Part shown: positions 1-64,000 of the stretch, piece after piece
Layout of the letters: the number at the start of each line of letters is the position of its first letter
How positions within the stretch are numbered: the stretch's first letter is position 1
Source of the DNA: Chloropicon primus
Lineage: Eukaryota > Chlorophyta > Chloropicophyceae > Chloropicales > Chloropicaceae
Length of the DNA: 64,000 nt
Reading direction: 5' to 3'
Assembly: GCA_023205875.1 (NCBI GenBank)
Contig: CP060762.1
Coordinates: 620,001 to 684,000 of the forward strand
Program-made: the position numbers and the translations under genes
The notes under the pieces: model-generated
The model's database searches: none
The model's input: the letters and a program-made list of their open reading frames with translations, nothing else
Told to the model about the DNA's origin: nothing

Positions 1-44
1 ACCGTCGCTTTGCTTCTCGAGGTTGTCTCGGGGCTGACCCACGA

Positions 45-182
45 GCAAGGAGGAAGAAGAAGAGGAAGGAGCCAGAAGGAAGAAGAGGAAGAGGAAGAGG
101 AGCCAGAAGGAAGAAGAGGAAGAGGAAGAGGAGCCAGAAGGAAGAAGAGGAAGAGGAGCCAGAAGGAAGGAGGAAGAAGATG
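45..182. repeat. Purine-rich minisatellite (GGAAGAAGAGG-type units)
   Basis: Tandem units of about 25-33 bp made of GCCAGAAGGAAGAAGAGG plus a variable number of AAGAGG hexamers are repeated about four times. The upper strand is almost pure purine. Confidence 0.85.
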
Positions 183-783
183 CTCCACCTCACTCACTCG
201 CTCGTCACCCTCGGTGGGCCCGTTGCCCGGTTGTAAGCCAGTTGTAACAGGAAATCTCTCTTTTCCCTTCAAAGGGGGAAAAATTCAAATTTTTCTGATT
301 TTTTTTCCTTTTCTATGTTTTGTTCGCCGCGTTCTTGTGCTTTTCGCGCCTTGGGCTAAATGTTTGGACGAGGAGAGGCGGCGAGTCGTAACGCCGATCG
401 ATCGGTTACAGAACAGAGAGGGGAGGAAAGAAACCAACCACAAGGTGGCGGGACTCTGGGGATCAACGCCTGCGAGGGAACGTGAGGAGGGTTTGGGCGA
501 AGGGCTTCGTCCCTTTTTTTTGGTGGTCCCCTTCCGTTTTTTTTCTCTCTCGCGCGCGGGGGACGAAACCGAGAACGAGAACGAGTTTTTTTGTTTTTGT
601 TTTTGGGGTTGACCCGGCACCTCTGGGTGGTGATCCATAGGGTATTGGAGATTGGGATTGAGAGACTCATTCATGGGCCTTTGAGCGCGCGAGCCTGCTT
701 GAATCCCCCACCCCACCCCTTTCCTGGACGCTTGCTTTGCGTGGGCCGTTGTACCACCCATCCACGCAATCGCAAGCGCGCCA

Positions 784-822
784 AACACACACACACACAT
801 CACACACACACACACACTGCTA
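784..822. repeat. (CA)n microsatellite
   Basis: A CA dinucleotide run with one interruption, about 65 bp before the homeodomain start codon, so probably in its 5' leader. Confidence 0.85.
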
Positions 823-884
823 CGACCGACTATCGATCCGCTCCACCACCACCTGGTCACCACCTGGCTTAGCCCAGACCTAGC

Positions 885-2225
885 ATGAACGGCGAAAGCC
901 TGGGCGACAACAAGAGCAGCATGGCTCCCGAGAATGAATTGCACGGCAGCAGCAAGGAGGGCCACTCCCCTCCCCCCGCCTGCTCGCCGGAAGCCTCCTC
1001 CGACAAGGAGAACCGCCACCACAACAACCACGACAGCCATTCTCGGCAACCGCCACCGAGCAACACTAGAGGAGGAGCCAACACTAGAGGAGGAGGCAAG
1101 TCCGAGCTGGCCCGCCAGGTCAACCGCTTCTCGTCGGAGGAGCTCCAGTACCTGGAGCAGAAGTTCGCGGAGACCCCGACCCCGAACCTGGCGCTCAGGG
1201 AGGAGATCGCCCTCGCCCTCTCCAAGAGGAGGATGCAGAACGACTACGAGTGCATGAAGGGGGGGGCGACGATCACCAGGCTGACCCAGGTCCAGATCAA
1301 GTACTGGTTCGACCACCAGAGGAGGAAGAGGAAGAGGCTCAAGCTGAACCAGGACGCGGCGGCGAGGAAGATGCAAGCGATCGCCGAGCACGCATACAAC
1401 GGGAAGAACCAGCTCCCGGTGGCGGCGCACTACCTGCAGGGCCACCCCCTGGCGTACCAGCACCCTGGGGTGTCCATGAGCCCGGTGCCCCAGTACGACC
1501 CGAGCAGCAGCCAGTACCACTTCCAGGCCAAGACCCCGACCGGCGTCACCGCGACCTGCGACGTGGCGGGGCTCCAGCGCACGAGCCCCACGGGGGTTCT
1601 GCCCAGCCCGGTCCCCCTCAGCTTCGGGCCCTACCAGGCCTCCGCCGCTGGCCAGCAGCCCCCGCTGACCTCCCAGCAGAGCTCCGTGGGAGGCGCAGCC
1701 TCGATGCAGATGCAGATCCCGGCGAGCGTCCCCGCAGCCCCGGTGGCCATGCCCCTCCCCCTCCCCCTGCCGAGGAGCCAGGGAGGCGGCAGCCCCCCCC
1801 TCCCAAGCCAATCGGGCCACGGCTGGGACATGAACCACTACATCAAGTACTGGCAGGCCCTGTCGGTTCTGACCAAGAGCAGCCAGGGCCCAGTCGGCGG
1901 CCCGGCCTTGCTCCAGCAGCAGTTCAAGGTGGAGCAATACGCCCAAAACGACGTGATCGTCAAGAGGTTCGAGGGGCTCACCAAGGCCCTCTTCGTGCTG
2001 TCGGGGACTTTGAGGGTCTCGTACTATGCCAAGAGGGAGGACGAGATGCCTCACTTCTGCGCCCTCGTGTCTCAGGAGAGCTTCATTGGGAAGGCGGACC
2101 CCACCATTTGCTCGGCCGGGGGTCTCATGATTCAAGCCCAGACCCCCTGCTACTTGGCAGCGGTCGACGTGGAGCAAGGCCAAGAGATGAACAAGATCAA
2201 GGCCGAGCAGCAGGAGCAGCACTAG
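885..2225 (+). CDS. Divergent homeodomain protein with an inserted loop
   Basis: A single-exon protein of 446 aa, probably a nuclear DNA-binding protein. Residues 74-152 form a homeodomain: F82, L90, E91 and F94 match canonical positions 8, 16, 17 and 20, and I108-A109 and L112 match helix 2. Recognition helix 3 contains W141-F142 followed by D-H-Q-R-R and a basic run. About 19 extra residues (roughly 114-132) lie between helix 2 and helix 3. The usually invariant Asn51 is His144. The N-terminus is rich in H, N, S and P; the middle is P/Q/S-rich; the C-terminus (about 330-446) looks folded but I do not recognise it. Insertions at the helix 2/3 turn are known in HNF1-class homeodomains, but nothing else here indicates that class. 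The start is the first ATG of the frame. The target is unknown. Confidence 0.85.
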   Translation: MNGESLGDNKSSMAPENELHGSSKEGHSPPPACSPEASSDKENRHHNNHDSHSRQPPPSNTRGGANTRGGGKSELARQVNRFSSEELQYLEQKFAETPTPNLALREEIALALSKRRMQNDYECMKGGATITRLTQVQIKYWFDHQRRKRKRLKLNQDAAARKMQAIAEHAYNGKNQLPVAAHYLQGHPLAYQHPGVSMSPVPQYDPSSSQYHFQAKTPTGVTATCDVAGLQRTSPTGVLPSPVPLSFGPYQASAAGQQPPLTSQQSSVGGAASMQMQIPASVPAAPVAMPLPLPLPRSQGGGSPPLPSQSGHGWDMNHYIKYWQALSVLTKSSQGPVGGPALLQQQFKVEQYAQNDVIVKRFEGLTKALFVLSGTLRVSYYAKREDEMPHFCALVSQESFIGKADPTICSAGGLMIQAQTPCYLAAVDVEQGQEMNKIKAEQQEQH

Positions 2226-2624
2226 AAATAAGTAGAGGGTTCGGGGGGGCACTGGAATGAACCCAAGGGGGCTTTCATTTTTCATTGAAACGTGCCTCGA
2301 AACCTAGGACCACCGGCAACTTGCTGGGAAACACAACAATAACCCTCCCAACGTGCGCCGCGTGCAAACGCCTTGCGCGTTTGCAGCGTTGGCGCCAAAG
2401 AAAAAGTAAAATATAAGTTTTTTTCAATGGGAGTCTTAGATCGATTTTTTTCATACACAGGCACAAAAGAGAAACCAAACCTTCTCGAGCATGGATTGAT
2501 GGTATGTCTTTCCGCCCTGCGGTCCTCCAAACACACACACAAAAAAAATAGATATCATTTGGGGGGCGTGAGGTCTGTCTCCGACCTCCTTCCCCCCGTC
2601 CACCCGCCTCGCGACGGTTCACAC

Positions 2625-4346
2625 CTAGCTGTTGATGAACTCCTGCATCTCTGTGATGGACTCCACCCAGTTCACCGCTTCCTTGGCGCCCTGGGTGTCC
2701 ATAATGTATTGCTTTTCTCCTGTCCTGACGATGAAGGAGTGGTCGCTCTTCACCGTGAGCTGGAGTCTGCTGTCCAACGGGATTTCCCCCTTCAGCTGCA
2801 TGTTGCTGGGATCCAAGTACAAGAGCCTCGCCTTGTCCGTCAGCAGCAGCAGCCTCTTCTTGTAGAACATGCCCTTGTACTTTTTCACCCTGCCCTCCTT
2901 GACGATGGACTCGTCGTCGGCGAGAATGCCCGTCCAGACGCTCTCCCCCTGGGCCTCGTGGTGGTCCTCTCCGCTCCACAGGAAGGCTTCCGTGGCTCCC
3001 CTGCCCCTCTGGCCGCCCACGTCCCTGACGTGACCCACGTTTGCTTGCGTGGGAATGATGTCCAAAAAGTCATCCGCCTCCGAATCCTCCTTCCTGGTTA
3101 TCTCCACGACCTCTGGCGGCGTCATCTCCCTCACCCTCGACCAGTCCAAGCCCGCAAAGAAAGGGTGCGACTTGATCTCCTCTGCTCCCCCTGGACCAGA
3201 GCCCAACCTCTCCTTCGGATCGGTCACAAGAAGCCTTTTCACCAAGTCTGCTGCCTCCAGTGGCATTACGCCCACGCCCGGCAGGGTGTAGTCCAGCTCC
3301 TCTATCTTTTGGAAAGTCAGGTACTGACTCCCCCCTCTAAATGGCGGCTTGCTCACAATCATCTGGTAGAACAAGCACCCGAATGACCACCAGTCCATGG
3401 CGGTGCTGGCCATCCCGCCGTTGAGCACCTCTGGCGCCGCGTACTCCGCCGTTCCTACAAAGCTAGTCTTCCTCTCCGGCTCGACGCTGGGGTCGTACTC
3501 GTTCCCTGCTGCGACCATCTCGATCTCCTGGAGCAGCTTCACGCTACCAAAGTCGCCCAGTTTCAGGTGCCCCTCCTCCGTCAGCAACAAGTTCTCCGGC
3601 TTGAGGTCCCGGTGCACGATACCCTTCTTATGCAAGAACTCTAGGATCAATATAACTTCCGCGGCGTAAAACTTGACGTCGTCAATTGGGAGCTGCCCCC
3701 TCTCTTGTATCTGGTCGAAGAGCTCGCCCTACAATTCGAGAGTCGAGCAAAAGGAAAACACCGAACCCGTTAGCCGATTCCGCCGGGGGCAAACAAAACC
3801 GAAGGAAATATAACCCCAGACAGCTATCACGCTTTCATGCTTGCTTCCACACTCCGCGCAGGACTCGCGGAGGCTCCCGTCCGGTCGAGTCGACGGGCGT
3901 CCTCATCGAATTGGGGCGACGCCGTCCACGCCCTCGTCCCGTCGCCTGGAAGCCACGGCCTTCGAGACTTCTCCAACCTCCGAGGATGAAGCTTCTTCGC
4001 TTTCGTGCGGATCCCTTACCTTTGGACAGAGCTCTAAACCCAGATAGAGAGAGTGTGCGTCCTGAAACGTGAAGCAGAGGTTGACGAGGCCCTCGTGCTT
4101 CAGAGCATCGAGGACTCTCCTCTCCCTCAACACGTACTCGGCCTTCCCTTCCTTGACGATGTGCCTTTTGTCCATTATCTTCAAAGCATAGTTTTGGCCG
4201 CTGCGTTTTAACTTGGCTTCGAGGACTTGCGCGAACGAGCCAGCGCCCAGAACTTTCTCGATCTCGAAGTCCTCCATGGTCAAGGCCGCCCGAGGAGCGC
4301 GCACTGTCGTGGCGCCCCCCTTGTCCTGGAGGCCCGTCGTCGCCAT
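2625..4346 (-). CDS. PDK1: PDK1-type AGC protein kinase with C-terminal PH domain
   Basis: 3-phosphoinositide-dependent kinase 1, which phosphorylates the activation loop of other AGC kinases. It has two exons, complement(join(2625..3728, 4020..4346)), giving 476 aa. The intron has donor GTAAGG and acceptor TTGTAG and joins in phase. Visible kinase motifs are the Gly loop GAGSFAQV (34-41), the lysine in ALK (56), HRD with D150, and DFG (168-170). The activation loop contains SFVGTAEY, the PDK1 hallmark, and APE follows. A spacer and a PH domain (about 370-476, containing GMFYKKRLLLL) end the protein, as in animal and plant PDK1, so membrane recruitment through phosphoinositides is expected. 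It is divergent from the KDEL microprotein gene across about 1 kb. Confidence 0.95.
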
Positions 4347-5325
4347 GGTCTCTCTGTTTTGATCCTTCCCTCCTCGGTCTGGGAATCCAGCCACCAGCCT
4401 GGGAGCCTGAGGAGAGAGACAGAGACAGAGAGGGAGGGAGGGAGGGAGGGACTTGATCCAATGCCGGGAGGGAGGGGGAAGGGGGGGACAAGGCAAGGGA
4501 AGGTCTAGATCCAAAGAATAGCTCTTGCTCTTTCGCTGCAGCCTTGGTCGAAGAAGATGACGACAGGGGGAAGATGGAGACGCCACAAACCAAGCTCGGA
4601 CGATGGATGGAGCCTGCCAGTGGTGAAGGGTCGTCGGTCATCGGTAGCAGGCAGCGGGTTCCACCGATCGTGGTGCACCACAGTGGATCCCGCGACCAGT
4701 CAAGGAATCGCGGTCTCATCGGACTCATCATGGCCCGGATGACCCGCAGAGTTTGCCTGTGCCCTTTGTCTAACGCACGTCCAAGTTCATGCAAGGCTGA
4801 AAGGAAAGGGTCTAAAAAAGATGGTCATCAAACCAGGGGCGAGGCGAAGCTGTCGTCCTGAAGCGGGTCTCGGAGACGCCTTCATCCTAGCCTGGCGGGC
4901 CCGTCGAGATGCAATGCATCGATGCTTCCAAAGCATCCTCCCCCTTCATGCTCATATTTCTTATTTTTTTTACTCCCTTGGATTGGCAAAGCAAAGCCTC
5001 CAAAGTCTATTGATTGATTGATTGATTGAGGTCAAACCAGTGGGAGACTTGGAGGTGAGAAGGCTGCTTGGGCTGAACCTTGGAGAGGCCTCGTCCATCG
5101 CCCTTGCTCTGCTCAGGCTCGTGCCCTAGCGCAGGGCACTGCCGTGGCCGAAACACGACGCGGAACCAGAACAAGCCTTGCCTTGTCTTGCCTTGGACTT
5201 GAAGCAAACCACGAGGTGCTGGCTGATTTGAGAGAGGGTGTTGATTTACGAAACGAAATGGTTTCCTGAATACAGGGACACGGTATCACTGACAAAGATC
5301 TCGACTTGCTTGCAGTCTGCTCAAG
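4347..5325. other. Intergenic region between PDK1 and the KDEL microprotein
   Basis: A bidirectional promoter region. It holds PDK1 leader sequence with a GGGA-rich tract (about 4430-4460), a short (GATT)n run (about 5008-5028), and a possible 3' splice site (TTGCAG ending at 5313) just before the microprotein start, so its leader may be spliced. No other gene was recognised. Confidence 0.5.
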
Positions 5326-5457
5326 ATGGAAGCCAAGGCTATCGTTTTCGTTACCCTGGGTGCTGTGGTCTTAGGTTTTGTTGGGTTCATTTACTTGACG
5401 AGTTCCATGACCAATATTCCTATGTTCAAGCCTGGAGTTGGCAAGGACGAGCTCTAG
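5326..5457 (+). CDS. 43-residue single-pass membrane microprotein ending in KDEL
   Basis: A small open frame from ATG at 5326 to TAG at 5455-5457. A four-residue N-terminus (MEAK) precedes about 20 hydrophobic residues (5-24, rich in V, L, G and F), then a short tail containing MTNIPMF and ending in the four residues KDEL. A C-terminal KDEL is the classical ER retrieval signal if the tail faces the lumen, so the protein may be a small ER-resident membrane protein. If the tail is cytosolic the match is accidental. A possible acceptor (TTGCAG) lies 12 bases upstream. I do not recognise the family; it is in the size range of small subunits of ER complexes. The GC-rich neighbourhood makes a 44-codon frame unremarkable by length alone; the membrane segment and the ending are what support it. 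Confidence 0.6.
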   Translation: MEAKAIVFVTLGAVVLGFVGFIYLTSSMTNIPMFKPGVGKDEL

Positions 5458-5611
5458 GACGCTGGCGCTGCAAGGGCCACGCGCCACGAAAAATATAGAT
5501 ATACAAGGCATATGTATCAAAGCTTAATCGTCGAGTAGTGTTGAGGACTTTTTCTGCAAAGCAGATCTGCTTCTGCTTGATCCCCACACACACCCCTGCC
5601 TGGCCTCAGTG

Positions 5612-6626
5612 TTAGATCTCCGACTCCGACTCCTCCTCCGATTCGGCTTGGATGGTATCCATCTCCATCTCGAGCTCCTCCTCCTCCTCCTTGTCCCAAT
5701 CCTTGAGCTTCGTCCTCCCCGAGAGGCCGACAAAGCCATCGCGCAGGACGTCCCAACCAGCTCCGCCTGTGCTCTGGTCCGCCTCTTTACTCACCCCGAT
5801 GGACTTGCCACCCTCGATTCGGGCCACGTTCTTCGCCGCGCCCTCTAACTGGTCCATCAAGTTGCTCTTCGCTTGGTTGACCTGTTCCCGGTCGCGGCCA
5901 GCTCTCTGGTGCTGCCTTTGGGCTTGATAGATTGCATTAAACAGCTTCACCACTCCCTTGGGTACGCGTGCGCGTGAAACAAAAAGCGTGCAGACGTGTC
6001 AATACCCCGAGGCGAAGGGGGACCCAAGATATCTTCCCCGCGTGGGTGATGCACGTACCTTTGTAGTCGTCCTCACCAGTCGCCTCTCAAGAGCGTCTTG
6101 TTCTGGGTTCAAACCATACTTCACCGCCGTGACGTGACCCTTCTCTCGGATCTCTAGCCTCTGCTTTCTGTTGGACAGGATCTTCTTTCGGAGCTCCTTG
6201 GCCTTCTTGTCCTCTTCCTTGTTCAGAATCTTGCCCTCCTGCACACAAGACCACCACGAAGAGAAGAGGTCAGTTTCATACTCAATCCTGTCCTTCCTTC
6301 GTGAGGCAGCAAGACACTTACCGCAAGGATGGGACCCGCCGTTCCCTTCGCCCTCTTCCCCAGTATCTTCGCGAAGGCGGAGGCCATGCTCTTCCTCTTT
6401 CCAGCGCCCTTGTCGTTCTCCACCTCTTCATCCTCTGCAGGACAGGAGAGAAAATCCCAGAAACAAAAACGAGTCTCCACGAGTCAGAACAAAACCGAGC
6501 TTGGAAACGATTCAAGCAACCGCACGCACCTTCCCCCTCGTCGATGTTCACATTGATCTCGACGTCGTCCTCCTCCTCCGCTTCGTGAGCGTTCCGTCGC
6601 CTCCTGCTGGTTGTCGGCTCCTCCAT
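5612..6626 (-). CDS. RRP15: RRP15-type ribosome biogenesis protein
   Basis: A nucleolar protein of the Rrp15 family, needed for 60S pre-ribosome maturation. It has four exons, complement(join(5612..5956, 6059..6238, 6322..6434, 6530..6626)), giving 244 aa; all introns are GT-AG and join in phase. The N-terminus is acidic (E/D runs). The family core follows: FAKILGKRAKGTAGPILA, a basic helix with KELRKKIL and KGHV, then RRLVRTTTKGVVKLFNAI, the most diagnostic stretch. The C-terminus is acidic and ends in serine/glutamate repeats. The start was chosen at the first ATG before the acidic region. Convergent with the KDEL microprotein. Confidence 0.9.
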
Positions 6627-7245
6627 CACGATAACTGAATCCCGGTGCCTCTCTCTTTCTCTTTCTCTCGCCACGGCGGAAGCCGTCCACGCACGCGTCA
6701 AAGAACGACGCAAGGGTCGAGTGAGGATCCCGTAGACGAAGTTCCGCACCTCGAGGTGCCAATCACTCCCTGCCTCCTCTTCCGTCTGCTCCTCTTCCTT
6801 CGACAGCGCCAGCCCGGCGGCGTCCTGCTGCTGCTCTCTGCTGCTGCAGATTTCGCGGAAGGAAACAGAGGAGCCCAGAGGAGGGAGGCTCATGCATGGA
6901 GGACGAGGACAAGGGGGAAGGGCCTGTACAGGAGGAGTGGTGGATGCACAGTCTCTTCCTCTCTCTCTCTCTGAAGAGCCATTCCCTTGCTTGCGCTGGG
7001 GAAAGAGGGGAGGAAGGGGATTGATCGTGACCATGATGACGATTGTCATCAGGAAGGGAAGGGACAGGGCAAGGGCAGGGGTCATCTCTCCTGGATTGCT
7101 CGACTCGAGTAATATATATATATATATATTTTTTTTAATTCATAAAAATATCGTCTTTGAATCGTGTCAGCGAGAGCGTGGCTCTCTTCTCCTTCTTCTT
7201 CTTCTTCTTCTTCTTGTTCGCACGCTTGCGAGGAGCTCTTCTCGC
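6627..7245. other. Intergenic region between RRP15 and SLC35B1-like genes
   Basis: This is the 3' flank of the transporter and 5' flank of RRP15, both on the minus strand. It contains an (AT)n-(T)n run (about 7113-7137) and a (TTC)n run (about 7187-7214) that begins the transporter 3' UTR. I see no gene. Confidence 0.5.
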
Positions 7246-8244
7246 TCACTTGGCTTTGCTTCGGACCTTCGAGTGCTTGGAGTTCTTTATCTGCATGTTC
7301 CACAAGAGCCCCGCGAAGAGAAGCCCGATGCCCACCCACTGCTGGCCCACCAAGGTGCTGCCGAGGAACACGGAGGAGATCAGAATGCTGAAGAACTTTC
7401 GGGTCGTGGTCACCAAGGTCAAAGTGAGCGCCCCAAACTTGTTGATGGTCAAAAAGATGAAGAGCTGGCCGAGGGCTCCGCAGAGGCAGAAAGCGAGGAC
7501 GTCCAGCAGCGATTTGGGGTGGGACACCAGGAAGGAGACGAGCTCCATGCCGACGGTGCTGAACCCAAACATGTAGGCGCAGAGCATGGACCCCGTCCAG
7601 AAGTTCATCCAGCACATCATGTCGAGGGAAGAAGTCGACTTGTAAGTGGAGTTGATCTTGTCCTGGTACGCGTTCGTGAAGCCATCGAAGGCGAGGTTGA
7701 CCATGCACAGCGAGTAGCCCAGAAGCAGGTTGGGCTCCATCAGCTTCTTGTTCGCCGCCGAGCTCTTTTTCATGGAGAAGACGACCAGACCGACGCAGAT
7801 CAGTGCGACGCAGAGGTACTCCTTCAGGGAGTAGCGCTTCTTCCCGAAGATGGTTCCCATGACCATCACGGGCACCAGCTTGCACGACTTCACCAGGACC
7901 TGGGACGAGTACGGGATGTTCTTCAGGGCAAGGATGCCCAAAGCGGGTCCCACCGTGTTGGTCAGCGCAGGCTTCAAGTACTCCAAAAGCGGCGTGGATT
8001 TCTGCCCTCTCTTGGCCTTGCGTCCGCCAAAGGAGAGGAAGAGGTTGACGAGCCCCGCTGCGAAGAAGCAGACAAAGCTCTGCAGACCGTGAAGCATCCC
8101 GAGGTGGGGCAACCTCACCTCACCGGGCTCATACTTCGAAGTCGTTATCCTTTCCTGCAAGTAACCCTGGTAAAGGTACGCAGTGTAGATGCCCGCCGCG
8201 CAAAGCAACAAACCCACAAAGCGCCCCGAGCCCGTTCCGCTCAT
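7246..8244 (-). CDS. SLC35B1: SLC35B1/HUT1-type nucleotide-sugar or ER nucleotide transporter
   Basis: A single-exon 332-aa multi-pass membrane protein of the drug/metabolite transporter superfamily, most like SLC35B1/HUT1. It should act in the ER membrane; family members exchange UDP-sugars or ATP/ADP. Family features: N-terminal GIYTAYLYQGYLQE, GPALGILALKNIPY, the KSCKLVPVMVMG stretch, DGFTNAYQDK, and near the C-terminus LTLVTTTRKFFSILIS. About ten hydrophobic segments are visible. The tail is lysine-rich and ends RSKAK, compatible with a dilysine-type ER retrieval signal. The ATG at 8244 is used because the codon further upstream in frame is TTG. Divergent from the 1767-aa gene. Confidence 0.9.
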   Translation of the reverse strand: MSGTGSGRFVGLLLCAAGIYTAYLYQGYLQERITTSKYEPGEVRLPHLGMLHGLQSFVCFFAAGLVNLFLSFGGRKAKRGQKSTPLLEYLKPALTNTVGPALGILALKNIPYSSQVLVKSCKLVPVMVMGTIFGKKRYSLKEYLCVALICVGLVVFSMKKSSAANKKLMEPNLLLGYSLCMVNLAFDGFTNAYQDKINSTYKSTSSLDMMCWMNFWTGSMLCAYMFGFSTVGMELVSFLVSHPKSLLDVLAFCLCGALGQLFIFLTINKFGALTLTLVTTTRKFFSILISSVFLGSTLVGQQWVGIGLLFAGLLWNMQIKNSKHSKVRSKAK

Positions 8245-9266
8245 CCTTCCGTCCCCCAAGGTAGTGCCACGCCGCGTCTCAACCTAAAGCCTTCGCTCTC
8301 TCGTGCTGCACCGGTGCAACCTCCCTTCGCTTTCTCGTTGTGCACGCACACGTCAATGCCCGGCCGTCACGCCAATGCCGAGAACGTGAGGTACCAAGTG
8401 AGGCACTAATGGAAAGCCCGTGAGAAGACCTTTCGGCTGTACCCGTGTCCTCTCTGTCCCGCCGCCTTGACCTTCTTCTCTCGCCCCTCTATTATTGGCG
8501 CCACTCTCTCGCTCGCTCGCCACGTCACACCATAAAGCAGAGAGATGATCCAAAGCAGCGGAGCGGGGAGAGCAGCGGGAGGGGGAGCAATGGTGATGGA
8601 TGGATATGGTGATGGATATGGACTGATTACGGTCCACGGTCTCTTTGTCCACCACCTTGACGATGACGATGGTCTCTTCTCCCTTGCAGAGGAAGAGGGA
8701 AAGGGGCTGTCGAGGGGCAATTGGAGTGATGAAGTGGTGGAGACACAGAGAGAGAGGGAGAAGCAGAAAGCAGAAGCAGGAGGGGGACGAGGAAGGATTG
8801 GGATTGTTGCTGTGGAGTTTCGAGGAGGAGTGATTGGTGATTCTCTCTCTCTTTCTCTGTCTGTGTCTGTGTCTGTGTGTTTGTGTGAAGTTAATTATCC
8901 AATCGACCACAGCACTGTGGTGGTCGTCCAATGGTTTTTGATTTTGAACGAGAAAGGAGCCAAGAGGGCGGGAAGACAGAAGCACAGGGGGCAGTGATCC
9001 CCAGGACCAAAGGGGCCGCCTTTGGGGGTAGTAGAGCAGTAAGAGGAGAGGGAGCAAGGACACGGAGCCGAGGGACTCTGTGTGGTCTGTCGGGAGCTAG
9101 ACCCTGCCCAAGGTGTTGCCTTGAGGTCAAGACGCACACACACACACACAGAGAGAGAGAGCAAGGAAGGGTGCCACGCTCGTGGTCTGTCAGGAGCAGG
9201 AGGAAGACCCCGGCCAAGGTGTGCGTGCCTTGAGACGGGACAACGGAGAGTGGGTCGTTCGTCACA
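8245..9266. other. Divergent promoter region between SLC35B1-like and the 1767-aa gene
   Basis: No gene recognised. It holds simple-sequence tracts: GA/TG runs (about 8740-8885) and a (CA)n-(GA)n run (about 9131-9160). Long frames antisense to the downstream gene enter this region but have no recognisable content. Confidence 0.5.
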
Positions 9267-12200
9267 ATGGAAGTGGCCAAGACGTACATAGTGGTGGCGA
9301 AGAGGCCGTTCTCGCCGACGGTGCACCTCGGTGCGGACGGGACGACGGAGGAATCTGGCGGGCCAGGGACAAGCAGCATGGAGACTGGCAAGGGCCCCCC
9401 CTCTTCGTACATCAAGGTCCCGGTGACCCTGAAGGACAAGCTTCCCGGGAGCGAGCAACAGCACTTCAAGGTGCAGAAGAAGGTCGTGTCCCTCGAGAGG
9501 AAGAAGAAGGAGAAGCCCAAGGCCACTGGAGCGAAGCCCCAGCAGGTGAGTTACAGCGTGGACAAGGACAAGCTGGAGCAGCAAAGGAGGGAGAAGGAGA
9601 GGCTCAAGCTGATCAGGGACAGGAAGAGGGAGGAGGAGAAGGCGGTCAGGAAGGCGCAGGCGAGGGTGGTGAAAGCGGCCGTCGCGGAGCACGGGGTCCA
9701 GACGGACTCCACCATGGCAAGGCAGAGGAGGAAAGCCCCTGCGGCGACGACGAGGGTCGCCGCGTCTGGGGCGAGGGGCGGGGAGGGAAGCGAGCAGCAG
9801 CCCAGAGCGTCGACCTCGAAAGCCCAATCGCACCACGTTCCATTCCCCATCTCCTCGGAGAAGAGGAAGCAGCAGCCCCCGGGCGGCAACAAGGACCAGC
9901 TCAGGCTGAGCAAGGGTGGTATTACCGTGTTCAAGGCAAGGCCGCAGAGGCCCCAGCCTTTCTTCAAGAAGGCGGCTCACAGCTTGCAGAACGCCAAGGC
10001 CTCGTCGAGCGACCAGGCGGGGAAGTCCTCTCCCATCACGTTTCTGTCTCCCTTGGCCCCGAAGAGGATGCCCATCGCACCAAAGCTGGCGCTGCAAGAG
10101 ATCGCCAAGGAGAAGGAGCTGGAGGAGAAGAAGGCGTCGGACGAGCAGAAGAGGAAGGACGCCGTCGCTGTCTTGCTCCGCAGGGTCAAGGAGGACATCC
10201 AGAAGCACCACATGAAGCGCCGGCATGAGCTGGAGACCAAGTGCCAAGAGAGCACCGAGAAGTTCGCTTCCGTATCCGCCCTGCTTCACAGCGGGAAGAG
10301 GAAGTCGAGAGCGCCGCTGACTCCTGCGAACCTCAACAAGCAGCCCCAAGACGACGCGAGGAAGAAGAAGGCAAAGGCAGCGGCGGCGGCAAGCAAGGCC
10401 TCGTCGAAGGGGGGGGAGAACCTCAGGAACCTCAAGAAGAAGACTTTGGAGGAGATCTTGAACGACGGCCCTGCAGAGGATGACCCGGCGGCGGTGAAGA
10501 GCAAGGGTGGACGGGACTATCCCAAACCCTGGCAGACCCACATGAAGAAGCAGCCGGCCAAGGAGAGTGGAGAGGGGGGCGAGGCTCTTGCAAGCGCCGG
10601 GGGGGCTACCGCTGCCGCCTCGAGCTCGGGTGGTGCGAAGCCTGCGTCCACTTCGTCGGTCCTCGGTGAGCTGTACGACATCTTGGACGAACCCGACGAC
10701 GCAGCGGAGGGCGGCGAGGTGGACAAGAAGAAGGAAGAGATTCTGAGGTTCATGAAGAAGAAGAGGGTCGAGTACAGCAAGAACCTCAAGGAGCAGAGCG
10801 ACAAGGAAGAGGAGCGCAGGCATCTGATGAGAAATGTGCACAGGGAATACGGAGAACACAGCAAGCTTCTGGCCAAAGACATGGTGACGCACCACAGGGA
10901 CGTCATCGCCAAAGCTGAGAAGAAGCTGAAGGAGAGGCCGGGGTGGGTCTACGACTTTGCGGGCGTGCCTTACGAGGACTGCTCCAACAGCGACGAGGAC
11001 GGCAAGGGCGACGATGCGGATGCAGGAGGCGAGGTGGATGCGGGCAAGCGGGAACCGGCGGGGGGAGCCAAGGGGGAGAGGAAAGGCGCCCAAGCGAAGG
11101 CCCCGAAGCCAAGGCAAGTGAAGCTGGTGAAGATTCCGAAGAAAATGCGCAAGGCAACAGAACCCGGGGAAAAGGAGGTTTCCATCAAATCCGCTGTGAA
11201 GGCACTGGCCACCCCGCCAAAGCCTCTGAAGAAACCGGAGAAGAAGAAAGCTGAGGAGCGGCGTGAGGAGGCGATGGAGGAGCCTGAGGCGACGACCAAG
11301 AAAAAGAAAGCGAAGAAGGCCAAGCCCTCGACCTCGAAGCCGAAGAAGGCCAAGGGGGGCACCACCACCACCAAGGGGAAGAAGCTGTCCAAAATGCAGA
11401 AGGAGATCAACGAGCTCAAGGGCATTGCGACGCTTGGGGAATCGGCCATGCTCGCAAAGTTGAACGAGGTCGCCCAGCGGCTGCATTCCAAGCTCGTGGC
11501 TCTGGAGGAGGGCGGCCCCACCCCGGAGGACCACCTGATCAGGGAAGACTTGGAGACCCTGCAGCTTGACCTTGGCGTGGCCGCACAGGGATTTCAGAAC
11601 GATGAGTTCTCCTTCTCTCCCGTGAGATCGCCCTCAGCAGCCCTGCAGGGGTCTCCCGCGGCGAGATCTCCGGTGAGATCTCCCCAAAGGTCTCCCGGGG
11701 GGGGTGCCACTGCTGAGGAGGCCATGAGGGCCACGGAGGCGCTGCACGACCAGTTGGTTGTTGCGTACAACTCCGACGGAAGCGTATCGGCCGTGTCGTC
11801 CCCAGGCAAGCATTTTGCGGATGAAGCCGAGGAGGCCATGAAAGCGACAGAAGCCCTTCACGAGCAGCTTGTGATGAAGCAGTACGATTCTGAGGACGAC
11901 AGCTACCAGAGCCCACGCAGCAGCCGGATCATGGGAAGCGATTTCGACCTGAGGTCCCCCCCTTCCGTGCGCACCTTGTCCCCTTCCGGATCCATCGACG
12001 AGAGCATCCTGGCGGGGACGCTCTCGCCCAAGGAGAAGGAGGAAGCCGACCTGGTCACAAACGTTGTCTCTCTGTTGGTCCCTTCGGATCTTGAGGTCAG
12101 ATCCCCAACGCTACTGTCCCCAAAGTCCAGCAACGCCAGCTCGGTGAAGAGGACTCCAAAGGCCAGGACGCCGAAGTCCAGGTCCCCAAAGTCTGCAAGG

Positions 12201-14570
12201 AAGATTGAGTTCGATGCCACGACGTCCGGTGCGAAAAAAAAAAGCCCCTTTCCAGACAGATCCACCTCACCTGCAGCGGCAGCAGCACGAGAAGAAGAAA
12301 GGAGCAGCCCATTTGATCTCGACCAGACAAGGAAGCGGGTGACGTTCGAGGGAAATTCTGCTGCTGCTGATGGTGGTGATGATGATGTGGACGTCTTGCC
12401 GACGGCGGGCGACCAGTACAGCATCATTGATGCCTACGCCAAGAAGAACATGAGCGCCGACGTCCACGAGGGGGAGAAACCTGGTGGTGGTGCAGAGCAG
12501 GAGGGGGGGGAGAAGGAGCAGCCCCAAGTAAGTGATGCGAGCGGCCTGTCCACCGATGCGATCTCCGTCTCCCTGAGCGAATCTCAGACCCAGACCGAGG
12601 TGGCGGTGGTGGAAGAGGCGGTGGAGCCGGCAGATCCGATCGCGGAGGAGAAGCACCCTGTTGAGGAGGAGGAGGAGAAGCACTTTGAGGACTCGTCCTC
12701 CCAGACTCCTCCTCGCTCTCCTGCTCCGCCGTGGGAGGAGAAGAAGGAGAAGAAGAAGAAGAAGAAGAGCCCAGCCAAGGAGCAGCAGCATCCCAAGGCG
12801 GTGAAGATCCCGACCTCTGCCACCGCGCTTGCCGGCCAGCTCAAGGCGGAGCTTGCCAGGTTCACGAGCCTGAGCGACATGACAGACCACCTGAACAAGC
12901 TTGAGCAGAAGATCGAGGTCGTCCAACTCCTCAAGGAGAGCGGTCAGGCCGACGACGCCACCAAGCAGGTCAAGGAGCTCATGAACAGCATTTACGAGCA
13001 GCAGAAGGACTTGACGGAGGAGATGAAGAACGCGATCCTGACCCAGAGCAACGCCTTTGTCGACAAGCTCAGGGACACGGCTGCGGTGCAGAGCAACTTT
13101 TACACGGAGACCCTCAAGTACACCGCCAAGGAGATGGCCCAGATAATGTCCAAGGAGAGCTCAAAGTCCCTGGAGTCCATCTGCTCCTCGTTCGAGGACA
13201 AGTTGAACGAGTACACGTCCATCCAGAGGCAGATGAAGGAGTCCTTGGAGACGGCCACCAAGGAGGTGGTGGTTCTCAGCAGGCAGCAGAGCCCGGTGAG
13301 GGCCCGGGGGTCCGAAGGAGGCGAGCGCTCGATGAGGAGCCCCCTCCAGGACGATCCCTCGATCGTCAGCATCGTTCCGGAGTACACCCAGGACTTTGAG
13401 AGCGAGGGGGTGATCGGGGACAACAACAGCTACCACCACCAGCAGCAGCAGGTGGTGGTGGTGGACAGCGGCGGTGGTCGCGGCGGGACCGACTCGGAGG
13501 CCATCTCTGAGGTGGAGGAGCAGATAGGAGGAGGAGGAGACGGGGAGGGGGGGGAGGAGGGCGTGATTAAGGAGGAGGACGTGATCGAGGAGGAGGACGT
13601 GATCGAGGAGGAGTCTGTGGTGGCCACCCAGGTGGACACGGAGATCGAGGAGGAGGACGAGGAGACGATGCTGTCCGAGACTGCCGTGGGTTCGGTGACG
13701 GAGGAGGTGGTGGAGATCGAGGAGGAGGACGAGGAGGAGGAGGCGGGGGATCCCGCGGCTGCAGAGTCCTTCAAGTCCAGCAGCGGCCTGGTGGTCTCCC
13801 TCGAGCTCCCTCCTGCCGAGGAGGAGGTGGGGGGGGAGGAGATGGACGTGGAGGAGGACGTGGAGGAGGACATCCAGACCTTCATCTTTGCCGATGGGGA
13901 CGACGACGAAGAAGAAGAAGTTGACGAGGAGGTGGAGGTGGAGGTGGAGCAGCAGCAAGCCGTGGAGGAGGAGGAGGAGGAGGTGGAGGAGGACGTGGTG
14001 GTGGATCCCGCCGCCCCGATGAGCGCCGAGGACGCCGCCCTGCTGGAGCACCAGAAGCTCGTCAACATCAACGATTTGGGGTACAGCACGCGGTACGTGG
14101 ACAGGGTCCTGGAGCAGCTCGACCTCAGGGACGTCCTGAGGTCCCTGGAGGAGGAGACCGACCCGATCCCGACGGAGCACTTTTTCAAGATCGAGGAGGA
14201 GGCCACCCTGCTGAGCGACCCGGAGTACATCTACCACAAGCTCCTGTTCGACGCGATGAACGAGGTGCTGCTGAACAAGCTCAACCGCGATCGGGAACCT
14301 CTCGAGGTTTCCGAGGATGCCGCGAGGAGGACCCGGGAGGAGGTCAGGGACGAGGTGCTGGCCAAGGTCAAGTTCGGCCTGAGCAACCTGGACGCCGGCC
14401 AGGAGCTGCCCAAGATCCACGCCCTCGAGACCGAGGACGAGGTCAAGGTCTTCGCGGAGTTCCACAAGTTCTTCGAGGACACCAGGAACGACCTCGTGGA
14501 CGGGGTCGTGGACTGGGTCGTGGAGGACACCATCCGAGTCCTCGATGATCGAGAAGTAGTAGTAGTCTGA
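9267..14570 (+). CDS. 1767-aa acidic coiled-coil protein, possibly centrosomal/ciliary
   Basis: A very long single-exon gene. The N-terminal two-fifths is Lys/Glu/Arg-rich with predicted coiled coils and several basic tracts. A middle Ser/Pro-rich part holds two similar segments, EEAMRATEALHDQL and EEAMKATEALHEQL (about 40 residues apart), and many RSP/KSP motifs that could be kinase sites. A second coiled coil (about 1190-1340) precedes an extremely acidic region (about 1400-1590). The final 170 residues look globular, with LEEHQKLVNINDLGY-like helices and a tail containing LVDGVVDWVVEDTIRVLDD, reminiscent of the helical C-terminal (DUF4378-like) region of some centrosome and microtubule-associated proteins. 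The centrosomal role is inference from architecture; I cannot assign the family. A TGTAA at 14648 may serve in polyadenylation. Confidence 0.75.
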   Translation: MEVAKTYIVVAKRPFSPTVHLGADGTTEESGGPGTSSMETGKGPPSSYIKVPVTLKDKLPGSEQQHFKVQKKVVSLERKKKEKPKATGAKPQQVSYSVDKDKLEQQRREKERLKLIRDRKREEEKAVRKAQARVVKAAVAEHGVQTDSTMARQRRKAPAATTRVAASGARGGEGSEQQPRASTSKAQSHHVPFPISSEKRKQQPPGGNKDQLRLSKGGITVFKARPQRPQPFFKKAAHSLQNAKASSSDQAGKSSPITFLSPLAPKRMPIAPKLALQEIAKEKELEEKKASDEQKRKDAVAVLLRRVKEDIQKHHMKRRHELETKCQESTEKFASVSALLHSGKRKSRAPLTPANLNKQPQDDARKKKAKAAAAASKASSKGGENLRNLKKKTLEEILNDGPAEDDPAAVKSKGGRDYPKPWQTHMKKQPAKESGEGGEALASAGGATAAASSSGGAKPASTSSVLGELYDILDEPDDAAEGGEVDKKKEEILRFMKKKRVEYSKNLKEQSDKEEERRHLMRNVHREYGEHSKLLAKDMVTHHRDVIAKAEKKLKERPGWVYDFAGVPYEDCSNSDEDGKGDDADAGGEVDAGKREPAGGAKGERKGAQAKAPKPRQVKLVKIPKKMRKATEPGEKEVSIKSAVKALATPPKPLKKPEKKKAEERREEAMEEPEATTKKKKAKKAKPSTSKPKKAKGGTTTTKGKKLSKMQKEINELKGIATLGESAMLAKLNEVAQRLHSKLVALEEGGPTPEDHLIREDLETLQLDLGVAAQGFQNDEFSFSPVRSPSAALQGSPAARSPVRSPQRSPGGGATAEEAMRATEALHDQLVVAYNSDGSVSAVSSPGKHFADEAEEAMKATEALHEQLVMKQYDSEDDSYQSPRSSRIMGSDFDLRSPPSVRTLSPSGSIDESILAGTLSPKEKEEADLVTNVVSLLVPSDLEVRSPTLLSPKSSNASSVKRTPKARTPKSRSPKSARKIEFDATTSGAKKKSPFPDRSTSPAAAAAREEERSSPFDLDQTRKRVTFEGNSAAADGGDDDVDVLPTAGDQYSIIDAYAKKNMSADVHEGEKPGGGAEQEGGEKEQPQVSDASGLSTDAISVSLSESQTQTEVAVVEEAVEPADPIAEEKHPVEEEEEKHFEDSSSQTPPRSPAPPWEEKKEKKKKKKSPAKEQQHPKAVKIPTSATALAGQLKAELARFTSLSDMTDHLNKLEQKIEVVQLLKESGQADDATKQVKELMNSIYEQQKDLTEEMKNAILTQSNAFVDKLRDTAAVQSNFYTETLKYTAKEMAQIMSKESSKSLESICSSFEDKLNEYTSIQRQMKESLETATKEVVVLSRQQSPVRARGSEGGERSMRSPLQDDPSIVSIVPEYTQDFESEGVIGDNNSYHHQQQQVVVVDSGGGRGGTDSEAISEVEEQIGGGGDGEGGEEGVIKEEDVIEEEDVIEEESVVATQVDTEIEEEDEETMLSETAVGSVTEEVVEIEEEDEEEEAGDPAAAESFKSSSGLVVSLELPPAEEEVGGEEMDVEEDVEEDIQTFIFADGDDDEEEEVDEEVEVEVEQQQAVEEEEEEVEEDVVVDPAAPMSAEDAALLEHQKLVNINDLGYSTRYVDRVLEQLDLRDVLRSLEEETDPIPTEHFFKIEEEATLLSDPEYIYHKLLFDAMNEVLLNKLNRDREPLEVSEDAARRTREEVRDEVLAKVKFGLSNLDAGQELPKIHALETEDEVKVFAEFHKFFEDTRNDLVDGVVDWVVEDTIRVLDDREVVVV

Positions 14571-14881
14571 TGGGATCATAGAATGAATCACAGGGCCCAC
14601 GACGTAGGTGTTTCTCTCGTAGGTGTCTTTTATTATTGTGATCACTTTGTAACTGTTGTGTATTGTATAGTATTTTTGTGTGAAAGAGCACGAGAAGACG
14701 CTTCCTTCTCTCTTTTCCTCCGCTTCTCTCTTTTCCTCCGCCGCGCGCTCCCGTCCTCGTTCGTTTCTCTCGTTCTCGTCCCACGAGACAGAGACCGTTA
14801 GGATGTTTTCAGCGGAAGTTCTAGAAATCCGACAGAGCAAGAAACAAAGGGGGGGGGTCGCTTCAAGAGGGAGAGGATTGG
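14571..14881. other. Intergenic region 5' of the AP2-like gene
   Basis: This holds the 3' end of the 1767-aa gene (TGTAA at 14648-14652), a CTTTTCCTCCG-type repeat (about 14715-14745), and the left copy of the direct repeat that flanks the AP2-like gene (14795-14818). An additional short frame beginning at ATG 14803 could be a 5' exon but has no recognisable content. Confidence 0.4.
14795..14818 (+). repeat. Left copy of a direct repeat flanking the AP2-like gene
   Basis: CCGTTAGGATG is followed by TTTTCAGCGGAAG. The right copy at 16386-16414 has CCGTTAGGATG, a five-base-longer spacer, then TTCAGCGGAAG. The two enclose the AP2-like gene in the same orientation. Confidence 0.6.
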
Positions 14882-16375
14882 ATGAAGCCACTGTCGAGGC
14901 CATCTCTGAATGCTTCCGGAAGGCTTGCGGTCGTCAGGGGGAGAAGTTCTCCTTCGATGGAGAACCTCGCCCCCAAAATTGTCACGGCCGCGGAGGATGA
15001 CTCTCCCTTTTATCGCTGTCCATGTAAGAAGGCTTGTGCTAAACAATGTCTTTGCCGATGTGTTTGCTCGTACTGCAAAAACATTCGTCCATGTCTCCTG
15101 GGGTCGTCAGAGGCAATGCAAGACAATCCCTTTCATGCCACGGCTTGCGATTGTCAGCTGTGCAACAACGAGGGGAAGAGTCCTGTGTGCGGGAAGAGGA
15201 AGGCGAGCAGCGACCCCACCGTGGATTCTCTTGTCAACTCGTGGAAAGATTGGAACCCTCTCTTCGGAAAATGGAAGAACCGGCGTCGAAGATGCCACCC
15301 GTCCAAGGAAGGACGAGAACTTCCTCGGGGAGTGTCCAAGCATGGTGCTGAAAGGTACCATGCGACGATTAAAGGACTATTGGTTCCGAACAAAGTATCG
15401 TCATTGGGAACCTTCGACACCAAGGAAGCAGCCGCGGCGCGATACGACCTCGCTGCTACCTTGTCTCACGGGAGAGCAGCGATGCTGAATGGCGAAGTGG
15501 ACGAGAACCTCCTTGCCAAGTTTGGAAAGAAGACGCCCGAGGAACGATATGAAATGGCGATTGATCTCGTATCAGGTTGTCAGGGGGAAGCATTCCGCGA
15601 ATATCTCGACCAGGAGGAACAAAAGAGTCCTGTGTGCGGGAAGAGGAAGGCGAGCAGCGACCTCACCGTGGATTCTCTTGTCAACTCGTGGAAAGATTGG
15701 AACCCTCTCTTCGGAAAACTGAAGGACCAGCGTCCCAGTTGTAACCTGCCCAAGGAAGGACGAGAACTTCCTCGGGGAGTGGATAAGATGGATAAGCATG
15801 TGGAAAAGCATGATGAAAAGTACGATGTGAGGATTAGAGGACTATTGTTTCCGAACGTTATATCGACTTTGGGACGTGGGGTGGAGACCAAGGAAGCAGC
15901 CGCGGCGCGATACGACCTCGCCGCTACGTTGTATTACGGGAGAGCCGCAGAACTCAATGGCAAAAGAGACGACAAAATTCTTGACAAAATGCTGAGAGAC
16001 TTCGCTGCTATGTTGTTTCCCGGGAAAGCCGCGAAACCCAATGGCAAAAGGGACGGGAAACTACTTGACAAAGTACTTGACGACCTCGCTGCTGCATTGC
16101 CTCACGGGAGAGCCACGAAACCCAATGGCAAAAGGAACGGGAAACTACTTGACAAGCTGCTTGACGAGTTTGGAAAGAGGACGCCCGAGGAACGATTTGA
16201 AATGGCTGTTAAGCAAGTACGAGGTAAGAAGTGGAAAGGATTTCACCGCCAATTACTCGACCGGAAGAAGAAACAAAAGATACAGAGAGAAGAAACAGAG
16301 AGAAGAGAGGAGGAGGAGGGGGAATCAGAAGCGAAGGTCGACGACAGGTTCGTCGTGAGACATTGTCTTGGTTAA
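14882..16375 (+). CDS. Cys-rich protein with two AP2-like domains and internal duplications
   Basis: 497 aa from the first ATG; a second in-frame ATG at 14957 (472 aa) is equally possible. Residues 44-94 form a Cys-rich, probably zinc-binding module: C-x-C-x3-C, then a C-x-C-x-C-x2-CK-x2-RPC block, then AC-x-C-x2-C. Two AP2/ERF-like domains follow (about 149-204 and 299-366), each with GV...Y.A.IKGL, SSLGTFDTKEAAAARYDLAA and a closing LNG. The domains sit in a 447-bp (149-codon) tandem duplication with near-identical DNA (from 15176 and 15623). After domain two, a 28-residue unit (D-x-AA-x-L ... NGKRDxKxLDK) is repeated three times. The tail is Lys/Glu-rich. AP2 domains bind DNA, so this may be a regulator or a homing or mobile-element protein; which is unknown. 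The next gene shares the Cys module. Confidence 0.75.
   Translation: MKPLSRPSLNASGRLAVVRGRSSPSMENLAPKIVTAAEDDSPFYRCPCKKACAKQCLCRCVCSYCKNIRPCLLGSSEAMQDNPFHATACDCQLCNNEGKSPVCGKRKASSDPTVDSLVNSWKDWNPLFGKWKNRRRRCHPSKEGRELPRGVSKHGAERYHATIKGLLVPNKVSSLGTFDTKEAAAARYDLAATLSHGRAAMLNGEVDENLLAKFGKKTPEERYEMAIDLVSGCQGEAFREYLDQEEQKSPVCGKRKASSDLTVDSLVNSWKDWNPLFGKLKDQRPSCNLPKEGRELPRGVDKMDKHVEKHDEKYDVRIRGLLFPNVISTLGRGVETKEAAAARYDLAATLYYGRAAELNGKRDDKILDKMLRDFAAMLFPGKAAKPNGKRDGKLLDKVLDDLAAALPHGRATKPNGKRNGKLLDKLLDEFGKRTPEERFEMAVKQVRGKKWKGFHRQLLDRKKKQKIQREETERREEEEGESEAKVDDRFVVRHCLG
15176..16070 (+). repeat. 447-bp in-frame tandem duplication inside the AP2-like gene
   Basis: The stretch beginning AAGAGTCCTGTGTGCGGG at 15176 recurs at 15623, exactly 447 bases (149 codons) later. 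About 95 bases at the start of each copy are almost identical, while the remainder has drifted. This indicates an unequal-crossover type duplication that doubled the AP2-like domain. Confidence 0.85.
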
Positions 16376-16385
16376 AACATTCCAC

Positions 16386-16414
16386 CCGTTAGGATGATTC
16401 AGATTCAGCGGAAG
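16386..16414 (+). repeat. Right copy of the direct repeat flanking the AP2-like gene
   Basis: CCGTTAGGATG plus ATTCAGATTCAGCGGAAG, in the same orientation as 14795-14818, immediately after the stop codon of the AP2-like gene. Confidence 0.6.
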
Positions 16415-16457
16415 GGAGAAGGAGAAACCAGAAGAGAAGGAGAGAGCAGAGAGGGTC

Positions 16458-16493
16458 ATCCTAAGGTCGCGGGTTCGATCCCCGCCGAAGGCA
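16458..16493 (+). pseudogene. Isolated 3' half of a tRNA gene
   Basis: A perfect T arm is present (stem GCGGG/CCCGC with loop TTCGATC), preceded by TCCTA-AGGTC, which reads as the 3' strand of an anticodon stem plus a normal variable loop, and followed by CGAAGGC and A as acceptor 3' strand and discriminator. No partner GCCTTCG acceptor strand or D arm exists within about 200 bases on either side, so this is a half, not an intact or permuted gene. It lies between the AP2-like gene and the recombinase-like gene. It could be an integration-site remnant or a tRNA-derived insertion. The amino acid cannot be told because the anticodon is missing. Confidence 0.6.
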
Positions 16494-16673
16494 CATCTCG
16501 GCAGCAACGAACACAAGTTGCTCTCCAACCATGGTTCAAAATGACACGGGAAACTCCGACCCGTGATACACTTCCGACCTCTAGTACGGGGATCACATCC
16601 GGTGTCGAAACAACACCGCGGCGAAACAACAGCCGCCTTACCTCTTGCTCCGTGAGACAAGGGTTCTGTGAGA

Positions 16674-16799
16674 GACGTTAGTTATACAAGGATCACAACG
16701 AGATCGTAACGGCGGAGGACGGCGAGGACGACGACGGCGACTGACGTTAGTTATACAAGGATCACAACGAGATCGTAACGGCGGAGGACGGCGAGGAGG
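16674..16799. repeat. 69-bp-period tandem duplication
   Basis: GACGTTAGTTATACAAGG and the following roughly 40 bases (through CGGAGGACGGCGAGGA) occur at 16674 and again at 16743. The two copies are identical over about 55 bases. It lies just upstream of the recombinase-like gene. Confidence 0.9.
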
Positions 16800-16921
16800 A
16801 CGGCGAGGAGGTGTGTGACCTGGCGGGAGCTGGAGAGAGAAAGAGAGCCGCCGTAACGCCAGAGCCGCGAACGAGGCGGCCGACGAGTGGGGACGAGAAG
16901 ACCACGACCAGAGAGAAAGCG

Positions 16922-19773
16922 ATGAGTTACCTCCTGGAATACTTCGGCCGCTGGTTGCCGACGAAGAAGAGGAGACTGACGAATACTGGGACGTCATGTG
17001 AAGAAGGGGCTGGTGGCGCCACCCCGGCCGCGGTTCTCCAGGTGGGTGGCGCCCAAGGATGGCGGGTGGCGCCCAAGGATTGTGGTGCCAATGTCTCTGT
17101 CTTCACCCACTTGCAGGGCAGCGGGCAGCCGTGCGGCGCGGTGGCACTCGGAACAAGCCTGGACACCAACGCTTGCACAGTGGCCCTGGCGATCTCCGCG
17201 GGACCTCATAGGGAGCGGGAGATGGCCGCCATCGAGGAAAACGTGGATCCGACGACGCTTCTCAATGCGGATGGACTTCTTGCCTCTCTTCGCTTCGCAG
17301 ACGACGAATCAGCTGGCGCGCGGCCCACCCTTGCACGCGAGGGTACACGGGCGGAGCGAACTCGCGAGCCTGAGGAGCTGACCCTGGTCCGCGTGGTCCG
17401 AGGCCGTGGCGGAGTCCACCTGGAGCGCGTTGAGGGCTTGAAAGAACTGACCCACTGCATCGTCTTCCTCCGCGAGTCCCTTGCGCAGGAGGGGCTTGGG
17501 AACAAGCTCGCTGGTCAGGCGGCCACGATCTCAAGCGCGTTGCTCGGCAAAGATCTTCCTAAACAGGTGAAAGCATTTCGTTTCGTGGAGCTTGGGACCG
17601 CCAGCCGCTCGCGATGCCTCAAGGACCGCAAAGTTCTTACGAAAGCTCTTGCCCTTGCGAAGGAGAAGGGCGAGCCTTGCGCGCTTCTTGTAGCTGCCTT
17701 GTCGCGATTGTCGAGACGGTCACAAGCTGACGAGGACCTCGACTACCTTGCTGAGCGCGCAGGGCAGGCCTCTATACTGGCGTGTATCCCGACGTCCCAT
17801 GCAGCAGCTTTGATTGGGGAGGAAAAGAAAGAGGAGCTCAAAAAGTACATGAGCAAGGCTGCAAGCACCTCGGACGGGCAAGCCGTGTACTCGGCGTCGC
17901 ACTGCATGCTCAAGTCCGGCGCCACCCGTTGTTCTGTAGCATCGGGCCAACACACTTCTGAGGAACTTTGTCTCCTCGTCGAACACGTCGAGCACGTCCT
18001 GAGGCACAAGCTGGAGAATCTGGAGAAGCCGGGGGAGCAGAAGCACGGGAAACCCCTTCTCCTCGTAGGTATTGCCCGTACGTCGCCTGGAACTGACGTC
18101 GCCAAGTCTACTTCGATATATGTCCAACGGTGCCTACTCCTCCACGTCCTCTCAAGGTGCGCGACAACCTTCAGAAGGATGTTGCGCTAAGCGGGAAGCT
18201 GCCGGTGATTGAAATCACAATTGGGACCTTTGCAGAGAAGTGTGGAGGCTCGACCTCGGAGGAGGCTGCCGTCCAAGAATGGGTGAAGAAGGTCTGCGAC
18301 GAGGGCAAATACGCAGGGGGCGTTCTACTCTGCACCCGTGCAGATCGGCTTACAAGGGAGCTTGCGACGCTCGGGACGCTCTTGGAAAGGTGCTGTAAGG
18401 CGAACATAGCAACGGTTGCGTGCTTGACAGAAGTGGATGCCGTCGTCACCGAGGAGAGACACGTTCAAGAGGCCGTAGCCCAGGTTCTCGCTGGAGATGA
18501 GGAGTATCTTCTTGGAAAGCGCTTTGTGGAGCAACGGGCGAGTGATCTCGTCCGCGCATGGAAGAACCAACCCACAGTTCGTGTGCTCGTCGCTGCTTGT
18601 TCCATCACGGAAGCGAACTACGACATCATTCTTCGCGAGGAGCACATGGAGTTCCTGGAGACCTACAGGCAATACTGCCACGTTCACTCCGTGAGGGACG
18701 AGTTGTTTGAAAACCGTGATGGACACGGCTTGGATGAAGACGCATTGAGCAGAGTCTTTGAGTACTTTGCGGATGCACTAAAGGGAGAACATGTCGATGT
18801 CGTGTTTGAGAATGAATGTTTCCCAGAAACCGCGATCTCTGTGACTCAAAAAGATTTCTTCGAATGCTCCTGCGCTGATAAATGCTCTCGCAAGTCGTCC
18901 AGGACAACAGGCACCGCGAACACCGCTCCAGCACATACTCGATGCATTTGTGGTTGTGACATGTGCAAGAGGAAGCGTCCTTGCATTCTGGTGGACAGCG
19001 ACGCCGAGGACGGCGGGGAGAGGGAGAGAGAGCTTCGGAAATTTGATGCCGCTGCATGTCCCTGTGAACGTTGCAGCAGCAGCCCCTTGAGCACTGGTAC
19101 GACAAGGAAGACACAGGCCAAGACCAACACGAAAGGGAAGAGGAAGGCCAAAGCAAGGAAGCCGATGAAGGAGTTTCCTCGACTTCCTACTACAGACGGT
19201 ACTCAAACCCTGCGCTGCATCTGCTGTGATGCTTTTCGTCGCCCTGAGTGCCCCTTGGTCAAAACAGGAGCTCTGACCCCGGTTCCTGGGGAGGAACGTG
19301 ATCGAGGTGGGCACAATCCCACTTGCCTCCTCTCGAACTGGTGCTGGTACTGCCACCGCTTCATCTTCAAAAGTGAGTTTAACCACTGGTGCTCGTTCGG
19401 ATGCTTCTTGAAAGCCACGAAGTTCGTGGACAAGAAGGAGCTTTGGGACATGAGCAAGGAAATTGGCATGACACAACTGAAGAACACGATTGGCTTCTGG
19501 TTTTGTGTTCCGTGTACAAAGAAACCTGAGTCCGAGAAAGCCTTGATCGAGAAGATCCCCTCGATCCCCTTGATCCCAACCAACGGTTCAAGGGGCTTGA
19601 GGTGCTTGTCCTGCAGTCATAACGATTGCAAAATCGGCAAGGGGTACAAGGAGAACGCAGAAGGAGGCGGCGTGAACGTTGGCTCCGGCCGGCAGAAGTC
19701 CGAGAACAGAAAGGCCAAAGAGGTAGTGACCCCGCATCCAATGCTCGTCAACATGATGCTACAGGACTCCTAA
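16922..19773 (+). CDS. Protein with two serine-recombinase-like segments and Cys-rich domains
   Basis: First frame 16922-18121, second frame 18157 (or 18175) to 19773. The two join in phase if a very short GT-AG intron (18122-18156, 35 bp, or 18122-18174, 53 bp) is removed; otherwise there is a frameshift. Just before the join is VGIARTSPGTD, matching the catalytic-serine start of the resolvase fold (Y-A-R-x-S). After it come the second conserved block, LLCTRADRLTRELATLGTLLE, and a long helix. An earlier segment (about 17570-17780) repeats this pattern: VELGTASRSRCLKDRK, then LLVAALSRLSRRSQADEDLDYL, but without an obvious catalytic Ser, so it may be an inactive duplicate. Next comes the same Cys-rich module as in the AP2-like gene (about 18853-19083), then a C-terminal region with several CxxC pairs, including WCWYCHRF and FWFCVPC. 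The frame is open upstream but the first ATG is 16922. A mobile-element or domesticated recombinase is inferred, not shown. Confidence 0.6.
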
Positions 19774-20650
19774 GCCGATCCTAAAGACTATCCTAATCCT
19801 AATCCCCAAAAAGCAATCCTAAAGCTGAAATATTCTATCCTCCTCCACCACACTATGTATGTCTCCGTTGACCGCCGGCACATCGTTCGTTCGTTCGTTC
19901 GTTCCATCCTAAAAACGTCGTTCAGGTGACCTTCCTTCCACGATCATGGAACTTCGCATCAACAAACGAAACTCGGGGAGAGACAAGATTCAGTGAGGGA
20001 CTTGCAGAGTGTCTCCGCTGGACGCATCTCGCAATTCCAGCAGCAGCAGCAGCAGCAAGAAGAGGTGGCACCTGGCATCGATCGATCGATCGAGGAGCCC
20101 AGGTGGAGGGAGAACGAAGACCAACAGGAACAGGAACAGGCTTGTGACTTGTGGGGTGGCGTTGCGAACAACGGACGATCGGGCGGGAAGGGCGGGAGGG
20201 GGAGAGGGGGAGAGGGGGAGAGGGAGAGGGGTCACACCTTCACGCCGGTGGAGAGGCAAGGCGCGACCTTGGCACGCAGCATGTGATAAAGTCTTGCTGA
20301 GCTGGGTGTGGCCTCTCTCTCTCTCGATCTGCTGGGACTACGAAAGACGTTTCTTTTCCAGGGAGGGGAATTATGGGTCCTTCGATTGTACGATAGTCTC
20401 GTTTTTCAGATTAGATTAAGCTCTCGTCCGTCGATATTCCGGGCGTGTGAACAAAGATCCGATTCGCGTGAGGCCGTCGCACCCATCCCTGCACTCCTGC
20501 TGCGATACCATGCCACCAGCCTTGCCATACTCGCAGTTCATGTCCGTGACAAACTCATAGGTGCAAGGTGTGCGGCGGATGCACCGTTCCCCAAGCCAAA
20601 GGTGAAGACGGAGGCTCGAGAGCAAGGCATCTCGCTCTGAGGCGTGTTGG
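19774..20650. other. Spacer with simple repeats, no gene recognised
   Basis: It contains several AATCCTAA/ATCCTAAA copies (about 19775-19825), a (TTCG)n run (about 19886-19902), a (CAG)n run (about 20040-20058) and a GAGGGGGA minisatellite (about 20190-20231). A Cys-rich minus-strand frame (20416-20625) is open but I cannot support it as a gene. Confidence 0.45.
20190..20231. repeat. GAGGGGGA minisatellite
   Basis: Short tandem GGGGGAGA units, four to five copies. Confidence 0.7.
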
Positions 20651-21400
20651 ATGGATCCTCACCAACGTCTTCTTCTCGAGGTATCGTATGAAGCTCTGCA
20701 CAGCATGGAATCCGATTCTTCCTCGAGTTGGATGCATCAGAAACAGAGGATGGGTGTGATGGTGGGCATGTACACTCACTCAGCATGTTGAATACAGCAA
20801 TATCTATGCTGGTTATGGCCATAAGTCTGAGGCTCATGCGGTTACGTCAGGTTCTTTGGGTGTTTCTGCAGGGCGACTGTCCTTCACATATGGTTTGCAA
20901 GGAGCTTGTGCAGCTGTTGATACGGCTTGTTCATCCTCTCTTGTCGCAGCACACATGTCCTACATGAGCCTTGTTCTTGGCGACGTCTCGAAGGGACTAT
21001 ATACACAATATGCATCGCTTGCGTTCTCGGTCCTCTTGAAGATGGTTCCAAACAAGATACGGTGATGCTACGTGGCACTGCTGTGAACCAAGATGGGCGA
21101 TCCAGTGCTTTGACCGCACCGCACGGACCCTCTCAACAGCAAGTGATGCGTATGAGCTTGCACTCGGCAGACCTTGATGCCTGGAGTGCACAGGTCTTGC
21201 AGATGCACGGTACAGGTACTCCTCTTGGTGGCCCCATTGAGGTCGGTGCGGCATCTGCTGTGTTACTCTCCGAGGCCACCAAACGGGACTTCCCTGTCCA
21301 CATGTCTGGAGTGGAGAGCAATATGGGGCATAGTGAAGCAGCAGCTGGTATGGCTGGTATGGTTCAGCTCGCAGGCAATTTGCTGCGGTCTATGTCCTCC
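20651..21400 (+). pseudogene. Relic of a modular polyketide synthase ketosynthase domain
   Basis: Ketosynthase motifs appear in the correct order but in more than one frame: MDPHQRLLLEVSYEAL (from 20651), then EYSNIYAGYG, GRLSFTYGLQGACAAVDTACSSSLVAAH with the active-site Cys in DTACSSS, then LRGTAVNQDGRSSALTAPHGPSQQ, MHGTGTPLGGPIEVG with one catalytic His, and SNMGHSEAAAGMAGM with the other. At least two frame changes are seen, and the segment that should lie between the active-site block and the NQDG block is missing. No acyltransferase or carrier domain adjoins it. It is therefore a decayed fragment of a type I polyketide synthase. Its edge reaches the terminator of the permuted tRNA gene. 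Confidence 0.9.
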
Positions 21401-21404
21401 GTAT

Positions 21405-21414
21405 AAAAAAAAAA
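21405..21414 (-). terminator. RNA polymerase III oligo(T) terminator
   Basis: Ten A residues on the + strand give T10 on the minus strand, starting five bases past the 5' half of the permuted tRNA-Ser (its last base is 21420). That is where a pol III transcript of the permuted gene should end. Confidence 0.85.
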
Positions 21415-21419
21415 GGCGA

Positions 21420-21514
21420 ATTCGAGTGTAGCTCCTTAACCACTCGGACAACTCAGCAAGGGTTTTTGCTCGCTGAGTGCAGGATTCGAACCTGCGCGGC
21501 TGAAGCCACTACAT
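21420..21514 (-). tRNA. Circularly permuted tRNA-Ser(CGA)
   Basis: On the minus strand the 3' half comes first (21514-21471) and the 5' half second (21457-21420), separated by 13 bases. Rearranged, the parts form a complete type II tRNA: acceptor GCTGAGT/ACTCAGC (7 of 7 pairs), D arm TCC-GAGTGGTTAA-GGA, anticodon stem CTACA/TGTAG (5 of 5), loop CTCGAAT with anticodon CGA, variable arm GGCT/AGCC, T arm GCAGG-TTCGAAT-CCTGC, and discriminator G as in serine tRNAs. The mature length is about 81 nt plus CCA. The break is in the anticodon loop near position 37/38. Leader CGAA and trailer TTCG can pair to present splice sites. The B-box lies upstream of the A-box. A T10 run follows. Such genes are known from Cyanidioschyzon and prasinophytes; processing goes through a circular precursor. 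Confidence 0.93.
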
Positions 21515-21655
21515 CGTTCTTCGACTTTCTTACGTAAAAATCGTGTTGAGAAAGAGAAGAAATTTGCTTGTACTTATGGTTCTCCTTGCGCCTCCAGAGA
21601 AACGAAACCCAAGAGGAAGGGACGGCGACCCCAGCACACGACGACCCCAGCAACG

Positions 21656-22309
21656 ATGGCTCCTGCTCCTGCTCCTGCTCAGGACCCCCGGCTTTCGGTC
21701 ATCCGCGGGACGATCCGGGAGGTTCCCAACTTTCCGAAGGATGGTATCCTGTTCCAGGACATCACGACGACGTTGCTGGACCCCGTGGCGTTCGGGCACT
21801 GCATCGAGTTGCTGTACGAGAGGTACAGGGACAAGGGCGTGGACGTGGTGGCTGGTTTCGAGGCGAGGGGGTTGATTTTCGGCGCTCCGCTCTCGCTGCG
21901 GCTCAAGTGCGCCTTCGTGCCCCTGCGGAAGCCCAAGAAGCTCCCTGGAGAAACGATTGGGGAGGCGTACGACTTGGAGTACGGCTCGGACAGGATCGAG
22001 ATGCACGTGGGGCACGTCAAGGAGGGCGACAGGGTGAGTGGCGGCGCCTCTCCGCCTCGTGGCGAGCCTCGACGGACTGACTTTCTCTCTCTCTCTCTTT
22101 CTCAAAAACCTAACCTGCAGGTTTTGCTGGTGGACGACCTCATCGCGACGGGGGGAACCATGGTCGCCGGCATCAAGCTGATGAAGAAGGTGAAGGCCGA
22201 GATCGTGGAGGCGGCCTGCATCCTGGAGCTTCCCTTGCTCAAGGGGAAGGACAAGCTGGTGGAGCACGACGTGAGCCTCTACACCATGGTGGAGAAGGAC
22301 GTCTTGTGA
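21656..22309 (+). CDS. APRT: Adenine phosphoribosyltransferase
   Basis: Purine salvage enzyme: adenine plus PRPP gives AMP. It has two exons, 21656..22033 and 22121..22309, joined in phase (donor GTGAGT, acceptor CTGCAG), giving 188 aa, normal for APRT. N-terminal features are RGTIREVPNFPKDGILFQDIT and GFEARGLIFGAPL. The PRPP-binding loop VLLVDDLIATGGT (127-139) begins exactly at exon 2. No transit peptide is evident, so a cytosolic enzyme is likely. Parts of exon 2 recur in the 3' flank (22431-22499). Confidence 0.96.
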   Translation: MAPAPAPAQDPRLSVIRGTIREVPNFPKDGILFQDITTTLLDPVAFGHCIELLYERYRDKGVDVVAGFEARGLIFGAPLSLRLKCAFVPLRKPKKLPGETIGEAYDLEYGSDRIEMHVGHVKEGDRVSGGASPPRGEPRRTDFLSLSLSQKPNLQVLLVDDLIATGGTMVAGIKLMKKVKAEIVEAACILELPLLKGKDKLVEHDVSLYTMVEKDVL

Positions 22310-22744
22310 CGACGAGGTGTACCAGGATTCCACACAAACACACACACACACACACATAACATAGAAGAAGGTTGTTCATATCATTCTTATTCATTCTTAT
22401 TCATTCTTATTCTTGTTCATTCCGAGAGATCGTGGAGGCGGCCTGCACCCTGGAGCTTCCCTTGTGAGCCTCTACACCATGGTGGAGAAGGACGTCACCT
22501 AATCATACGTCGGTCGGTCGTCACCTAATCATACGTCGGTCGGTCGTCACCTAATCATACGTCGGTCGTCACCTCATCATACGTCGGTCGGTCGGCCGTC
22601 ACTCACCTCATCATATGTCGGTCGGTCGGCCGTCACTCACCTCATAATACGTCGGTCGGTCGGTCGTCACTCACCTAAACATGATGATGATTATTCATCC
22701 TCCTAACGTTCGTTCATTCATTTTAACAACATTCTTATTCTTAT
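22310..22744. repeat. APRT exon fragment duplication, (ATTCTTATTC)n and a GTCGGTCG minisatellite
   Basis: Three components. First, a (TATTCATTCT)n-like run at about 22378-22420. Second, 22430-22499 repeats two blocks of APRT exon 2 (from GATCGTGGAGGCGGCCTGCA and from TGAGCCTCTACACCATGG) joined with the sequence between them deleted. Third, a minisatellite at about 22496-22680 of roughly 24-33 bp units built from CACCTAATCATACGTCGGTC, about seven copies, with variation in the number of GGTC repeats. No gene is present. Confidence 0.85.
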
Positions 22745-23954
22745 TCATTCCTCCCCCATCTTCTTCTCCTCCCCCTCCCCCATCTTCTTCTTCTCCCCCA
22801 TCCCCGCAAACTCCCTCCGGAACTTCTCGACGTCCTCCCTCATGACCCTCAGGTTCTCCCTCTCCACGGCGTCCGCGGGGAAGCCGTGGATGGCCCGCTC
22901 GACGTGGTCCAGGCACTCGCCCGCCTCGTCGACCTGCCCCATCCCCTGGTGAGCCAAGCTGAGGAGGAACCAAACGTCCAAGTTCCCGTCGTTCTCCTCG
23001 AGGAGGCCGCCGAGGATCACGACCGAGTCCCTCGCGTCGTCCTCCAGCTCCATCACCAGCTTGGCGGTCTCGAACCTGAACTCGTACGAGGGGGGCGTCG
23101 CCCCCGGCCTGAGGTGGTTCTCGTCCTCCTCGCCCCCGCCGTCGCTCCCCCCGTCGATGTCCATGCCCGGCCCCTCCGCCAGCAGCAGGCTCTTGGGCCT
23201 CGCGTACCACAGGCCCATCGAGTCGCGCAAGGCGCGCTGGGCCTCCCCCCGCCTCTTCAGCTCCACGAAGAGGGAAGCCTTCACCAGGGAGGGCTCGGGG
23301 CTCGCCGGGCTGCACTGCCTGGCCTCCTCCAGGAGCCTCAGGGCCTCCTCGCTCCCTGACGACGCGGCACCCGGGATGTTCAGCATCGTCTCCACCAAGC
23401 TGCAGATGGCCTCGCAGAGTTGCCCCCTCAGGTCGTCTCGGTAAGCGGCGTCCTCCCCCTCCCGGGAGGCAGCCCGCCTCAGAATTTCGATCCCTCGCCT
23501 CGAGTACCCCAAGGACGCCTCCCCCTCCGCCAGCTGGCTCAGGTACATGTACTTCTCGTGCCCCTCGTCAGGGGAGAGCTCCACGGCTCGGCTCAGCACC
23601 GACACGGCTTCGTCCACCATGCCGACCTCCGCCAGGACCGTGCCATAAATCTGAGGAGGAGGAGAGGAGGAAACAGAACAGAGAGTCAGAGAAGATAACC
23701 ACGACGACGACCTCCCTTGCCACCTCCCTAACCACGACTCTTCTTCTTCTTGCAGTGTGACTTACATCGAGGACCTCTGTGTTGTCCGGGCACGCTTGAT
23801 GGAGCGCTTTCATGATCTGCATGGCCTTGTCGTAGTTCCCGAAAAGCATCTGAGTCTGCGCCTCCTCCACCATGTCCTCCGCCGTGGCCCCACCCATCCC
23901 CTTGCCCTCCACCCTCGCCGCAACCGCCTTCCCCTTTCCCTTCCTCCTTCCCAT
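22745..23954 (-). CDS. TPR protein resembling the ribosomal-protein chaperone ACL4
   Basis: 364 aa in two exons, complement(join(22745..23650, 23766..23954)), with donor GTAAGT and a CTCAG acceptor. The N-terminus is Lys/Arg-rich (MGRRKGKGK), followed by TPR-like helices: LFGNYDKAMQIMKAL, IYGTVLAEVGMVDEAVSVLSRAVEL, EKYMYLSQLAEGEASLGYSRRGIEIL. The EKYMYLSQL-...-G-E-SL-Y-G-EIL pattern matches the Acl4 family, which holds nascent uL4 (RPL4) before ribosome assembly. An acidic insert (GGSDGGGEEDEN) and an acidic/basic tail with repeated KKMGE end the protein. The family assignment rests on memory of that pattern, not a search. Confidence 0.8.
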
Positions 23955-24690
23955 CTCCCAAACCTGCAACCAGCTTCCTGCCCAACCCAACCCAACCCAA
24001 TCCAATCCAATCCAAACAATTCACTTGGTTCGGTTCGATCTCTTCGATGCTCCCGACGCCGAAGACGAGGACGAGCAGTTGTGCGGAGAGTGGTCCTCCT
24101 CCTCCTCCTCCTCCTCTCCCTTCTCTCTCTCTCCCTTCTCTCTCTCTCTCTCTTTCCCGCCACCAAAGGCTCGCCGCCAGTGTCCCGCTTTTTGGCGGGA
24201 GCGAGGGTCTGGGTGGAACGAGGGACTCGTCTTCGTCTTCAGTCGTCGGCGGAGGACGCGAGAGACGGGTCGACGGAGAGGGGAAGGGCCTCACAGGCGG
24301 AAGCGCTTTGTCTTCCTCTTTTGAACGAGTGGTCGCGTCCGTAGACCTCGGCGCAACAACGAGAACATCCAACGACAGAGGAGCAAGACATCCTCAGCCT
24401 CGTCTTCGTCTTCAGTCGTCGGCGGAGGACGCGAGAGACGGGTCGACGGAGAGGGGAAGGGCCTCGCAGGCGGAAGCGCTTTGTCTTCCTCTTTCGAACG
24501 AGTGGTCGCGTCCGTAGACCTCGGCGCAACAACGAGAACATCCAACGACAGAGGAGCAAGACATCCTCAGCCTCGTCTTCGTCTTCAGTCGTCGGCGGAG
24601 GACGCGAGAGACGGGTCGACGGAGAGGGGAAGGGCCTCGCAAGACAGCCTCAGCCTCAGCCTCAGCCTCTTGTTTTCTTGTTTTGTCTTT
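23955..24690. other. Intergenic region dominated by a 173-bp repeat
   Basis: This is the upstream region of the minus-strand TPR gene and the plus-strand DUF2064 gene. It contains (CCAAT-like) AATCC runs near 23985-24015, TC-rich tracts (about 24090-24155) and about 2.4 copies of a 173-bp repeat. I see no coding content. Confidence 0.6.
24222..24645 (+). repeat. 173-bp tandem repeat, about 2.4 copies
   Basis: AGTCGTCGGCGGAGGACGCG starts at 24241, 24414 and 24587, exactly 173 bases apart. The copies differ by only a few bases. The last partial copy ends just before a (CAGCCT)n run and the start codon at 24691. Confidence 0.95.
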
Positions 24691-25773
24691 ATGGGGGACT
24701 GGAGTATGGCGGACTTGGACTGCAAGGTGCTGAACCGGACGGCAATCATGCTGTTCGGCAGGCTGCCTGTGCCAGGGAAGGTGAAGACGAGGCTCGCCAG
24801 AACGATAGGGGATCGGCAGGCGTGCGAATGCTACAAGGAGATGTGCGAGAACGTGGTGAAGCAGGCGGTGAAGTCGACGGCAAGCGTGATCTTCATGTGC
24901 TCGGAGAAGGAGGAGGTGCCGGAGGTGAAAAAGTGGCTGGAGCCCTTCGCGGAGCCCGCGTGGAAGAAGATTGCGGTCAGGGCCCAGGTGGAAGGGGGGT
25001 TGGGGGAGAGGATCACCGCCGCGTTTGCGGACGCCTTCGAGGACGGATGCGACGAGGTCATCGTGGCGGGGACGGACGTCCCCGACCTGTCCCTGGACAC
25101 GTTCACCCTGGCCTTCCTTCACCTGCAGAGCTTCGACGTGGTGATCGGCCCCTCGGAGGACGACGGCTACTACCTGATCGGCTTGCACCGAAAGATGGTG
25201 TACGACGTGAACAAGGACCTGGTCAAGAAGCTCTTCAAGGGGATCCACTGGAGCACGAGCCTGGTGTACCGAGACCAGGTCAACATCGCTTACAAGCTGG
25301 AACTCTCGGTCTGCCCTTACAAGTGCCTGCCCGTCCTCATCGACGTGGACACCGTGGACGACGCGACGAGGTGGCTCGAGAAGTTTTGGAACTACAAGGC
25401 GCGTCGGGAGGCCGAGGAGAAGAAGGAGGCGCAGTCTGCGTCGTCGGCCGCCTTGGCGCTGGGGGGGGCTTCCAGCGCGGCCTCCCTCGCCCTGGTGGGG
25501 ACCAAGAGGATCTTCGAGAGGCTGAAGGGCGCCTGCAACTTCGTGCCGCCCAAGAACGCCTCCTGGAAGCGGAAGGGGTCCAGCCAGGCCCCCGGCTCGG
25601 GGGAGGACCATGACCTCGAGCCCTATTCCATGGGAATGCTCAGCCCCACCGTGATCTTCTCGGCGATCAAGAGGCTGGCGAGCCCTCCGAACAGGCACGA
25701 CTTGCGGAAGATGGACGCCGCGAGGGAAAGGAGAGCGGTGGCCAAGACGAACGGGAAGAGGCTGTCGTACTGA
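24691..25773 (+). CDS. DUF2064/TIGR04282-type glycosyltransferase-like protein with C-terminal extension
   Basis: A 360-aa single-exon protein. Residues 1-235 match the bacterial-type DUF2064 transferase family (GT-A-like fold): MLFGRLPVPGKVKTRLA near the N-terminus, the central IVAGTDVPDLS, and GPSEDDGYYLIGL, which should bind the nucleotide-sugar and metal. The rest is a Ser/Ala/Lys-rich extension with a basic end and no recognisable domain. The natural substrate of this family is generally not known. No clear signal or transit peptide is seen. The start is the ATG at 24691, directly after the 173-bp repeats; a TGTAA at 25839 lies in the 3' flank. The gene is of a family most common in bacteria. 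Confidence 0.85.
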   Translation: MGDWSMADLDCKVLNRTAIMLFGRLPVPGKVKTRLARTIGDRQACECYKEMCENVVKQAVKSTASVIFMCSEKEEVPEVKKWLEPFAEPAWKKIAVRAQVEGGLGERITAAFADAFEDGCDEVIVAGTDVPDLSLDTFTLAFLHLQSFDVVIGPSEDDGYYLIGLHRKMVYDVNKDLVKKLFKGIHWSTSLVYRDQVNIAYKLELSVCPYKCLPVLIDVDTVDDATRWLEKFWNYKARREAEEKKEAQSASSAALALGGASSAASLALVGTKRIFERLKGACNFVPPKNASWKRKGSSQAPGSGEDHDLEPYSMGMLSPTVIFSAIKRLASPPNRHDLRKMDAARERRAVAKTNGKRLSY

Positions 25774-25962
25774 GGACGGGTGATGCCCTTGCCCCGCGTG
25801 TTTGTTTGTACAAAAAGACCGTGTGTTTTCGTTGTATATGTAATATTAAAAGAGTAGTTGTGCTTTTTGCGTTCTCCGTGTTCGTTCGTTCTTCTCGTTG
25901 TTGTTGTTGTTCCCCCGACACAAACGCAGCACAGCAAGTCAAGTCCAGCCTCGGCCTCGGCC

Positions 25963-26706
25963 TCAGAGCGTGATGTTGATCGAAACGCTCTTCCCCGCCG
26001 GGCAGAACTGGGTGAGCTTCACCCCAGCCAAGTGGCACAGCTTCTGGGCGGCGAGGAACAGGAGGTCCTTCTTCTTCTGCTGCGCCGGACCCTTGGCAGG
26101 GCTGTTCGGCACGACGTTGCTGATCTTCGCCTCGTAGTAGATCACCTCGCTTATTCCCGACTGGACGATGAGCTTGGCGCACTCGTTGCAGGGGAACATG
26201 GTGACGTACATCCGGGAGCCTCGGAGGTTGGTGCTGTTGCTGTTCAGGATGGCGTTCATCTCCGCGTGGCAGACGTAAGGAAACTTCGTCTCGAGGGGGT
26301 TCCCGCTCTCGGCCTCCTTGCTCCAAGGCAGGTCGCTGTCGTCGCACCCCCGGGGGAACCCGTTGTACCCGATCCCCAAGATGATGTTGTCCCTGTCCAC
26401 GATGCAGGCGCCGACCTGCTTGTTGGGGTCCTTCGAGCGCTGCGCGCTCAGGAAAGCGAGGGCCATGAAGTACTCGTCCCAGGTCAAGTACCCCATCCTC
26501 GGGGAGGGATCCATCGGGTCCTTCCGCTTCGCCAAGTCCGGCCCGCACAACACGCACTTGCAACCCAGCCCCGTGCCCCCCTCCATCCACAGGCTCTCCG
26601 CCTGGCTCTGCCCCTCCCCCTCCGGACTGCCGCACCTCGCCTCCTCCCCCTCCACGCCCATCGAAGCTGTCGCCACCGAGACCTCCTCCTGCAAAGTCGT
26701 TGGCAT
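25963..26706 (-). CDS. DCTD: Deoxycytidylate (dCMP) deaminase
   Basis: Converts dCMP to dUMP for thymidylate synthesis. 247 aa, one exon. The N-terminal 70 residues are an extension with a CxxC pair (CKCVLC, 49-54). The deaminase domain starts at about 75 (TWDEYFMALAFLSAQRSKDP). Zinc ligands and the catalytic Glu are in HAEMNAIL (H147, E149) and PCNEC (C173, C176). DRDNIILGIGYNGFPRGC is typical of dCMP deaminases, as is the separate Cys/His-bearing insert before HAE. The ATG at 26706 is the only plausible start. Convergent with the DUF2064 gene. Confidence 0.96.
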   Translation of the reverse strand: MPTTLQEEVSVATASMGVEGEEARCGSPEGEGQSQAESLWMEGGTGLGCKCVLCGPDLAKRKDPMDPSPRMGYLTWDEYFMALAFLSAQRSKDPNKQVGACIVDRDNIILGIGYNGFPRGCDDSDLPWSKEAESGNPLETKFPYVCHAEMNAILNSNSTNLRGSRMYVTMFPCNECAKLIVQSGISEVIYYEAKISNVVPNSPAKGPAQQKKKDLLFLAAQKLCHLAGVKLTQFCPAGKSVSINITL

Positions 26707-26997
26707 CCTATCGATGGTAAGATGGATGGATGGAAGGAAGGACTCCTGTTTTGTTTGGCCAAATCCAAATCCAATCCAACGAACGAAACCGTTGACAAAA
26801 CTCCTGTTGCTGCTGTTGTTGTTGAGATGAAGACGGAACGAACCGACCGAGACGGACGATATTGATATCGGTATCGATTATCCCCCTCCAACCAAGGGCT
26901 TGTTCTCTCAATTCCTCCTCTCCTCTCCTCCCTCTGTCTCCCGCCAAAAAACAAAGCAAAAATCGAGACAGAAAATTGTCTTCTTCCCGCCACTACA

Positions 26998-27029
<32 letters not shown>

Positions 27030-27078
27030 CGCAGTCGAGGGTGTTTGTTTGTTTGTTTGTTTGTTTGTTTGTTTGACG
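26707..27078. promoter_or_regulatory. Divergent promoter region between dCMP deaminase and Jagunal
   Basis: 372 bases with no gene. It holds (GA)n (about 27001-27026) and (GTTT)n (about 27041-27074) simple repeats that sit in the Jagunal leader; (GTTT)n runs to four bases before the ATG. It must contain promoters for both neighbours; no element could be recognised. Confidence 0.4.
27001..27074. repeat. (GA)n and (GTTT)n microsatellites in the Jagunal leader
   Basis: A (GA)n run is followed by about eight GTTT units that end at the Kozak region of the gene. Confidence 0.9.
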
Positions 27079-27645
27079 ATGGCGTCCAGGCGAGGAGGGA
27101 GGCCGACGGGGACGGATGGTTCGGACCACCAGTACAGGATGGTGGTCGAGGACAAGTACCACAAGGCGGCGGACACGAAGAGACGGTTGAGGACTCTGGT
27201 GGTCCTGCAGGCGGTGTACTATGGCTGCTTCGTGGCTTGGAACTGTGGGATACCGGTGATGGAGGGGAAGAGTCCGGCGCCGATCGTGGGGGTGATGCCG
27301 GTGGTCGGGTTCGTCGCCCTCGTGTCGGGAAGGAAGGGGGTCGGGGTCGGGAACGCGAGGGGGAGCAAGGCCTTCCTCGCGATCTATGCTCTGTTGAGCT
27401 TCGTGGGTTTCTGCCTGGCGGTTCTCCAGGCCTTCGTCATGCAGACGATGGTCCACTACGCGGACTCGTACCCGGCACGCTTCGGGGGGGCGCTCGAGGC
27501 CGTCACTGGCCTGCCCAAGGACCTCCTGCAGGCCTTTGGGCAAATCATCGAGGGCATGCTGCACGCGGCCGGAATGCTCTTGCAGATCTTGGGGGCCTAC
27601 GTGGCGCTGAGCTTGCGGTCTCAGACCAACGCCAAGAGGTCGTGA
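27079..27645 (+). CDS. JAGN1: Jagunal homolog, ER membrane protein
   Basis: 188 aa, single exon. The N-terminus MASRRGGRPTGTDGSDHQYR closely follows the diagnostic animal JAGN1 start (MASR-GPR-GTDGSDF-HR). Four hydrophobic segments follow (about 45-62, 75-90, 100-125, 160-180). In animals Jagunal acts in ER organisation and in secretory trafficking. The C-terminus ends in a basic NAKRS tail. The conserved N-terminus makes the start certain. Confidence 0.88.
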   Translation: MASRRGGRPTGTDGSDHQYRMVVEDKYHKAADTKRRLRTLVVLQAVYYGCFVAWNCGIPVMEGKSPAPIVGVMPVVGFVALVSGRKGVGVGNARGSKAFLAIYALLSFVGFCLAVLQAFVMQTMVHYADSYPARFGGALEAVTGLPKDLLQAFGQIIEGMLHAAGMLLQILGAYVALSLRSQTNAKRS

Positions 27646-28223
27646 GGCGCTTGGGAGAGCAATGGGGAGAGCAATGGGGAGAGGTTGTTGTTGGTGCTGC
27701 TGATTCTTCCGGGGGATGGAAACGCGCACGCGCACGCGCACGCGCACGTAAAAAAAAAAACACTTTTCAAGAAATGGTTTCCTGCCGCGTCCTTCGCAGC
27801 CAGAAGGCCAACATCGCGGGTGCCCGTCCAAAGAGACGTCCCTTCGCGCCCGGCCTCTGAGTCGTCTAATCCATCCATCACCATCACCATCACCCCAAAG
27901 GTTCGGACCAAAACCATCCCTTGGACGAAAGCATGGCGACCAGAGAGCTCAAAGGGTCGAGAGAGGTGTCCAGGGAGAGACCACGAGACGTCCCTCCCCA
28001 CCACCCGATCCCTTACCCCCTCCCTGTCCCCCTCAGACCATCATCCATCCATCCATCCATCCCTCAATCACTCGTCCTCTCTGGCTCGGGGAAGCGAGCG
28101 TTTCTTCTTTTCAGTAACGCTCTCAAAAAGCAAAGAAGAAGGGACTCGGCGACGACGACAGAAGAACGACGACGACGACGAGGACGAGGACGAGGACGAC
28201 GACGACGACGGAGAGCGAGCGAG
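27646..28223. other. Intergenic region 3' of Jagunal, no gene seen
   Basis: It contains a (GCACGC)n run (about 27724-27749), (CATCAC)n (about 27876-27893), (CATC)n (about 28038-28060) and a (GAC)n stretch (about 28170-28220) leading into the fusion gene. Open frames here have no recognisable content. Confidence 0.5.
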
Positions 28224-28489
28224 ATGGTTGACGAAGCGGAGGTTGACTTGTATGCCGTGCTTGGCGTTTCCCGCCAGAGCAAAGATCTTGAGATACGACG
28301 CGCGTACCGTAACCTGATCACGACGGCGCATCCCGACAAAGGAGGGGACGCACAAAGGTGAGTGAGTGAGTGGGGTGATCGTGGTGCCCATCGAGGTCGA
28401 ACGCGGAGTGGATCTCGCTCCCGCGGAGTCAGTGCGTTTTTCCCATCCCCGCTCCCTTTGGCGAGGATGTGACACACGAACAGCGGCAG

Positions 28490-28520
<31 letters not shown>

Positions 28521-29961
28521 GAGGACGGTTTTTATCGTGGCGATGGACTACTGACGGGCTTGCTTGCTGGACTCGATGTGACCGCGGCGCAGGTTTACTC
28601 TGATCCAGAGGGCGTACGATGTCCTCGGCAACGATTCGAAGAGGAAGCAGTACGATGCCACCGGCAGGATGGAAAAGACCGTGGACGAGGAGTTCATGGA
28701 CAGCTTTGGTGGCGGAGCTTTCAGGGACAAGGCGAGGCAGCAGCAGGTCGACAGGGAGAGCATGGCGGAGCAGCTCGCGGTGAGGCAGGGGAAAGACTTC
28801 CAGTCCCACTCTGCTGGGTTCGAGGCCTGGATGCGATCGAGGGGAGACTCGGTCACCACCTTCACCGCCGAGAACGCCGCCGAGCAGTTTGGGGTGGTGA
28901 AGAGCAGCTACGAGGCCGTCCCGCTGCCGAGCATTCGGGCCTACCAGGCTCGCGTCAAGAGCCTTGGCAAGCCCAAGGAGTCCCTCGAGCTCGTTTGCGA
29001 GCCAATCCCCCAGGCCCTGGAGTGGGGGGAGGTCCTCGTGAGCATGAGGGCAGCGCCTTTGAACCCCGCCGACCTGTACGACGTGCAGACTGGTGGCCCG
29101 CACGGGATCGAGGCCTTGAAAACCCCGTTCATCGCGGGCAACGATGGAGTTGGCACCATCGTCAAGGTCGGCCCGGGGGTCAAGAACTTGCAGGAGGGCG
29201 ATTGGATCTTGCCCTTCACCCCTCACCTCGGGACTTGGAGATCTCTTGCCGTGGTCAAGGAGAAGGACACCTTGAAGATTCCCGTGGATCTCATGCCGAT
29301 GGAGTACGCGGCGATGATGAGGGAGCTTTGCGTTGCTTACAGGCTCCTCGAGGATTACGGCAACCTCAGGCCGGGCGACACGGTCATCCTGAACGCCGCG
29401 AACAGCACGGTCGGCCAGGTCGTCATCCAGCTGTGCCACCTCCTCAAGCTCAGATCCGTGGCCGTTGTGAGAGACTTGGGCAGCATGGACAGGGTTGCGC
29501 CCTGGTTGAAGACTTTGGGGGCGAACGAGGTTCTCGCGGACACCGGGTCTCTGAAGAAAGAGCTGGAGAAGCACAAGTACTTTGCCAAGCCGAAGCTTGC
29601 TTTGGACTGCGTCGGGGGGCAATCCGCTGCGAGGCTCGCGGACACCCTGGATGACTCTGCCCCCCTGGTGATCTACGGGTGCATGAGTGGCAGGGCGCCG
29701 TCCTGGCCATGGAACCAGTGGGTCTTCAAGCAGATGCAAGTGAACGGCTTCAACTTGAGGAAATGGATGAAAACGAACAAGAAAAAGATCCCTGACATGA
29801 TGGAAGCCATCGCCAAGCTCGTCAACGCAGACAAGCTCAGGGTGACCCACACCGAGTATGAGCTTGGCACGGAGTTCGACGAGGCCCTTGACCATGCCAT
29901 GGAAGAGGGCAGGAGCACGAAGATCCTTCTCAAGGTCAAGGATATTGGAGTGACCTATTAA
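28224..29961 (+). CDS. J-domain protein fused to a MECR-type 2-enoyl-thioester reductase
   Basis: 500 aa in two exons, 28224..28357 and 28593..29961 (donor GTGAGT, acceptor GCGCAG, phase 2). Residues 1-70 are a J-domain with HPD at 36-38 and the helix IQRAYDVLGNDSKRKQYDATG, so it should stimulate an Hsp70 ATPase. A linker (70-135) containing FDSHS-like and FEAWM motifs leads, without a break, into an MDR reductase: NPADLYDVQTGG, GNDGVGTIVKVG, GDTVILNAANSTVGQVVIQLC (cofactor-binding loop) and LALDCVGGQSA. This pattern is that of trans-2-enoyl-CoA/ACP reductase (MECR/Etr1), the last step of mitochondrial fatty acid synthesis. No targeting peptide is obvious before the J-domain. The fusion is covered by one continuous exon, so it is not two genes. 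Confidence 0.88.
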
Positions 29962-30531
29962 CTCTTTCGGGGCGATGAGCAACGCCTTTGTTGGTTCTAA
30001 GAAACGTGTTATTACGATCAAGAAGATTTGAACACTTGATTTCTCGTTAGCGTCGACGAGTTCGCGGTGCTCGAAAGCGGTCGCGCGTTCCCCTTTCCGT
30101 CGCTCCAGCTTCCGCAGCTTCACTGGACAAGTCCAAAGTCCCTGATCTCATTCTGCCCTCAACCCCTTCCTTGGTCCCTTTAAAGGAATGGCTTCCTCAC
30201 TCTTCCTGCTTGACCTTGACGATGGAAGGGACAAACGACACCTTCCCTCTCCCTTGTTGCGCGACGAACCCGTCACGAAGCGTTAATGTGCATTCATCTC
30301 AAGGACATCACTCAGGCTCAAGAGGAGCAAGGCGAGGGCGAGGCGAGGGCGAGGCGGTACGCGAGCAAGGGGGTGCATTGGTGAAACAATTCGGGTCAAG
30401 GGGGTTGGATTAGGACAACACGCCGCTCTCTGTGTCTGTTCTTGGCCCGTTCTTTTTGTTTTTTGAGTTTGCGTTTGCGTTTGTGTTTGATGGGACCAAG
30501 GTCGCCGCCTTGGAAGTCAGAAACGTAGAGG
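29962..30531. other. Intergenic region between the fusion gene and CCDC93, no gene seen
   Basis: 570 bases. It includes a GCGAGG repeat (about 30330-30357) and a T/G-rich tract (about 30448-30490) before the CCDC93 start. No gene is supported. Confidence 0.5.
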
Positions 30532-32473
30532 ATGGAAGTTAGCGAGAGTTTGCCCTCCTGGGCAGGTGGAGGAGCGGAGGGGGATGCTTCAGAGGACGGC
30601 CAGAGGAGTCCACAGGAATGGCTTGAGCTCATACAGCAGCTCTTGGTCGCGGGTGGGTATTTTAGGGCGAGGATACCCACGCTGAAGGCGTTCGACAAGG
30701 TCGTTGGAGGCCTCGCTTGGTCGATAAACGCCAGTTATGCTACTGAGGTGAGTGGGAAGCGACATGGGGGCTTTCCTTCCGCCTGCCGCACTTTAGGTCT
30801 CGCCTCTTTCGAGTTCTTGCCCCGGGATGTCGAGAGACTGACGCCGCTTGCTTGCGTTGAAGGTGGACTTCGACCTGTTCCTGAGGGAGGATGCCAAGAT
30901 AGGAGAAAAGATTCAACTGAGTGAAAAGATCGAGAAAGCTCTTCAAAGGATGAAGTGTCCTCACACCCTGCAAGCTCACCAGATGGAAGGTCTCGATTAT
31001 CCTTACATCTTCCCCGTGGTGCAGTGGCTGCTGACAAGAGTCATGGACGCGAGGGCGCAGTTCGGCAACCAGCTGAGACAGTACTCTCAGTACGCGTGCG
31101 AGTCCAAGCAGGGGTACAAGGTGTCCTCGAAGGTGGACAGGGGCGAAGGCATCGCGGCGGACTTGATGCTGGAAGCTCGGATGGAGGAAACGTACGGACT
31201 GGCCAGGCAACTGAGGAGGAAGGAGAAGAGCAACAAGTCGGACGACCTGTTGCGCAAGCTGAATTGGACTCTTATGGAGTACGGGCACAAGAACCACCTC
31301 CTGAAGGACGTCGGCGGTGATGGCGGCTCCGCTGAGAGAGGATCCCAGGGAAGGAGGAGGTCCTCCACCGCGGCAGCCCGGCAGGGGAAGGAGGGGGGAG
31401 GCCCGATGGATGCGGACGCCTTGGACGACGAGTTCAACAGGCTCCAGGTCGGCGCGGAGGACGACGGGACGCTTTCGGGCATGAAGGCAGCTCAGATCGT
31501 CGGCCAGAGAGTCGAGGAGATCCAGCAGGCGGTCTCCGAGTACAACTCCAACGAGAATCAGTCGCTGGCCGCGAGCCACATGCAGCAGAAGGAGGACCTG
31601 AAGAGGCACATCGCTCAAGCGACGAGGGAGAGGGAGGCTTGCGACGAGAGGGTGAGCGCCATCGACTCGGAGCTCCAGGACGTTTCCGGGGAGCGGGACA
31701 AGGGCAAGAAAGTTGTGGCCAAGCTCAGCAAGGAGCTGCAGGAGATGAGGGGGATGGCCGACGACCCTGATGTGGGCCCAAACTTGGCCAAAGTTCTTCC
31801 GCTGGTGGAGAGGAAGCACAAGCTCAGTGCGGACAAGACTCGGTTCAAGGCGCAGTGCGAGGAGGAGAGGGAGGTCCTGAGGAGGGAGGCGGCCGAGGCG
31901 ACGGCGGCGGCGGAGAGGGCCAATCAGCTGGACGCGGACGACCAGGAGCTCATCTCCCAGTACAACACGGTCTCCAAGGCCACGCAAGACCTCCAGCAGG
32001 ACCTCTCGAAAGCCAGCAGGGCCGTCCTGTTCCTGCGCAGGACGCTGGACGACATCCCGAACTCGAACGAGCTCACCCAGTACCAGAAGAGGTTCCTGGA
32101 GCTCTACGACTTGATCCAGTTGAACCTCCAGGAGACGAAGAACCACTACAACACGTACAACACCATATCGGACATCAAGGAGTTCCTCCAGAAGGAGGCC
32201 AAGCTGATGAACTCGGTCTACAACGGCTTCATGGACGCGAAGAAGACCACGGCCGGCCAGAGGGCCTTCCAGGAGCAGCTCGAGGGCATCAGCAAGGGCG
32301 TGGACAAGACCTTGGAGAAGTACGCCGGCAAGTACGAGATGCGCAAGCTGACTCTGGACAAGGAGAACGCCAGGTTCCAGCAGCAGCTCCAGCTGCAGAG
32401 GCTCTACCTCAAGACCCTCGCCGACTTGAAGAAGGCGGTCACCAAGTACGAGAAGATGGCAGGAACTCAGTAG
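30532..32473 (+). CDS. CCDC93: CCDC93, Commander-complex coiled-coil subunit
   Basis: 608 aa from two exons, 30532..30747 and 30863..32473, joined in phase (GTGAGT donor). The N-terminal NDC80-like domain reads LLVAGGYFRARI, FDKVVGG.AWSI, and exon 2 gives KMKCPHTLQAHQMEGLDYPYIFPVVQWLL, near-identical in layout to animal CCDC93. The rest (about 230-600) is coiled coil, with the conserved LTQYQKRFLELYDLI and KEAKLMNSVYNGF blocks. CCDC93 works with CCDC22 and VPS35L in endosomal recycling of cargo. Human CCDC93 is 631 residues. The gene appears complete. Confidence 0.96.
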
Positions 32474-33102
32474 AGAGGAGGGGAGAGAGAGAGAGACAGA
32501 CAGAGAGAACCCACAAGCCACGGACGACGGGCGACCTGGTCCGAGTATATATCTGTGGTGTGTCCTGAAAGATAATCGTAATTGGATAACCAATAGAGAG
32601 TACAAAGAAACAAGAAAACGATCGTCAAGGAGATTCTCGTGACGACGCCCGCGCCCGTGAAAGGGAGCTAGAGGAAAGGAGCGGCAGGACTCCCTCTCTC
32701 TCTCTCCAAGGTCCCGCCTTTGGAACTTCTGTAACGCCTTTCGTCTCTTCGAGAAGATATTTCATCTCCCCCTGTGACCTTCTCTCCCCTTCTGGAGATC
32801 GGTCGAAACCGAAACGAGCCGTAGCGTCGAGCGTGAGAAGAGAGCGAGAGGTGAGTATGGCGACCGCGCGTGCGTGCGGGAGAGGGGGGAGGCGAGGGGA
32901 GGCGAGGGCGGAAGGAACCGTTGCGTCCTCCTCTTTCGAAAGAGCCCCTTTTCGAGGAAAACGGACCACGGGTGAGGTGCTGACGCAGGGGCTCTGTTGC
33001 TTTTTTTTTTTTTTTCTTGTACTGGTGACGATGATGATGGGATGGCAGCAGCAGCAGGAGAGCGAGAGAGCGAAGGGGTTTCTGAGTTGACACGAGGACG
33101 GG
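32474..33102. other. Intergenic region between CCDC93 and REF/SRPP genes, no gene seen
   Basis: About 630 bases with GA-rich simple sequence directly after the CCDC93 stop, a T15 run (about 33001-33015), and no coding content that I can support. Confidence 0.5.
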
Positions 33103-34006
33103 ATGACGGAAGGGACTGACGCGAAGATGGGAGCCTCGGAGGAGTTGAAGCGGTTGGGTTTCTTGTACGAGTACGGAAACCTCGCCGCAGACCTCGGCAC
33201 CAAGTACTACGAGATCGTGAAGAAGCAGGCGCCGAGCACGCTTTCTCCTGGCATCGAGACCCTGGAGGGTGCCATCAAGGCCTACGGCGCTCCGATCGTC
33301 TCCAAGGTGCAGGACGTGGCCCCCAAGGTCATCACGGAGGCGGACAAGAGGGTCGACGGCGTCGTGGAGAGGGTGAACACCGTGTACACCACCTCGAGAG
33401 GCGTGGTGGACAAGTACACCAGCAGCGAGAACATCAAGGCGTTCAAGAAGACCAGGGAGGAGTACTTGAAGCAGATCGAGACCCTCCTGGAGGATCTCAA
33501 GGCGAAGGGTTTCCAGGGATCAGTGGTAAGTCAGCGGCAGGGGCTCCGAGCAACACCCCTGAAAAAAAAGCCTCCTCTCTCCAACCCGCTTGAGGTCGAC
33601 ATCGATCGAGGCTGGTTGCTGACGACAGGGCTCTGGTTCTCCTCCCCTTCCCTCTCTTCTCATCATCATCATCTTCTTCTTCTTCTTCTTCTTCTTCTTC
33701 TTCTCGCAGACCGAGGTGATGACCTTTGTGAACGGACTGAAGGACACCGTGGTCAAGGAGGGAATCAAGAGGGTGGACTCCGCCAAGGCCACGCCAACGT
33801 ACGCCAAGACCTACAGCAAGGTCACCGAGACCCTCAGCATGGCGACCCCCTACCTCACGAACGCGCAGGAGACTGCCATCTACAAGAAGGTTATCTCCAT
33901 CTTGGAGGAGATGAAGGCCATCAAGATGGCCACGCCTTACGTCGAGATGGCCACGCCTTACGTGGACAAGGTCTTGGAGAGCCTCAAGCCCCAGCCAGCC
34001 CAGTAA
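33103..34006 (+). CDS. REF/SRPP-like lipid-droplet-associated protein
   Basis: 239 aa, exons 33103..33525 and 33710..34006 (donor GTAAGT, acceptor CTCGCAG after a long CTT tract). The domain reads LKRLGFLYEY...KYYEIVKKQAPSTLSPGIETLEGAIKAYGAPIVSKVQDV...ADKRVDGVV, which is the pattern of plant REF/SRPP and LDAP proteins ([27 protein letters not shown]). Those coat lipid droplets. The C-terminal exon has three MATPY motifs within 100 residues. No membrane segment, as usual for the family. Together with a plastid LepA this suggests a plant-lineage host. Confidence 0.85.
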
Positions 34007-34260
34007 GGCGAGGGTCGCCGCAACAGCAGCCAACAACAACAATAGTATAAAAAACCACCATTTTTTTCTTCTTCTCTCATTCAAGCAACAACTTTTGCAA
34101 AGCATTCTCAAATGGTCCGTCGTGCTTCAAGCGAAGCCTCTTTCGAAACGCAAGGACACCGATCTTGCCCTCCACAGCCTCCTGCACCTCGTCACTCCTC
34201 CTCTTCTTCTCTGTCAATCGTTTTTTTGAACCCGAGCCCGAGGAGAGAGAGAGAGAGAAG

Positions 34261-35400
34261 ATGGAGGCGCAGGCGGAGGTCACGGTGGACGCCGCGTGGT
34301 CCGAGGAGGCCGCGTGCACTTGCAGGAACTCCCAAGGCCATCGCGTTCCTGGCTCCCTCTTCGTGGCGTGCGAGACGCTTGCCGAAAAAAACTTGGAAGA
34401 AGAAGCCAGCGGTGGTCGTGGTGATGGTGATGGTGATGGTGATGGTGATGACCAAGGTGGGTTGTTGTCCATGAGTCATGGCCAGCGGAGGGGTTACGTT
34501 TTTCCTGGAGAGAGGGTGAAGGTTTTGTGCACGATAGAGGAGGACGTAACGGACGAGGAGCTCGAGGACTTGGAGAAGAAGAACTGCTATTGGCTGGGAC
34601 TGACGCGGTTCGAGGAGGAGGAGGAGGAGGAGAGGAGGGGGGAGGGCGCGGCGATGTGCGTGGACACTCTCGATGCGTCTTCGGTGAGCCGTGAGGTGGA
34701 GGAGAGCATGGTGAGTCCAGTGGCGGGCCTGGCGAGAGCCCTGTGCAAGTGCTGGAAGGAGGAGGGGAGGGCAGTGATTTGCCTGGAGGCGAGCGTGCCG
34801 AGGGAGTTCCCCGCCTCTGGCTGCTCGGTATTGCTCGATGTGAAGCAGTACCTCCGGTACCCCCTCGGCGGAACCGACGCGGAGGACCTCTACGAGCACT
34901 TTCTTTGCAGGAGGTGGACACGAAAGGTCGAAGTCTTCAACCCCGTCGAGGTCAAGAGCTTCGTCGCTGGGGGCCAGGCGTCGAGAGGGGGAGAGACGTC
35001 CGGCGACGTGTTCGTCTCCGTCACCGTTGCGAACGTCCTGCCGCCTCGGATCGACTGCGTGCTCTCCATGCAGAACTTCCAAGTCCTGAGCGACCCTATG
35101 GAGGCGGTGAAGATCTCTCAGGTCTACCCCAACAAGGTGGGCAAGTCCCACGCGGAAGTCTCCCCGGGGACGGAGTACTCCTTCGCCATCCGAACCGAGT
35201 GGGACGACCGAGGGTCGGAGGGAAGCAAGGAGCCCAAGGTCGCAGTGGACCTCCTCCTCAGCGTGTCCACTTCTGTTTCCTCCTCGCCCCTGCTCTACGT
35301 CCATCGCTTGGACTGGGTCGAAACGAGGAGCCCGGGGCGACCAGACCACGCGGATCGATCCCAAGCAGCCCAGGGAGTGCTCCTGCAGTCGAAGACCTAG
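34261..35400 (+). CDS. Unassigned 379-aa protein, possible TRAPPC14-like fold
   Basis: I do not recognise this protein with confidence. It is single-exon with a start at ATG 34261 after a GA-rich leader. The N-terminus has a low-complexity (GD)n stretch, a GERVKVLCTIEEDV segment and an acidic E-run. The second half is rich in beta-strand-like sequence: RKVEVFNPVEVKSFVAGG, DVFVSVTVANVLPP, HAEVSPGTEYSFAIRTEW. The order 'V-x-F-x-P-V-x-V-K-x-x-VAG' and 'V-x-N' resembles TRAPPC14/C7orf43, but the match is weak. The last 30 residues look like unconserved tail. Confidence 0.6.
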   Translation: MEAQAEVTVDAAWSEEAACTCRNSQGHRVPGSLFVACETLAEKNLEEEASGGRGDGDGDGDGDDQGGLLSMSHGQRRGYVFPGERVKVLCTIEEDVTDEELEDLEKKNCYWLGLTRFEEEEEEERRGEGAAMCVDTLDASSVSREVEESMVSPVAGLARALCKCWKEEGRAVICLEASVPREFPASGCSVLLDVKQYLRYPLGGTDAEDLYEHFLCRRWTRKVEVFNPVEVKSFVAGGQASRGGETSGDVFVSVTVANVLPPRIDCVLSMQNFQVLSDPMEAVKISQVYPNKVGKSHAEVSPGTEYSFAIRTEWDDRGSEGSKEPKVAVDLLLSVSTSVSSSPLLYVHRLDWVETRSPGRPDHADRSQAAQGVLLQSKT

Positions 35401-35685
35401 TAAACATGCATTCCTCTCCGTGTATTCTAGCACAGCACACAGAAATACGAACGATCGATCGCCGACCGCCGACCGCCCCCTCCACCAACAATGCCCTTCC
35501 TCGACGCCCTTCCTCGCAAGCGAGGGCTCTTTGGAAAGAACAAGAGAGACGCATTCATCCATCCATGATCCCTCTTCCCCTCTTCCCCTCCTTCTTGGCA
35601 TCCCATCAATGCCCTTCCTCCACCACCCTCCTGCCTTCATGTGTGAGGCTGAGAGCAAAAGCTGCGTTATCCAGAAGGAAAGAGG

Positions 35686-37764
35686 ATGGCGACGACGACG
35701 ACGACGGTGGCGTTGGGAGGGAGGGGAGGGAAGGTGGGTTGCTCGTGCGCACCACCGAGGGGGCGAGACACAGAGGCGAGGGGAACCAGGACGCCAACTC
35801 GGGACGGTTTCGTGCACCTCGCACTCGCGGGAAGGAAGCCGAAACGGGCTGCTGGGATGACGACGACGAGGATGAGGATGAGGATGAGGAGGATGAGGAC
35901 GAGGGTTCGTGCCGTTCCGTCCGCCAAGACGACGGGGAAGGTGGTGAAAGTTCCTGCGGAGAACTTGAGGAACTTCAGCATCATCGCGCACATCGACCAC
36001 GGGAAGTCCACGATAGCGGACAGGCTGTTGCAGCTCACGGGGACCGTGGAGGACCGCGAGATGCAGGCTCAGTTCCTGGACAACATGGACATTGAGAGGG
36101 AGAGAGGGATCACGATCAAGCTGCAGGCGGCGAGGATGATGTACTCTCGCGATAAGGACGGGAAGACGTACGCGCTGAACCTCATCGACACGCCGGGGCA
36201 CGTGGACTTTAGCTACGAGGTGAGCAGGTCCCTCGCAGCTTGCGAGGGGGCCCTGCTTGTGGTGGACGCTTCCCAGGGGGTGGAAGCCCAGACGCTTGCG
36301 AACGTGTACCTCGCCCTCGAGAACGACCTGGAGATCATTCCGGTGCTGAACAAGATCGATTTGCCCGGTGCGGACGTCGACAGAGTCTCCAGGGAGATCG
36401 AGGAGGTGATCGGCTTGGACTGCTCGGGGGCGATCTTGTGTTCGGGGAAGCAGGGCCTGGGCATCGACGAAATTTTGGAGGCGGTGGTGGACCGCATCCC
36501 TCCTCCGCGGGACACGGAGGGCGAGAAGCTCCGGGCCCTGATCTTTGACTCGTATTACGACCCCTACAGAGGTGTCGTGGTGATGTTTAGAGTCGTGGAC
36601 GGAAAGATCAGCAAGGGGGACAAGGTGAAGATGGTCGCCACCGGGGCGGAGCACGTCGTGGACGAGATAGGCGTCCTGTCTCCCAAGCAGGTCCCGGTCG
36701 AGTCCCTCTCTGCTGGAGAGGTGGGGTACTTTGCCGCCTCAATCAAGACGGTGGCGGACGCTCGAGTCGGAGACACGATCACCCTCGCGAGCGAGCCGTC
36801 GGACGAGCCCTTGGCCGGCTACCAGGACGCCCAGCCCATGGTTTTCTGCGGCCTGTTTCCCACGGACAACGACCAGTACCCGGACCTGAGGGACGCGCTG
36901 GAGAAGCTTCAGACCAACGATGCGGCCCTGGTGTACGAGCCGGAGAACTCTGCGGCCATGGGGTTCGGGTTTCGGTGCGGCTTCCTTGGACTCCTTCACA
37001 TGGAGATCATCCAGGAGAGGCTGGAGAGGGAGTATGACTTGGATCTGATCACCACAGCGCCAGCGGTGGCGTACAGGGTGACCACGACGGAGGGGGAGGA
37101 GATGATGATAGACAACCCGTCCCAGCTCCCGGAGGTGCAGAAGAGGCAGAGCATCGCGGAGCCCTACGTGAAGCTCGAGGTGCTGTGCCCGGAGGACTTT
37201 GTGGGCGCGGTGATGGAGCTGGGGAACGAGAGGCGGGCCGAGTTCAAGGACCTCAGGTACCTGAATGAAACGAGGGCTTCGATTATATTCGAAGCCCCGC
37301 TCGCGGAGATCGTGAGCGACTTCTTCGACGAGCTGAAGTCGAGGACCAAAGGGTACGCAAGCATGGAGTTCCAAGTCCTGGATTACAGGAAGAACGACCT
37401 GGTCAAGCTGGAGATCAAGATCAACGGCGAGGGGGTCGACCCCCTGGCCTGCATCGTCCACAAGGACAAGGCCTTTGGCGTCGGCAAGCAGCTTGCCCAG
37501 AAGCTGAAGCAGCTGATCCCCAAGCAGCAGTTCAGGGTCCCGATCCAAGCCGCCGTAGGCAGTAGGGTGATCGCCAGCGAGTCCATTGCCGCGCTCCGCA
37601 AGGACGTGCTCGCCAAGTGTTATGGCGGTGATATTTCCAGGAAGAAGAAGTTGCTGAAGAAGCAAGCGAAGGGAAAGAAGAGGATGAAATCCCTCGGTAA
37701 AGTTGAAGTGCCCCAGGAAGCCTTCATGGCCGTCTTGAACCTAAAGAGCGAGCAATCAGAGTAA
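35686..37764 (+). CDS. LEPA: Plastid-type LepA/EF4 translation elongation factor
   Basis: A 692-aa GTPase that acts on ribosomes to relieve stalled elongation. An Arg/Thr/Met-rich leader of about 88 residues suggests organelle targeting. The GTPase has AHIDHGKST (101-109), DTPGH (168-172) and NKID (222-225). Then EF2-like and LepA-specific C-terminal domains follow ([31 protein letters not shown]). The ending [10 protein letters not shown] is the plastid form; mitochondrial GUF1 has a different end. No intron. The leader is unusually rich in Met and Arg, so the exact start is uncertain. Confidence 0.95.
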
Positions 37765-37856
37765 TCAAGAAGCTTCTTTCTGAAAGAGTCATCTCTCTTC
37801 TATTGATCTTTTGATACGTGCGTCCCTCGCGTTCTCTTCAAAATTGTTTGGATAAA

Positions 37857-39341
37857 TTACGCCGAAGCGCTCTGCAGGCGGCTGTGGATCGACGCGAGGT
37901 CAGAATCGCTTAAAATTTCCATCGGGTTGATCACGCCAAAGCTCACGCATGCCTTGATGGTCTGCACGGCCTCGGCCAACGCGGCGTCCCCCCCGACAGA
38001 GGACATGGCGACAGCGGCGTTGTACAGAAAATTGCTTCGCTCGTGGACGTCGCCGAAGTCGTTCCACAGCTTCGGGTCGGAAAGGACCGAGCCGTACCTC
38101 TGCGCGGAGGCCAAATACATCTGAGAAGCATTAGCCGTCTCCCCTTGAGTGCTGCACAACTTTCCCATGGCATACTGAGTCTCCGCCACCCCGACTGCTG
38201 CGTCTAAATCGTTCCTGTTGACGGAAAGAGTCCTCTTGTAGCCCAGATTGAGGGCATCCTCCAAGAATTTCAGCCTCTGGTCGGTCGCCAAGGCCGCGTT
38301 CTCCGACAAGAGAACGTAAATATCGCCGATGGTGTTCATCGCTTTCGTTGCCGTGACGTCGAAACTGATTGCCCCGTTCAGCTTGGCGAGGGCGCCCTGC
38401 AGGCACGCCTCCCTCTCCTCTCCGACACTCAACACACCCGCAACGGACAGCAAGTTTGCCCCCCATGACTCCAGCAGCCCAACGAGATCGTCCCCCTTGG
38501 TCGTGTCTGTGTTCTGACAGCACAAGTCATACGCCGCGTTGGCCTCCTGAAAGGCGGCCTTGGCCTTGGGCTCGTCCCCAGCGTCCAGGAATACTTCGGC
38601 TAGCCTCTGCAGGAGGTCACCCTGCACACACACAGAGAGAGAGAGAAACGAAATCCGGGTCAGCGAGTGCGCCACGAAACTGCAAGGCAAGGGTACCCAC
38701 CTTATTCATGTAGGTATCCGCATCGGGCCTCAGGCCCAAGCTCTGGTCGTACTGTTCCAGGGCCTGCTTGAACAGAGAGAGGGACTCTGGCATGTCCGCG
38801 TTCTCTGCCCAAACGCACAGGGAGTTCCCCAGGTTGACATAAATCTCCTCCCGGTGCTCGACGTCTGGAGCCGCAAGGATTTTGCTGTAGCACTCCGCGG
38901 ATTGCTGAAGAACAATTGGCCGAGCGTGTCAGAAGGTGCCACTAGAACCAACAACAAACAAAAGATTTCTCACGGTGATCCCGATGACTGACTCACCTTG
39001 CAGAGGTAGCAAACCTCGTTCTTGACGTCTCTCTCCTGACTGACGTGAGTGAGGCCACGGCACGAAGCCGCCTTCAGCTCCGCTACGTACCCATAACACT
39101 CCGCCAGACCTACGAGAGCCTCCTGCTGCTGATTCCCCTTCAACGTCCGATACAGTTCGAGGTAAGCCTCCGTCGCTCTCCTGTAAAGCTGCACGGCATC
39201 CTGGCTATACCAACCTCGACTCCCTGCCTTCTCCGCCTTCTGCTGGAGCTTCTGCGCCTCCTTCAGACTCGGTCCCGTTCCCTCCACCTTCCCCTTCCCC
39301 TTCTTCCTCCCACCTCCTCGTCCTCCTCCCTTGGCCGCCAT
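37857..39341 (-). CDS. TPR-type protein, function not assigned
   Basis: 437 aa in three exons, complement(join(37857..38621, 38701..38904, 38997..39341)); all junctions are GT-AG and in phase. The N-terminus is a low-complexity Gly/Lys run (MAAKGGGRGGGRKKGKGK), followed by about five tandem helical pairs with TPR spacing: QDAVQLYRRATEAYLELY, SLFKQALEQYDQSLGLRPD, GDLLQRLAEVFLDAGDEPKAKAAFQEANAAYDLCCQ. There are also helices around ALATDQRLKFLEDALNLGYKRTLSVNRNDLDAAVGVAETQYAMGKL. I do not recognise the family. The Lys/Gly N-terminus resembles that of the ACL4-like gene in style only. Confidence 0.85.
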
Positions 39342-39610
39342 GATCCTGGAAAAACCTGCAGCTGAAGAAAAACTCTCTGCAGGCTTGTGGCTGAAACGCC
39401 AGGAGGGGGTCGAGAGGAGGGGGTCGAGGAGGGACGAAGGAGGCCCGAGTCTCCGGGCTGGATCCTATGGAATGCAATCGCGTTTGGGCTGGAAACGGAC
39501 TTGGCCCGCACCCCCATCCGAAGCATCCGTTCATGAGGGGGGGAGGAGGAGGATTTTGTAGAAATGATTTCGTGTAATTGTACATTAGAGACGACAATGG
39601 GCATTGTTGG

Positions 39611-42600
39611 TTACTGAGCGGCGAGGTCGGCACGAAGATCCCTGATCTCTGACTCGTACGAGCTGCACCGCTGGGTGAGCTGGAAGTGCTCATGCTTCAG
39701 GTCCTCGATCTCTTCAAAGAAGCTGGGGTCGAAAGCGTTCAGCTCCGTCCTCAGGTCCGTGTTCTCGAGCTCGAGCTCCCTCGCTTTCATCTTGTAGTTG
39801 TTCAGGTCCTCCTCCAGCTCAAGGATGAAAGCGTCGTCCACTGACTTTTTCGGGGAGGGCTCGTCCTTCCCTTGCAGGTAGAGGGCGATTTTCTCCTTCT
39901 CCCCCTCGAGCTCAAAGTGAAGGTGCTCGATCTCCACCTCCTTCTCCTGGAGCTTCTCCTTCAGGAGGCCGCACTCCCTCTCCTTCTCTCGCTTCTTCTC
40001 CTTCTCCTTCTTCAGATCCTTCACCGCGGTCGAGAGCTCGCTGATTTTCCCTTCCCTGTCCTTGATCTCCTGCAGCTGCTTCTTGTCCATCTTTGAAATC
40101 TCGTCCTGCATCTTTTGGGAGGACTTCTTGAGCTCCTTGATGCGCTGCACCGCCGCCATGTACTTCTGGTTGCTCACCGAGTTCTCCTTGTCGTACTTGA
40201 GCTTGGCAACGGACCTCTCGAAGCCGGCCACCAGGTTCTTCAGGTCCTGGTTCTCTGCCTGAAGCTTGGACAAGTTCGCCGAACGCGAGGACCCCGAGGC
40301 CTTGCCCCCTCCCGGCGCGTCGCCGTCCTTGAAGTACGCCTGCAGCTTGACCCTGTACCTCTCAACTTGGGCCAGGGCCTGGTCCCTTTCCAGGGTGGTG
40401 TCGAACAGCTTCATCTGCATGGTTTCCTCGCTCACGCTTGCTTGGTCCTGCATCAGGAGCCCCACGCTAGGCTGGTCGTTGAGCCTCTGAACCAGCTTCT
40501 TGTTCTCCGTGGAAGCGCTGTCCAGCTCGTCCTCTAGCTTGGTGATCTTCTCCTCCAAGCTCACCATCTTGGCCTCGAGCTCTGTGATCACAGCATCCTT
40601 CTCTGCCAGAGCCTTGGGGATGACCACCTTCTTCTCCTGGGGTGCCTGGGGCTCCTCGGGCTTCTGCTGCTGAACCTGCGGCTGCTGAACCTGCGCCTTT
40701 CCTGCGGCAAGCCTTGACCTGTCATTGGTAAGGTTTGAAATGATCTTTCGATGGCGCTCTGCGTCCTTTTCCGCCGCGTCCAGCTTGGCCTGCAGCTTTC
40801 CAACCTTGGCCTTCTGCACCTCGATCTGCTTTTTCAGCCTCTTGCCTTCCTCCCACTTGAGAATCTCGATGTTTTCCTCCGGCTTCACCCTCCTCACTAC
40901 TGGCTTGGTCTCCGACGACGGGGGCTCGCTTGGGCCGGCCGGCTTCGAGGCAACTGGCGTCTGCTCCTCCTCGCCCTGATCGGTGGCGATGCCGACGTTC
41001 CTGGACGACTTGGTCTGCCTTGGCTTGACCTTCTTTGGGGTGGCCGCGAGGGTCTGGTTCGCCTGGAGCATCACTCTCAACCTCTGGTTCTTGGTTTCCA
41101 GGACCCTGATGCGCTTCTTCATCAGCTCGGGGTCGGAGATGTTGACGGGGGCGATATCCTCGGCCAGCAGAGTCAGGCTGCTCTCCTCGGCCAGAGCCTG
41201 CAGGGATTGAGCTTCCTGCCTTCCCTTCATGTGCCTCTCCTCGATGGTGATGATCATGTCGTTCTTCGTCTGGATGATCTCCTTGAGATTCTTGATTTCC
41301 TCTTGGGCCTTCTTCAGCCTGGACGCCAAGCGCTCCTTGGATCCTTCGAGCTTCTCCCTTTCCCTCTGCTCTTGCACCGTCATGTTCACGTCACTCTCCA
41401 GAATCGTCTGGCTGGCATTGACCTGCATGACCTTGATGAGCTGGGCCTCAAGGGTCTTGATCGCTTCTTTCAGGTGGAGGAGACGCTTGTCCTTGGACAC
41501 GAGCTGGCTCTTCAGCTTGGAAATCGTGATCTCCATGATCTTGGTGGAGCTCCTTGCCTTCTCCCTCTCAATGTCCAATTTGAACCGCTGCAGATTGTCG
41601 TTTGCAATCTTGACCTCGGACGTCAACTTCGTCTGCATGATCTCAAACTTGGAGTTCGTTTGCTCCAGCTGATTCTTCAAGAGCTCGATGTTGTGGTCTT
41701 TCTCCTCGAGGGTATCGATAAGCTGCTCGTATTTCAGCACGCTGTACCTGCCCTTGGCCGAGGGGTGCGGCTGGTTGACGCCAGAAGCCATAGGGTTCGC
41801 GAAGGTCTTCACCGTCGTCATCTTTGCCTTCTCCACAGACAGCCGCAATTCCTGGATCTGCTTGTTGCTCTTCAGCGTCTCTTCCAGAGTGCGCTTCCTC
41901 TCCAGCTCCAGCTCGTTTCTCAGAGACTTGATCTCGATGCCCTTTTCCTTGATGATGTTCTGCAAGCGTTGCACGGAGGCCTCGGCCGCCTCCTTCACTT
42001 GCTGCACAGCAAAGTCTTCGTCGTCTATGTTCTCCTTCGACTTCAACTTCATGCCGGACAACTGTGACTCGATTCGCGTCAACAGGTGATCCCTTTCGAT
42101 CTCCACCTCCTGGAGGGCCGCCTCCTTCTGCTCAAGATCCTTTTGAGCCTGCGACGCTTTCTGCTCCAGCGCAACAATTTCTTGCCTCAGGTCTTTGATC
42201 TTGTCTATTTGTTCCAAAATGATGGACTGACCTCCCTCGACCTGAGTCTTGAGGAGCGCAGAGTCAAGAGTATCCCTAGAGAACTCTTTGGTGACGTTCC
42301 TGGACTCGTTGTCCACGCTGGCCTGAATCTCGCCCTTCTCCTTCTGCAGCTGCAAGATGTTCCCCTCGAGAAGCTGCTCCTTGGCTTGCAGCTCGCGGAT
42401 CTGCTCCTTCAGCTTCAGCTGCACCCTCATGCCTTCTTCCTCCACCTTTTGCAGCTGCGACTCGCTGTCCTTTGCCGACTTCTCGTTCAGGGAGGCCTTT
42501 CCCTTGAGGCCATCCAACTCTCTCTGCAGCCGGGAGGACGTCATCTTCGCCTGGAGGTACTCCTCCTGAACCCTGATCACCTCTTTGTGCATGTCAGAGG

Positions 42601-45600
42601 GAGCCTCGTTCATCAGCCTCTTAATGTCGGTCGTGCTCTGCAGGTGCAGCTTCGTGTTCTCAAGATCGATCTGAAGTTCCATCTCCCTTTCCTCCTTCAT
42701 CAAAAGCTTCTTGTCCAGGTCCTGCGTCTTCTTTTGCAGCTGGGTGACCGTTTTCGCCCACTTGTGGGCCTTCTGGAACTCCACGCGCCCCGACAGTTCC
42801 GTCTCCAACCTGTCAAACAGCTTGTTCTGGTTCTTGAACTTGGACTTCATGTTCTCCCTCTCTGCCCACAAGTCCCGCATGGTCTCCTGGACCTTGTTGT
42901 TGAGGTCCTCGCACTGCTTCTCCAGGCGCTGGGACCGGGACTCGGCACGAGCCAGGCTCATCTTCATCGCGGCTTCCTTCGCTCTCAAGTGCAAGAGCTC
43001 CTCGTGGAGTCTGTTGATCACGTGATCCTGGTCGTTCGAATCCGCCATGTTTCTCAGAGCCTCTTTCAGGGAGGAAATGTCTTGGAGGTAAGCACTCTCA
43101 AAGTCCTTCATCCGTTCCTCCTTCTCCTTGCGAGATGCTTGGATGTCCTTCAGCGTGGACAGGTCTTGCTTGAGCTGAATGAGCTCCTTCTCTCTCTCCA
43201 CCATTCGCTTCGACAAGTTGTCGTGAATGTCCCTGTGTACCATCGTTGCGATCTTCTTCGTCAGCTGCGTTTCAGCTTGCCTGGCCGTGTGCAGCAACGA
43301 CACATGCTTCTGCAAGGCCTCCTCCAATTCTTTGACGCTGCTTCTCAACTCCTCCTCGGTGGCCTCGAATCTCTTTCTGGAGCTCTCGTTCATCTCTTCC
43401 CTTCTCTTTGCGTTGCTAACGGACGTCCTGAGGTTCACAACCTCCTCCCTGAGTTCGTTGTTGTAGGCCTCGGCGCCGTCCTTGTTGAGGGCCTCGACAA
43501 GCTTCTCGGACTCCTTTCTCTTCTCGGACTCGTGCGTTTCCCGCCTCCTCGCCTCCTCCAACTCGTTCTTCAGGCCCAGGATCTCCCTCTCCTTCTCCGC
43601 GGCATTCACCTTTTGGATTGCGTCGGTGGCATTCAGCTCCACCAACTCCCTCAGGGATTCTTGCAGCGTGACCTTCTGGGCCAAGACCTCCTCGAAGAGC
43701 CTGCTCGGCACGCTGGTCTCAACTTCACGGTAAAGCCTCTGGATCGCAACTTCGTTCACTCGCTTGGAGTACTCCAGCTGCCTGATCTCGGCTCTGTAGC
43801 TCGTGGACAGCTGCTGAATGTCCTCCAGAAGTTGGGTCTTCTCCTTCTTCAGGGAACGCTCCGCTCCTGACAGGACGTCCAGCCGCCTCGCGAGGCGCAT
43901 GTTCTTCACCTGCAGAACAGCACCCTTGCCAACAATCTTCCTCAATTCTTGCTTCATCTCGGATTCGTTGTTTGACTGCAAAACGAGGTTCAGCTTGTCG
44001 ATCTCGATCATGCGGACCTTCTGCTCCGCGTTTTCGGACTCGAGAGTATCGATTCTGGCTCTCAGCTGTTCCCCTTCCTTCTTCCACTTTTGCTCGGCCG
44101 CAAAGTACTGCCTGTACAAGATTGCCCGCTGATCGACAAAGGACTCCAGTTTGTTCTTGTGCCTCTGCAGCTCTCCCACGAGCTGCTTGGTCTCGTCCTC
44201 GTGCTTGCCTTGGATGTTCATGCACTGAGCCAGTTGCATCACGACGGCGGAGGAGCTTATGTCAAAGTCTTCCTCTGCTGTTTTGCTTGGGGAAGGTGGG
44301 GACATCGCCTCCATGGGCTGCTGCTCCTGGCGAGCAGCAGATCGGGCCTCCTCCTTCAGCTTGGACATCTCCCTCTGCAAGCTCTCGATGACCAAATTCC
44401 TGGACTCAAGCTCAGCTGACTTGAGCTCGAGCTCCTTCTCGATTGAGGCGACCCGGGCGTCCGCTTGCCTGGTTGCGCTGCTTGCCACGGCACTCGCTGC
44501 GCCTGCGGCGTCCATCGTGCCGTCGGCGACTGCCGAGAGGATTTGGGTGAGCTTCTCTTGGATGTAGATGCTGGCATCAAGGCTGTCGCCGGCCATCTGA
44601 TCCGCAGAGGCCTCAAGCTCCTTCAGGAGCTTCGAGATGTTGATCTGGAAATGCTGTGCTTCCCTGGAAAGCTCGTCGTTCCTCTCCCTCAGCGACGCCA
44701 CGACGCCCTGCAGGTTCTGGTTGACGAGGGATTCCCTGTGCAGGGATTCGGCACCGCCAGAGAGTGCCAAGAGGCTTGAAGCCGCATCGGGGTGGCTTGC
44801 AGAAACCTGCGCGAGGGCGAGCCTCTCCTCGAGGACTTGGACTTGCCTCTCCATGTCTGACAAGATTTTCGATTCCGGGGCAGCTGTTCCGCCCCCGTAC
44901 CTCAGAGAGTCCGCGTACTCTTCGAGCAGGAGCAGCTGGTTTGGCGAGAGGCCCATGTGGAGGGCGTGCTCTCCCTGCCACTTTGCCCTGAACCTCATCT
45001 CCATCTTCATCTTCCTCCTGTCCTCCTCGAGCTCAAGGATCTCCCTCTGCAGTTGGGAGTTGATCGCGCGGAGCTGGGCCACGGTCACTTGGGACTGGAG
45101 CCTAAAATCTTTCGTGACGAGCTTCTCGTCCGGAGGCAGTCCAAGCTTCTGCCTCAGCAGAGCATTCTCCTCGAGCATGCCTTCGGCTTCCAAGGAAATT
45201 CCGCTCAGCTTCCTCAGCGCGTCGTTCAACTTCACGCCCATCGTTCTCTTCTCCTGCTTCAGTTGCTTGATTTCCGTCACAGCCTCGGGCAGCCCGTAGA
45301 CCCCCGCCTCGTAGTCCTTGTTCCTCAGTTCGGCCTCCTCGAGCTGCTGCTGACACTCCGCCAGAGCCTGGTCCAGCTGCTGGAACCTCTCCCTCTCGAT
45401 GTCCAAGGCCTCCTCCTTGATCTTGAGCTCGGTCTTCATCCTGTCCTGCTTCGACTTTTGGATCTGGAGGGCATGGTCCACCTCCCTCGCCGTGTCCTTC
45501 TCGAGCTGCTCGTACGCCTCGAGCAGCAAGACGACCTTCTCCTGCGACTCGACGTACTTTTGCTGCAGCTCGGCCTCGTCCTGCGGGGGCACGGGAGCGC

Positions 45601-46741
45601 CCCGGGCATCCACCGATGCTTCCTTGTCGGCGATCATCTGCGACCTCTCCGTGACGGTGGCGGTCGGATCCGAGAGACTCTTCTCGATCCTCTGGAGCTG
45701 GGACACCTGCCTCTCCATGGCGTGCGACGAGAGCTTCTTCCTCTCCTCGACCCAGTTCTCGTATTGGGATTTGAACCTCTTCTCGAACTCCTCCAGGAGG
45801 GCCATCTTCTCTTCCACGGAGCCCTCGAGCTCTGAGATTCTCATCGACATGTTGTCCCTCTCCAATTCGAGCTCGCGATAAGAGTCTTCCAGGGTCGATA
45901 TGGTGTTGGCACGGTCCGAGTTGCTCTGGTCCATCGCCAGCAAGGACTCGCTCAGGCCGATGATCTCCCCCTGGCACTGCTCGTTCTTCGACTGAATCTC
46001 CGCGTTGGCCTCCGCGAGAGTGTTGTTCTCCCTCTGAAGCCTGTCGATCTCCCTGGTGTACTTGATCAGCCTCGAATTCAAGGTCTTGTCGTCGTCGCCC
46101 CTCACCACGGCCCTCTTCTGCTCTGTGGCGAGGTGAGACCTGAGCTCGGCCACGTCCTCCTCCGCGACCCTGATGCGGTCCTCGAGCTCCGTGTTCCTCT
46201 CGGAGGCCTGCTGGCGGGCGGTCTCCGCGGCCTGGGTGTTTTGCCTCTCGAGGTCAAGCTGCTTCTCCAGCTGCTTGGCCTCGCGCTCCATCCTGTCGTT
46301 CTTCACGCGCTCCTCCTCGAGCTCGTTGAGCACGAGCTCTATCTTCTGGTTCGTGGTGGCCACGTCCTCCTCGTTGTTCCGCTCGATCTGCAAGCGAAGC
46401 GTCTCGCAGTCGTGCTCGGCCTCCTGCAAGTCCTGGGCCAGGGTGTCCACCTTTCTCTCGAGGTCCTGCTCGATCTCCTCGGCCTGGTACTGCTCCAGCT
46501 CGAAGGCGTACTGCAAGATCTTGGCGACCTTGAGGACGCGCTTCAAGTTCTCCTCCGCAGACACCGTGACGTCCTCCTCGATGTGCATCTGCACGAGCTG
46601 CTTCGCCCCAGACGTGAGCTCCGCGACCACCGCGGACGTCAGCGTCTTCCCCGGCTCGAACGACGCTAGGTCCAGGCCCTCGAACACCTGCCACTGCTGG
46701 CTCAGGTGCTCCCCCCTCGCCGGGAACGACTCAGGCAGCAT
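39611..46741 (-). CDS. CEP290: CEP290, ciliary transition zone scaffold
   Basis: 2376 aa, one continuous frame of 7131 bp, almost entirely coiled coil; human CEP290 is 2479. The order of heptad blocks follows the family. The diagnostic stretch is NKDYEAGVYGLPEAVTEIKQLK with ENALLRQKLGLPPDEKL downstream (about residues 485-560). CEP290 builds the Y-links of the ciliary transition zone and gates protein entry. A 2376-residue coiled coil with no intron is remarkable for a gene that is multi-exonic in animals. The presence of CEP290 implies the organism makes, or recently made, cilia. Its neighbours share no cilium theme. Confidence 0.93.
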   Translation of the reverse strand: MLPESFPARGEHLSQQWQVFEGLDLASFEPGKTLTSAVVAELTSGAKQLVQMHIEEDVTVSAEENLKRVLKVAKILQYAFELEQYQAEEIEQDLERKVDTLAQDLQEAEHDCETLRLQIERNNEEDVATTNQKIELVLNELEEERVKNDRMEREAKQLEKQLDLERQNTQAAETARQQASERNTELEDRIRVAEEDVAELRSHLATEQKRAVVRGDDDKTLNSRLIKYTREIDRLQRENNTLAEANAEIQSKNEQCQGEIIGLSESLLAMDQSNSDRANTISTLEDSYRELELERDNMSMRISELEGSVEEKMALLEEFEKRFKSQYENWVEERKKLSSHAMERQVSQLQRIEKSLSDPTATVTERSQMIADKEASVDARGAPVPPQDEAELQQKYVESQEKVVLLLEAYEQLEKDTAREVDHALQIQKSKQDRMKTELKIKEEALDIERERFQQLDQALAECQQQLEEAELRNKDYEAGVYGLPEAVTEIKQLKQEKRTMGVKLNDALRKLSGISLEAEGMLEENALLRQKLGLPPDEKLVTKDFRLQSQVTVAQLRAINSQLQREILELEEDRRKMKMEMRFRAKWQGEHALHMGLSPNQLLLLEEYADSLRYGGGTAAPESKILSDMERQVQVLEERLALAQVSASHPDAASSLLALSGGAESLHRESLVNQNLQGVVASLRERNDELSREAQHFQINISKLLKELEASADQMAGDSLDASIYIQEKLTQILSAVADGTMDAAGAASAVASSATRQADARVASIEKELELKSAELESRNLVIESLQREMSKLKEEARSAARQEQQPMEAMSPPSPSKTAEEDFDISSSAVVMQLAQCMNIQGKHEDETKQLVGELQRHKNKLESFVDQRAILYRQYFAAEQKWKKEGEQLRARIDTLESENAEQKVRMIEIDKLNLVLQSNNESEMKQELRKIVGKGAVLQVKNMRLARRLDVLSGAERSLKKEKTQLLEDIQQLSTSYRAEIRQLEYSKRVNEVAIQRLYREVETSVPSRLFEEVLAQKVTLQESLRELVELNATDAIQKVNAAEKEREILGLKNELEEARRRETHESEKRKESEKLVEALNKDGAEAYNNELREEVVNLRTSVSNAKRREEMNESSRKRFEATEEELRSSVKELEEALQKHVSLLHTARQAETQLTKKIATMVHRDIHDNLSKRMVEREKELIQLKQDLSTLKDIQASRKEKEERMKDFESAYLQDISSLKEALRNMADSNDQDHVINRLHEELLHLRAKEAAMKMSLARAESRSQRLEKQCEDLNNKVQETMRDLWAERENMKSKFKNQNKLFDRLETELSGRVEFQKAHKWAKTVTQLQKKTQDLDKKLLMKEEREMELQIDLENTKLHLQSTTDIKRLMNEAPSDMHKEVIRVQEEYLQAKMTSSRLQRELDGLKGKASLNEKSAKDSESQLQKVEEEGMRVQLKLKEQIRELQAKEQLLEGNILQLQKEKGEIQASVDNESRNVTKEFSRDTLDSALLKTQVEGGQSIILEQIDKIKDLRQEIVALEQKASQAQKDLEQKEAALQEVEIERDHLLTRIESQLSGMKLKSKENIDDEDFAVQQVKEAAEASVQRLQNIIKEKGIEIKSLRNELELERKRTLEETLKSNKQIQELRLSVEKAKMTTVKTFANPMASGVNQPHPSAKGRYSVLKYEQLIDTLEEKDHNIELLKNQLEQTNSKFEIMQTKLTSEVKIANDNLQRFKLDIEREKARSSTKIMEITISKLKSQLVSKDKRLLHLKEAIKTLEAQLIKVMQVNASQTILESDVNMTVQEQREREKLEGSKERLASRLKKAQEEIKNLKEIIQTKNDMIITIEERHMKGRQEAQSLQALAEESSLTLLAEDIAPVNISDPELMKKRIRVLETKNQRLRVMLQANQTLAATPKKVKPRQTKSSRNVGIATDQGEEEQTPVASKPAGPSEPPSSETKPVVRRVKPEENIEILKWEEGKRLKKQIEVQKAKVGKLQAKLDAAEKDAERHRKIISNLTNDRSRLAAGKAQVQQPQVQQQKPEEPQAPQEKKVVIPKALAEKDAVITELEAKMVSLEEKITKLEDELDSASTENKKLVQRLNDQPSVGLLMQDQASVSEETMQMKLFDTTLERDQALAQVERYRVKLQAYFKDGDAPGGGKASGSSRSANLSKLQAENQDLKNLVAGFERSVAKLKYDKENSVSNQKYMAAVQRIKELKKSSQKMQDEISKMDKKQLQEIKDREGKISELSTAVKDLKKEKEKKREKERECGLLKEKLQEKEVEIEHLHFELEGEKEKIALYLQGKDEPSPKKSVDDAFILELEEDLNNYKMKARELELENTDLRTELNAFDPSFFEEIEDLKHEHFQLTQRCSSYESEIRDLRADLAAQ

Positions 46742-47398
46742 GGTGACCCTTTCTTCTCCTTCAACTACGAACTCGTTGCTTTGCCTTCACTGGAAACGAA
46801 GAATCAAGGAGTGAGCGAGTGGAACTTCCCCTCCCCTTGGCTCTCCTCTCCGAAAGCACAGAAAGCAAACCCAACGCTAACGCTTGGTTCTCCTCCCGTT
46901 CTTGGCAAAAAGGTGGTACCTTTGGAAGCAAAAAGTGAAGACAAACCTGTGTGTGGTGTCCTCCCCCCTCCCCTTGGCTCTCCTCTCCCGTCCTCGCACC
47001 TCCTCGGCTCGCCTTGCGCACACCTCCTTGGCCTCCTTGACCGCCCTGTCTCGGCGCGATTCGTGATCAAATTTAAAAATCGTACAGCATACATGAGTGT
47101 ACAGGAGTACACTCGTGAATCGTGCGTGACGGACAGGATTCTGCAGAGACTGACGGCGAAGCTGAACGGGACAGGAGGTGAGTGCGCGTGTTTGACGGAC
47201 GGAGGGCGAGGTTGAGTGGGGATTCCCTGATCGATCGAAGCGTCTTCATCTCATTCTTTTCTCGCTCTCTCGTTTGATGCCCGCCTCGCTCGAGGGCGTT
47301 CAGTTTTGAGTGAGCACTAACAGAAGAACTCGGCGTGCGAAGACAGAGACAGAGACAGAGAGAGAGAGCGTATTCGTATTGAAGACAGAAGGAGAACG
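46742..47398. other. Divergent region between CEP290 and the DJ-1/PfpI gene
   Basis: 657 bases. They contain two copies of a CCCTCCCCTTGGCTCTCCTCTC motif (about 46828-46850 and 46963-46987), a GAGACA run (about 47341-47368), and a short frame at 47093-47177 that ends at a clean GTGAGT donor. It reads SCVTDRILQRLTAKLNG, a BolA-like helix, but no continuation was found, so I do not call a gene. It may be a spliced leader exon of the DJ-1 gene. Confidence 0.4.
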
Positions 47399-48076
47399 AT
47401 GGTGCGCGTGGCGATCGTGACGACTTCATGTGACGTGCTGGAGAAGAACGGCCATAAGACTGGGCTCTGGTTCGAGGAGCTCGCCGCTCCGTACTACGTC
47501 TTCAAGGAGAAAGGGTACGAGGTGGTCGTGGCTTCGATCAAGGGTGGCGATGCCCCCGTGGACGGGATGAGCTTGCAAGGAGACTTCGTCAAGCCGGAGT
47601 GCTGCCAGAAGGCGCTCAAGGACGAGGGGTTCCAGGCCGCCAAGAAGGGATCCGTTGCCGTGGCCGACCTCAAGGCGGAGGACCTGGATGGAGTCTACTT
47701 GAGTGGCGGGCACGGGACTTGTGGCGACTTCCTCGGCACGGAGGCCCTGACTGGGCTCGTGGAGTCCATGGTGGCCAAGGGCGGCGTTGTCGGAGCCGTG
47801 TGCCACGGTGTCTTGGGACTGTTCGAAGCGAAGGCGAGTGGCGAGCCGCTCCTCAAGGGCAAGCGGTGCACCGGCTTCAGCAACAGCGAGGAGGCCGCCG
47901 TCCAGCTCACGGACGCCGTTCCCTTCACCCCCGAGGCCAGGATGGTGGAACTCGGCGGCGTTTACGAGAAGGGGGATGACTGGAACCCCAACTCCGTCGT
48001 GGATGGAAAGATCGTCACGGGACAGAACCCAGCGAGCTCGGCCGCGGTCGCGGAGAACATGGTCGGACTGCTCTGA
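47399..48076 (+). CDS. DJ-1/PfpI (Hsp31-like) family protein
   Basis: 225 aa, single exon, cytosolic. It has the class I glutamine-amidotransferase-like fold: GLWFEELAAPYYVFKEKGYEV, DGVYLSGGHGTCGDF, then the nucleophile elbow VGAVCHGVLGLF, with Cys in GAVCHG and a following His. This is the signature of the Hsp31/glyoxalase III-D-lactate dehydratase branch. The closing segment GKRCTGFSNSEEAAV...PFTPEARMVELGG matches the family. Activity on methylglyoxal or a chaperone role is plausible but not proven. TGTAA at 48173. Confidence 0.9.
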   Translation: MVRVAIVTTSCDVLEKNGHKTGLWFEELAAPYYVFKEKGYEVVVASIKGGDAPVDGMSLQGDFVKPECCQKALKDEGFQAAKKGSVAVADLKAEDLDGVYLSGGHGTCGDFLGTEALTGLVESMVAKGGVVGAVCHGVLGLFEAKASGEPLLKGKRCTGFSNSEEAAVQLTDAVPFTPEARMVELGGVYEKGDDWNPNSVVDGKIVTGQNPASSAAVAENMVGLL

Positions 48077-48220
48077 CGGAGAGGAAAGGTTGAAGGTTGA
48101 AGCTTGCTGCCTGCGTCTGCGATGTGATTATAAGGAAAGCGTTGATCTTGATCTTGATCTTGATTGTGTGCGTGTAATGAAGGAATAATGCGCGTCACCA
48201 ACCAGAGTGAGTTGTCGTCA

Positions 48221-49528
48221 TCACCGACCCCCTCCGCAGGAAGAATCGAACATGTACGCCGGAATCGGCCGAAGCCATTCTCCGGACGGAAGCACGACGC
48301 CAACCTTTAACATGCCCGGCCCCCCGCCGTTCTTCTGGTGGGCCTCGAGGAACACCACCTCTCCCTTTCGCATCGTCGTCGGCTTGTCGGCCTCCACCCA
48401 CTGGGACTCGAAGCGCATCTCCCTCAGCGGGGATCGGTCCGCTTTCACGGATGGCGTGAGGCTCATCAAGTAGTCCCGGTAATGGGAAAACCCGTCGAAA
48501 TCACCCGAGTCGAATTGCTTGGGATCCAAAATGTAGAGCGCCGCAGAATCATCCGCTGCGAGCTTGAAAACGTAGTCCCCGTCCGCCATGGCGCAGAAGA
48601 ACCCCGTCATTCTTGATCCGCTGTCCCTGGTATTCCGGTGCGCAAGTGGGGCCTCAAAGCCTTCGGAGGACTCTGTGATCCACTCCTGAGCGTCCGGCGG
48701 CGTTTTCATGAACTTCGATCCAATTCTGTTGAAGATTGAGAGAGAGTCCCACCAAAAGTTCGGGCAGGTGATCATTCGGAGACCCTGCCAAGTTGTTGAG
48801 CAAACCTGATTCTCCCACAGCTGGTAGAGTATGCCCCGATCCCTGACGGCCGTGCCCGCGTCGTTCGCGATCGAGGAGTACTTCATCGACATCATCGAGC
48901 ACCGGGCACAGGAGCGACGGCAGTACCCGCCGTTGACCATCCAATCATCGTCGCACTTGCCGTATTTCTTCTGCGTGAAGCAGGAGTAACGGCCGGGCGG
49001 GGCGATGTCGCAGCAGTGCCCTTTCTCACAAGACTCCCTCGGCGTCGCCTCCTGCTCCGAAAGGGGGAGCTCCATGCTCTCCGCGACGACCGCGGCGTGC
49101 TCCCTCGGAAGCAGCAGCTTGTCCACCACGACGATCTCGCCGGCACAGACCGAAAACCGATCGAGGATTTTGGTGCCGCTGCCGAGTCGCTTCTTGCTTC
49201 CCTCGAAGTGGTGCCTCAAAATCTCGCCGGCGTTCTCGCGGAGGTGCTCGTCCGCGAACGCCGTCTCGAAGGCGGCGTCCGTCGGCGCGTAGAACGTGGA
49301 TCCCGAGCCGAGGAGACCCCCCTCTGTCCCGTTCAACAGGCGAGCCAGGGTGTTCAAGCCGTAGCTGCGCTTCCGAGGATCATCCTGCACGATCTTCTTG
49401 ATCTCGTCCGCGATTGTCTCCCCCTCGCACGCCAGGGGGCTCGAGCCTTCCCCCTGGGCCCTCGCGAGTACGCAAAGGGTCAGCAGCACCAACAGCAGCG
49501 CCCATCGTCGCCCAACAGCGGCGCTCAT
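48221..49528 (-). CDS. Secreted FAS1 / Cys-rich / PA14-like protein (paralog 1)
   Basis: 435 aa, single exon. Signal peptide 1-24 (LLLVLLTLCVLA, cleavage after ARA). A fasciclin-1 domain follows (about 40-155), with the block STFYAPTDAAFE. A compact six-to-eight Cys module (about 166-210, C-x4-CCDIAPPG...YGKCDDDWMVNGGYCRRSCARC) resembles carbohydrate-binding Cys modules of cellulases. The last 220 residues look like a PA14/GLEYA-type beta sandwich (GSRMTGFFCAMADGDYVFKLAADDSAAL). Extracellular or cell-wall associated adhesion or glycan binding is inferred. It is a tandem paralog of the next gene, same strand. Confidence 0.85.
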   Translation of the reverse strand: MSAAVGRRWALLLVLLTLCVLARAQGEGSSPLACEGETIADEIKKIVQDDPRKRSYGLNTLARLLNGTEGGLLGSGSTFYAPTDAAFETAFADEHLRENAGEILRHHFEGSKKRLGSGTKILDRFSVCAGEIVVVDKLLLPREHAAVVAESMELPLSEQEATPRESCEKGHCCDIAPPGRYSCFTQKKYGKCDDDWMVNGGYCRRSCARCSMMSMKYSSIANDAGTAVRDRGILYQLWENQVCSTTWQGLRMITCPNFWWDSLSIFNRIGSKFMKTPPDAQEWITESSEGFEAPLAHRNTRDSGSRMTGFFCAMADGDYVFKLAADDSAALYILDPKQFDSGDFDGFSHYRDYLMSLTPSVKADRSPLREMRFESQWVEADKPTTMRKGEVVFLEAHQKNGGGPGMLKVGVVLPSGEWLRPIPAYMFDSSCGGGR

Positions 49529-49918
49529 CGTCGCCTTCCCATTCCTCTAAACTCCTGGCTCCCTTGCCGGTTACATTCATCGAGAAATTGAAAAAAAATG
49601 ATCAGTGATGGTGAGGGGGTGATGATGATGAAGCCTCCGGGAGAGCCGGCACCCGGCCGGCAGGAGATGGGCACCCCTTTCCTGCACAATCATCACTGCC
49701 CCTTTGCTTGCCTCTCCTATTCTCTGTCCTCCTCCTCCAGGAGAGATGGCTGAGGCTCGCAAGCCGACCACGTACGACGAGAAAGAGAATGAGAAATGAC
49801 AATGTGTTTGTGTGTTGAATAATCAGAAATAATCATGCATGAAAATAAGTATAACGTTTGCTTGCCCTCGTCGTTTGCTAGGGACTCCTCAGACTCCTCC
49901 TCAGACTCCTTCTCAGAC
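49529..49918. other. Spacer between the two FAS1/PA14-like paralogs, nothing seen
   Basis: 390 bases with a GGTGATGATGATG run (about 49615-49632) and AT-rich sequence near 49815-49855. No gene recognised. Confidence 0.5.
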
Positions 49919-51148
49919 TCAGACGTCGCAGTTCTTGTGGAAAAAGTACGAGGGGATCGGCTGGATGAAATCGCCGCTGGGCAGGACCACCCCCAAGTTC
50001 ACGTGCCCCCTCCCCCAGCCGTTCTTCTGCTGGACTTCCAAGTACGTCACCTCGCCCTTCTTCATGGCCTTGGGGCCGAGGGGGTCCTTCCACTCGGACT
50101 CGCGCTTGAACCCGTCGATCCAGATCATGGGGGGGACCTCGGTCGAGATGTACTCGAACGGGTCCTTCCCTAAGGTCTTCATGATCCGCACGTCCTTGTC
50201 GTCCATGATTTTGAGCCAGGCGCTGTCGTCGCTGGAGAGGTAGAACGTGTAGTTGCCCGACGACGGGGCGCAGAAGTAGCCTCCCATCCTGCTCGCGCTC
50301 TCCGGGTAGCCCTTGTACGGCTCCGGAGCGTAAAACTCGCCGTCCTCGATCACGAGGTCGACGTCCGGCTCTTCCCTCATGAACCTCGAGCCGTCGAGGC
50401 TCGACAACCTGTTGGAGGAGCCCATGTACCACCACTGCTGGTACAGGATCCCGTCGTTGACCACCCTGGTCGCGTTGCTCTCGCCGATCGTGGGGTCGAC
50501 CATCGACTGGAAGGAGCAGCGCCCGCAGCTTTGACGGCAGTATCCGCCGACAACCATCCAATCCTCCCAGCACTTGCCCCACCCCGTCTGCTCCTCGCAG
50601 GAGAAGTCTCCCGGCGGCTGGAGGTCGCAGCATTCGCCGGGTGCGCAGGCCTCGGCCGGCGCACCGGCGTCGAGGGTCCCCTCACCGCCGCGGCGTTGCT
50701 CCCCCCCACGAATTTCGGGGATCAAGACGCGGTCCACGACGGCCAGCTCGCCGTTGCAGGCGCCGACCCTGTCGAGGACCCTGGCGCCGCCGAGAATGTC
50801 CTGCTCGGCGCTTCCGCCGACGGCCGCTGCCCTGCCGCCCTCGAGCAGGAGGTGCGACCTCATGAGGTCGTACAGATCCAGGTCCAGCACCGCGGAAGCC
50901 GAGTCCCCGGCGTACTTCTCGTTCAGGCGGAGGAAGGCGGAGTCGTCGGGCGCGAAGAACCGCAAGGGTCCTGGCGACAAGAGCGTCTCCTCGAAGCCCG
51001 CGGCAACGATTGCCTTGGTCACCAGGGTCAAGTCCTCCCTCCTCTGGATCAAATCCATCACGGTGCATCCCTCTTGCTGCTGCTGAGCCCACGACGCGCC
51101 GACGATTCCCGCCACGGCCAACAGCGCAAGCAAACAAGTCCTCGCCAT
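49919..51148 (-). CDS. Secreted FAS1 / Cys-rich / PA14-like protein (paralog 2)
   Basis: 409 aa, single exon, ATG at 51148 (upstream frame open but unrelated). Signal peptide MARTCLLALLAVAGIVGASWA. The FAS1 part reads RFFAPDDSAFLRL, with the later VLDRVGACNGELAVVDRVLIP matching the paralog. The Cys module (CCDLQPPGDFSC...GWGKCWEDWMVVGGYCRQSCGRC) is more complete than in paralog 1. The PA14-like region reads SRMGGYFCAPSSGNYTFYLSSDDSAWLKIM and ends GVVLPSGDFIQPIPSYFF. The two paralogs share order and spacing throughout. Extracellular adhesion is inferred. Confidence 0.87.
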   Translation of the reverse strand: MARTCLLALLAVAGIVGASWAQQQQEGCTVMDLIQRREDLTLVTKAIVAAGFEETLLSPGPLRFFAPDDSAFLRLNEKYAGDSASAVLDLDLYDLMRSHLLLEGGRAAAVGGSAEQDILGGARVLDRVGACNGELAVVDRVLIPEIRGGEQRRGGEGTLDAGAPAEACAPGECCDLQPPGDFSCEEQTGWGKCWEDWMVVGGYCRQSCGRCSFQSMVDPTIGESNATRVVNDGILYQQWWYMGSSNRLSSLDGSRFMREEPDVDLVIEDGEFYAPEPYKGYPESASRMGGYFCAPSSGNYTFYLSSDDSAWLKIMDDKDVRIMKTLGKDPFEYISTEVPPMIWIDGFKRESEWKDPLGPKAMKKGEVTYLEVQQKNGWGRGHVNLGVVLPSGDFIQPIPSYFFHKNCDV

Positions 51149-51855
51149 CGTGATCCCACTCACACACACACACAAACGCACGCTCCTTGCGCGCCGAGGT
51201 CTTCCGTCGCTTTTGAAACCGCCGCGTGCTCGAGCGTTATGATCTCTCTCTTGATCTCCCATCTCGATCTCGGCAAAAATGTTCTCGGTTTTTCTGGGAT
51301 GCCGAAAGTTGTCCATGAGATGGCTGCACCTTTGATGTATAGAGCGACAGTGTGGTGGATGGGCAAGCCCGTGTTCCATGCACAAAGCGCAGAATCCAAT
51401 GAGCCTGCACCTGCACCTGCTGTGATCACAGCTGTCTCCTGCATTCCAAAGGAAACATCTCTTCCTGGGCATACAACAACTTTGCCTACATGCTTGGCTT
51501 GGGACACTTGACGCAAGGCAAGCATGTACGGAACCAAGACTGTGGATCACCTGAGGCAAAGGTCCAATGCTGCCAGAAGCGAGGAAGCGAGCCGTTTGCA
51601 ACATCATCTGCTGCATTCTGTGTGGCGGCAAAAAATCCACAGCAAGCAGCTCGTACATCCGGTATACGTACCGTGACATCAGGATGTGACATCCTGACGC
51701 TCCATCCCAACAGACTGGCGTGATCAAATGTCACGCTTTCCAATCTCAACCATCCTACCTCCATATAAATACGATTACATTTCATAATGATAACAAAAGT
51801 CAGTTACGCTGTCCCCCCCCCGCCCAGTTCGTTCTTCCCTCGTGGTGCCTCGCCT
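51149..51855. other. Spacer holding a polyketide synthase relic
   Basis: The interval between paralog 2 and the NRAMP gene. A polyketide synthase reductase relic occupies about 51250-51735; the remainder has (CA)n (about 51160-51175) and no gene. Confidence 0.6.
51250..51735 (-). pseudogene. Relic of a polyketide synthase enoylreductase/ketoreductase region
   Basis: On the minus strand, MYELLAVDFLPPHRMQQMML...FLASGSIGPLPQVIHSLGSVHA reads as the C-terminal end of a PKS enoylreductase (G-x-L-x-PLP-V). In a second frame it continues as ALRQVSQAKHVGKVVV, the usual ER end, then ETAVITAGAGAG, a weak ketoreductase start. The frame change, and loss of recognisable sequence after it, indicate a decayed fragment. 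It is probably related to the ketosynthase relic at 20.65 kb. Confidence 0.6.
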
Positions 51856-53496
51856 TCACCCCTGGGACTTGTCGAGCATGGCCCAGCTGAACGACACGAT
51901 GGAGACGCCGACGAGGAGGGCCGCCGCGATGGCGATGATCATCTCCTTGCGCGTGAAGGGGTGCCGGGAGGAGCCTCCGCCCCCCGCGGCCGCCGACCGC
52001 CTGGACGACGAGCTCCCCAAGAGCCAGTCGAAGACGTCGTTGCTGCTGCCGTGCCTCGACATGGAGCACACCTTCCCGTCCCGGTCGACCCGCACCGGCC
52101 TGCCCGCCAGGTAGAAGGAGAACGCCAGGTAGAACCCGGTGACGCACACCGTGAGAAAGGAGTTGACGGTCTCGTACTCGGTGAGGCTCGACAGGGTCTC
52201 TGTGATGGAGAAGAGGTTGAGGACCAGGGCCGCCACGGCCGAGGCCCAGCAGGCGTTCTGCAGCCACCTCGGCAGGACGAAGACACCCATCTTGAGCTCG
52301 GAGCACAAGAACTTGGTCAGGGGGATGACCGTGAACGGGACCACCAGGTTCACCACGACCTGGGCCTTCTCGATGAGGTCCGCGGCGGTGTTCGGGCCGT
52401 AGGTGTAGACGATGAGGAACGCCGGGAGGATCGCGATGACGCGGGTGACGAGCCTCACCACCCAGCCGGGCACGGTCATCTCGAAGAACCCCTCCATGAT
52501 GTACTGCGTGGAGAGCACCCCGGTGAGGGAGCTAGACTGCCCGGCGCAGAGCATGGCGGTCGCGAACGCCATCGAGGCAGAGCCCCCGAGGGTGTTCCCC
52601 AGGAGGTCGGCGCCCTGGGAGAGGGAGACCACCCTCTCCGGATAGAACTCCGAGGCCGCGAGGATGAGCATGACGATGTTCACCAGCGTCGCCAGGAAGA
52701 GGCAAAGGCTGGTCTCCGCCAGGTTGAAGGCGAAGGCCTCCCGCACGGCCCTCTCGGTCTTCTCGATGGACCTCACGTTCACGAGGGCGGACTGCAGGAA
52801 AAAGTTTGGGGGGCACACCGCGGCCCCGAGGTTGGCGCAAAGCAGCTCTACCCAGGTCTTGACCCCGAAGTTCTCGTTGCTGTGCCACAGCCTGGGCACG
52901 AGGCCGTCCAGGATTCCCCCGATCGACGGCGAGACCATGAAGATCTCGACCAAGTAGCAGAGCAGGACCGCGCCGAACAGGAGTCCCACAATCATCTCCA
53001 CCGTCCTGATTCCGAAGTACTGCAGGCCCAGGGCAAGGAAAGTGTCCAGGCCCGTGATGAGGACGCCGTAGTGCAGGGGCATCCCCGTCAAGATCTCCAG
53101 GGCGATGGCTGTGCCCATCACGTACCCAACGTCCGCTGCTATGGAGGCCAACTCCACCGAGAACCACAAGAAGATTCTCACCTTCCAGGGGTACTCAAGC
53201 CTGTTCTCCTCCGCAAGATTTCGGCCAGTCGTGATCGAAAGGCGGGTACACACGTGCTGGAACAGCAAGCCGATCAGATTGGAGACCACGAGGGCCCAGA
53301 GCAGCTTGTACTGAAAGACCGAGCCGCTCTCCATGTCCACGGTGATCTGCCCGGGGTCCACATATACCACTGCTATGAGTATCCCGGGTCCAAGGAACTG
53401 GAGGAACTTGGACCAGTTCGTTCCCTTCTGGTCGATGACAATGCTCCCCTCCTCCTTCCCAGCAGGGGCACGGGCGTGACCCTTCTCCGCCTGCAT
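51856..53496 (-). CDS. NRAMP-type divalent metal transporter with altered metal-site motifs
   Basis: A 546-aa single-exon membrane protein with about 12 hydrophobic segments. It has the NRAMP LeuT-like fold: first helix FLGPGILIAVVYVDPGQ (33-50), where the canonical metal-binding DPGN reads DPGQ, and helix 6 ANLGAAVCPPNFFLQSALV, where the canonical A-x-x-MPHN reads A-x-x-CPPN (C228 in place of the metal-coordinating Met, P230 in place of His). Aspartate 47 is kept. The core helices match NRAMP (LSQGADLLGNTLGGSASMAFATAMLCAGQSSSLTGVL). The C-terminus is a Gly/Ser-rich loop followed by a final helix. Substrate specificity cannot be predicted from family rules: Mn/Fe carriers keep DPGN and MPHN. 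Confidence 0.92.
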   Translation of the reverse strand: MQAEKGHARAPAGKEEGSIVIDQKGTNWSKFLQFLGPGILIAVVYVDPGQITVDMESGSVFQYKLLWALVVSNLIGLLFQHVCTRLSITTGRNLAEENRLEYPWKVRIFLWFSVELASIAADVGYVMGTAIALEILTGMPLHYGVLITGLDTFLALGLQYFGIRTVEMIVGLLFGAVLLCYLVEIFMVSPSIGGILDGLVPRLWHSNENFGVKTWVELLCANLGAAVCPPNFFLQSALVNVRSIEKTERAVREAFAFNLAETSLCLFLATLVNIVMLILAASEFYPERVVSLSQGADLLGNTLGGSASMAFATAMLCAGQSSSLTGVLSTQYIMEGFFEMTVPGWVVRLVTRVIAILPAFLIVYTYGPNTAADLIEKAQVVVNLVVPFTVIPLTKFLCSELKMGVFVLPRWLQNACWASAVAALVLNLFSITETLSSLTEYETVNSFLTVCVTGFYLAFSFYLAGRPVRVDRDGKVCSMSRHGSSNDVFDWLLGSSSSRRSAAAGGGGSSRHPFTRKEMIIAIAAALLVGVSIVSFSWAMLDKSQG

Positions 53497-54055
53497 ACCT
53501 GCTCGACCTCCAAACTAGTCTAGTCTCTCTCTCCCTAGTCTCTCTCTCAGCTGCTGCAAGAGACACAAAATCCAATCCCTTCCCTCAGTCAGAGTCAGAG
53601 AGGAGTCAGTGTGACGACGAGCCTCCTGTGCACACCCGCATGATGGCAAGAACAAGAGCAAAGATGAACGGATGGGATGGACCAAGCGCCTTCCGAAGGC
53701 TGCACCTGCCTTCCCCTTTGCGGATTGGATGGCCCCGAGAGCGAAGGACCTTTCTTCCTTTCTGTCGTGCAGAACATTGATCCCAAGGGAAGGATCCACT
53801 GAGGCAGCAGTGGAGTTGGGCCAAGGGGACTCGGGTATTGCTCGAGGGGACGCAGCACGGGCGTGGGACAAGGGGTTTGAGGCAAGATCGAGCTTCCTTC
53901 TCTCGGAGGGACACACGAGAAGACCACCTTGCGGCGAAACCTTTCGTGTTGGAAGACAGGCGAACCTCCGATACAGGAGGAGGAGGAGGAGGACAGCTGG
54001 ATTGCAAAGTCTCCAAGTCGCCTGGGACCGGAAGAATCGGACGCCTTGCGATGCG
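53497..54055. other. Region 5' of the TTL gene
   Basis: No separate gene. The frame of the TTL gene is open from an ATG at 53672, giving 128 possible extra N-terminal codons with low-complexity content. Confidence 0.5.
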
Positions 54056-55391
54056 ATGAAGGGGGAGATCGGTGCACAGAATCGGTATCTCGTGCTTCCC
54101 GGGAACGAGCCTAGCCTCGTGCTCGAAGCGCTCGGCAAGAGAGGGTGGTGGAAGGAAGCAGCAGACGACACCAACTATGACTTTTGGTGGGGAGGGAACG
54201 GTCAGAGGTTTCCCTTTGATTCTCTGAAGCAGGGGAAGAGAAGGGAAGGGCCGTCGAGCACCCCAGTGTTCAACAAAATTGACAACCATAGAGAAATATG
54301 CACGAAGACCGGGCTGGCCAGAACAATATCCGAGTGCTGCACTTCGCAGAAGAAGACTTGCTTGGAGTGGGCACCAGAGACCTACACCTTCTCGCGGTAT
54401 GGCAGCTTGAGCGAGGAGCTTTCCAAGCTCAAGAGAGCCTACAGGCGGTACGTGAAGAGAGCAAGCGAATCGGCGCAAAAGTCCAGTGGCGGGTGCTGGA
54501 TACTGAAGCCCGCGGCCATGAACCGTGGCCGCGGAATTCGCATCTTCGACAACATCAAGGACATTGAGACTTTCCTGCGATCACGGGTTTCCAGCGAAGC
54601 TTACATCGCTCAAAAATACATCGAGAATCCTGTAAGTTCCGACTTGATGCGGCGGCTGGCACGGTTGTTGTGCCAGTATGTAAACGCACGCACACATACG
54701 CACACAATTCTCTCTCTCTCTCTCCCACACTGACCTCCGTCGTCCGATCTGGTTCGCTGATCCCTCCATGGCTTGCTGGAAACCCACAACGCAGCTGCTG
54801 ATCGAAAACAGAAAGTTCGACATCCGTTCCTTCGTCCTGGTGACGTCTGATCCGTCGAGAGTTTACCTGCACTCGGAGGGGTACATCAGGACCTGCTCCG
54901 TGGAGTACAAGCACGATGACGTTGGCGATGGATCCCTTGCGAGCCATCTCACCAACGACGCGGTGCAGAAGACATCATCAGAGTACGGCTCCTTCGAGGA
55001 CTGCAACAAGATGAGCTTTGACGGTTTCGAGAACGCCATGCGTGCCTCGGGCCGGAGCGACTTTGACTTTCGCAAGGACATATACTCGCAGATCAAGAGG
55101 TGCACGGAAGAACTCTTCCGTGTCGCCATGAAGAAGATGAAACCGCACAAGATCCGAGGGTCTTTCGAGCTCTTCGGTTTGGATTTCATGTGCGACGAAG
55201 CCTTACAGGTTTTCCTCGTCGAGGTCAACACCTCCCCGGCACTCTTCCGCCGAGGAGAACACTTGAAGAAGATCCTGCCATTGGTGATGGAGGAGGTGCT
55301 GCAGAAGGCGGTTGACCCGTACTTCCCGCCGACTCGGGGCGAGCAGTGGCCCAAGCGACTGAATCACTTTGAGGAGCTTGCGATAGACTGA
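54056..55391 (+). CDS. Tubulin-tyrosine ligase family protein
   Basis: 390 aa from ATG 54056 in two exons, 54056..54631 and 54795..55391 (GTAAGT donor). A frame-consistent ATG at 53672 would add 128 low-complexity residues. Exon 1 holds the TTL start NRYLVLPGNEPSLVLEALGKRGWW and the ATP-grasp WILKPAAMNRGRGIRIF. Exon 2 begins exactly at LLIENRKFDIRSFVLV, as in TTL proteins, and has KIRGSFELFGLDFMCDEALQVFLVEVNTSPAL with the metal-binding E-x-N. TTL family members add Tyr, Glu or Gly to tubulin tails in axonemes and cytoplasm; which modification is made here cannot be read. The gene fits the cilium theme (CEP290). Confidence 0.92.
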
Positions 55392-55435
55392 GAGCGTAAA
55401 CGGCCGGTTTATACATTATGCTTTACTCGTTTTGC

Positions 55436-56233
55436 TTACTGCGCAGTGGCTTTGGAAGGAAGTCCCTGCTGCGGCTCCACGAATGCTGCGTACAGCTTGC
55501 ACCGCTGAAAGTCCAAAGAGAGTGAGATAACCCAAACCATGACGTTCGCCGTCAGCAGCCACTCCAGCAAAGCGCCGGTACCGCCGTTCACTCCCACGAT
55601 ACGGAAGACGACTTCGAGGGCGAGCAGAGCCCAGAACGCGCGGATGCACCAGTGCTTGATGCTGAGCGCGGCTGGAGAGACTCCAGCGGGAGCCACGAGG
55701 CCAGACTCCTCGGCCTGCCTCACGGCCTTGCTCACGTTCGAGGTCACTGAGCACATGGCGACAATCTGACAGATGAAAAAACCGCTTGCACCAATGGTGT
55801 GGAAGGTCCACGGCATCTCGTCACCGGGCTCGATGCAGCAGGAGCCCATGATGAGAAGGAGGCAACCAACCGCTCCGCAGAGGGACGCCTTCTCGTTCGG
55901 CAACGCCGTGCAGCACTGCCTCAACTTGAGGGACTTGCACACGCTTTCGGCCCAGGTCGCCACAGTCACCCACACACCTATCAGCATGCAGCACGATATC
56001 GACATGCCGATGCGGAAGAAGTACCTCTCCGGAGAGCCCCTCGCGCAGTGCGTGATGTCCGGAAGCCACAGCGGCGTGTGTTTCAACAATACGCTCGAGG
56101 TGATGTAACATGTCGCAATCGTTCCCAAGGCCAAGATGGCCGCCTTTATTGGCACGCTCTCGACTTGGAGCCCCCCGAGGACGACCATGCCGTCCGCGAA
56201 TGCGTTCTCTCCCTTTCCCTTTGTCTTCGTCAT
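55436..56233 (-). CDS. Frag1/DRAM/Sfk1-family membrane protein
   Basis: 265 aa, single exon, start ATG 56233. Six hydrophobic segments are visible. After the first, the stretch WLPDITHCARGSPERYFFRIGMSISCCMLIGV matches the Frag1/DRAM family core (LP-IS..G..PE..FF). Family members work at the plasma membrane or lysosome (Sfk1, PGAP2, DRAM, TMEM150). No loss of residues is evident. The alternative in-frame upstream start at 56383 is a GTG, and is not used. Convergent with the TTL gene. Confidence 0.85.
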   Translation of the reverse strand: MTKTKGKGENAFADGMVVLGGLQVESVPIKAAILALGTIATCYITSSVLLKHTPLWLPDITHCARGSPERYFFRIGMSISCCMLIGVWVTVATWAESVCKSLKLRQCCTALPNEKASLCGAVGCLLLIMGSCCIEPGDEMPWTFHTIGASGFFICQIVAMCSVTSNVSKAVRQAEESGLVAPAGVSPAALSIKHWCIRAFWALLALEVVFRIVGVNGGTGALLEWLLTANVMVWVISLSLDFQRCKLYAAFVEPQQGLPSKATAQ

Positions 56234-56413
56234 CGCCGGACCCTCCCAAGTTTGTCTGGTTTCCCTTCGCTCGCTCGTCGTCCGCTGCACCGACCAAGCC
56301 TTGTGCTTCGCTGGAGGTCTGCAGGATGAGAGAGAGATGAGGGGCACGAGGAGGAGGAGATTGAATGTCGGGCAGACAGACACCTTTGATGGCGAAATTG
56401 TGGATTCACGGAG

Positions 56414-57337
56414 TTAGAGGGGGTTCATGGCGACCTCACCCTGGTTTTGTCCACCTCCCGGTGATCTCGGCTTGTCCATCTCGTGGAAGGCCTGCTGACG
56501 GCGTTGCTTGATCCTGCTCCTGAGCTTCCAGATCACGAAGCCAGTGAGCACCATAATTCCCACAATGAGAACGCAGATGACCGTGACCACAGCTATGCCG
56601 GCGGGGGTCAGCCCCCCCGACGTCTTCACCGTGCTGTAGAGGTCCTTCTCGTTCGCGCTGAGACTCGCCTCCTGCGTTTCCGTCAAGTTGGCAAGGATCT
56701 TGTCGAGATTCTCCGACTCCGGCTGCTGGCTGCTGGAGGACGAGGGCGGATCGGTGGTCCCCTGATCGGAGGATTTCGGGGCGCAGTAGCCCCAGCCCTC
56801 TCCCCTCTCATTCCAGGCGTCGTGGTCGTACACGCACCACGGCTTGGTCTCCCCCGTCAACGTGCAGTCCACGACGACTTGGTTGTACCCCACGATGAAA
56901 GGAAAGTCGCAGGCCTCCCCGGCGGCAACGGTCCAGCACGTGGGCTGCAAGAAGACAGAAAGAAGGCCCTTTGGCTCGTTGCAGGCCTTGCCACCGACCG
57001 TCTCCCTCGTGTTTTTCGGCAGAAAGGGCGCCATCGCGTCGACCAATTCGTTCGACTCGCAGCACGTGCTGCAAGCGAGCTGCGCTTTGTTCTCCAGCAG
57101 GAGGTCCGATGGCACCGTCTGCCCGGAGGTATCCACCGCCCTGCAACTGCAATCGCACCCCTCCCCTCCTCCCGTCAACTCCCTCTCGATCCCGCTGCTC
57201 GACAGGGTCCCCCTCTGCAAATCCTGCGCCACAACCATCGTCCCCACATGAGCCACAACAGCAACAACGAGTATTCCAACCCAAGGTGCCACCCCCCCTC
57301 CCCCTCTCCCCCTCCTCACCTCCCGCTCCGTCCTCAT
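56414..57337 (-). CDS. Type I membrane protein with a fibronectin type II module
   Basis: 307 aa, single exon. It has an N-terminal signal (about 16-37), a Cys-rich part (CDCSCRAV...CSTCCES), then a fibronectin type II-like module (about 142-186): CDFPFIVGYNQVVVDCTLTGETKPWCVYD...GWGYC. A Ser/Gln linker, a single membrane helix (about 245-270) and a basic tail (LRSRIKQRRQQ) follow. FN2 modules bind collagen or sugars in animals; in a protist the ligand is unknown. FN2 is uncommon outside animals. Divergent from the methyltransferase gene. Confidence 0.85.
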   Translation of the reverse strand: MRTEREVRRGRGGGGVAPWVGILVVAVVAHVGTMVVAQDLQRGTLSSSGIERELTGGGEGCDCSCRAVDTSGQTVPSDLLLENKAQLACSTCCESNELVDAMAPFLPKNTRETVGGKACNEPKGLLSVFLQPTCWTVAAGEACDFPFIVGYNQVVVDCTLTGETKPWCVYDHDAWNERGEGWGYCAPKSSDQGTTDPPSSSSSQQPESENLDKILANLTETQEASLSANEKDLYSTVKTSGGLTPAGIAVVTVICVLIVGIMVLTGFVIWKLRSRIKQRRQQAFHEMDKPRSPGGGQNQGEVAMNPL

Positions 57338-57586
57338 CACGTACCTCTCTCTCTCGTCTCCTCGTCGTCGCTCCCTCCAACGCCTCGGCCGTTAATGTAT
57401 TTCATCTCGGCGCCCCATTAACGGGCGAGCACACGAGGGTTTCGCCGGCGAGGACGAGACGAGGAAAGGGTGCGGCGACCAGGGCAACAGCGGGACGCAC
57501 AGAATGATGTGACGTGTTGTCATGTGATAGGACGAAGATTCGTCTCAAGGGCTTTCGTTTGATACCTTGGTGGAAGGATTTGGAGC

Positions 57587-58342
57587 ATGGAGTCGACCAA
57601 GGCGGACCCCGTGCTGCTTCTGACGGGGAGGAAGTGTGCGTCGTCAAATGTCGTGGATGAAGACGGAACGAGGGTGTTTCGCGTGAGGGGGGAGGCCATC
57701 GCGGTGAGCGAGAGGGCGAACGTTCAGGACAACACGGGATTCATCGTGTGGGACGCGGCGTTGGCCCTGACCAAGTACCTCGAGGAGAACGCCAGTCGGA
57801 TGGTGCGGGAGGGTTGCATGGCAACGTCGCCGTCGTCGTCGTCTTCGAAACGGACCGTGATCGAGCTCGGGGCCGGCACAGGTCTGGTGGGCCTCGCGTC
57901 CGCAAAGCTCTTCCGGGGATCCGACTGCGTGTTAACCGATCTGCCCGTCGTGGTGCCCCAGCTGGAAAAGAACATCCGGCTCAACGAAGGGGTCTGTTCT
58001 GCGGTGAGTGCCAGGCCACTTGACTGGTCGTGGTCCGCGGAGAGGGTGCGCGAGAACTTTGCAGACGTCGCGGACTCTGTGACCCTCGTGCTCGCCTCGG
58101 ATTGCGTCTGGCTGCGGGACCAAACCAAGGACTTCGTCAAGGTTGCCGCCTTGCTCTGCGGCGGTGGTCTCAAAGGGGGGGGAGCGAGCGCAAAGCTCGT
58201 GGTAGCGCAGCAGCGCAGGTCAGCAGCCCTTGAGGATGCCCTGAGGAGGGAGCTTGAGGCTGCTGGCTTCCGGGATGCGGCCCCCAAGGTGGCAGACGAT
58301 TCTGCGAACTTGAGGATATGGGAGCTGGAGCTTTGCTTGTGA
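57587..58342 (+). CDS. METTL21-like (protein-lysine type) methyltransferase
   Basis: 251 aa, single exon. It is a class I SAM-dependent methyltransferase: the SAM-binding loop VIELGAGTGLVGL (about 91-103), then VLTDLPVVVPQLEKNIRLN (post-II region) and LVLASDCVWL (post-III). The preceding TGFIVWDAALALTKYLE matches the METTL21/FAM86 family pattern. The substrate is probably a protein lysine but cannot be specified. Start ATG 57587. Confidence 0.88.
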   Translation: MESTKADPVLLLTGRKCASSNVVDEDGTRVFRVRGEAIAVSERANVQDNTGFIVWDAALALTKYLEENASRMVREGCMATSPSSSSSKRTVIELGAGTGLVGLASAKLFRGSDCVLTDLPVVVPQLEKNIRLNEGVCSAVSARPLDWSWSAERVRENFADVADSVTLVLASDCVWLRDQTKDFVKVAALLCGGGLKGGGASAKLVVAQQRRSAALEDALRRELEAAGFRDAAPKVADDSANLRIWELELCL

Positions 58343-58478
58343 CCTTGGCCCTTGACTCATGGATAACTAGAAATAATTTCATTGTACAGTACAATTTAGT
58401 CTTATTGGTACAAGCATATGATGCTTTTTTATATGATGCTTTTTGTGTTGTTGTTGTTGCAGGATTGCCGCGCTCAGC

Positions 58479-61400
58479 TCAGCTCCTGTTCGACAAGAGC
58501 ATGTCTCTCAGAGTCTTGTTCTCTCCAGAGCTGTGCGCGAATGGCAACCTGACTTGGTTGGAGGCAAAAGGATTGAAGTGCGATGAGGTGTACTGGCTCT
58601 CGTCCTCGTCCCTGGACAGGACTTGGAGCTGGCCGTAAGGGCTCCCAGCGCCGCTTGCGCCCCTCTCGACCTCCGGAACGTCCTCGTCTTCGATGTCGGT
58701 GTCGTCGTCCGCCGCGCTGTGCAAAATTCTTTGCCTCCTCTTCTTCTTCTTGCAGCAGCAGCAGAAGACGGTCGTGGCGATCACCACGAAGATGCCTGCG
58801 CTTACCCCGATGACAATCTCGAGGGACAAGCCCAGGACCACCTCGTCGTCCTCCTTGAGGACGGGAGGGGGTGGCGGTGGTGGGGATGGCGGTGGCGGGG
58901 ACGGCGGTGGCGGTGGCGGTGGCGGTGGCGGTGGTTTTGGTGTGTCCACCATGTAGGCTCCGAAAGCGAGCATCTTGTAGTGCAAGGTGTACGTCGACGA
59001 GTACAGGCTACCCAGCTCGACGGAATGCTTGCTGCTCACGTCCAAGGAGTTGGCATTCAGCACGGACGAGTCCGTTGGCTTGGCTCCCGCCACCCAAGTA
59101 CCCTGGAAGAGGCCGTTGGGCGAGCCCTCCACGCTGCCCTCCACCCAGCTGTTTCCGTTCCACAGCCTAACGGTTGGGTACATCTCCTGCAGCTGGAGTT
59201 GGAGGTTTGCCGTCTTGCTGGCTCTCACGCCGATCGTTGACACGTCTGCGATGGACTGCATTCCGCTCTCATAGTGAAGCAAGTACAAGTCGGAGACCAG
59301 CCTGTTCCTGTCCTTGATGTTGTCCACCAGGGAAGGCACGTGGACCTGCGTCAGGACCATCGAGTGCTGCATGGCTGCAGCAGCGAACTCGGTGGTGACG
59401 TTGGCGTAGCTTCCACCCAAGGAGCTGTAATCTCCCAGGGCAGTGGCATAGGTTTGCGTTCCGGCGGGTCGAGAGTACTTCTGGAGGCTCGCCGTGAAAC
59501 TTGTGGTCTGCAAGACGCTTGGGGGCGTGTTCGCAGCGAGCTGGCTGCCGAGGATCTGGTGCATCAGGTCCAGCAGCCTGAACACCTCCGCCCTCAGTTG
59601 CGGCGGCTGTGACTCGCACTGGGCGTCCAGAACGAGGGCCAAGTTCGACACCGCTTCCGCCATGCAGGACGAGCTTGGGTCCGTGAGGGTCACCCCGGAG
59701 GAGCCCAAGGCCGCGTTTTGCAATCTCGCGACGGCGGTGTACAACGTGATCGCGTTCTGGGACGAGACCGCGGGGATGTCCCTGGAAAGCTCGGCGTAAC
59801 TGCACATCTGGTGCTGGAACAGAGGCTCCGAGAAAGGCTTGCTCGAGCGGATGGTCTCCAAGATCGCCATGATTTCCCCGTGAGGGACGCTCATGCCAGA
59901 AATCCCAAAGCACGTCTGGCTCACCCTGTCGTTCGTCGCAGTGACGTACCTCTGCTTGTAGATGTCGATGCTTTGCTGCGCAATGGTCAGCTCGCCCAGG
60001 TCGATGTACCCCCGGACATTCGTCACAAAGTTGGAGGCATCCGTCACGTTGCTGGACTGCAGCAGCCTTCTCCTCGACGACGACGCGGAGCTCGCGAATT
60101 CGGTCCCGTCGACCACGATCTGCCCCGCGGACACGATCTCCGTGACCGCGCCGTGGACATCCGAAATCGCTGCCTTGACGCTGTACGTCCCAGCTGGCAA
60201 GATGAAATTCAGGCTTCCGAACTGCTGCTCCAAAGCGAGGAGCTTCCAGTCCGCGCTCGGATCGGTGGCGTCCTTGGAGTAGAACAAGTACGAGAAGGGT
60301 TGGTCCACGACGTCATCCACCCAGTTCAGGGCGGAGACCTTGAACATGGTCTCGGCCTCCTTGCCCGTGGCGGGCGAGACCGTGAGGATTCCGCTCGAGG
60401 GTGCAGCATTTACGTTGACATCAAACGATGCACTCCAAGCGAGGTCGCCGACTTGCACCGACGCTTTGAAGGTGTAATCCTGGCCACCCAGGAGCTTGTC
60501 CGAGTCTATCACCAGCATGGCTTCCCCGCTCGTGTCCGTGAGGGCGACCTTGTCGAGGTCCAGGGATCCGGAAAGGCTCGTCCAGTCCAGGGTCGAGATG
60601 TAACTCGGGGGATCCACGATCGCCTCGAGGGTGAGCTGGTTGGAGGGGCTGAACTTTCCTGCTGCCGCGGGACCGGTGATGGACAATTTCGGGGCAACGG
60701 CCGTGGTGTCCACCACGGTGATCACGACCGACTTCTCCGCCACGCGATTCGCTTGCGCGGGTTCCTTGACCACCGAGACCTTGAACGTGTACTCTCCCTC
60801 GGGCAGGAACTCCCCGACAGTTGGAGAGAACGGCAGGAAACTTGAGCTCCTGTAAAACTCGATTGGGGTCTTCTTGAAGGGGCAAGCCTCCTGGGTCGTC
60901 CCCGCCGCCGTCTTGTGGCAAGTCCACGAGAACTCAAAGTCAGAGGGGTAGCTGTCCGGATCCGCCGCGTCCACGCGCAAGGTCAAGTCCTGGCCCGTGG
61001 TGACGCTCCTGCTGCTTCCCGCGAAGTTGACCGTGATCGCAGATGCTTCCACCTCGATGGCGACCTCCGCCGTGCTCGAGAACTGAGTGCTCCCCTTCAC
61101 GTTTCCTGAGATGGAGAACGTGTACGTTCCGACGGAAAGCATGTTTGAGGGAATGTAAAGGTACCTCGTGCTTAGGGAGACCGTGTGAGCCTGCCTCTCC
61201 GACGCGCTAACAACGTTCGCGAGGCTTATCGTGGGCCCCCCAGTTTGGGACCAAGCGAACACCATGCTCTCCTGCATGCCGTCAAAGCTGTCCCCGGATT
61301 TGCCGCTCAGACAGCTTCCGTCGGGGAAGCTGGCGTACGCCTCCACTGTCAGCGACTGAGAGACTGATATCTTCTTTGAGGATCCCCCGTTCACGTAAAT

Positions 61401-64000
61401 GTTCGGAACCGGGATGGCTTGCTTGGACACCGTAACGGACGCCGAAGAGCTTATTCCCAAGAAATTCTTTGCCTCGACGCCAAACTTGTACTCCAAGCCG
61501 GGCACGAAGAGATCGTTGCTCAGGGAGATTCTGGTCTGCGCCGTGTCCGCGAAGGCTGAGAGGGCTTCCACGACCTTGAAAGCTTCCTGGTGCAACGATT
61601 CGCAGGTGTACGTGAAAGTCAGGGGCCTACCGCTCTGGTCGGAAGAGGCCGAGACGTCCAGGACAATGCTGTCGCACACTCCCACGGTTGGCGAGCTCAC
61701 GACGGACAGGGACGGCGCCGGCGAGGGCTCTGACGAGACCTGGACCGCAGTGTAGCCAGACACGTGCAACGAGTTCTTCGCGGCATTCATGATGACAGAA
61801 TCCTTGAGCTCCAACGTGTTTCCCGGGGAGAGTGTTGCCCCGTAGCCAAGGGTGATGATGATCTGCTTGTCGTCCTTCCAGATGCAGGACGGCCTCGTGC
61901 CCAACAACGAAGTCATCTCGGCCTTGAGGTACTTGCCGCAGTCCGACCCTTCCTGGCCATCGACGGGGGAGAAGCCGCGATCCGTGGCCACGTCAAAGTT
62001 CATGTTCAACTTTCTGTACGTGCTCTCGAAGACTGCGCTCACGACTTCGGGACTCATCTGCGGCGAGATCTTGACCTTGTCGAGAGATTGTGCGCTGGTG
62101 TAGGGCGTCCCGTCGTGAGACAACAAGAGCCTGTACTCCCCCGGGTACTGAACCATGTAGGACAGCTGCACGTGCTCCCCGACGTGGCTCACGTTGGTGA
62201 AGGAAGGCGCGCTAACGGCAGCGGCGGACGCGTCAAAGAGGAAGGTCACCAACTTGGACTCGACCTCGGCATCCGCGATGTTTCCGAACTTGTCCTTGAG
62301 CAAGAAGCTCATCGTGGTGGCTTGTCCGGCGATCGCCCCGCTCAACCCGCTTCCACTGAGCACGGAGGAGTCCAAGTCGACGCTAGACGTTACAACTTGC
62401 AACGCGAGGGCAGCTCCAACGTTAAGGCCCGTCACTTGCTCGGACATCACCAGCGAGTAGTTGCCCTTCTGGTACAGGGAGAAGGTGAGATGGTACTTTC
62501 CGTCCCCCCTGTCCACGAGCTTTTGGTCGTACATGCTCGCGGGCTGAGAGCTCGAGGTCTTCAAGCTGATGTCGAAGGAAAGGCCTCCCGCAATCTGCAA
62601 GTTAGAGTACGTGTCCCTTCCCTGAATGATTACGCTGTACTGCTCCCCTGCTTTCACGACCGTGCTCTCCGGCACGACCAAGGAATTGCTGGGCGAGAAC
62701 TGCCCCGGGTTGATGGCAACCGTCAAATTGTTGGTGCCTCCGATCAGCACCCTCTCGTTTCCCGGCAGATCGAGGTAAATGACCATGCTGTACGAACCGG
62801 ACACGGTGCTCAGGCAGCTCACGCTGTACGAACCGTCGAAGTTGTCGGTGGCCTTGCAACTCGCATCCGTGCTCATGGATTCGTCCCGTGGGTACAGAGC
62901 AGCCCCAAAGCCCTCCGACCCGTAAAGGGCACTCTGGTTTCCTTGGGGGTTTCCAAACACGTCGTAGGCGCTGATGACGAACGAGAACGGCACCCCCGCA
63001 GTCAGCGCGGTGTCATAAAACGAGTGCTTGGACTGAGGCGCCGAGGATGGCCAACCCGGAAGGACCGTCAAGTAATACTCTGGCTGCGCCACCCCGTCGC
63101 TCTCGCCGAGGGCCACCCCCCCGGCAACGAAGGACAGTTTGTAATCCCCAACTTCGTCCGACAGGATCTCTGCCTGGTAGAAGCCAGGGGACACCTCCTT
63201 CAAGCTCGTCGACTTAACTGGAGGAACTGCCGTGATTTGGAGCCAGTCCTGGGCGGGTTCTTCGCCTTCCTTGGGCAGCACGTAGACGCCAAGAGCATCC
63301 GCGAGCTGGAAGGACACGACAAATGGAGCTCCTGCCGATGTCGTGCTGGTTGAGAAGGAGTCAAGTCCCTCCCCGTTGTCTTTGGTGATTACAGTGTTCG
63401 GGAACGAGGCCTCACCCGCTTCTTTGAAGACTGTGACGGTCGAGACTTGGATTTCCACGGCAGAACCGGACGCGGTTTGGAGACTCAGCTTCACCTGAAT
63501 GCTGTAATCCTCCCCGTGAACCGGTGGCGTGTACGCCGCCCTGTAAATTCCCTTCGAGAACGTCTCCACAATGGTGGACGACATCGCGTTCAGGGAGGGT
63601 CCGCTCCCCACCGATCCGAACTCGAGGCTCATCTTCTCCAGGTAGGGCCCGATGACAAGGTTATCGAACTTGTCAGAGAGCTTGATGTTGAAGCTTGCGG
63701 CTACTCCGGACAGAGCCTTTTGGATTCCCGTGCCGTAAGCAACGGATTTCGCCGCATCTGGCTCGCCTGCGAGCACCTGCCGCTCCCACCGCCTCTGCGT
63801 CGTCTGGTCGACCACCTCGGTGCCGCCGAGGACCAGCTTCAGTCTGACGACTCCCGCGAGCTCGGGCACAAAGGTGATTCGGTACTGCCCATCGTTCTCA
63901 GAGAAAGTCTTGTTGATCGCGTTGCCCGAGTAAATCACCGCGTTTTCCGAGGAGGTCAGGGAAAGCTCCACGACGGCCACGCTGGCGTCCAGGTCAGACC
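58479..64000 (-). CDS. Large REJ/filamin-repeat type I membrane protein, 5' end cut by the window
   Basis: The gene ends at 58479 (stop) and continues past 64000; about 1840 residues are visible. The N-terminal part consists of filamin-type beta repeats (DGQYRITFVPELAGVVRLKL, GDGKYHLTFSLYQKGNYSLVM, SDEVGDYKLSFVAGG). The middle resembles the REJ domain of polycystin-like proteins: LDVSASSDQSGRPLTFTYTCE, PDSYPSDFEFSWTC. Near the end is an SSRRRLLQSSNV segment, frequent in secreted algal proteins, then a polyproline stretch with PPPPSPPPP, one membrane helix (about 1714-1741, ending CCCCKKKKRRQR) and a short acidic tail. It is probably a cell-surface receptor or adhesion protein; REJ proteins act in gamete recognition in animals. 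The start is unknown. Confidence 0.85.
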   Translation of the reverse strand, partial: SDLDASVAVVELSLTSSENAVIYSGNAINKTFSENDGQYRITFVPELAGVVRLKLVLGGTEVVDQTTQRRWERQVLAGEPDAAKSVAYGTGIQKALSGVAASFNIKLSDKFDNLVIGPYLEKMSLEFGSVGSGPSLNAMSSTIVETFSKGIYRAAYTPPVHGEDYSIQVKLSLQTASGSAVEIQVSTVTVFKEAGEASFPNTVITKDNGEGLDSFSTSTTSAGAPFVVSFQLADALGVYVLPKEGEEPAQDWLQITAVPPVKSTSLKEVSPGFYQAEILSDEVGDYKLSFVAGGVALGESDGVAQPEYYLTVLPGWPSSAPQSKHSFYDTALTAGVPFSFVISAYDVFGNPQGNQSALYGSEGFGAALYPRDESMSTDASCKATDNFDGSYSVSCLSTVSGSYSMVIYLDLPGNERVLIGGTNNLTVAINPGQFSPSNSLVVPESTVVKAGEQYSVIIQGRDTYSNLQIAGGLSFDISLKTSSSQPASMYDQKLVDRGDGKYHLTFSLYQKGNYSLVMSEQVTGLNVGAALALQVVTSSVDLDSSVLSGSGLSGAIAGQATTMSFLLKDKFGNIADAEVESKLVTFLFDASAAAVSAPSFTNVSHVGEHVQLSYMVQYPGEYRLLLSHDGTPYTSAQSLDKVKISPQMSPEVVSAVFESTYRKLNMNFDVATDRGFSPVDGQEGSDCGKYLKAEMTSLLGTRPSCIWKDDKQIIITLGYGATLSPGNTLELKDSVIMNAAKNSLHVSGYTAVQVSSEPSPAPSLSVVSSPTVGVCDSIVLDVSASSDQSGRPLTFTYTCESLHQEAFKVVEALSAFADTAQTRISLSNDLFVPGLEYKFGVEAKNFLGISSSASVTVSKQAIPVPNIYVNGGSSKKISVSQSLTVEAYASFPDGSCLSGKSGDSFDGMQESMVFAWSQTGGPTISLANVVSASERQAHTVSLSTRYLYIPSNMLSVGTYTFSISGNVKGSTQFSSTAEVAIEVEASAITVNFAGSSRSVTTGQDLTLRVDAADPDSYPSDFEFSWTCHKTAAGTTQEACPFKKTPIEFYRSSSFLPFSPTVGEFLPEGEYTFKVSVVKEPAQANRVAEKSVVITVVDTTAVAPKLSITGPAAAGKFSPSNQLTLEAIVDPPSYISTLDWTSLSGSLDLDKVALTDTSGEAMLVIDSDKLLGGQDYTFKASVQVGDLAWSASFDVNVNAAPSSGILTVSPATGKEAETMFKVSALNWVDDVVDQPFSYLFYSKDATDPSADWKLLALEQQFGSLNFILPAGTYSVKAAISDVHGAVTEIVSAGQIVVDGTEFASSASSSRRRLLQSSNVTDASNFVTNVRGYIDLGELTIAQQSIDIYKQRYVTATNDRVSQTCFGISGMSVPHGEIMAILETIRSSKPFSEPLFQHQMCSYAELSRDIPAVSSQNAITLYTAVARLQNAALGSSGVTLTDPSSSCMAEAVSNLALVLDAQCESQPPQLRAEVFRLLDLMHQILGSQLAANTPPSVLQTTSFTASLQKYSRPAGTQTYATALGDYSSLGGSYANVTTEFAAAAMQHSMVLTQVHVPSLVDNIKDRNRLVSDLYLLHYESGMQSIADVSTIGVRASKTANLQLQLQEMYPTVRLWNGNSWVEGSVEGSPNGLFQGTWVAGAKPTDSSVLNANSLDVSSKHSVELGSLYSSTYTLHYKMLAFGAYMVDTPKPPPPPPPPPPPSPPPPSPPPPPPPVLKEDDEVVLGLSLEIVIGVSAGIFVVIATTVFCCCCKKKKRRQRILHSAADDDTDIEDEDVPEVERGASGAGSPYGQLQVLSRDEDESQYTSSHFNPFASNQVRLPFAHSSGENKTLRDMLLSNRS

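Follow-up and report, generated by a model that had tools for sequence, protein, structure and literature searches.

A predicted circularly permuted nuclear tRNA-Ser(CGA) gene in the green alga Chloropicon primus

Circularly permuted tRNA genes are rare, but algae are already known to carry them. PMC3978253 tabulates 34 permuted genes, with a longest intervening sequence of 74 bp and with Glu and Phe absent from the table. Among them are permuted Ser(CGA) genes broken at 37/38 in O. lucimarinus, O. tauri, M. pusilla, M. sp. RCC299, and the B. natans nucleomorph, and in two Ostreococcus species and M. sp. RCC299 both Ser(CGA) and Ser(TGA) are permuted (PMC3978253). A. amoebiformis also has a permuted Ser(CGA) gene, and permuted Ser genes have been postulated for the green alga that gave rise to chlorarachniophyte plastids (PMC4494063). 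CGA is listed among the missing anticodons of O. tauri, M. commoda, B. prasinos, and some land plants (PMC7678280); in those prasinophytes, this would follow if CGA came from permuted genes alone.

The Ser(CGA) gene of C. primus described here resembles those of Ostreococcus, Micromonas, and the chlorarachniophyte nucleomorph in isoacceptor, break, and intron-free halves, and its intervening sequence of 13 nt compares with 5-28 bp in the known permuted Ser(CGA) genes. Compared by description only, it differs in belonging to another class (Chloropicophyceae) and in having no usual 32:-3 pair. The permuted tRNAs of Cyanidioschyzon merolae have the same general design, with a circular intermediate that would apply to C. 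primus by analogy. However, they are broken at several positions, whereas the six permuted genes of C. primus are broken at 37/38, the only break looked for.

The C. primus genome annotation used tRNAscan-SE and reports 46 tRNA genes (PMC12301720), presumably without the permuted ones. In the green alga Auxenochlorella, for which permuted tRNA genes are reported, the tRNAscan-SE set was likewise incomplete until they were found (PMC12636532). Our literature search found no permuted tRNAs of Chloropicon in print, and the word "permuted" is absent from the main texts of PMC6731263 and PMC12301720.

Layout and cloverleaf of the tRNA-Ser(CGA) gene

The window, the whole 64-kb stretch of DNA that we analysed (C9:620001-684000), belongs to a genome of 17,584,162 bases in 20 contigs, which we also searched. 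As the original prediction held, the 3' half precedes the 5' half on the minus strand, the 5' to 3' order being leader, 3' half, intervening sequence, 5' half, trailer, and a run of ten T (T10) (Table 1). The element that we take to be the B box lies ahead of the presumed A box on this strand, again as predicted. The 60 nt upstream of the gene are 65% AT. The predicted T10 run is present downstream of the 5' half, and its role as a terminator of RNA polymerase III is likely. The length of the intervening sequence falls within the 1-74 bp published for permuted genes (PMC3978253).

Table 1 Coordinates of the tRNA-Ser(CGA) gene, its surroundings, and related loci
Feature	Location	Strand	Remark
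Leader adjoining junction	21515..21539	-	CGAA at 21523-21520
3' half of tRNA-Ser(CGA)	21471..21514	-	positions 38-73 (variable arm, T arm, acceptor 3' strand, G73)
Presumed B box	21482..21492	-	GGTTCGAATCC
Intervening sequence, 13 nt	21458..21470	-	AGCAAAAACCCTT
5' half of tRNA-Ser(CGA)	21421..21457	-	positions 1-37
Presumed A box	21440..21450	-	TGTCCGAGTGG
Anticodon CGA	21424-21422	-	inside 5' half
Trailer	21415..21420	-	TTCGCC; TTCG can pair with leader CGAA
Run of ten T	21405..21414	-	likely RNA polymerase III terminator
Divergent neighbour frame	21656..22309	+	phosphoribosyltransferase domain (PF00156); presumably adenine phosphoribosyltransferase-like (APRT)
Repeat or mobile-element mosaic	16452..21400	+	context outside gene
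tRNA-Met 3'-half fragment	16458-16493		in mosaic
Frame with resolvase N-terminal domain	18097-19773		PF00239, E 8e-06; in mosaic
Presumed ketosynthase-like fragment (translation)	20927-21400		in mosaic
Permuted Ser(TGA)	C3, about 655664-655756	-	T-loop word and model
Permuted Glu(CTC), copy 1	C5, 490605-490724	-	T-loop word and model
Permuted Glu(CTC), copy 2	C5, 493078-493197	+	T-loop word and model
Permuted Glu(TTC)	C14, 98385-98475	+	T-loop word and model
Permuted Phe(GAA)	C5, 63067-63246	+	T-loop word and model
Phage-contig permuted tRNA-like place	L087, 8744-8820
Phage-contig permuted tRNA-like place	L088, 5699-5773
Phage-contig permuted tRNA-like place	L091, 7804-7881

The two halves are joined by Watson-Crick pairs at seven of seven positions in the acceptor stem and five of five in the anticodon stem, in agreement with the full pairing claimed in the prediction. 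The T stem is paired at 5/5 and the D stem at 3/4 positions, and the variable arm has 3 bp (GGC/GCC). When rejoined at 37/38, the halves form a complete class II cloverleaf with a 7-nt anticodon loop carrying T33 and A37, and ARAGORN names the product tRNA-Ser(cga). The unrearranged window yields no tRNA from ARAGORN and no Rfam family above threshold. We reject a collinear intron-containing tRNA gene, because the 3' half comes first and no collinear tRNA is parsed in the window, and split (trans-spliced) tRNA genes, because both halves lie on one strand, 13 nt apart. The combination of an anticodon-loop break with a type II arm had been singled out as notable, but it is a usual case in the green algae covered by PMC3978253 and PMC4494063.

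A repeat or mobile-element mosaic approaches the gene from its downstream side, with its right edge 4 nt past the T10 run. It is related to sequence lying just 3' of many tRNA genes in C. primus, with matches, for example, at loci L002, L005, L010, L016, L018, L019, L022, L030, and L039. Relative to the C16 locus L018, window positions 16583-20926 are an insert. Elsewhere in the genome, four tandem tRNA-Pro(TGG) genes lie at C4:1124897-1127803 with a spacing of about 0.95 kb, and genes 2-4 differ from gene 1 at one acceptor base.

Detection, copy number, and alternative readings

Two tools, both of which detect a break at 37/38 only, recover tRNA-Ser(CGA), a permutation-aware search being the check that accompanied the original prediction. 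One, a scanner, looks for rotated cloverleaves with linkers of at most 110 nt and has a top score of 21; the other is a covariance model, R1, built from 14 rotated C. primus tRNAs that include no Ser, no class II, no Glu, and no Phe. In the window, the scanner returns the tRNA-Ser(CGA) place alone, in two overlapping readings with scores of 19 and 20. It finds matches in one of 40 dinucleotide shuffles of the window (best score 17) and in 28 of 600 further shuffled windows, two of them at 19 and none at 20. With linkers up to 400 nt, 1/200 shuffled windows gets 21, and the control is thus strong for short linkers only.

The covariance model scores the place at 40.2 bits (E 3.6e-11). Under the same model, no unpermuted C. 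primus tRNA locus exceeds 28.5 bits, and two tandem tRNAs of a phage contig reach 33.6 bits. The sole other match in the window (22.9 bits at 16458-16540) is rejected as a permuted gene, being a lone tRNA-Met 3' half without a 5' half. In five viral contigs that resemble the permuted Ser arrangement, the matched place is in every case two ordinary tandem tRNAs. We set aside two scanner matches, one in L058 (score 17) and one at the place in L091 that resembles YrlA (score 19). In L025, linkers of up to 400 nt give spurious scanner readings up to 20, beside a collinear Ser(GCT) gene.

A permuted tRNA-Ser(CGA) with a break at 37/38 is by a wide margin the best reading of the locus. As judged from sequence, we put the probability that this is a working nuclear gene of C. 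primus at roughly 0.93.

The foremost alternative is a dead relic, a rearranged or tandem-duplicated tRNA-Ser that came by its order accidentally and yields no tRNA. The adjoining mosaic with its tRNA-Met fragment and the missing 32:-3 splice pair speak for a relic, but each of the two stems that the halves form with one another is intact. In particular, comparison with the collinear tRNA-Ser(AGA) gives paired changes at acceptor positions 5:68 and 6:67 and at anticodon-stem positions 27:43, 29:41, and 30:40, and all five changed pairs connect the separated halves. Copy number also argues against a relic. A DNA search of the whole genome with the rejoined tRNA-Ser(CGA) returns only its two halves and no second copy; thus the ordinary tRNA-Ser(CGA) gene that the original prediction named as evidence against itself is not found. 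A diverged collinear copy elsewhere in the genome is unlikely, judging from genome searches that score the best candidates only (63 of 285 in the general search, 1 of 1 in the Ser(CGA) search). A looser repeat of the general search adds one place on C4, which at 23.2 bits is below threshold and gives no parsed tRNA. The searches give collinear genes for Ser(GCT) and Ser(AGA), both of which contain an intron, and Ser(TGA), the other tRNA able to read TCG, is also permuted. TCG makes up 176 of the 831 serine codons in ten long frames of the window, which are unverified as genes and one of which lies inside the repeat. Taken together, we consider a relic improbable.

Much less credible is a mimic of the YrlA type of Y RNA, with the module order T arm, acceptor, D arm and with no processing into tRNA. 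YrlA (RF02553) shares this permuted order and, alone among Rfam families, gives a match that covers the gene in the gene's own orientation (E 3.5). In addition, three phage places outscore tRNA-Ser(CGA) under the permuted model (53.7-58.9 bits with R1, in contigs rich in tRNA genes), and the one checked, L091, matches YrlA at 31 bits. However, the tRNA-Ser(CGA) locus scores 14.5 bits where the gathering threshold is 69, no Rfam family is above threshold there (L044), and in the Rfam search none of the three phage contigs comes up to 69. The Ser-type variable arm and the anticodon loop of the rejoined gene also speak against a Y RNA; to our knowledge, YrlA RNA has no anticodon arm. Chance pairing of unrelated sequence is the least plausible of all, since the loose scanner matches in shuffles stop at 19 for linkers up to 110 nt, the single 21 arises with linkers of up to 400 nt, and the covariance E value is far from chance.

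Splice junction and processing

The original prediction proposed that leader CGAA and trailer TTCG form a splice structure. The pairing is possible, and a fold with leader-trailer pairing exists, but the duplex is equalled in 135/500 composition shuffles and is within chance. Of a BHB-like motif at this junction the C32:-3 pair is also missing, since position -3 carries A; C32 may pair with G-5 as a substitute. C32:G-3 is kept in the four other distinct permuted sequences of C. primus. Their leader-trailer duplexes are equalled in 1/500 shuffles for Ser(TGA), 8/500 for Phe, 64/500 for Glu(TTC), and 95/500 for Glu(CTC). From these counts and the 32:-3 pairs, Ser(TGA) and Phe have good support for their splice geometry, and Ser(CGA) has weak support.

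Of the 29 distinct collinear genes that our parser resolves, 18 have an intron at 37/38, and the 32:-3 pair is present in 17 of these, indicating that tRNA splicing is in routine use. ARAGORN in intron mode misnames several collinear tRNAs, and these counts come from our own parser, which allows introns at 37/38 only and misses L014 (Gln per ARAGORN) and L029 (Gly per ARAGORN), so that both are outside the counts. A SEN34-like gene on C3 and a SEN2-like gene on C7 resemble the two catalytic subunits of the splicing endonuclease. A tRNA ligase is presumably present, because tRNA introns are many.

According to PMC3978253, atypical tRNA introns are almost absent from green algae. At L147 (C19:67034-67198), a collinear tRNA-Trp gene has a 37/38 intron and a second inserted stretch of 77 nt in the D loop, which starts with GTAAGT and ends with TTAG, like a spliceosomal intron. 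ARAGORN names the gene Trp once both stretches are omitted.

The circular-RNA pathway has been demonstrated for other algal permuted tRNAs (PMC3978253). In C. primus, RNA polymerase III would transcribe the gene from leader through trailer and end at T10, and the 3' and 5' halves would fold together in the precursor. The tRNA splicing endonuclease would cut either side of 37/38, and tRNA ligase would join the ends into a circle, from which RNase P and tRNase Z, in the role described in PMC3978253, would excise the intervening sequence. CCA addition would then give a tRNA-Ser reading TCG. Transcription, circle formation, charging, and use of this tRNA are thus predicted from the gene.

Further permuted genes and decoding

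Five more genes are permuted, namely Ser(TGA), Glu(CTC) twice, Glu(TTC), and Phe(GAA), each named by ARAGORN once rejoined. They come from a search with seven T-loop words, which occur at 13 (GGTTCGAATCC), 20 (GGTTCGATTCC), 12 (GGATCGAAACC), 28 (GGTTCGAGTCC), 7 (GGTTCAAATCC), 13 (TGTTCGATYCA), and 13 (GGTTCGATCCC) places in the genome. Of these 106 places, 96 were scanned, eight are known collinear genes, and two are in the window. Many of the scanned stretches are just 281 nt long, so a distant partner half could be missed, and further permuted genes may exist because the seven words do not cover all T loops. The Phe and Trp genes were spotted by eye and then rescanned with longer flanks. The 12 places of GGATCGAAACC, a word that we take to be typical of initiator tRNAs, give no tRNA, and no initiator Met gene is recognised.

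The covariance model gives 65.2 bits for Phe, 50.3 for Glu(TTC), 45.9 for each Glu(CTC), and 36.8 for Ser(TGA), the next-best score among 51 sources being 23.5 bits. Permuted Ser(TGA) has a scanner score of 19, which 2/600 shuffled windows reach and which is within genome-wide chance, so its call rests on the covariance model and Ser anatomy. Similarly, as one shuffled window reaches 21 with linkers of up to 400 nt, the Phe gene (scanner score 21) rests on its 65.2 bits and ARAGORN. Its intervening sequence of 107 nt compares with a published maximum of 74 (PMC3978253), and no T run longer than 2 occurs in the following 25 nt. The two Glu(CTC) genes are identical, including the intervening sequence, and lie in opposite orientation ~2.4 kb apart. 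All six permuted genes have the break at 37/38, the only one that the tools look for. Relative to the table of PMC3978253 and to PMC4033280, permuted Glu and Phe genes are new, Auxenochlorella's list lying outside this comparison.

A genome DNA search with the rejoined Glu(TTC) returns a tRNA-Asp place (87% identity) and six half-matches in permuted order at the three permuted Glu loci, and no collinear Glu gene. Because the search reaches a relative as far as Asp and still finds no collinear Glu, the decoding of glutamate codons seems to rely on permuted genes. No collinear Phe copy is found in the general genome search (63 of 285 candidates scored) or with the word TGTTCGATYCA. It is likely, as far as gene content can tell, that the nuclear Glu tRNAs (3/3 found), probably Phe (one gene found), and both TCG readers come from permuted genes only.

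Permuted nuclear tRNA genes now extend to Chloropicophyceae. Since permuted Ser(CGA) is already known in four prasinophytes and a nucleomorph, C. primus adds another class and an unusual genome-wide dependence. That Ser(CGA) and Ser(TGA) are permuted in C. primus, both Ostreococcus species, and M. sp. RCC299 raises the question of one old event versus repeated ones. If Glu, Phe, and the TCG readers are indeed permuted only, cytosolic protein synthesis would rely on processing through circular RNA, and none of the permuted genes of C. primus would be a dispensable oddity. If all Glu genes are permuted, C. primus would provide a natural experiment on whether the circular route is essential.
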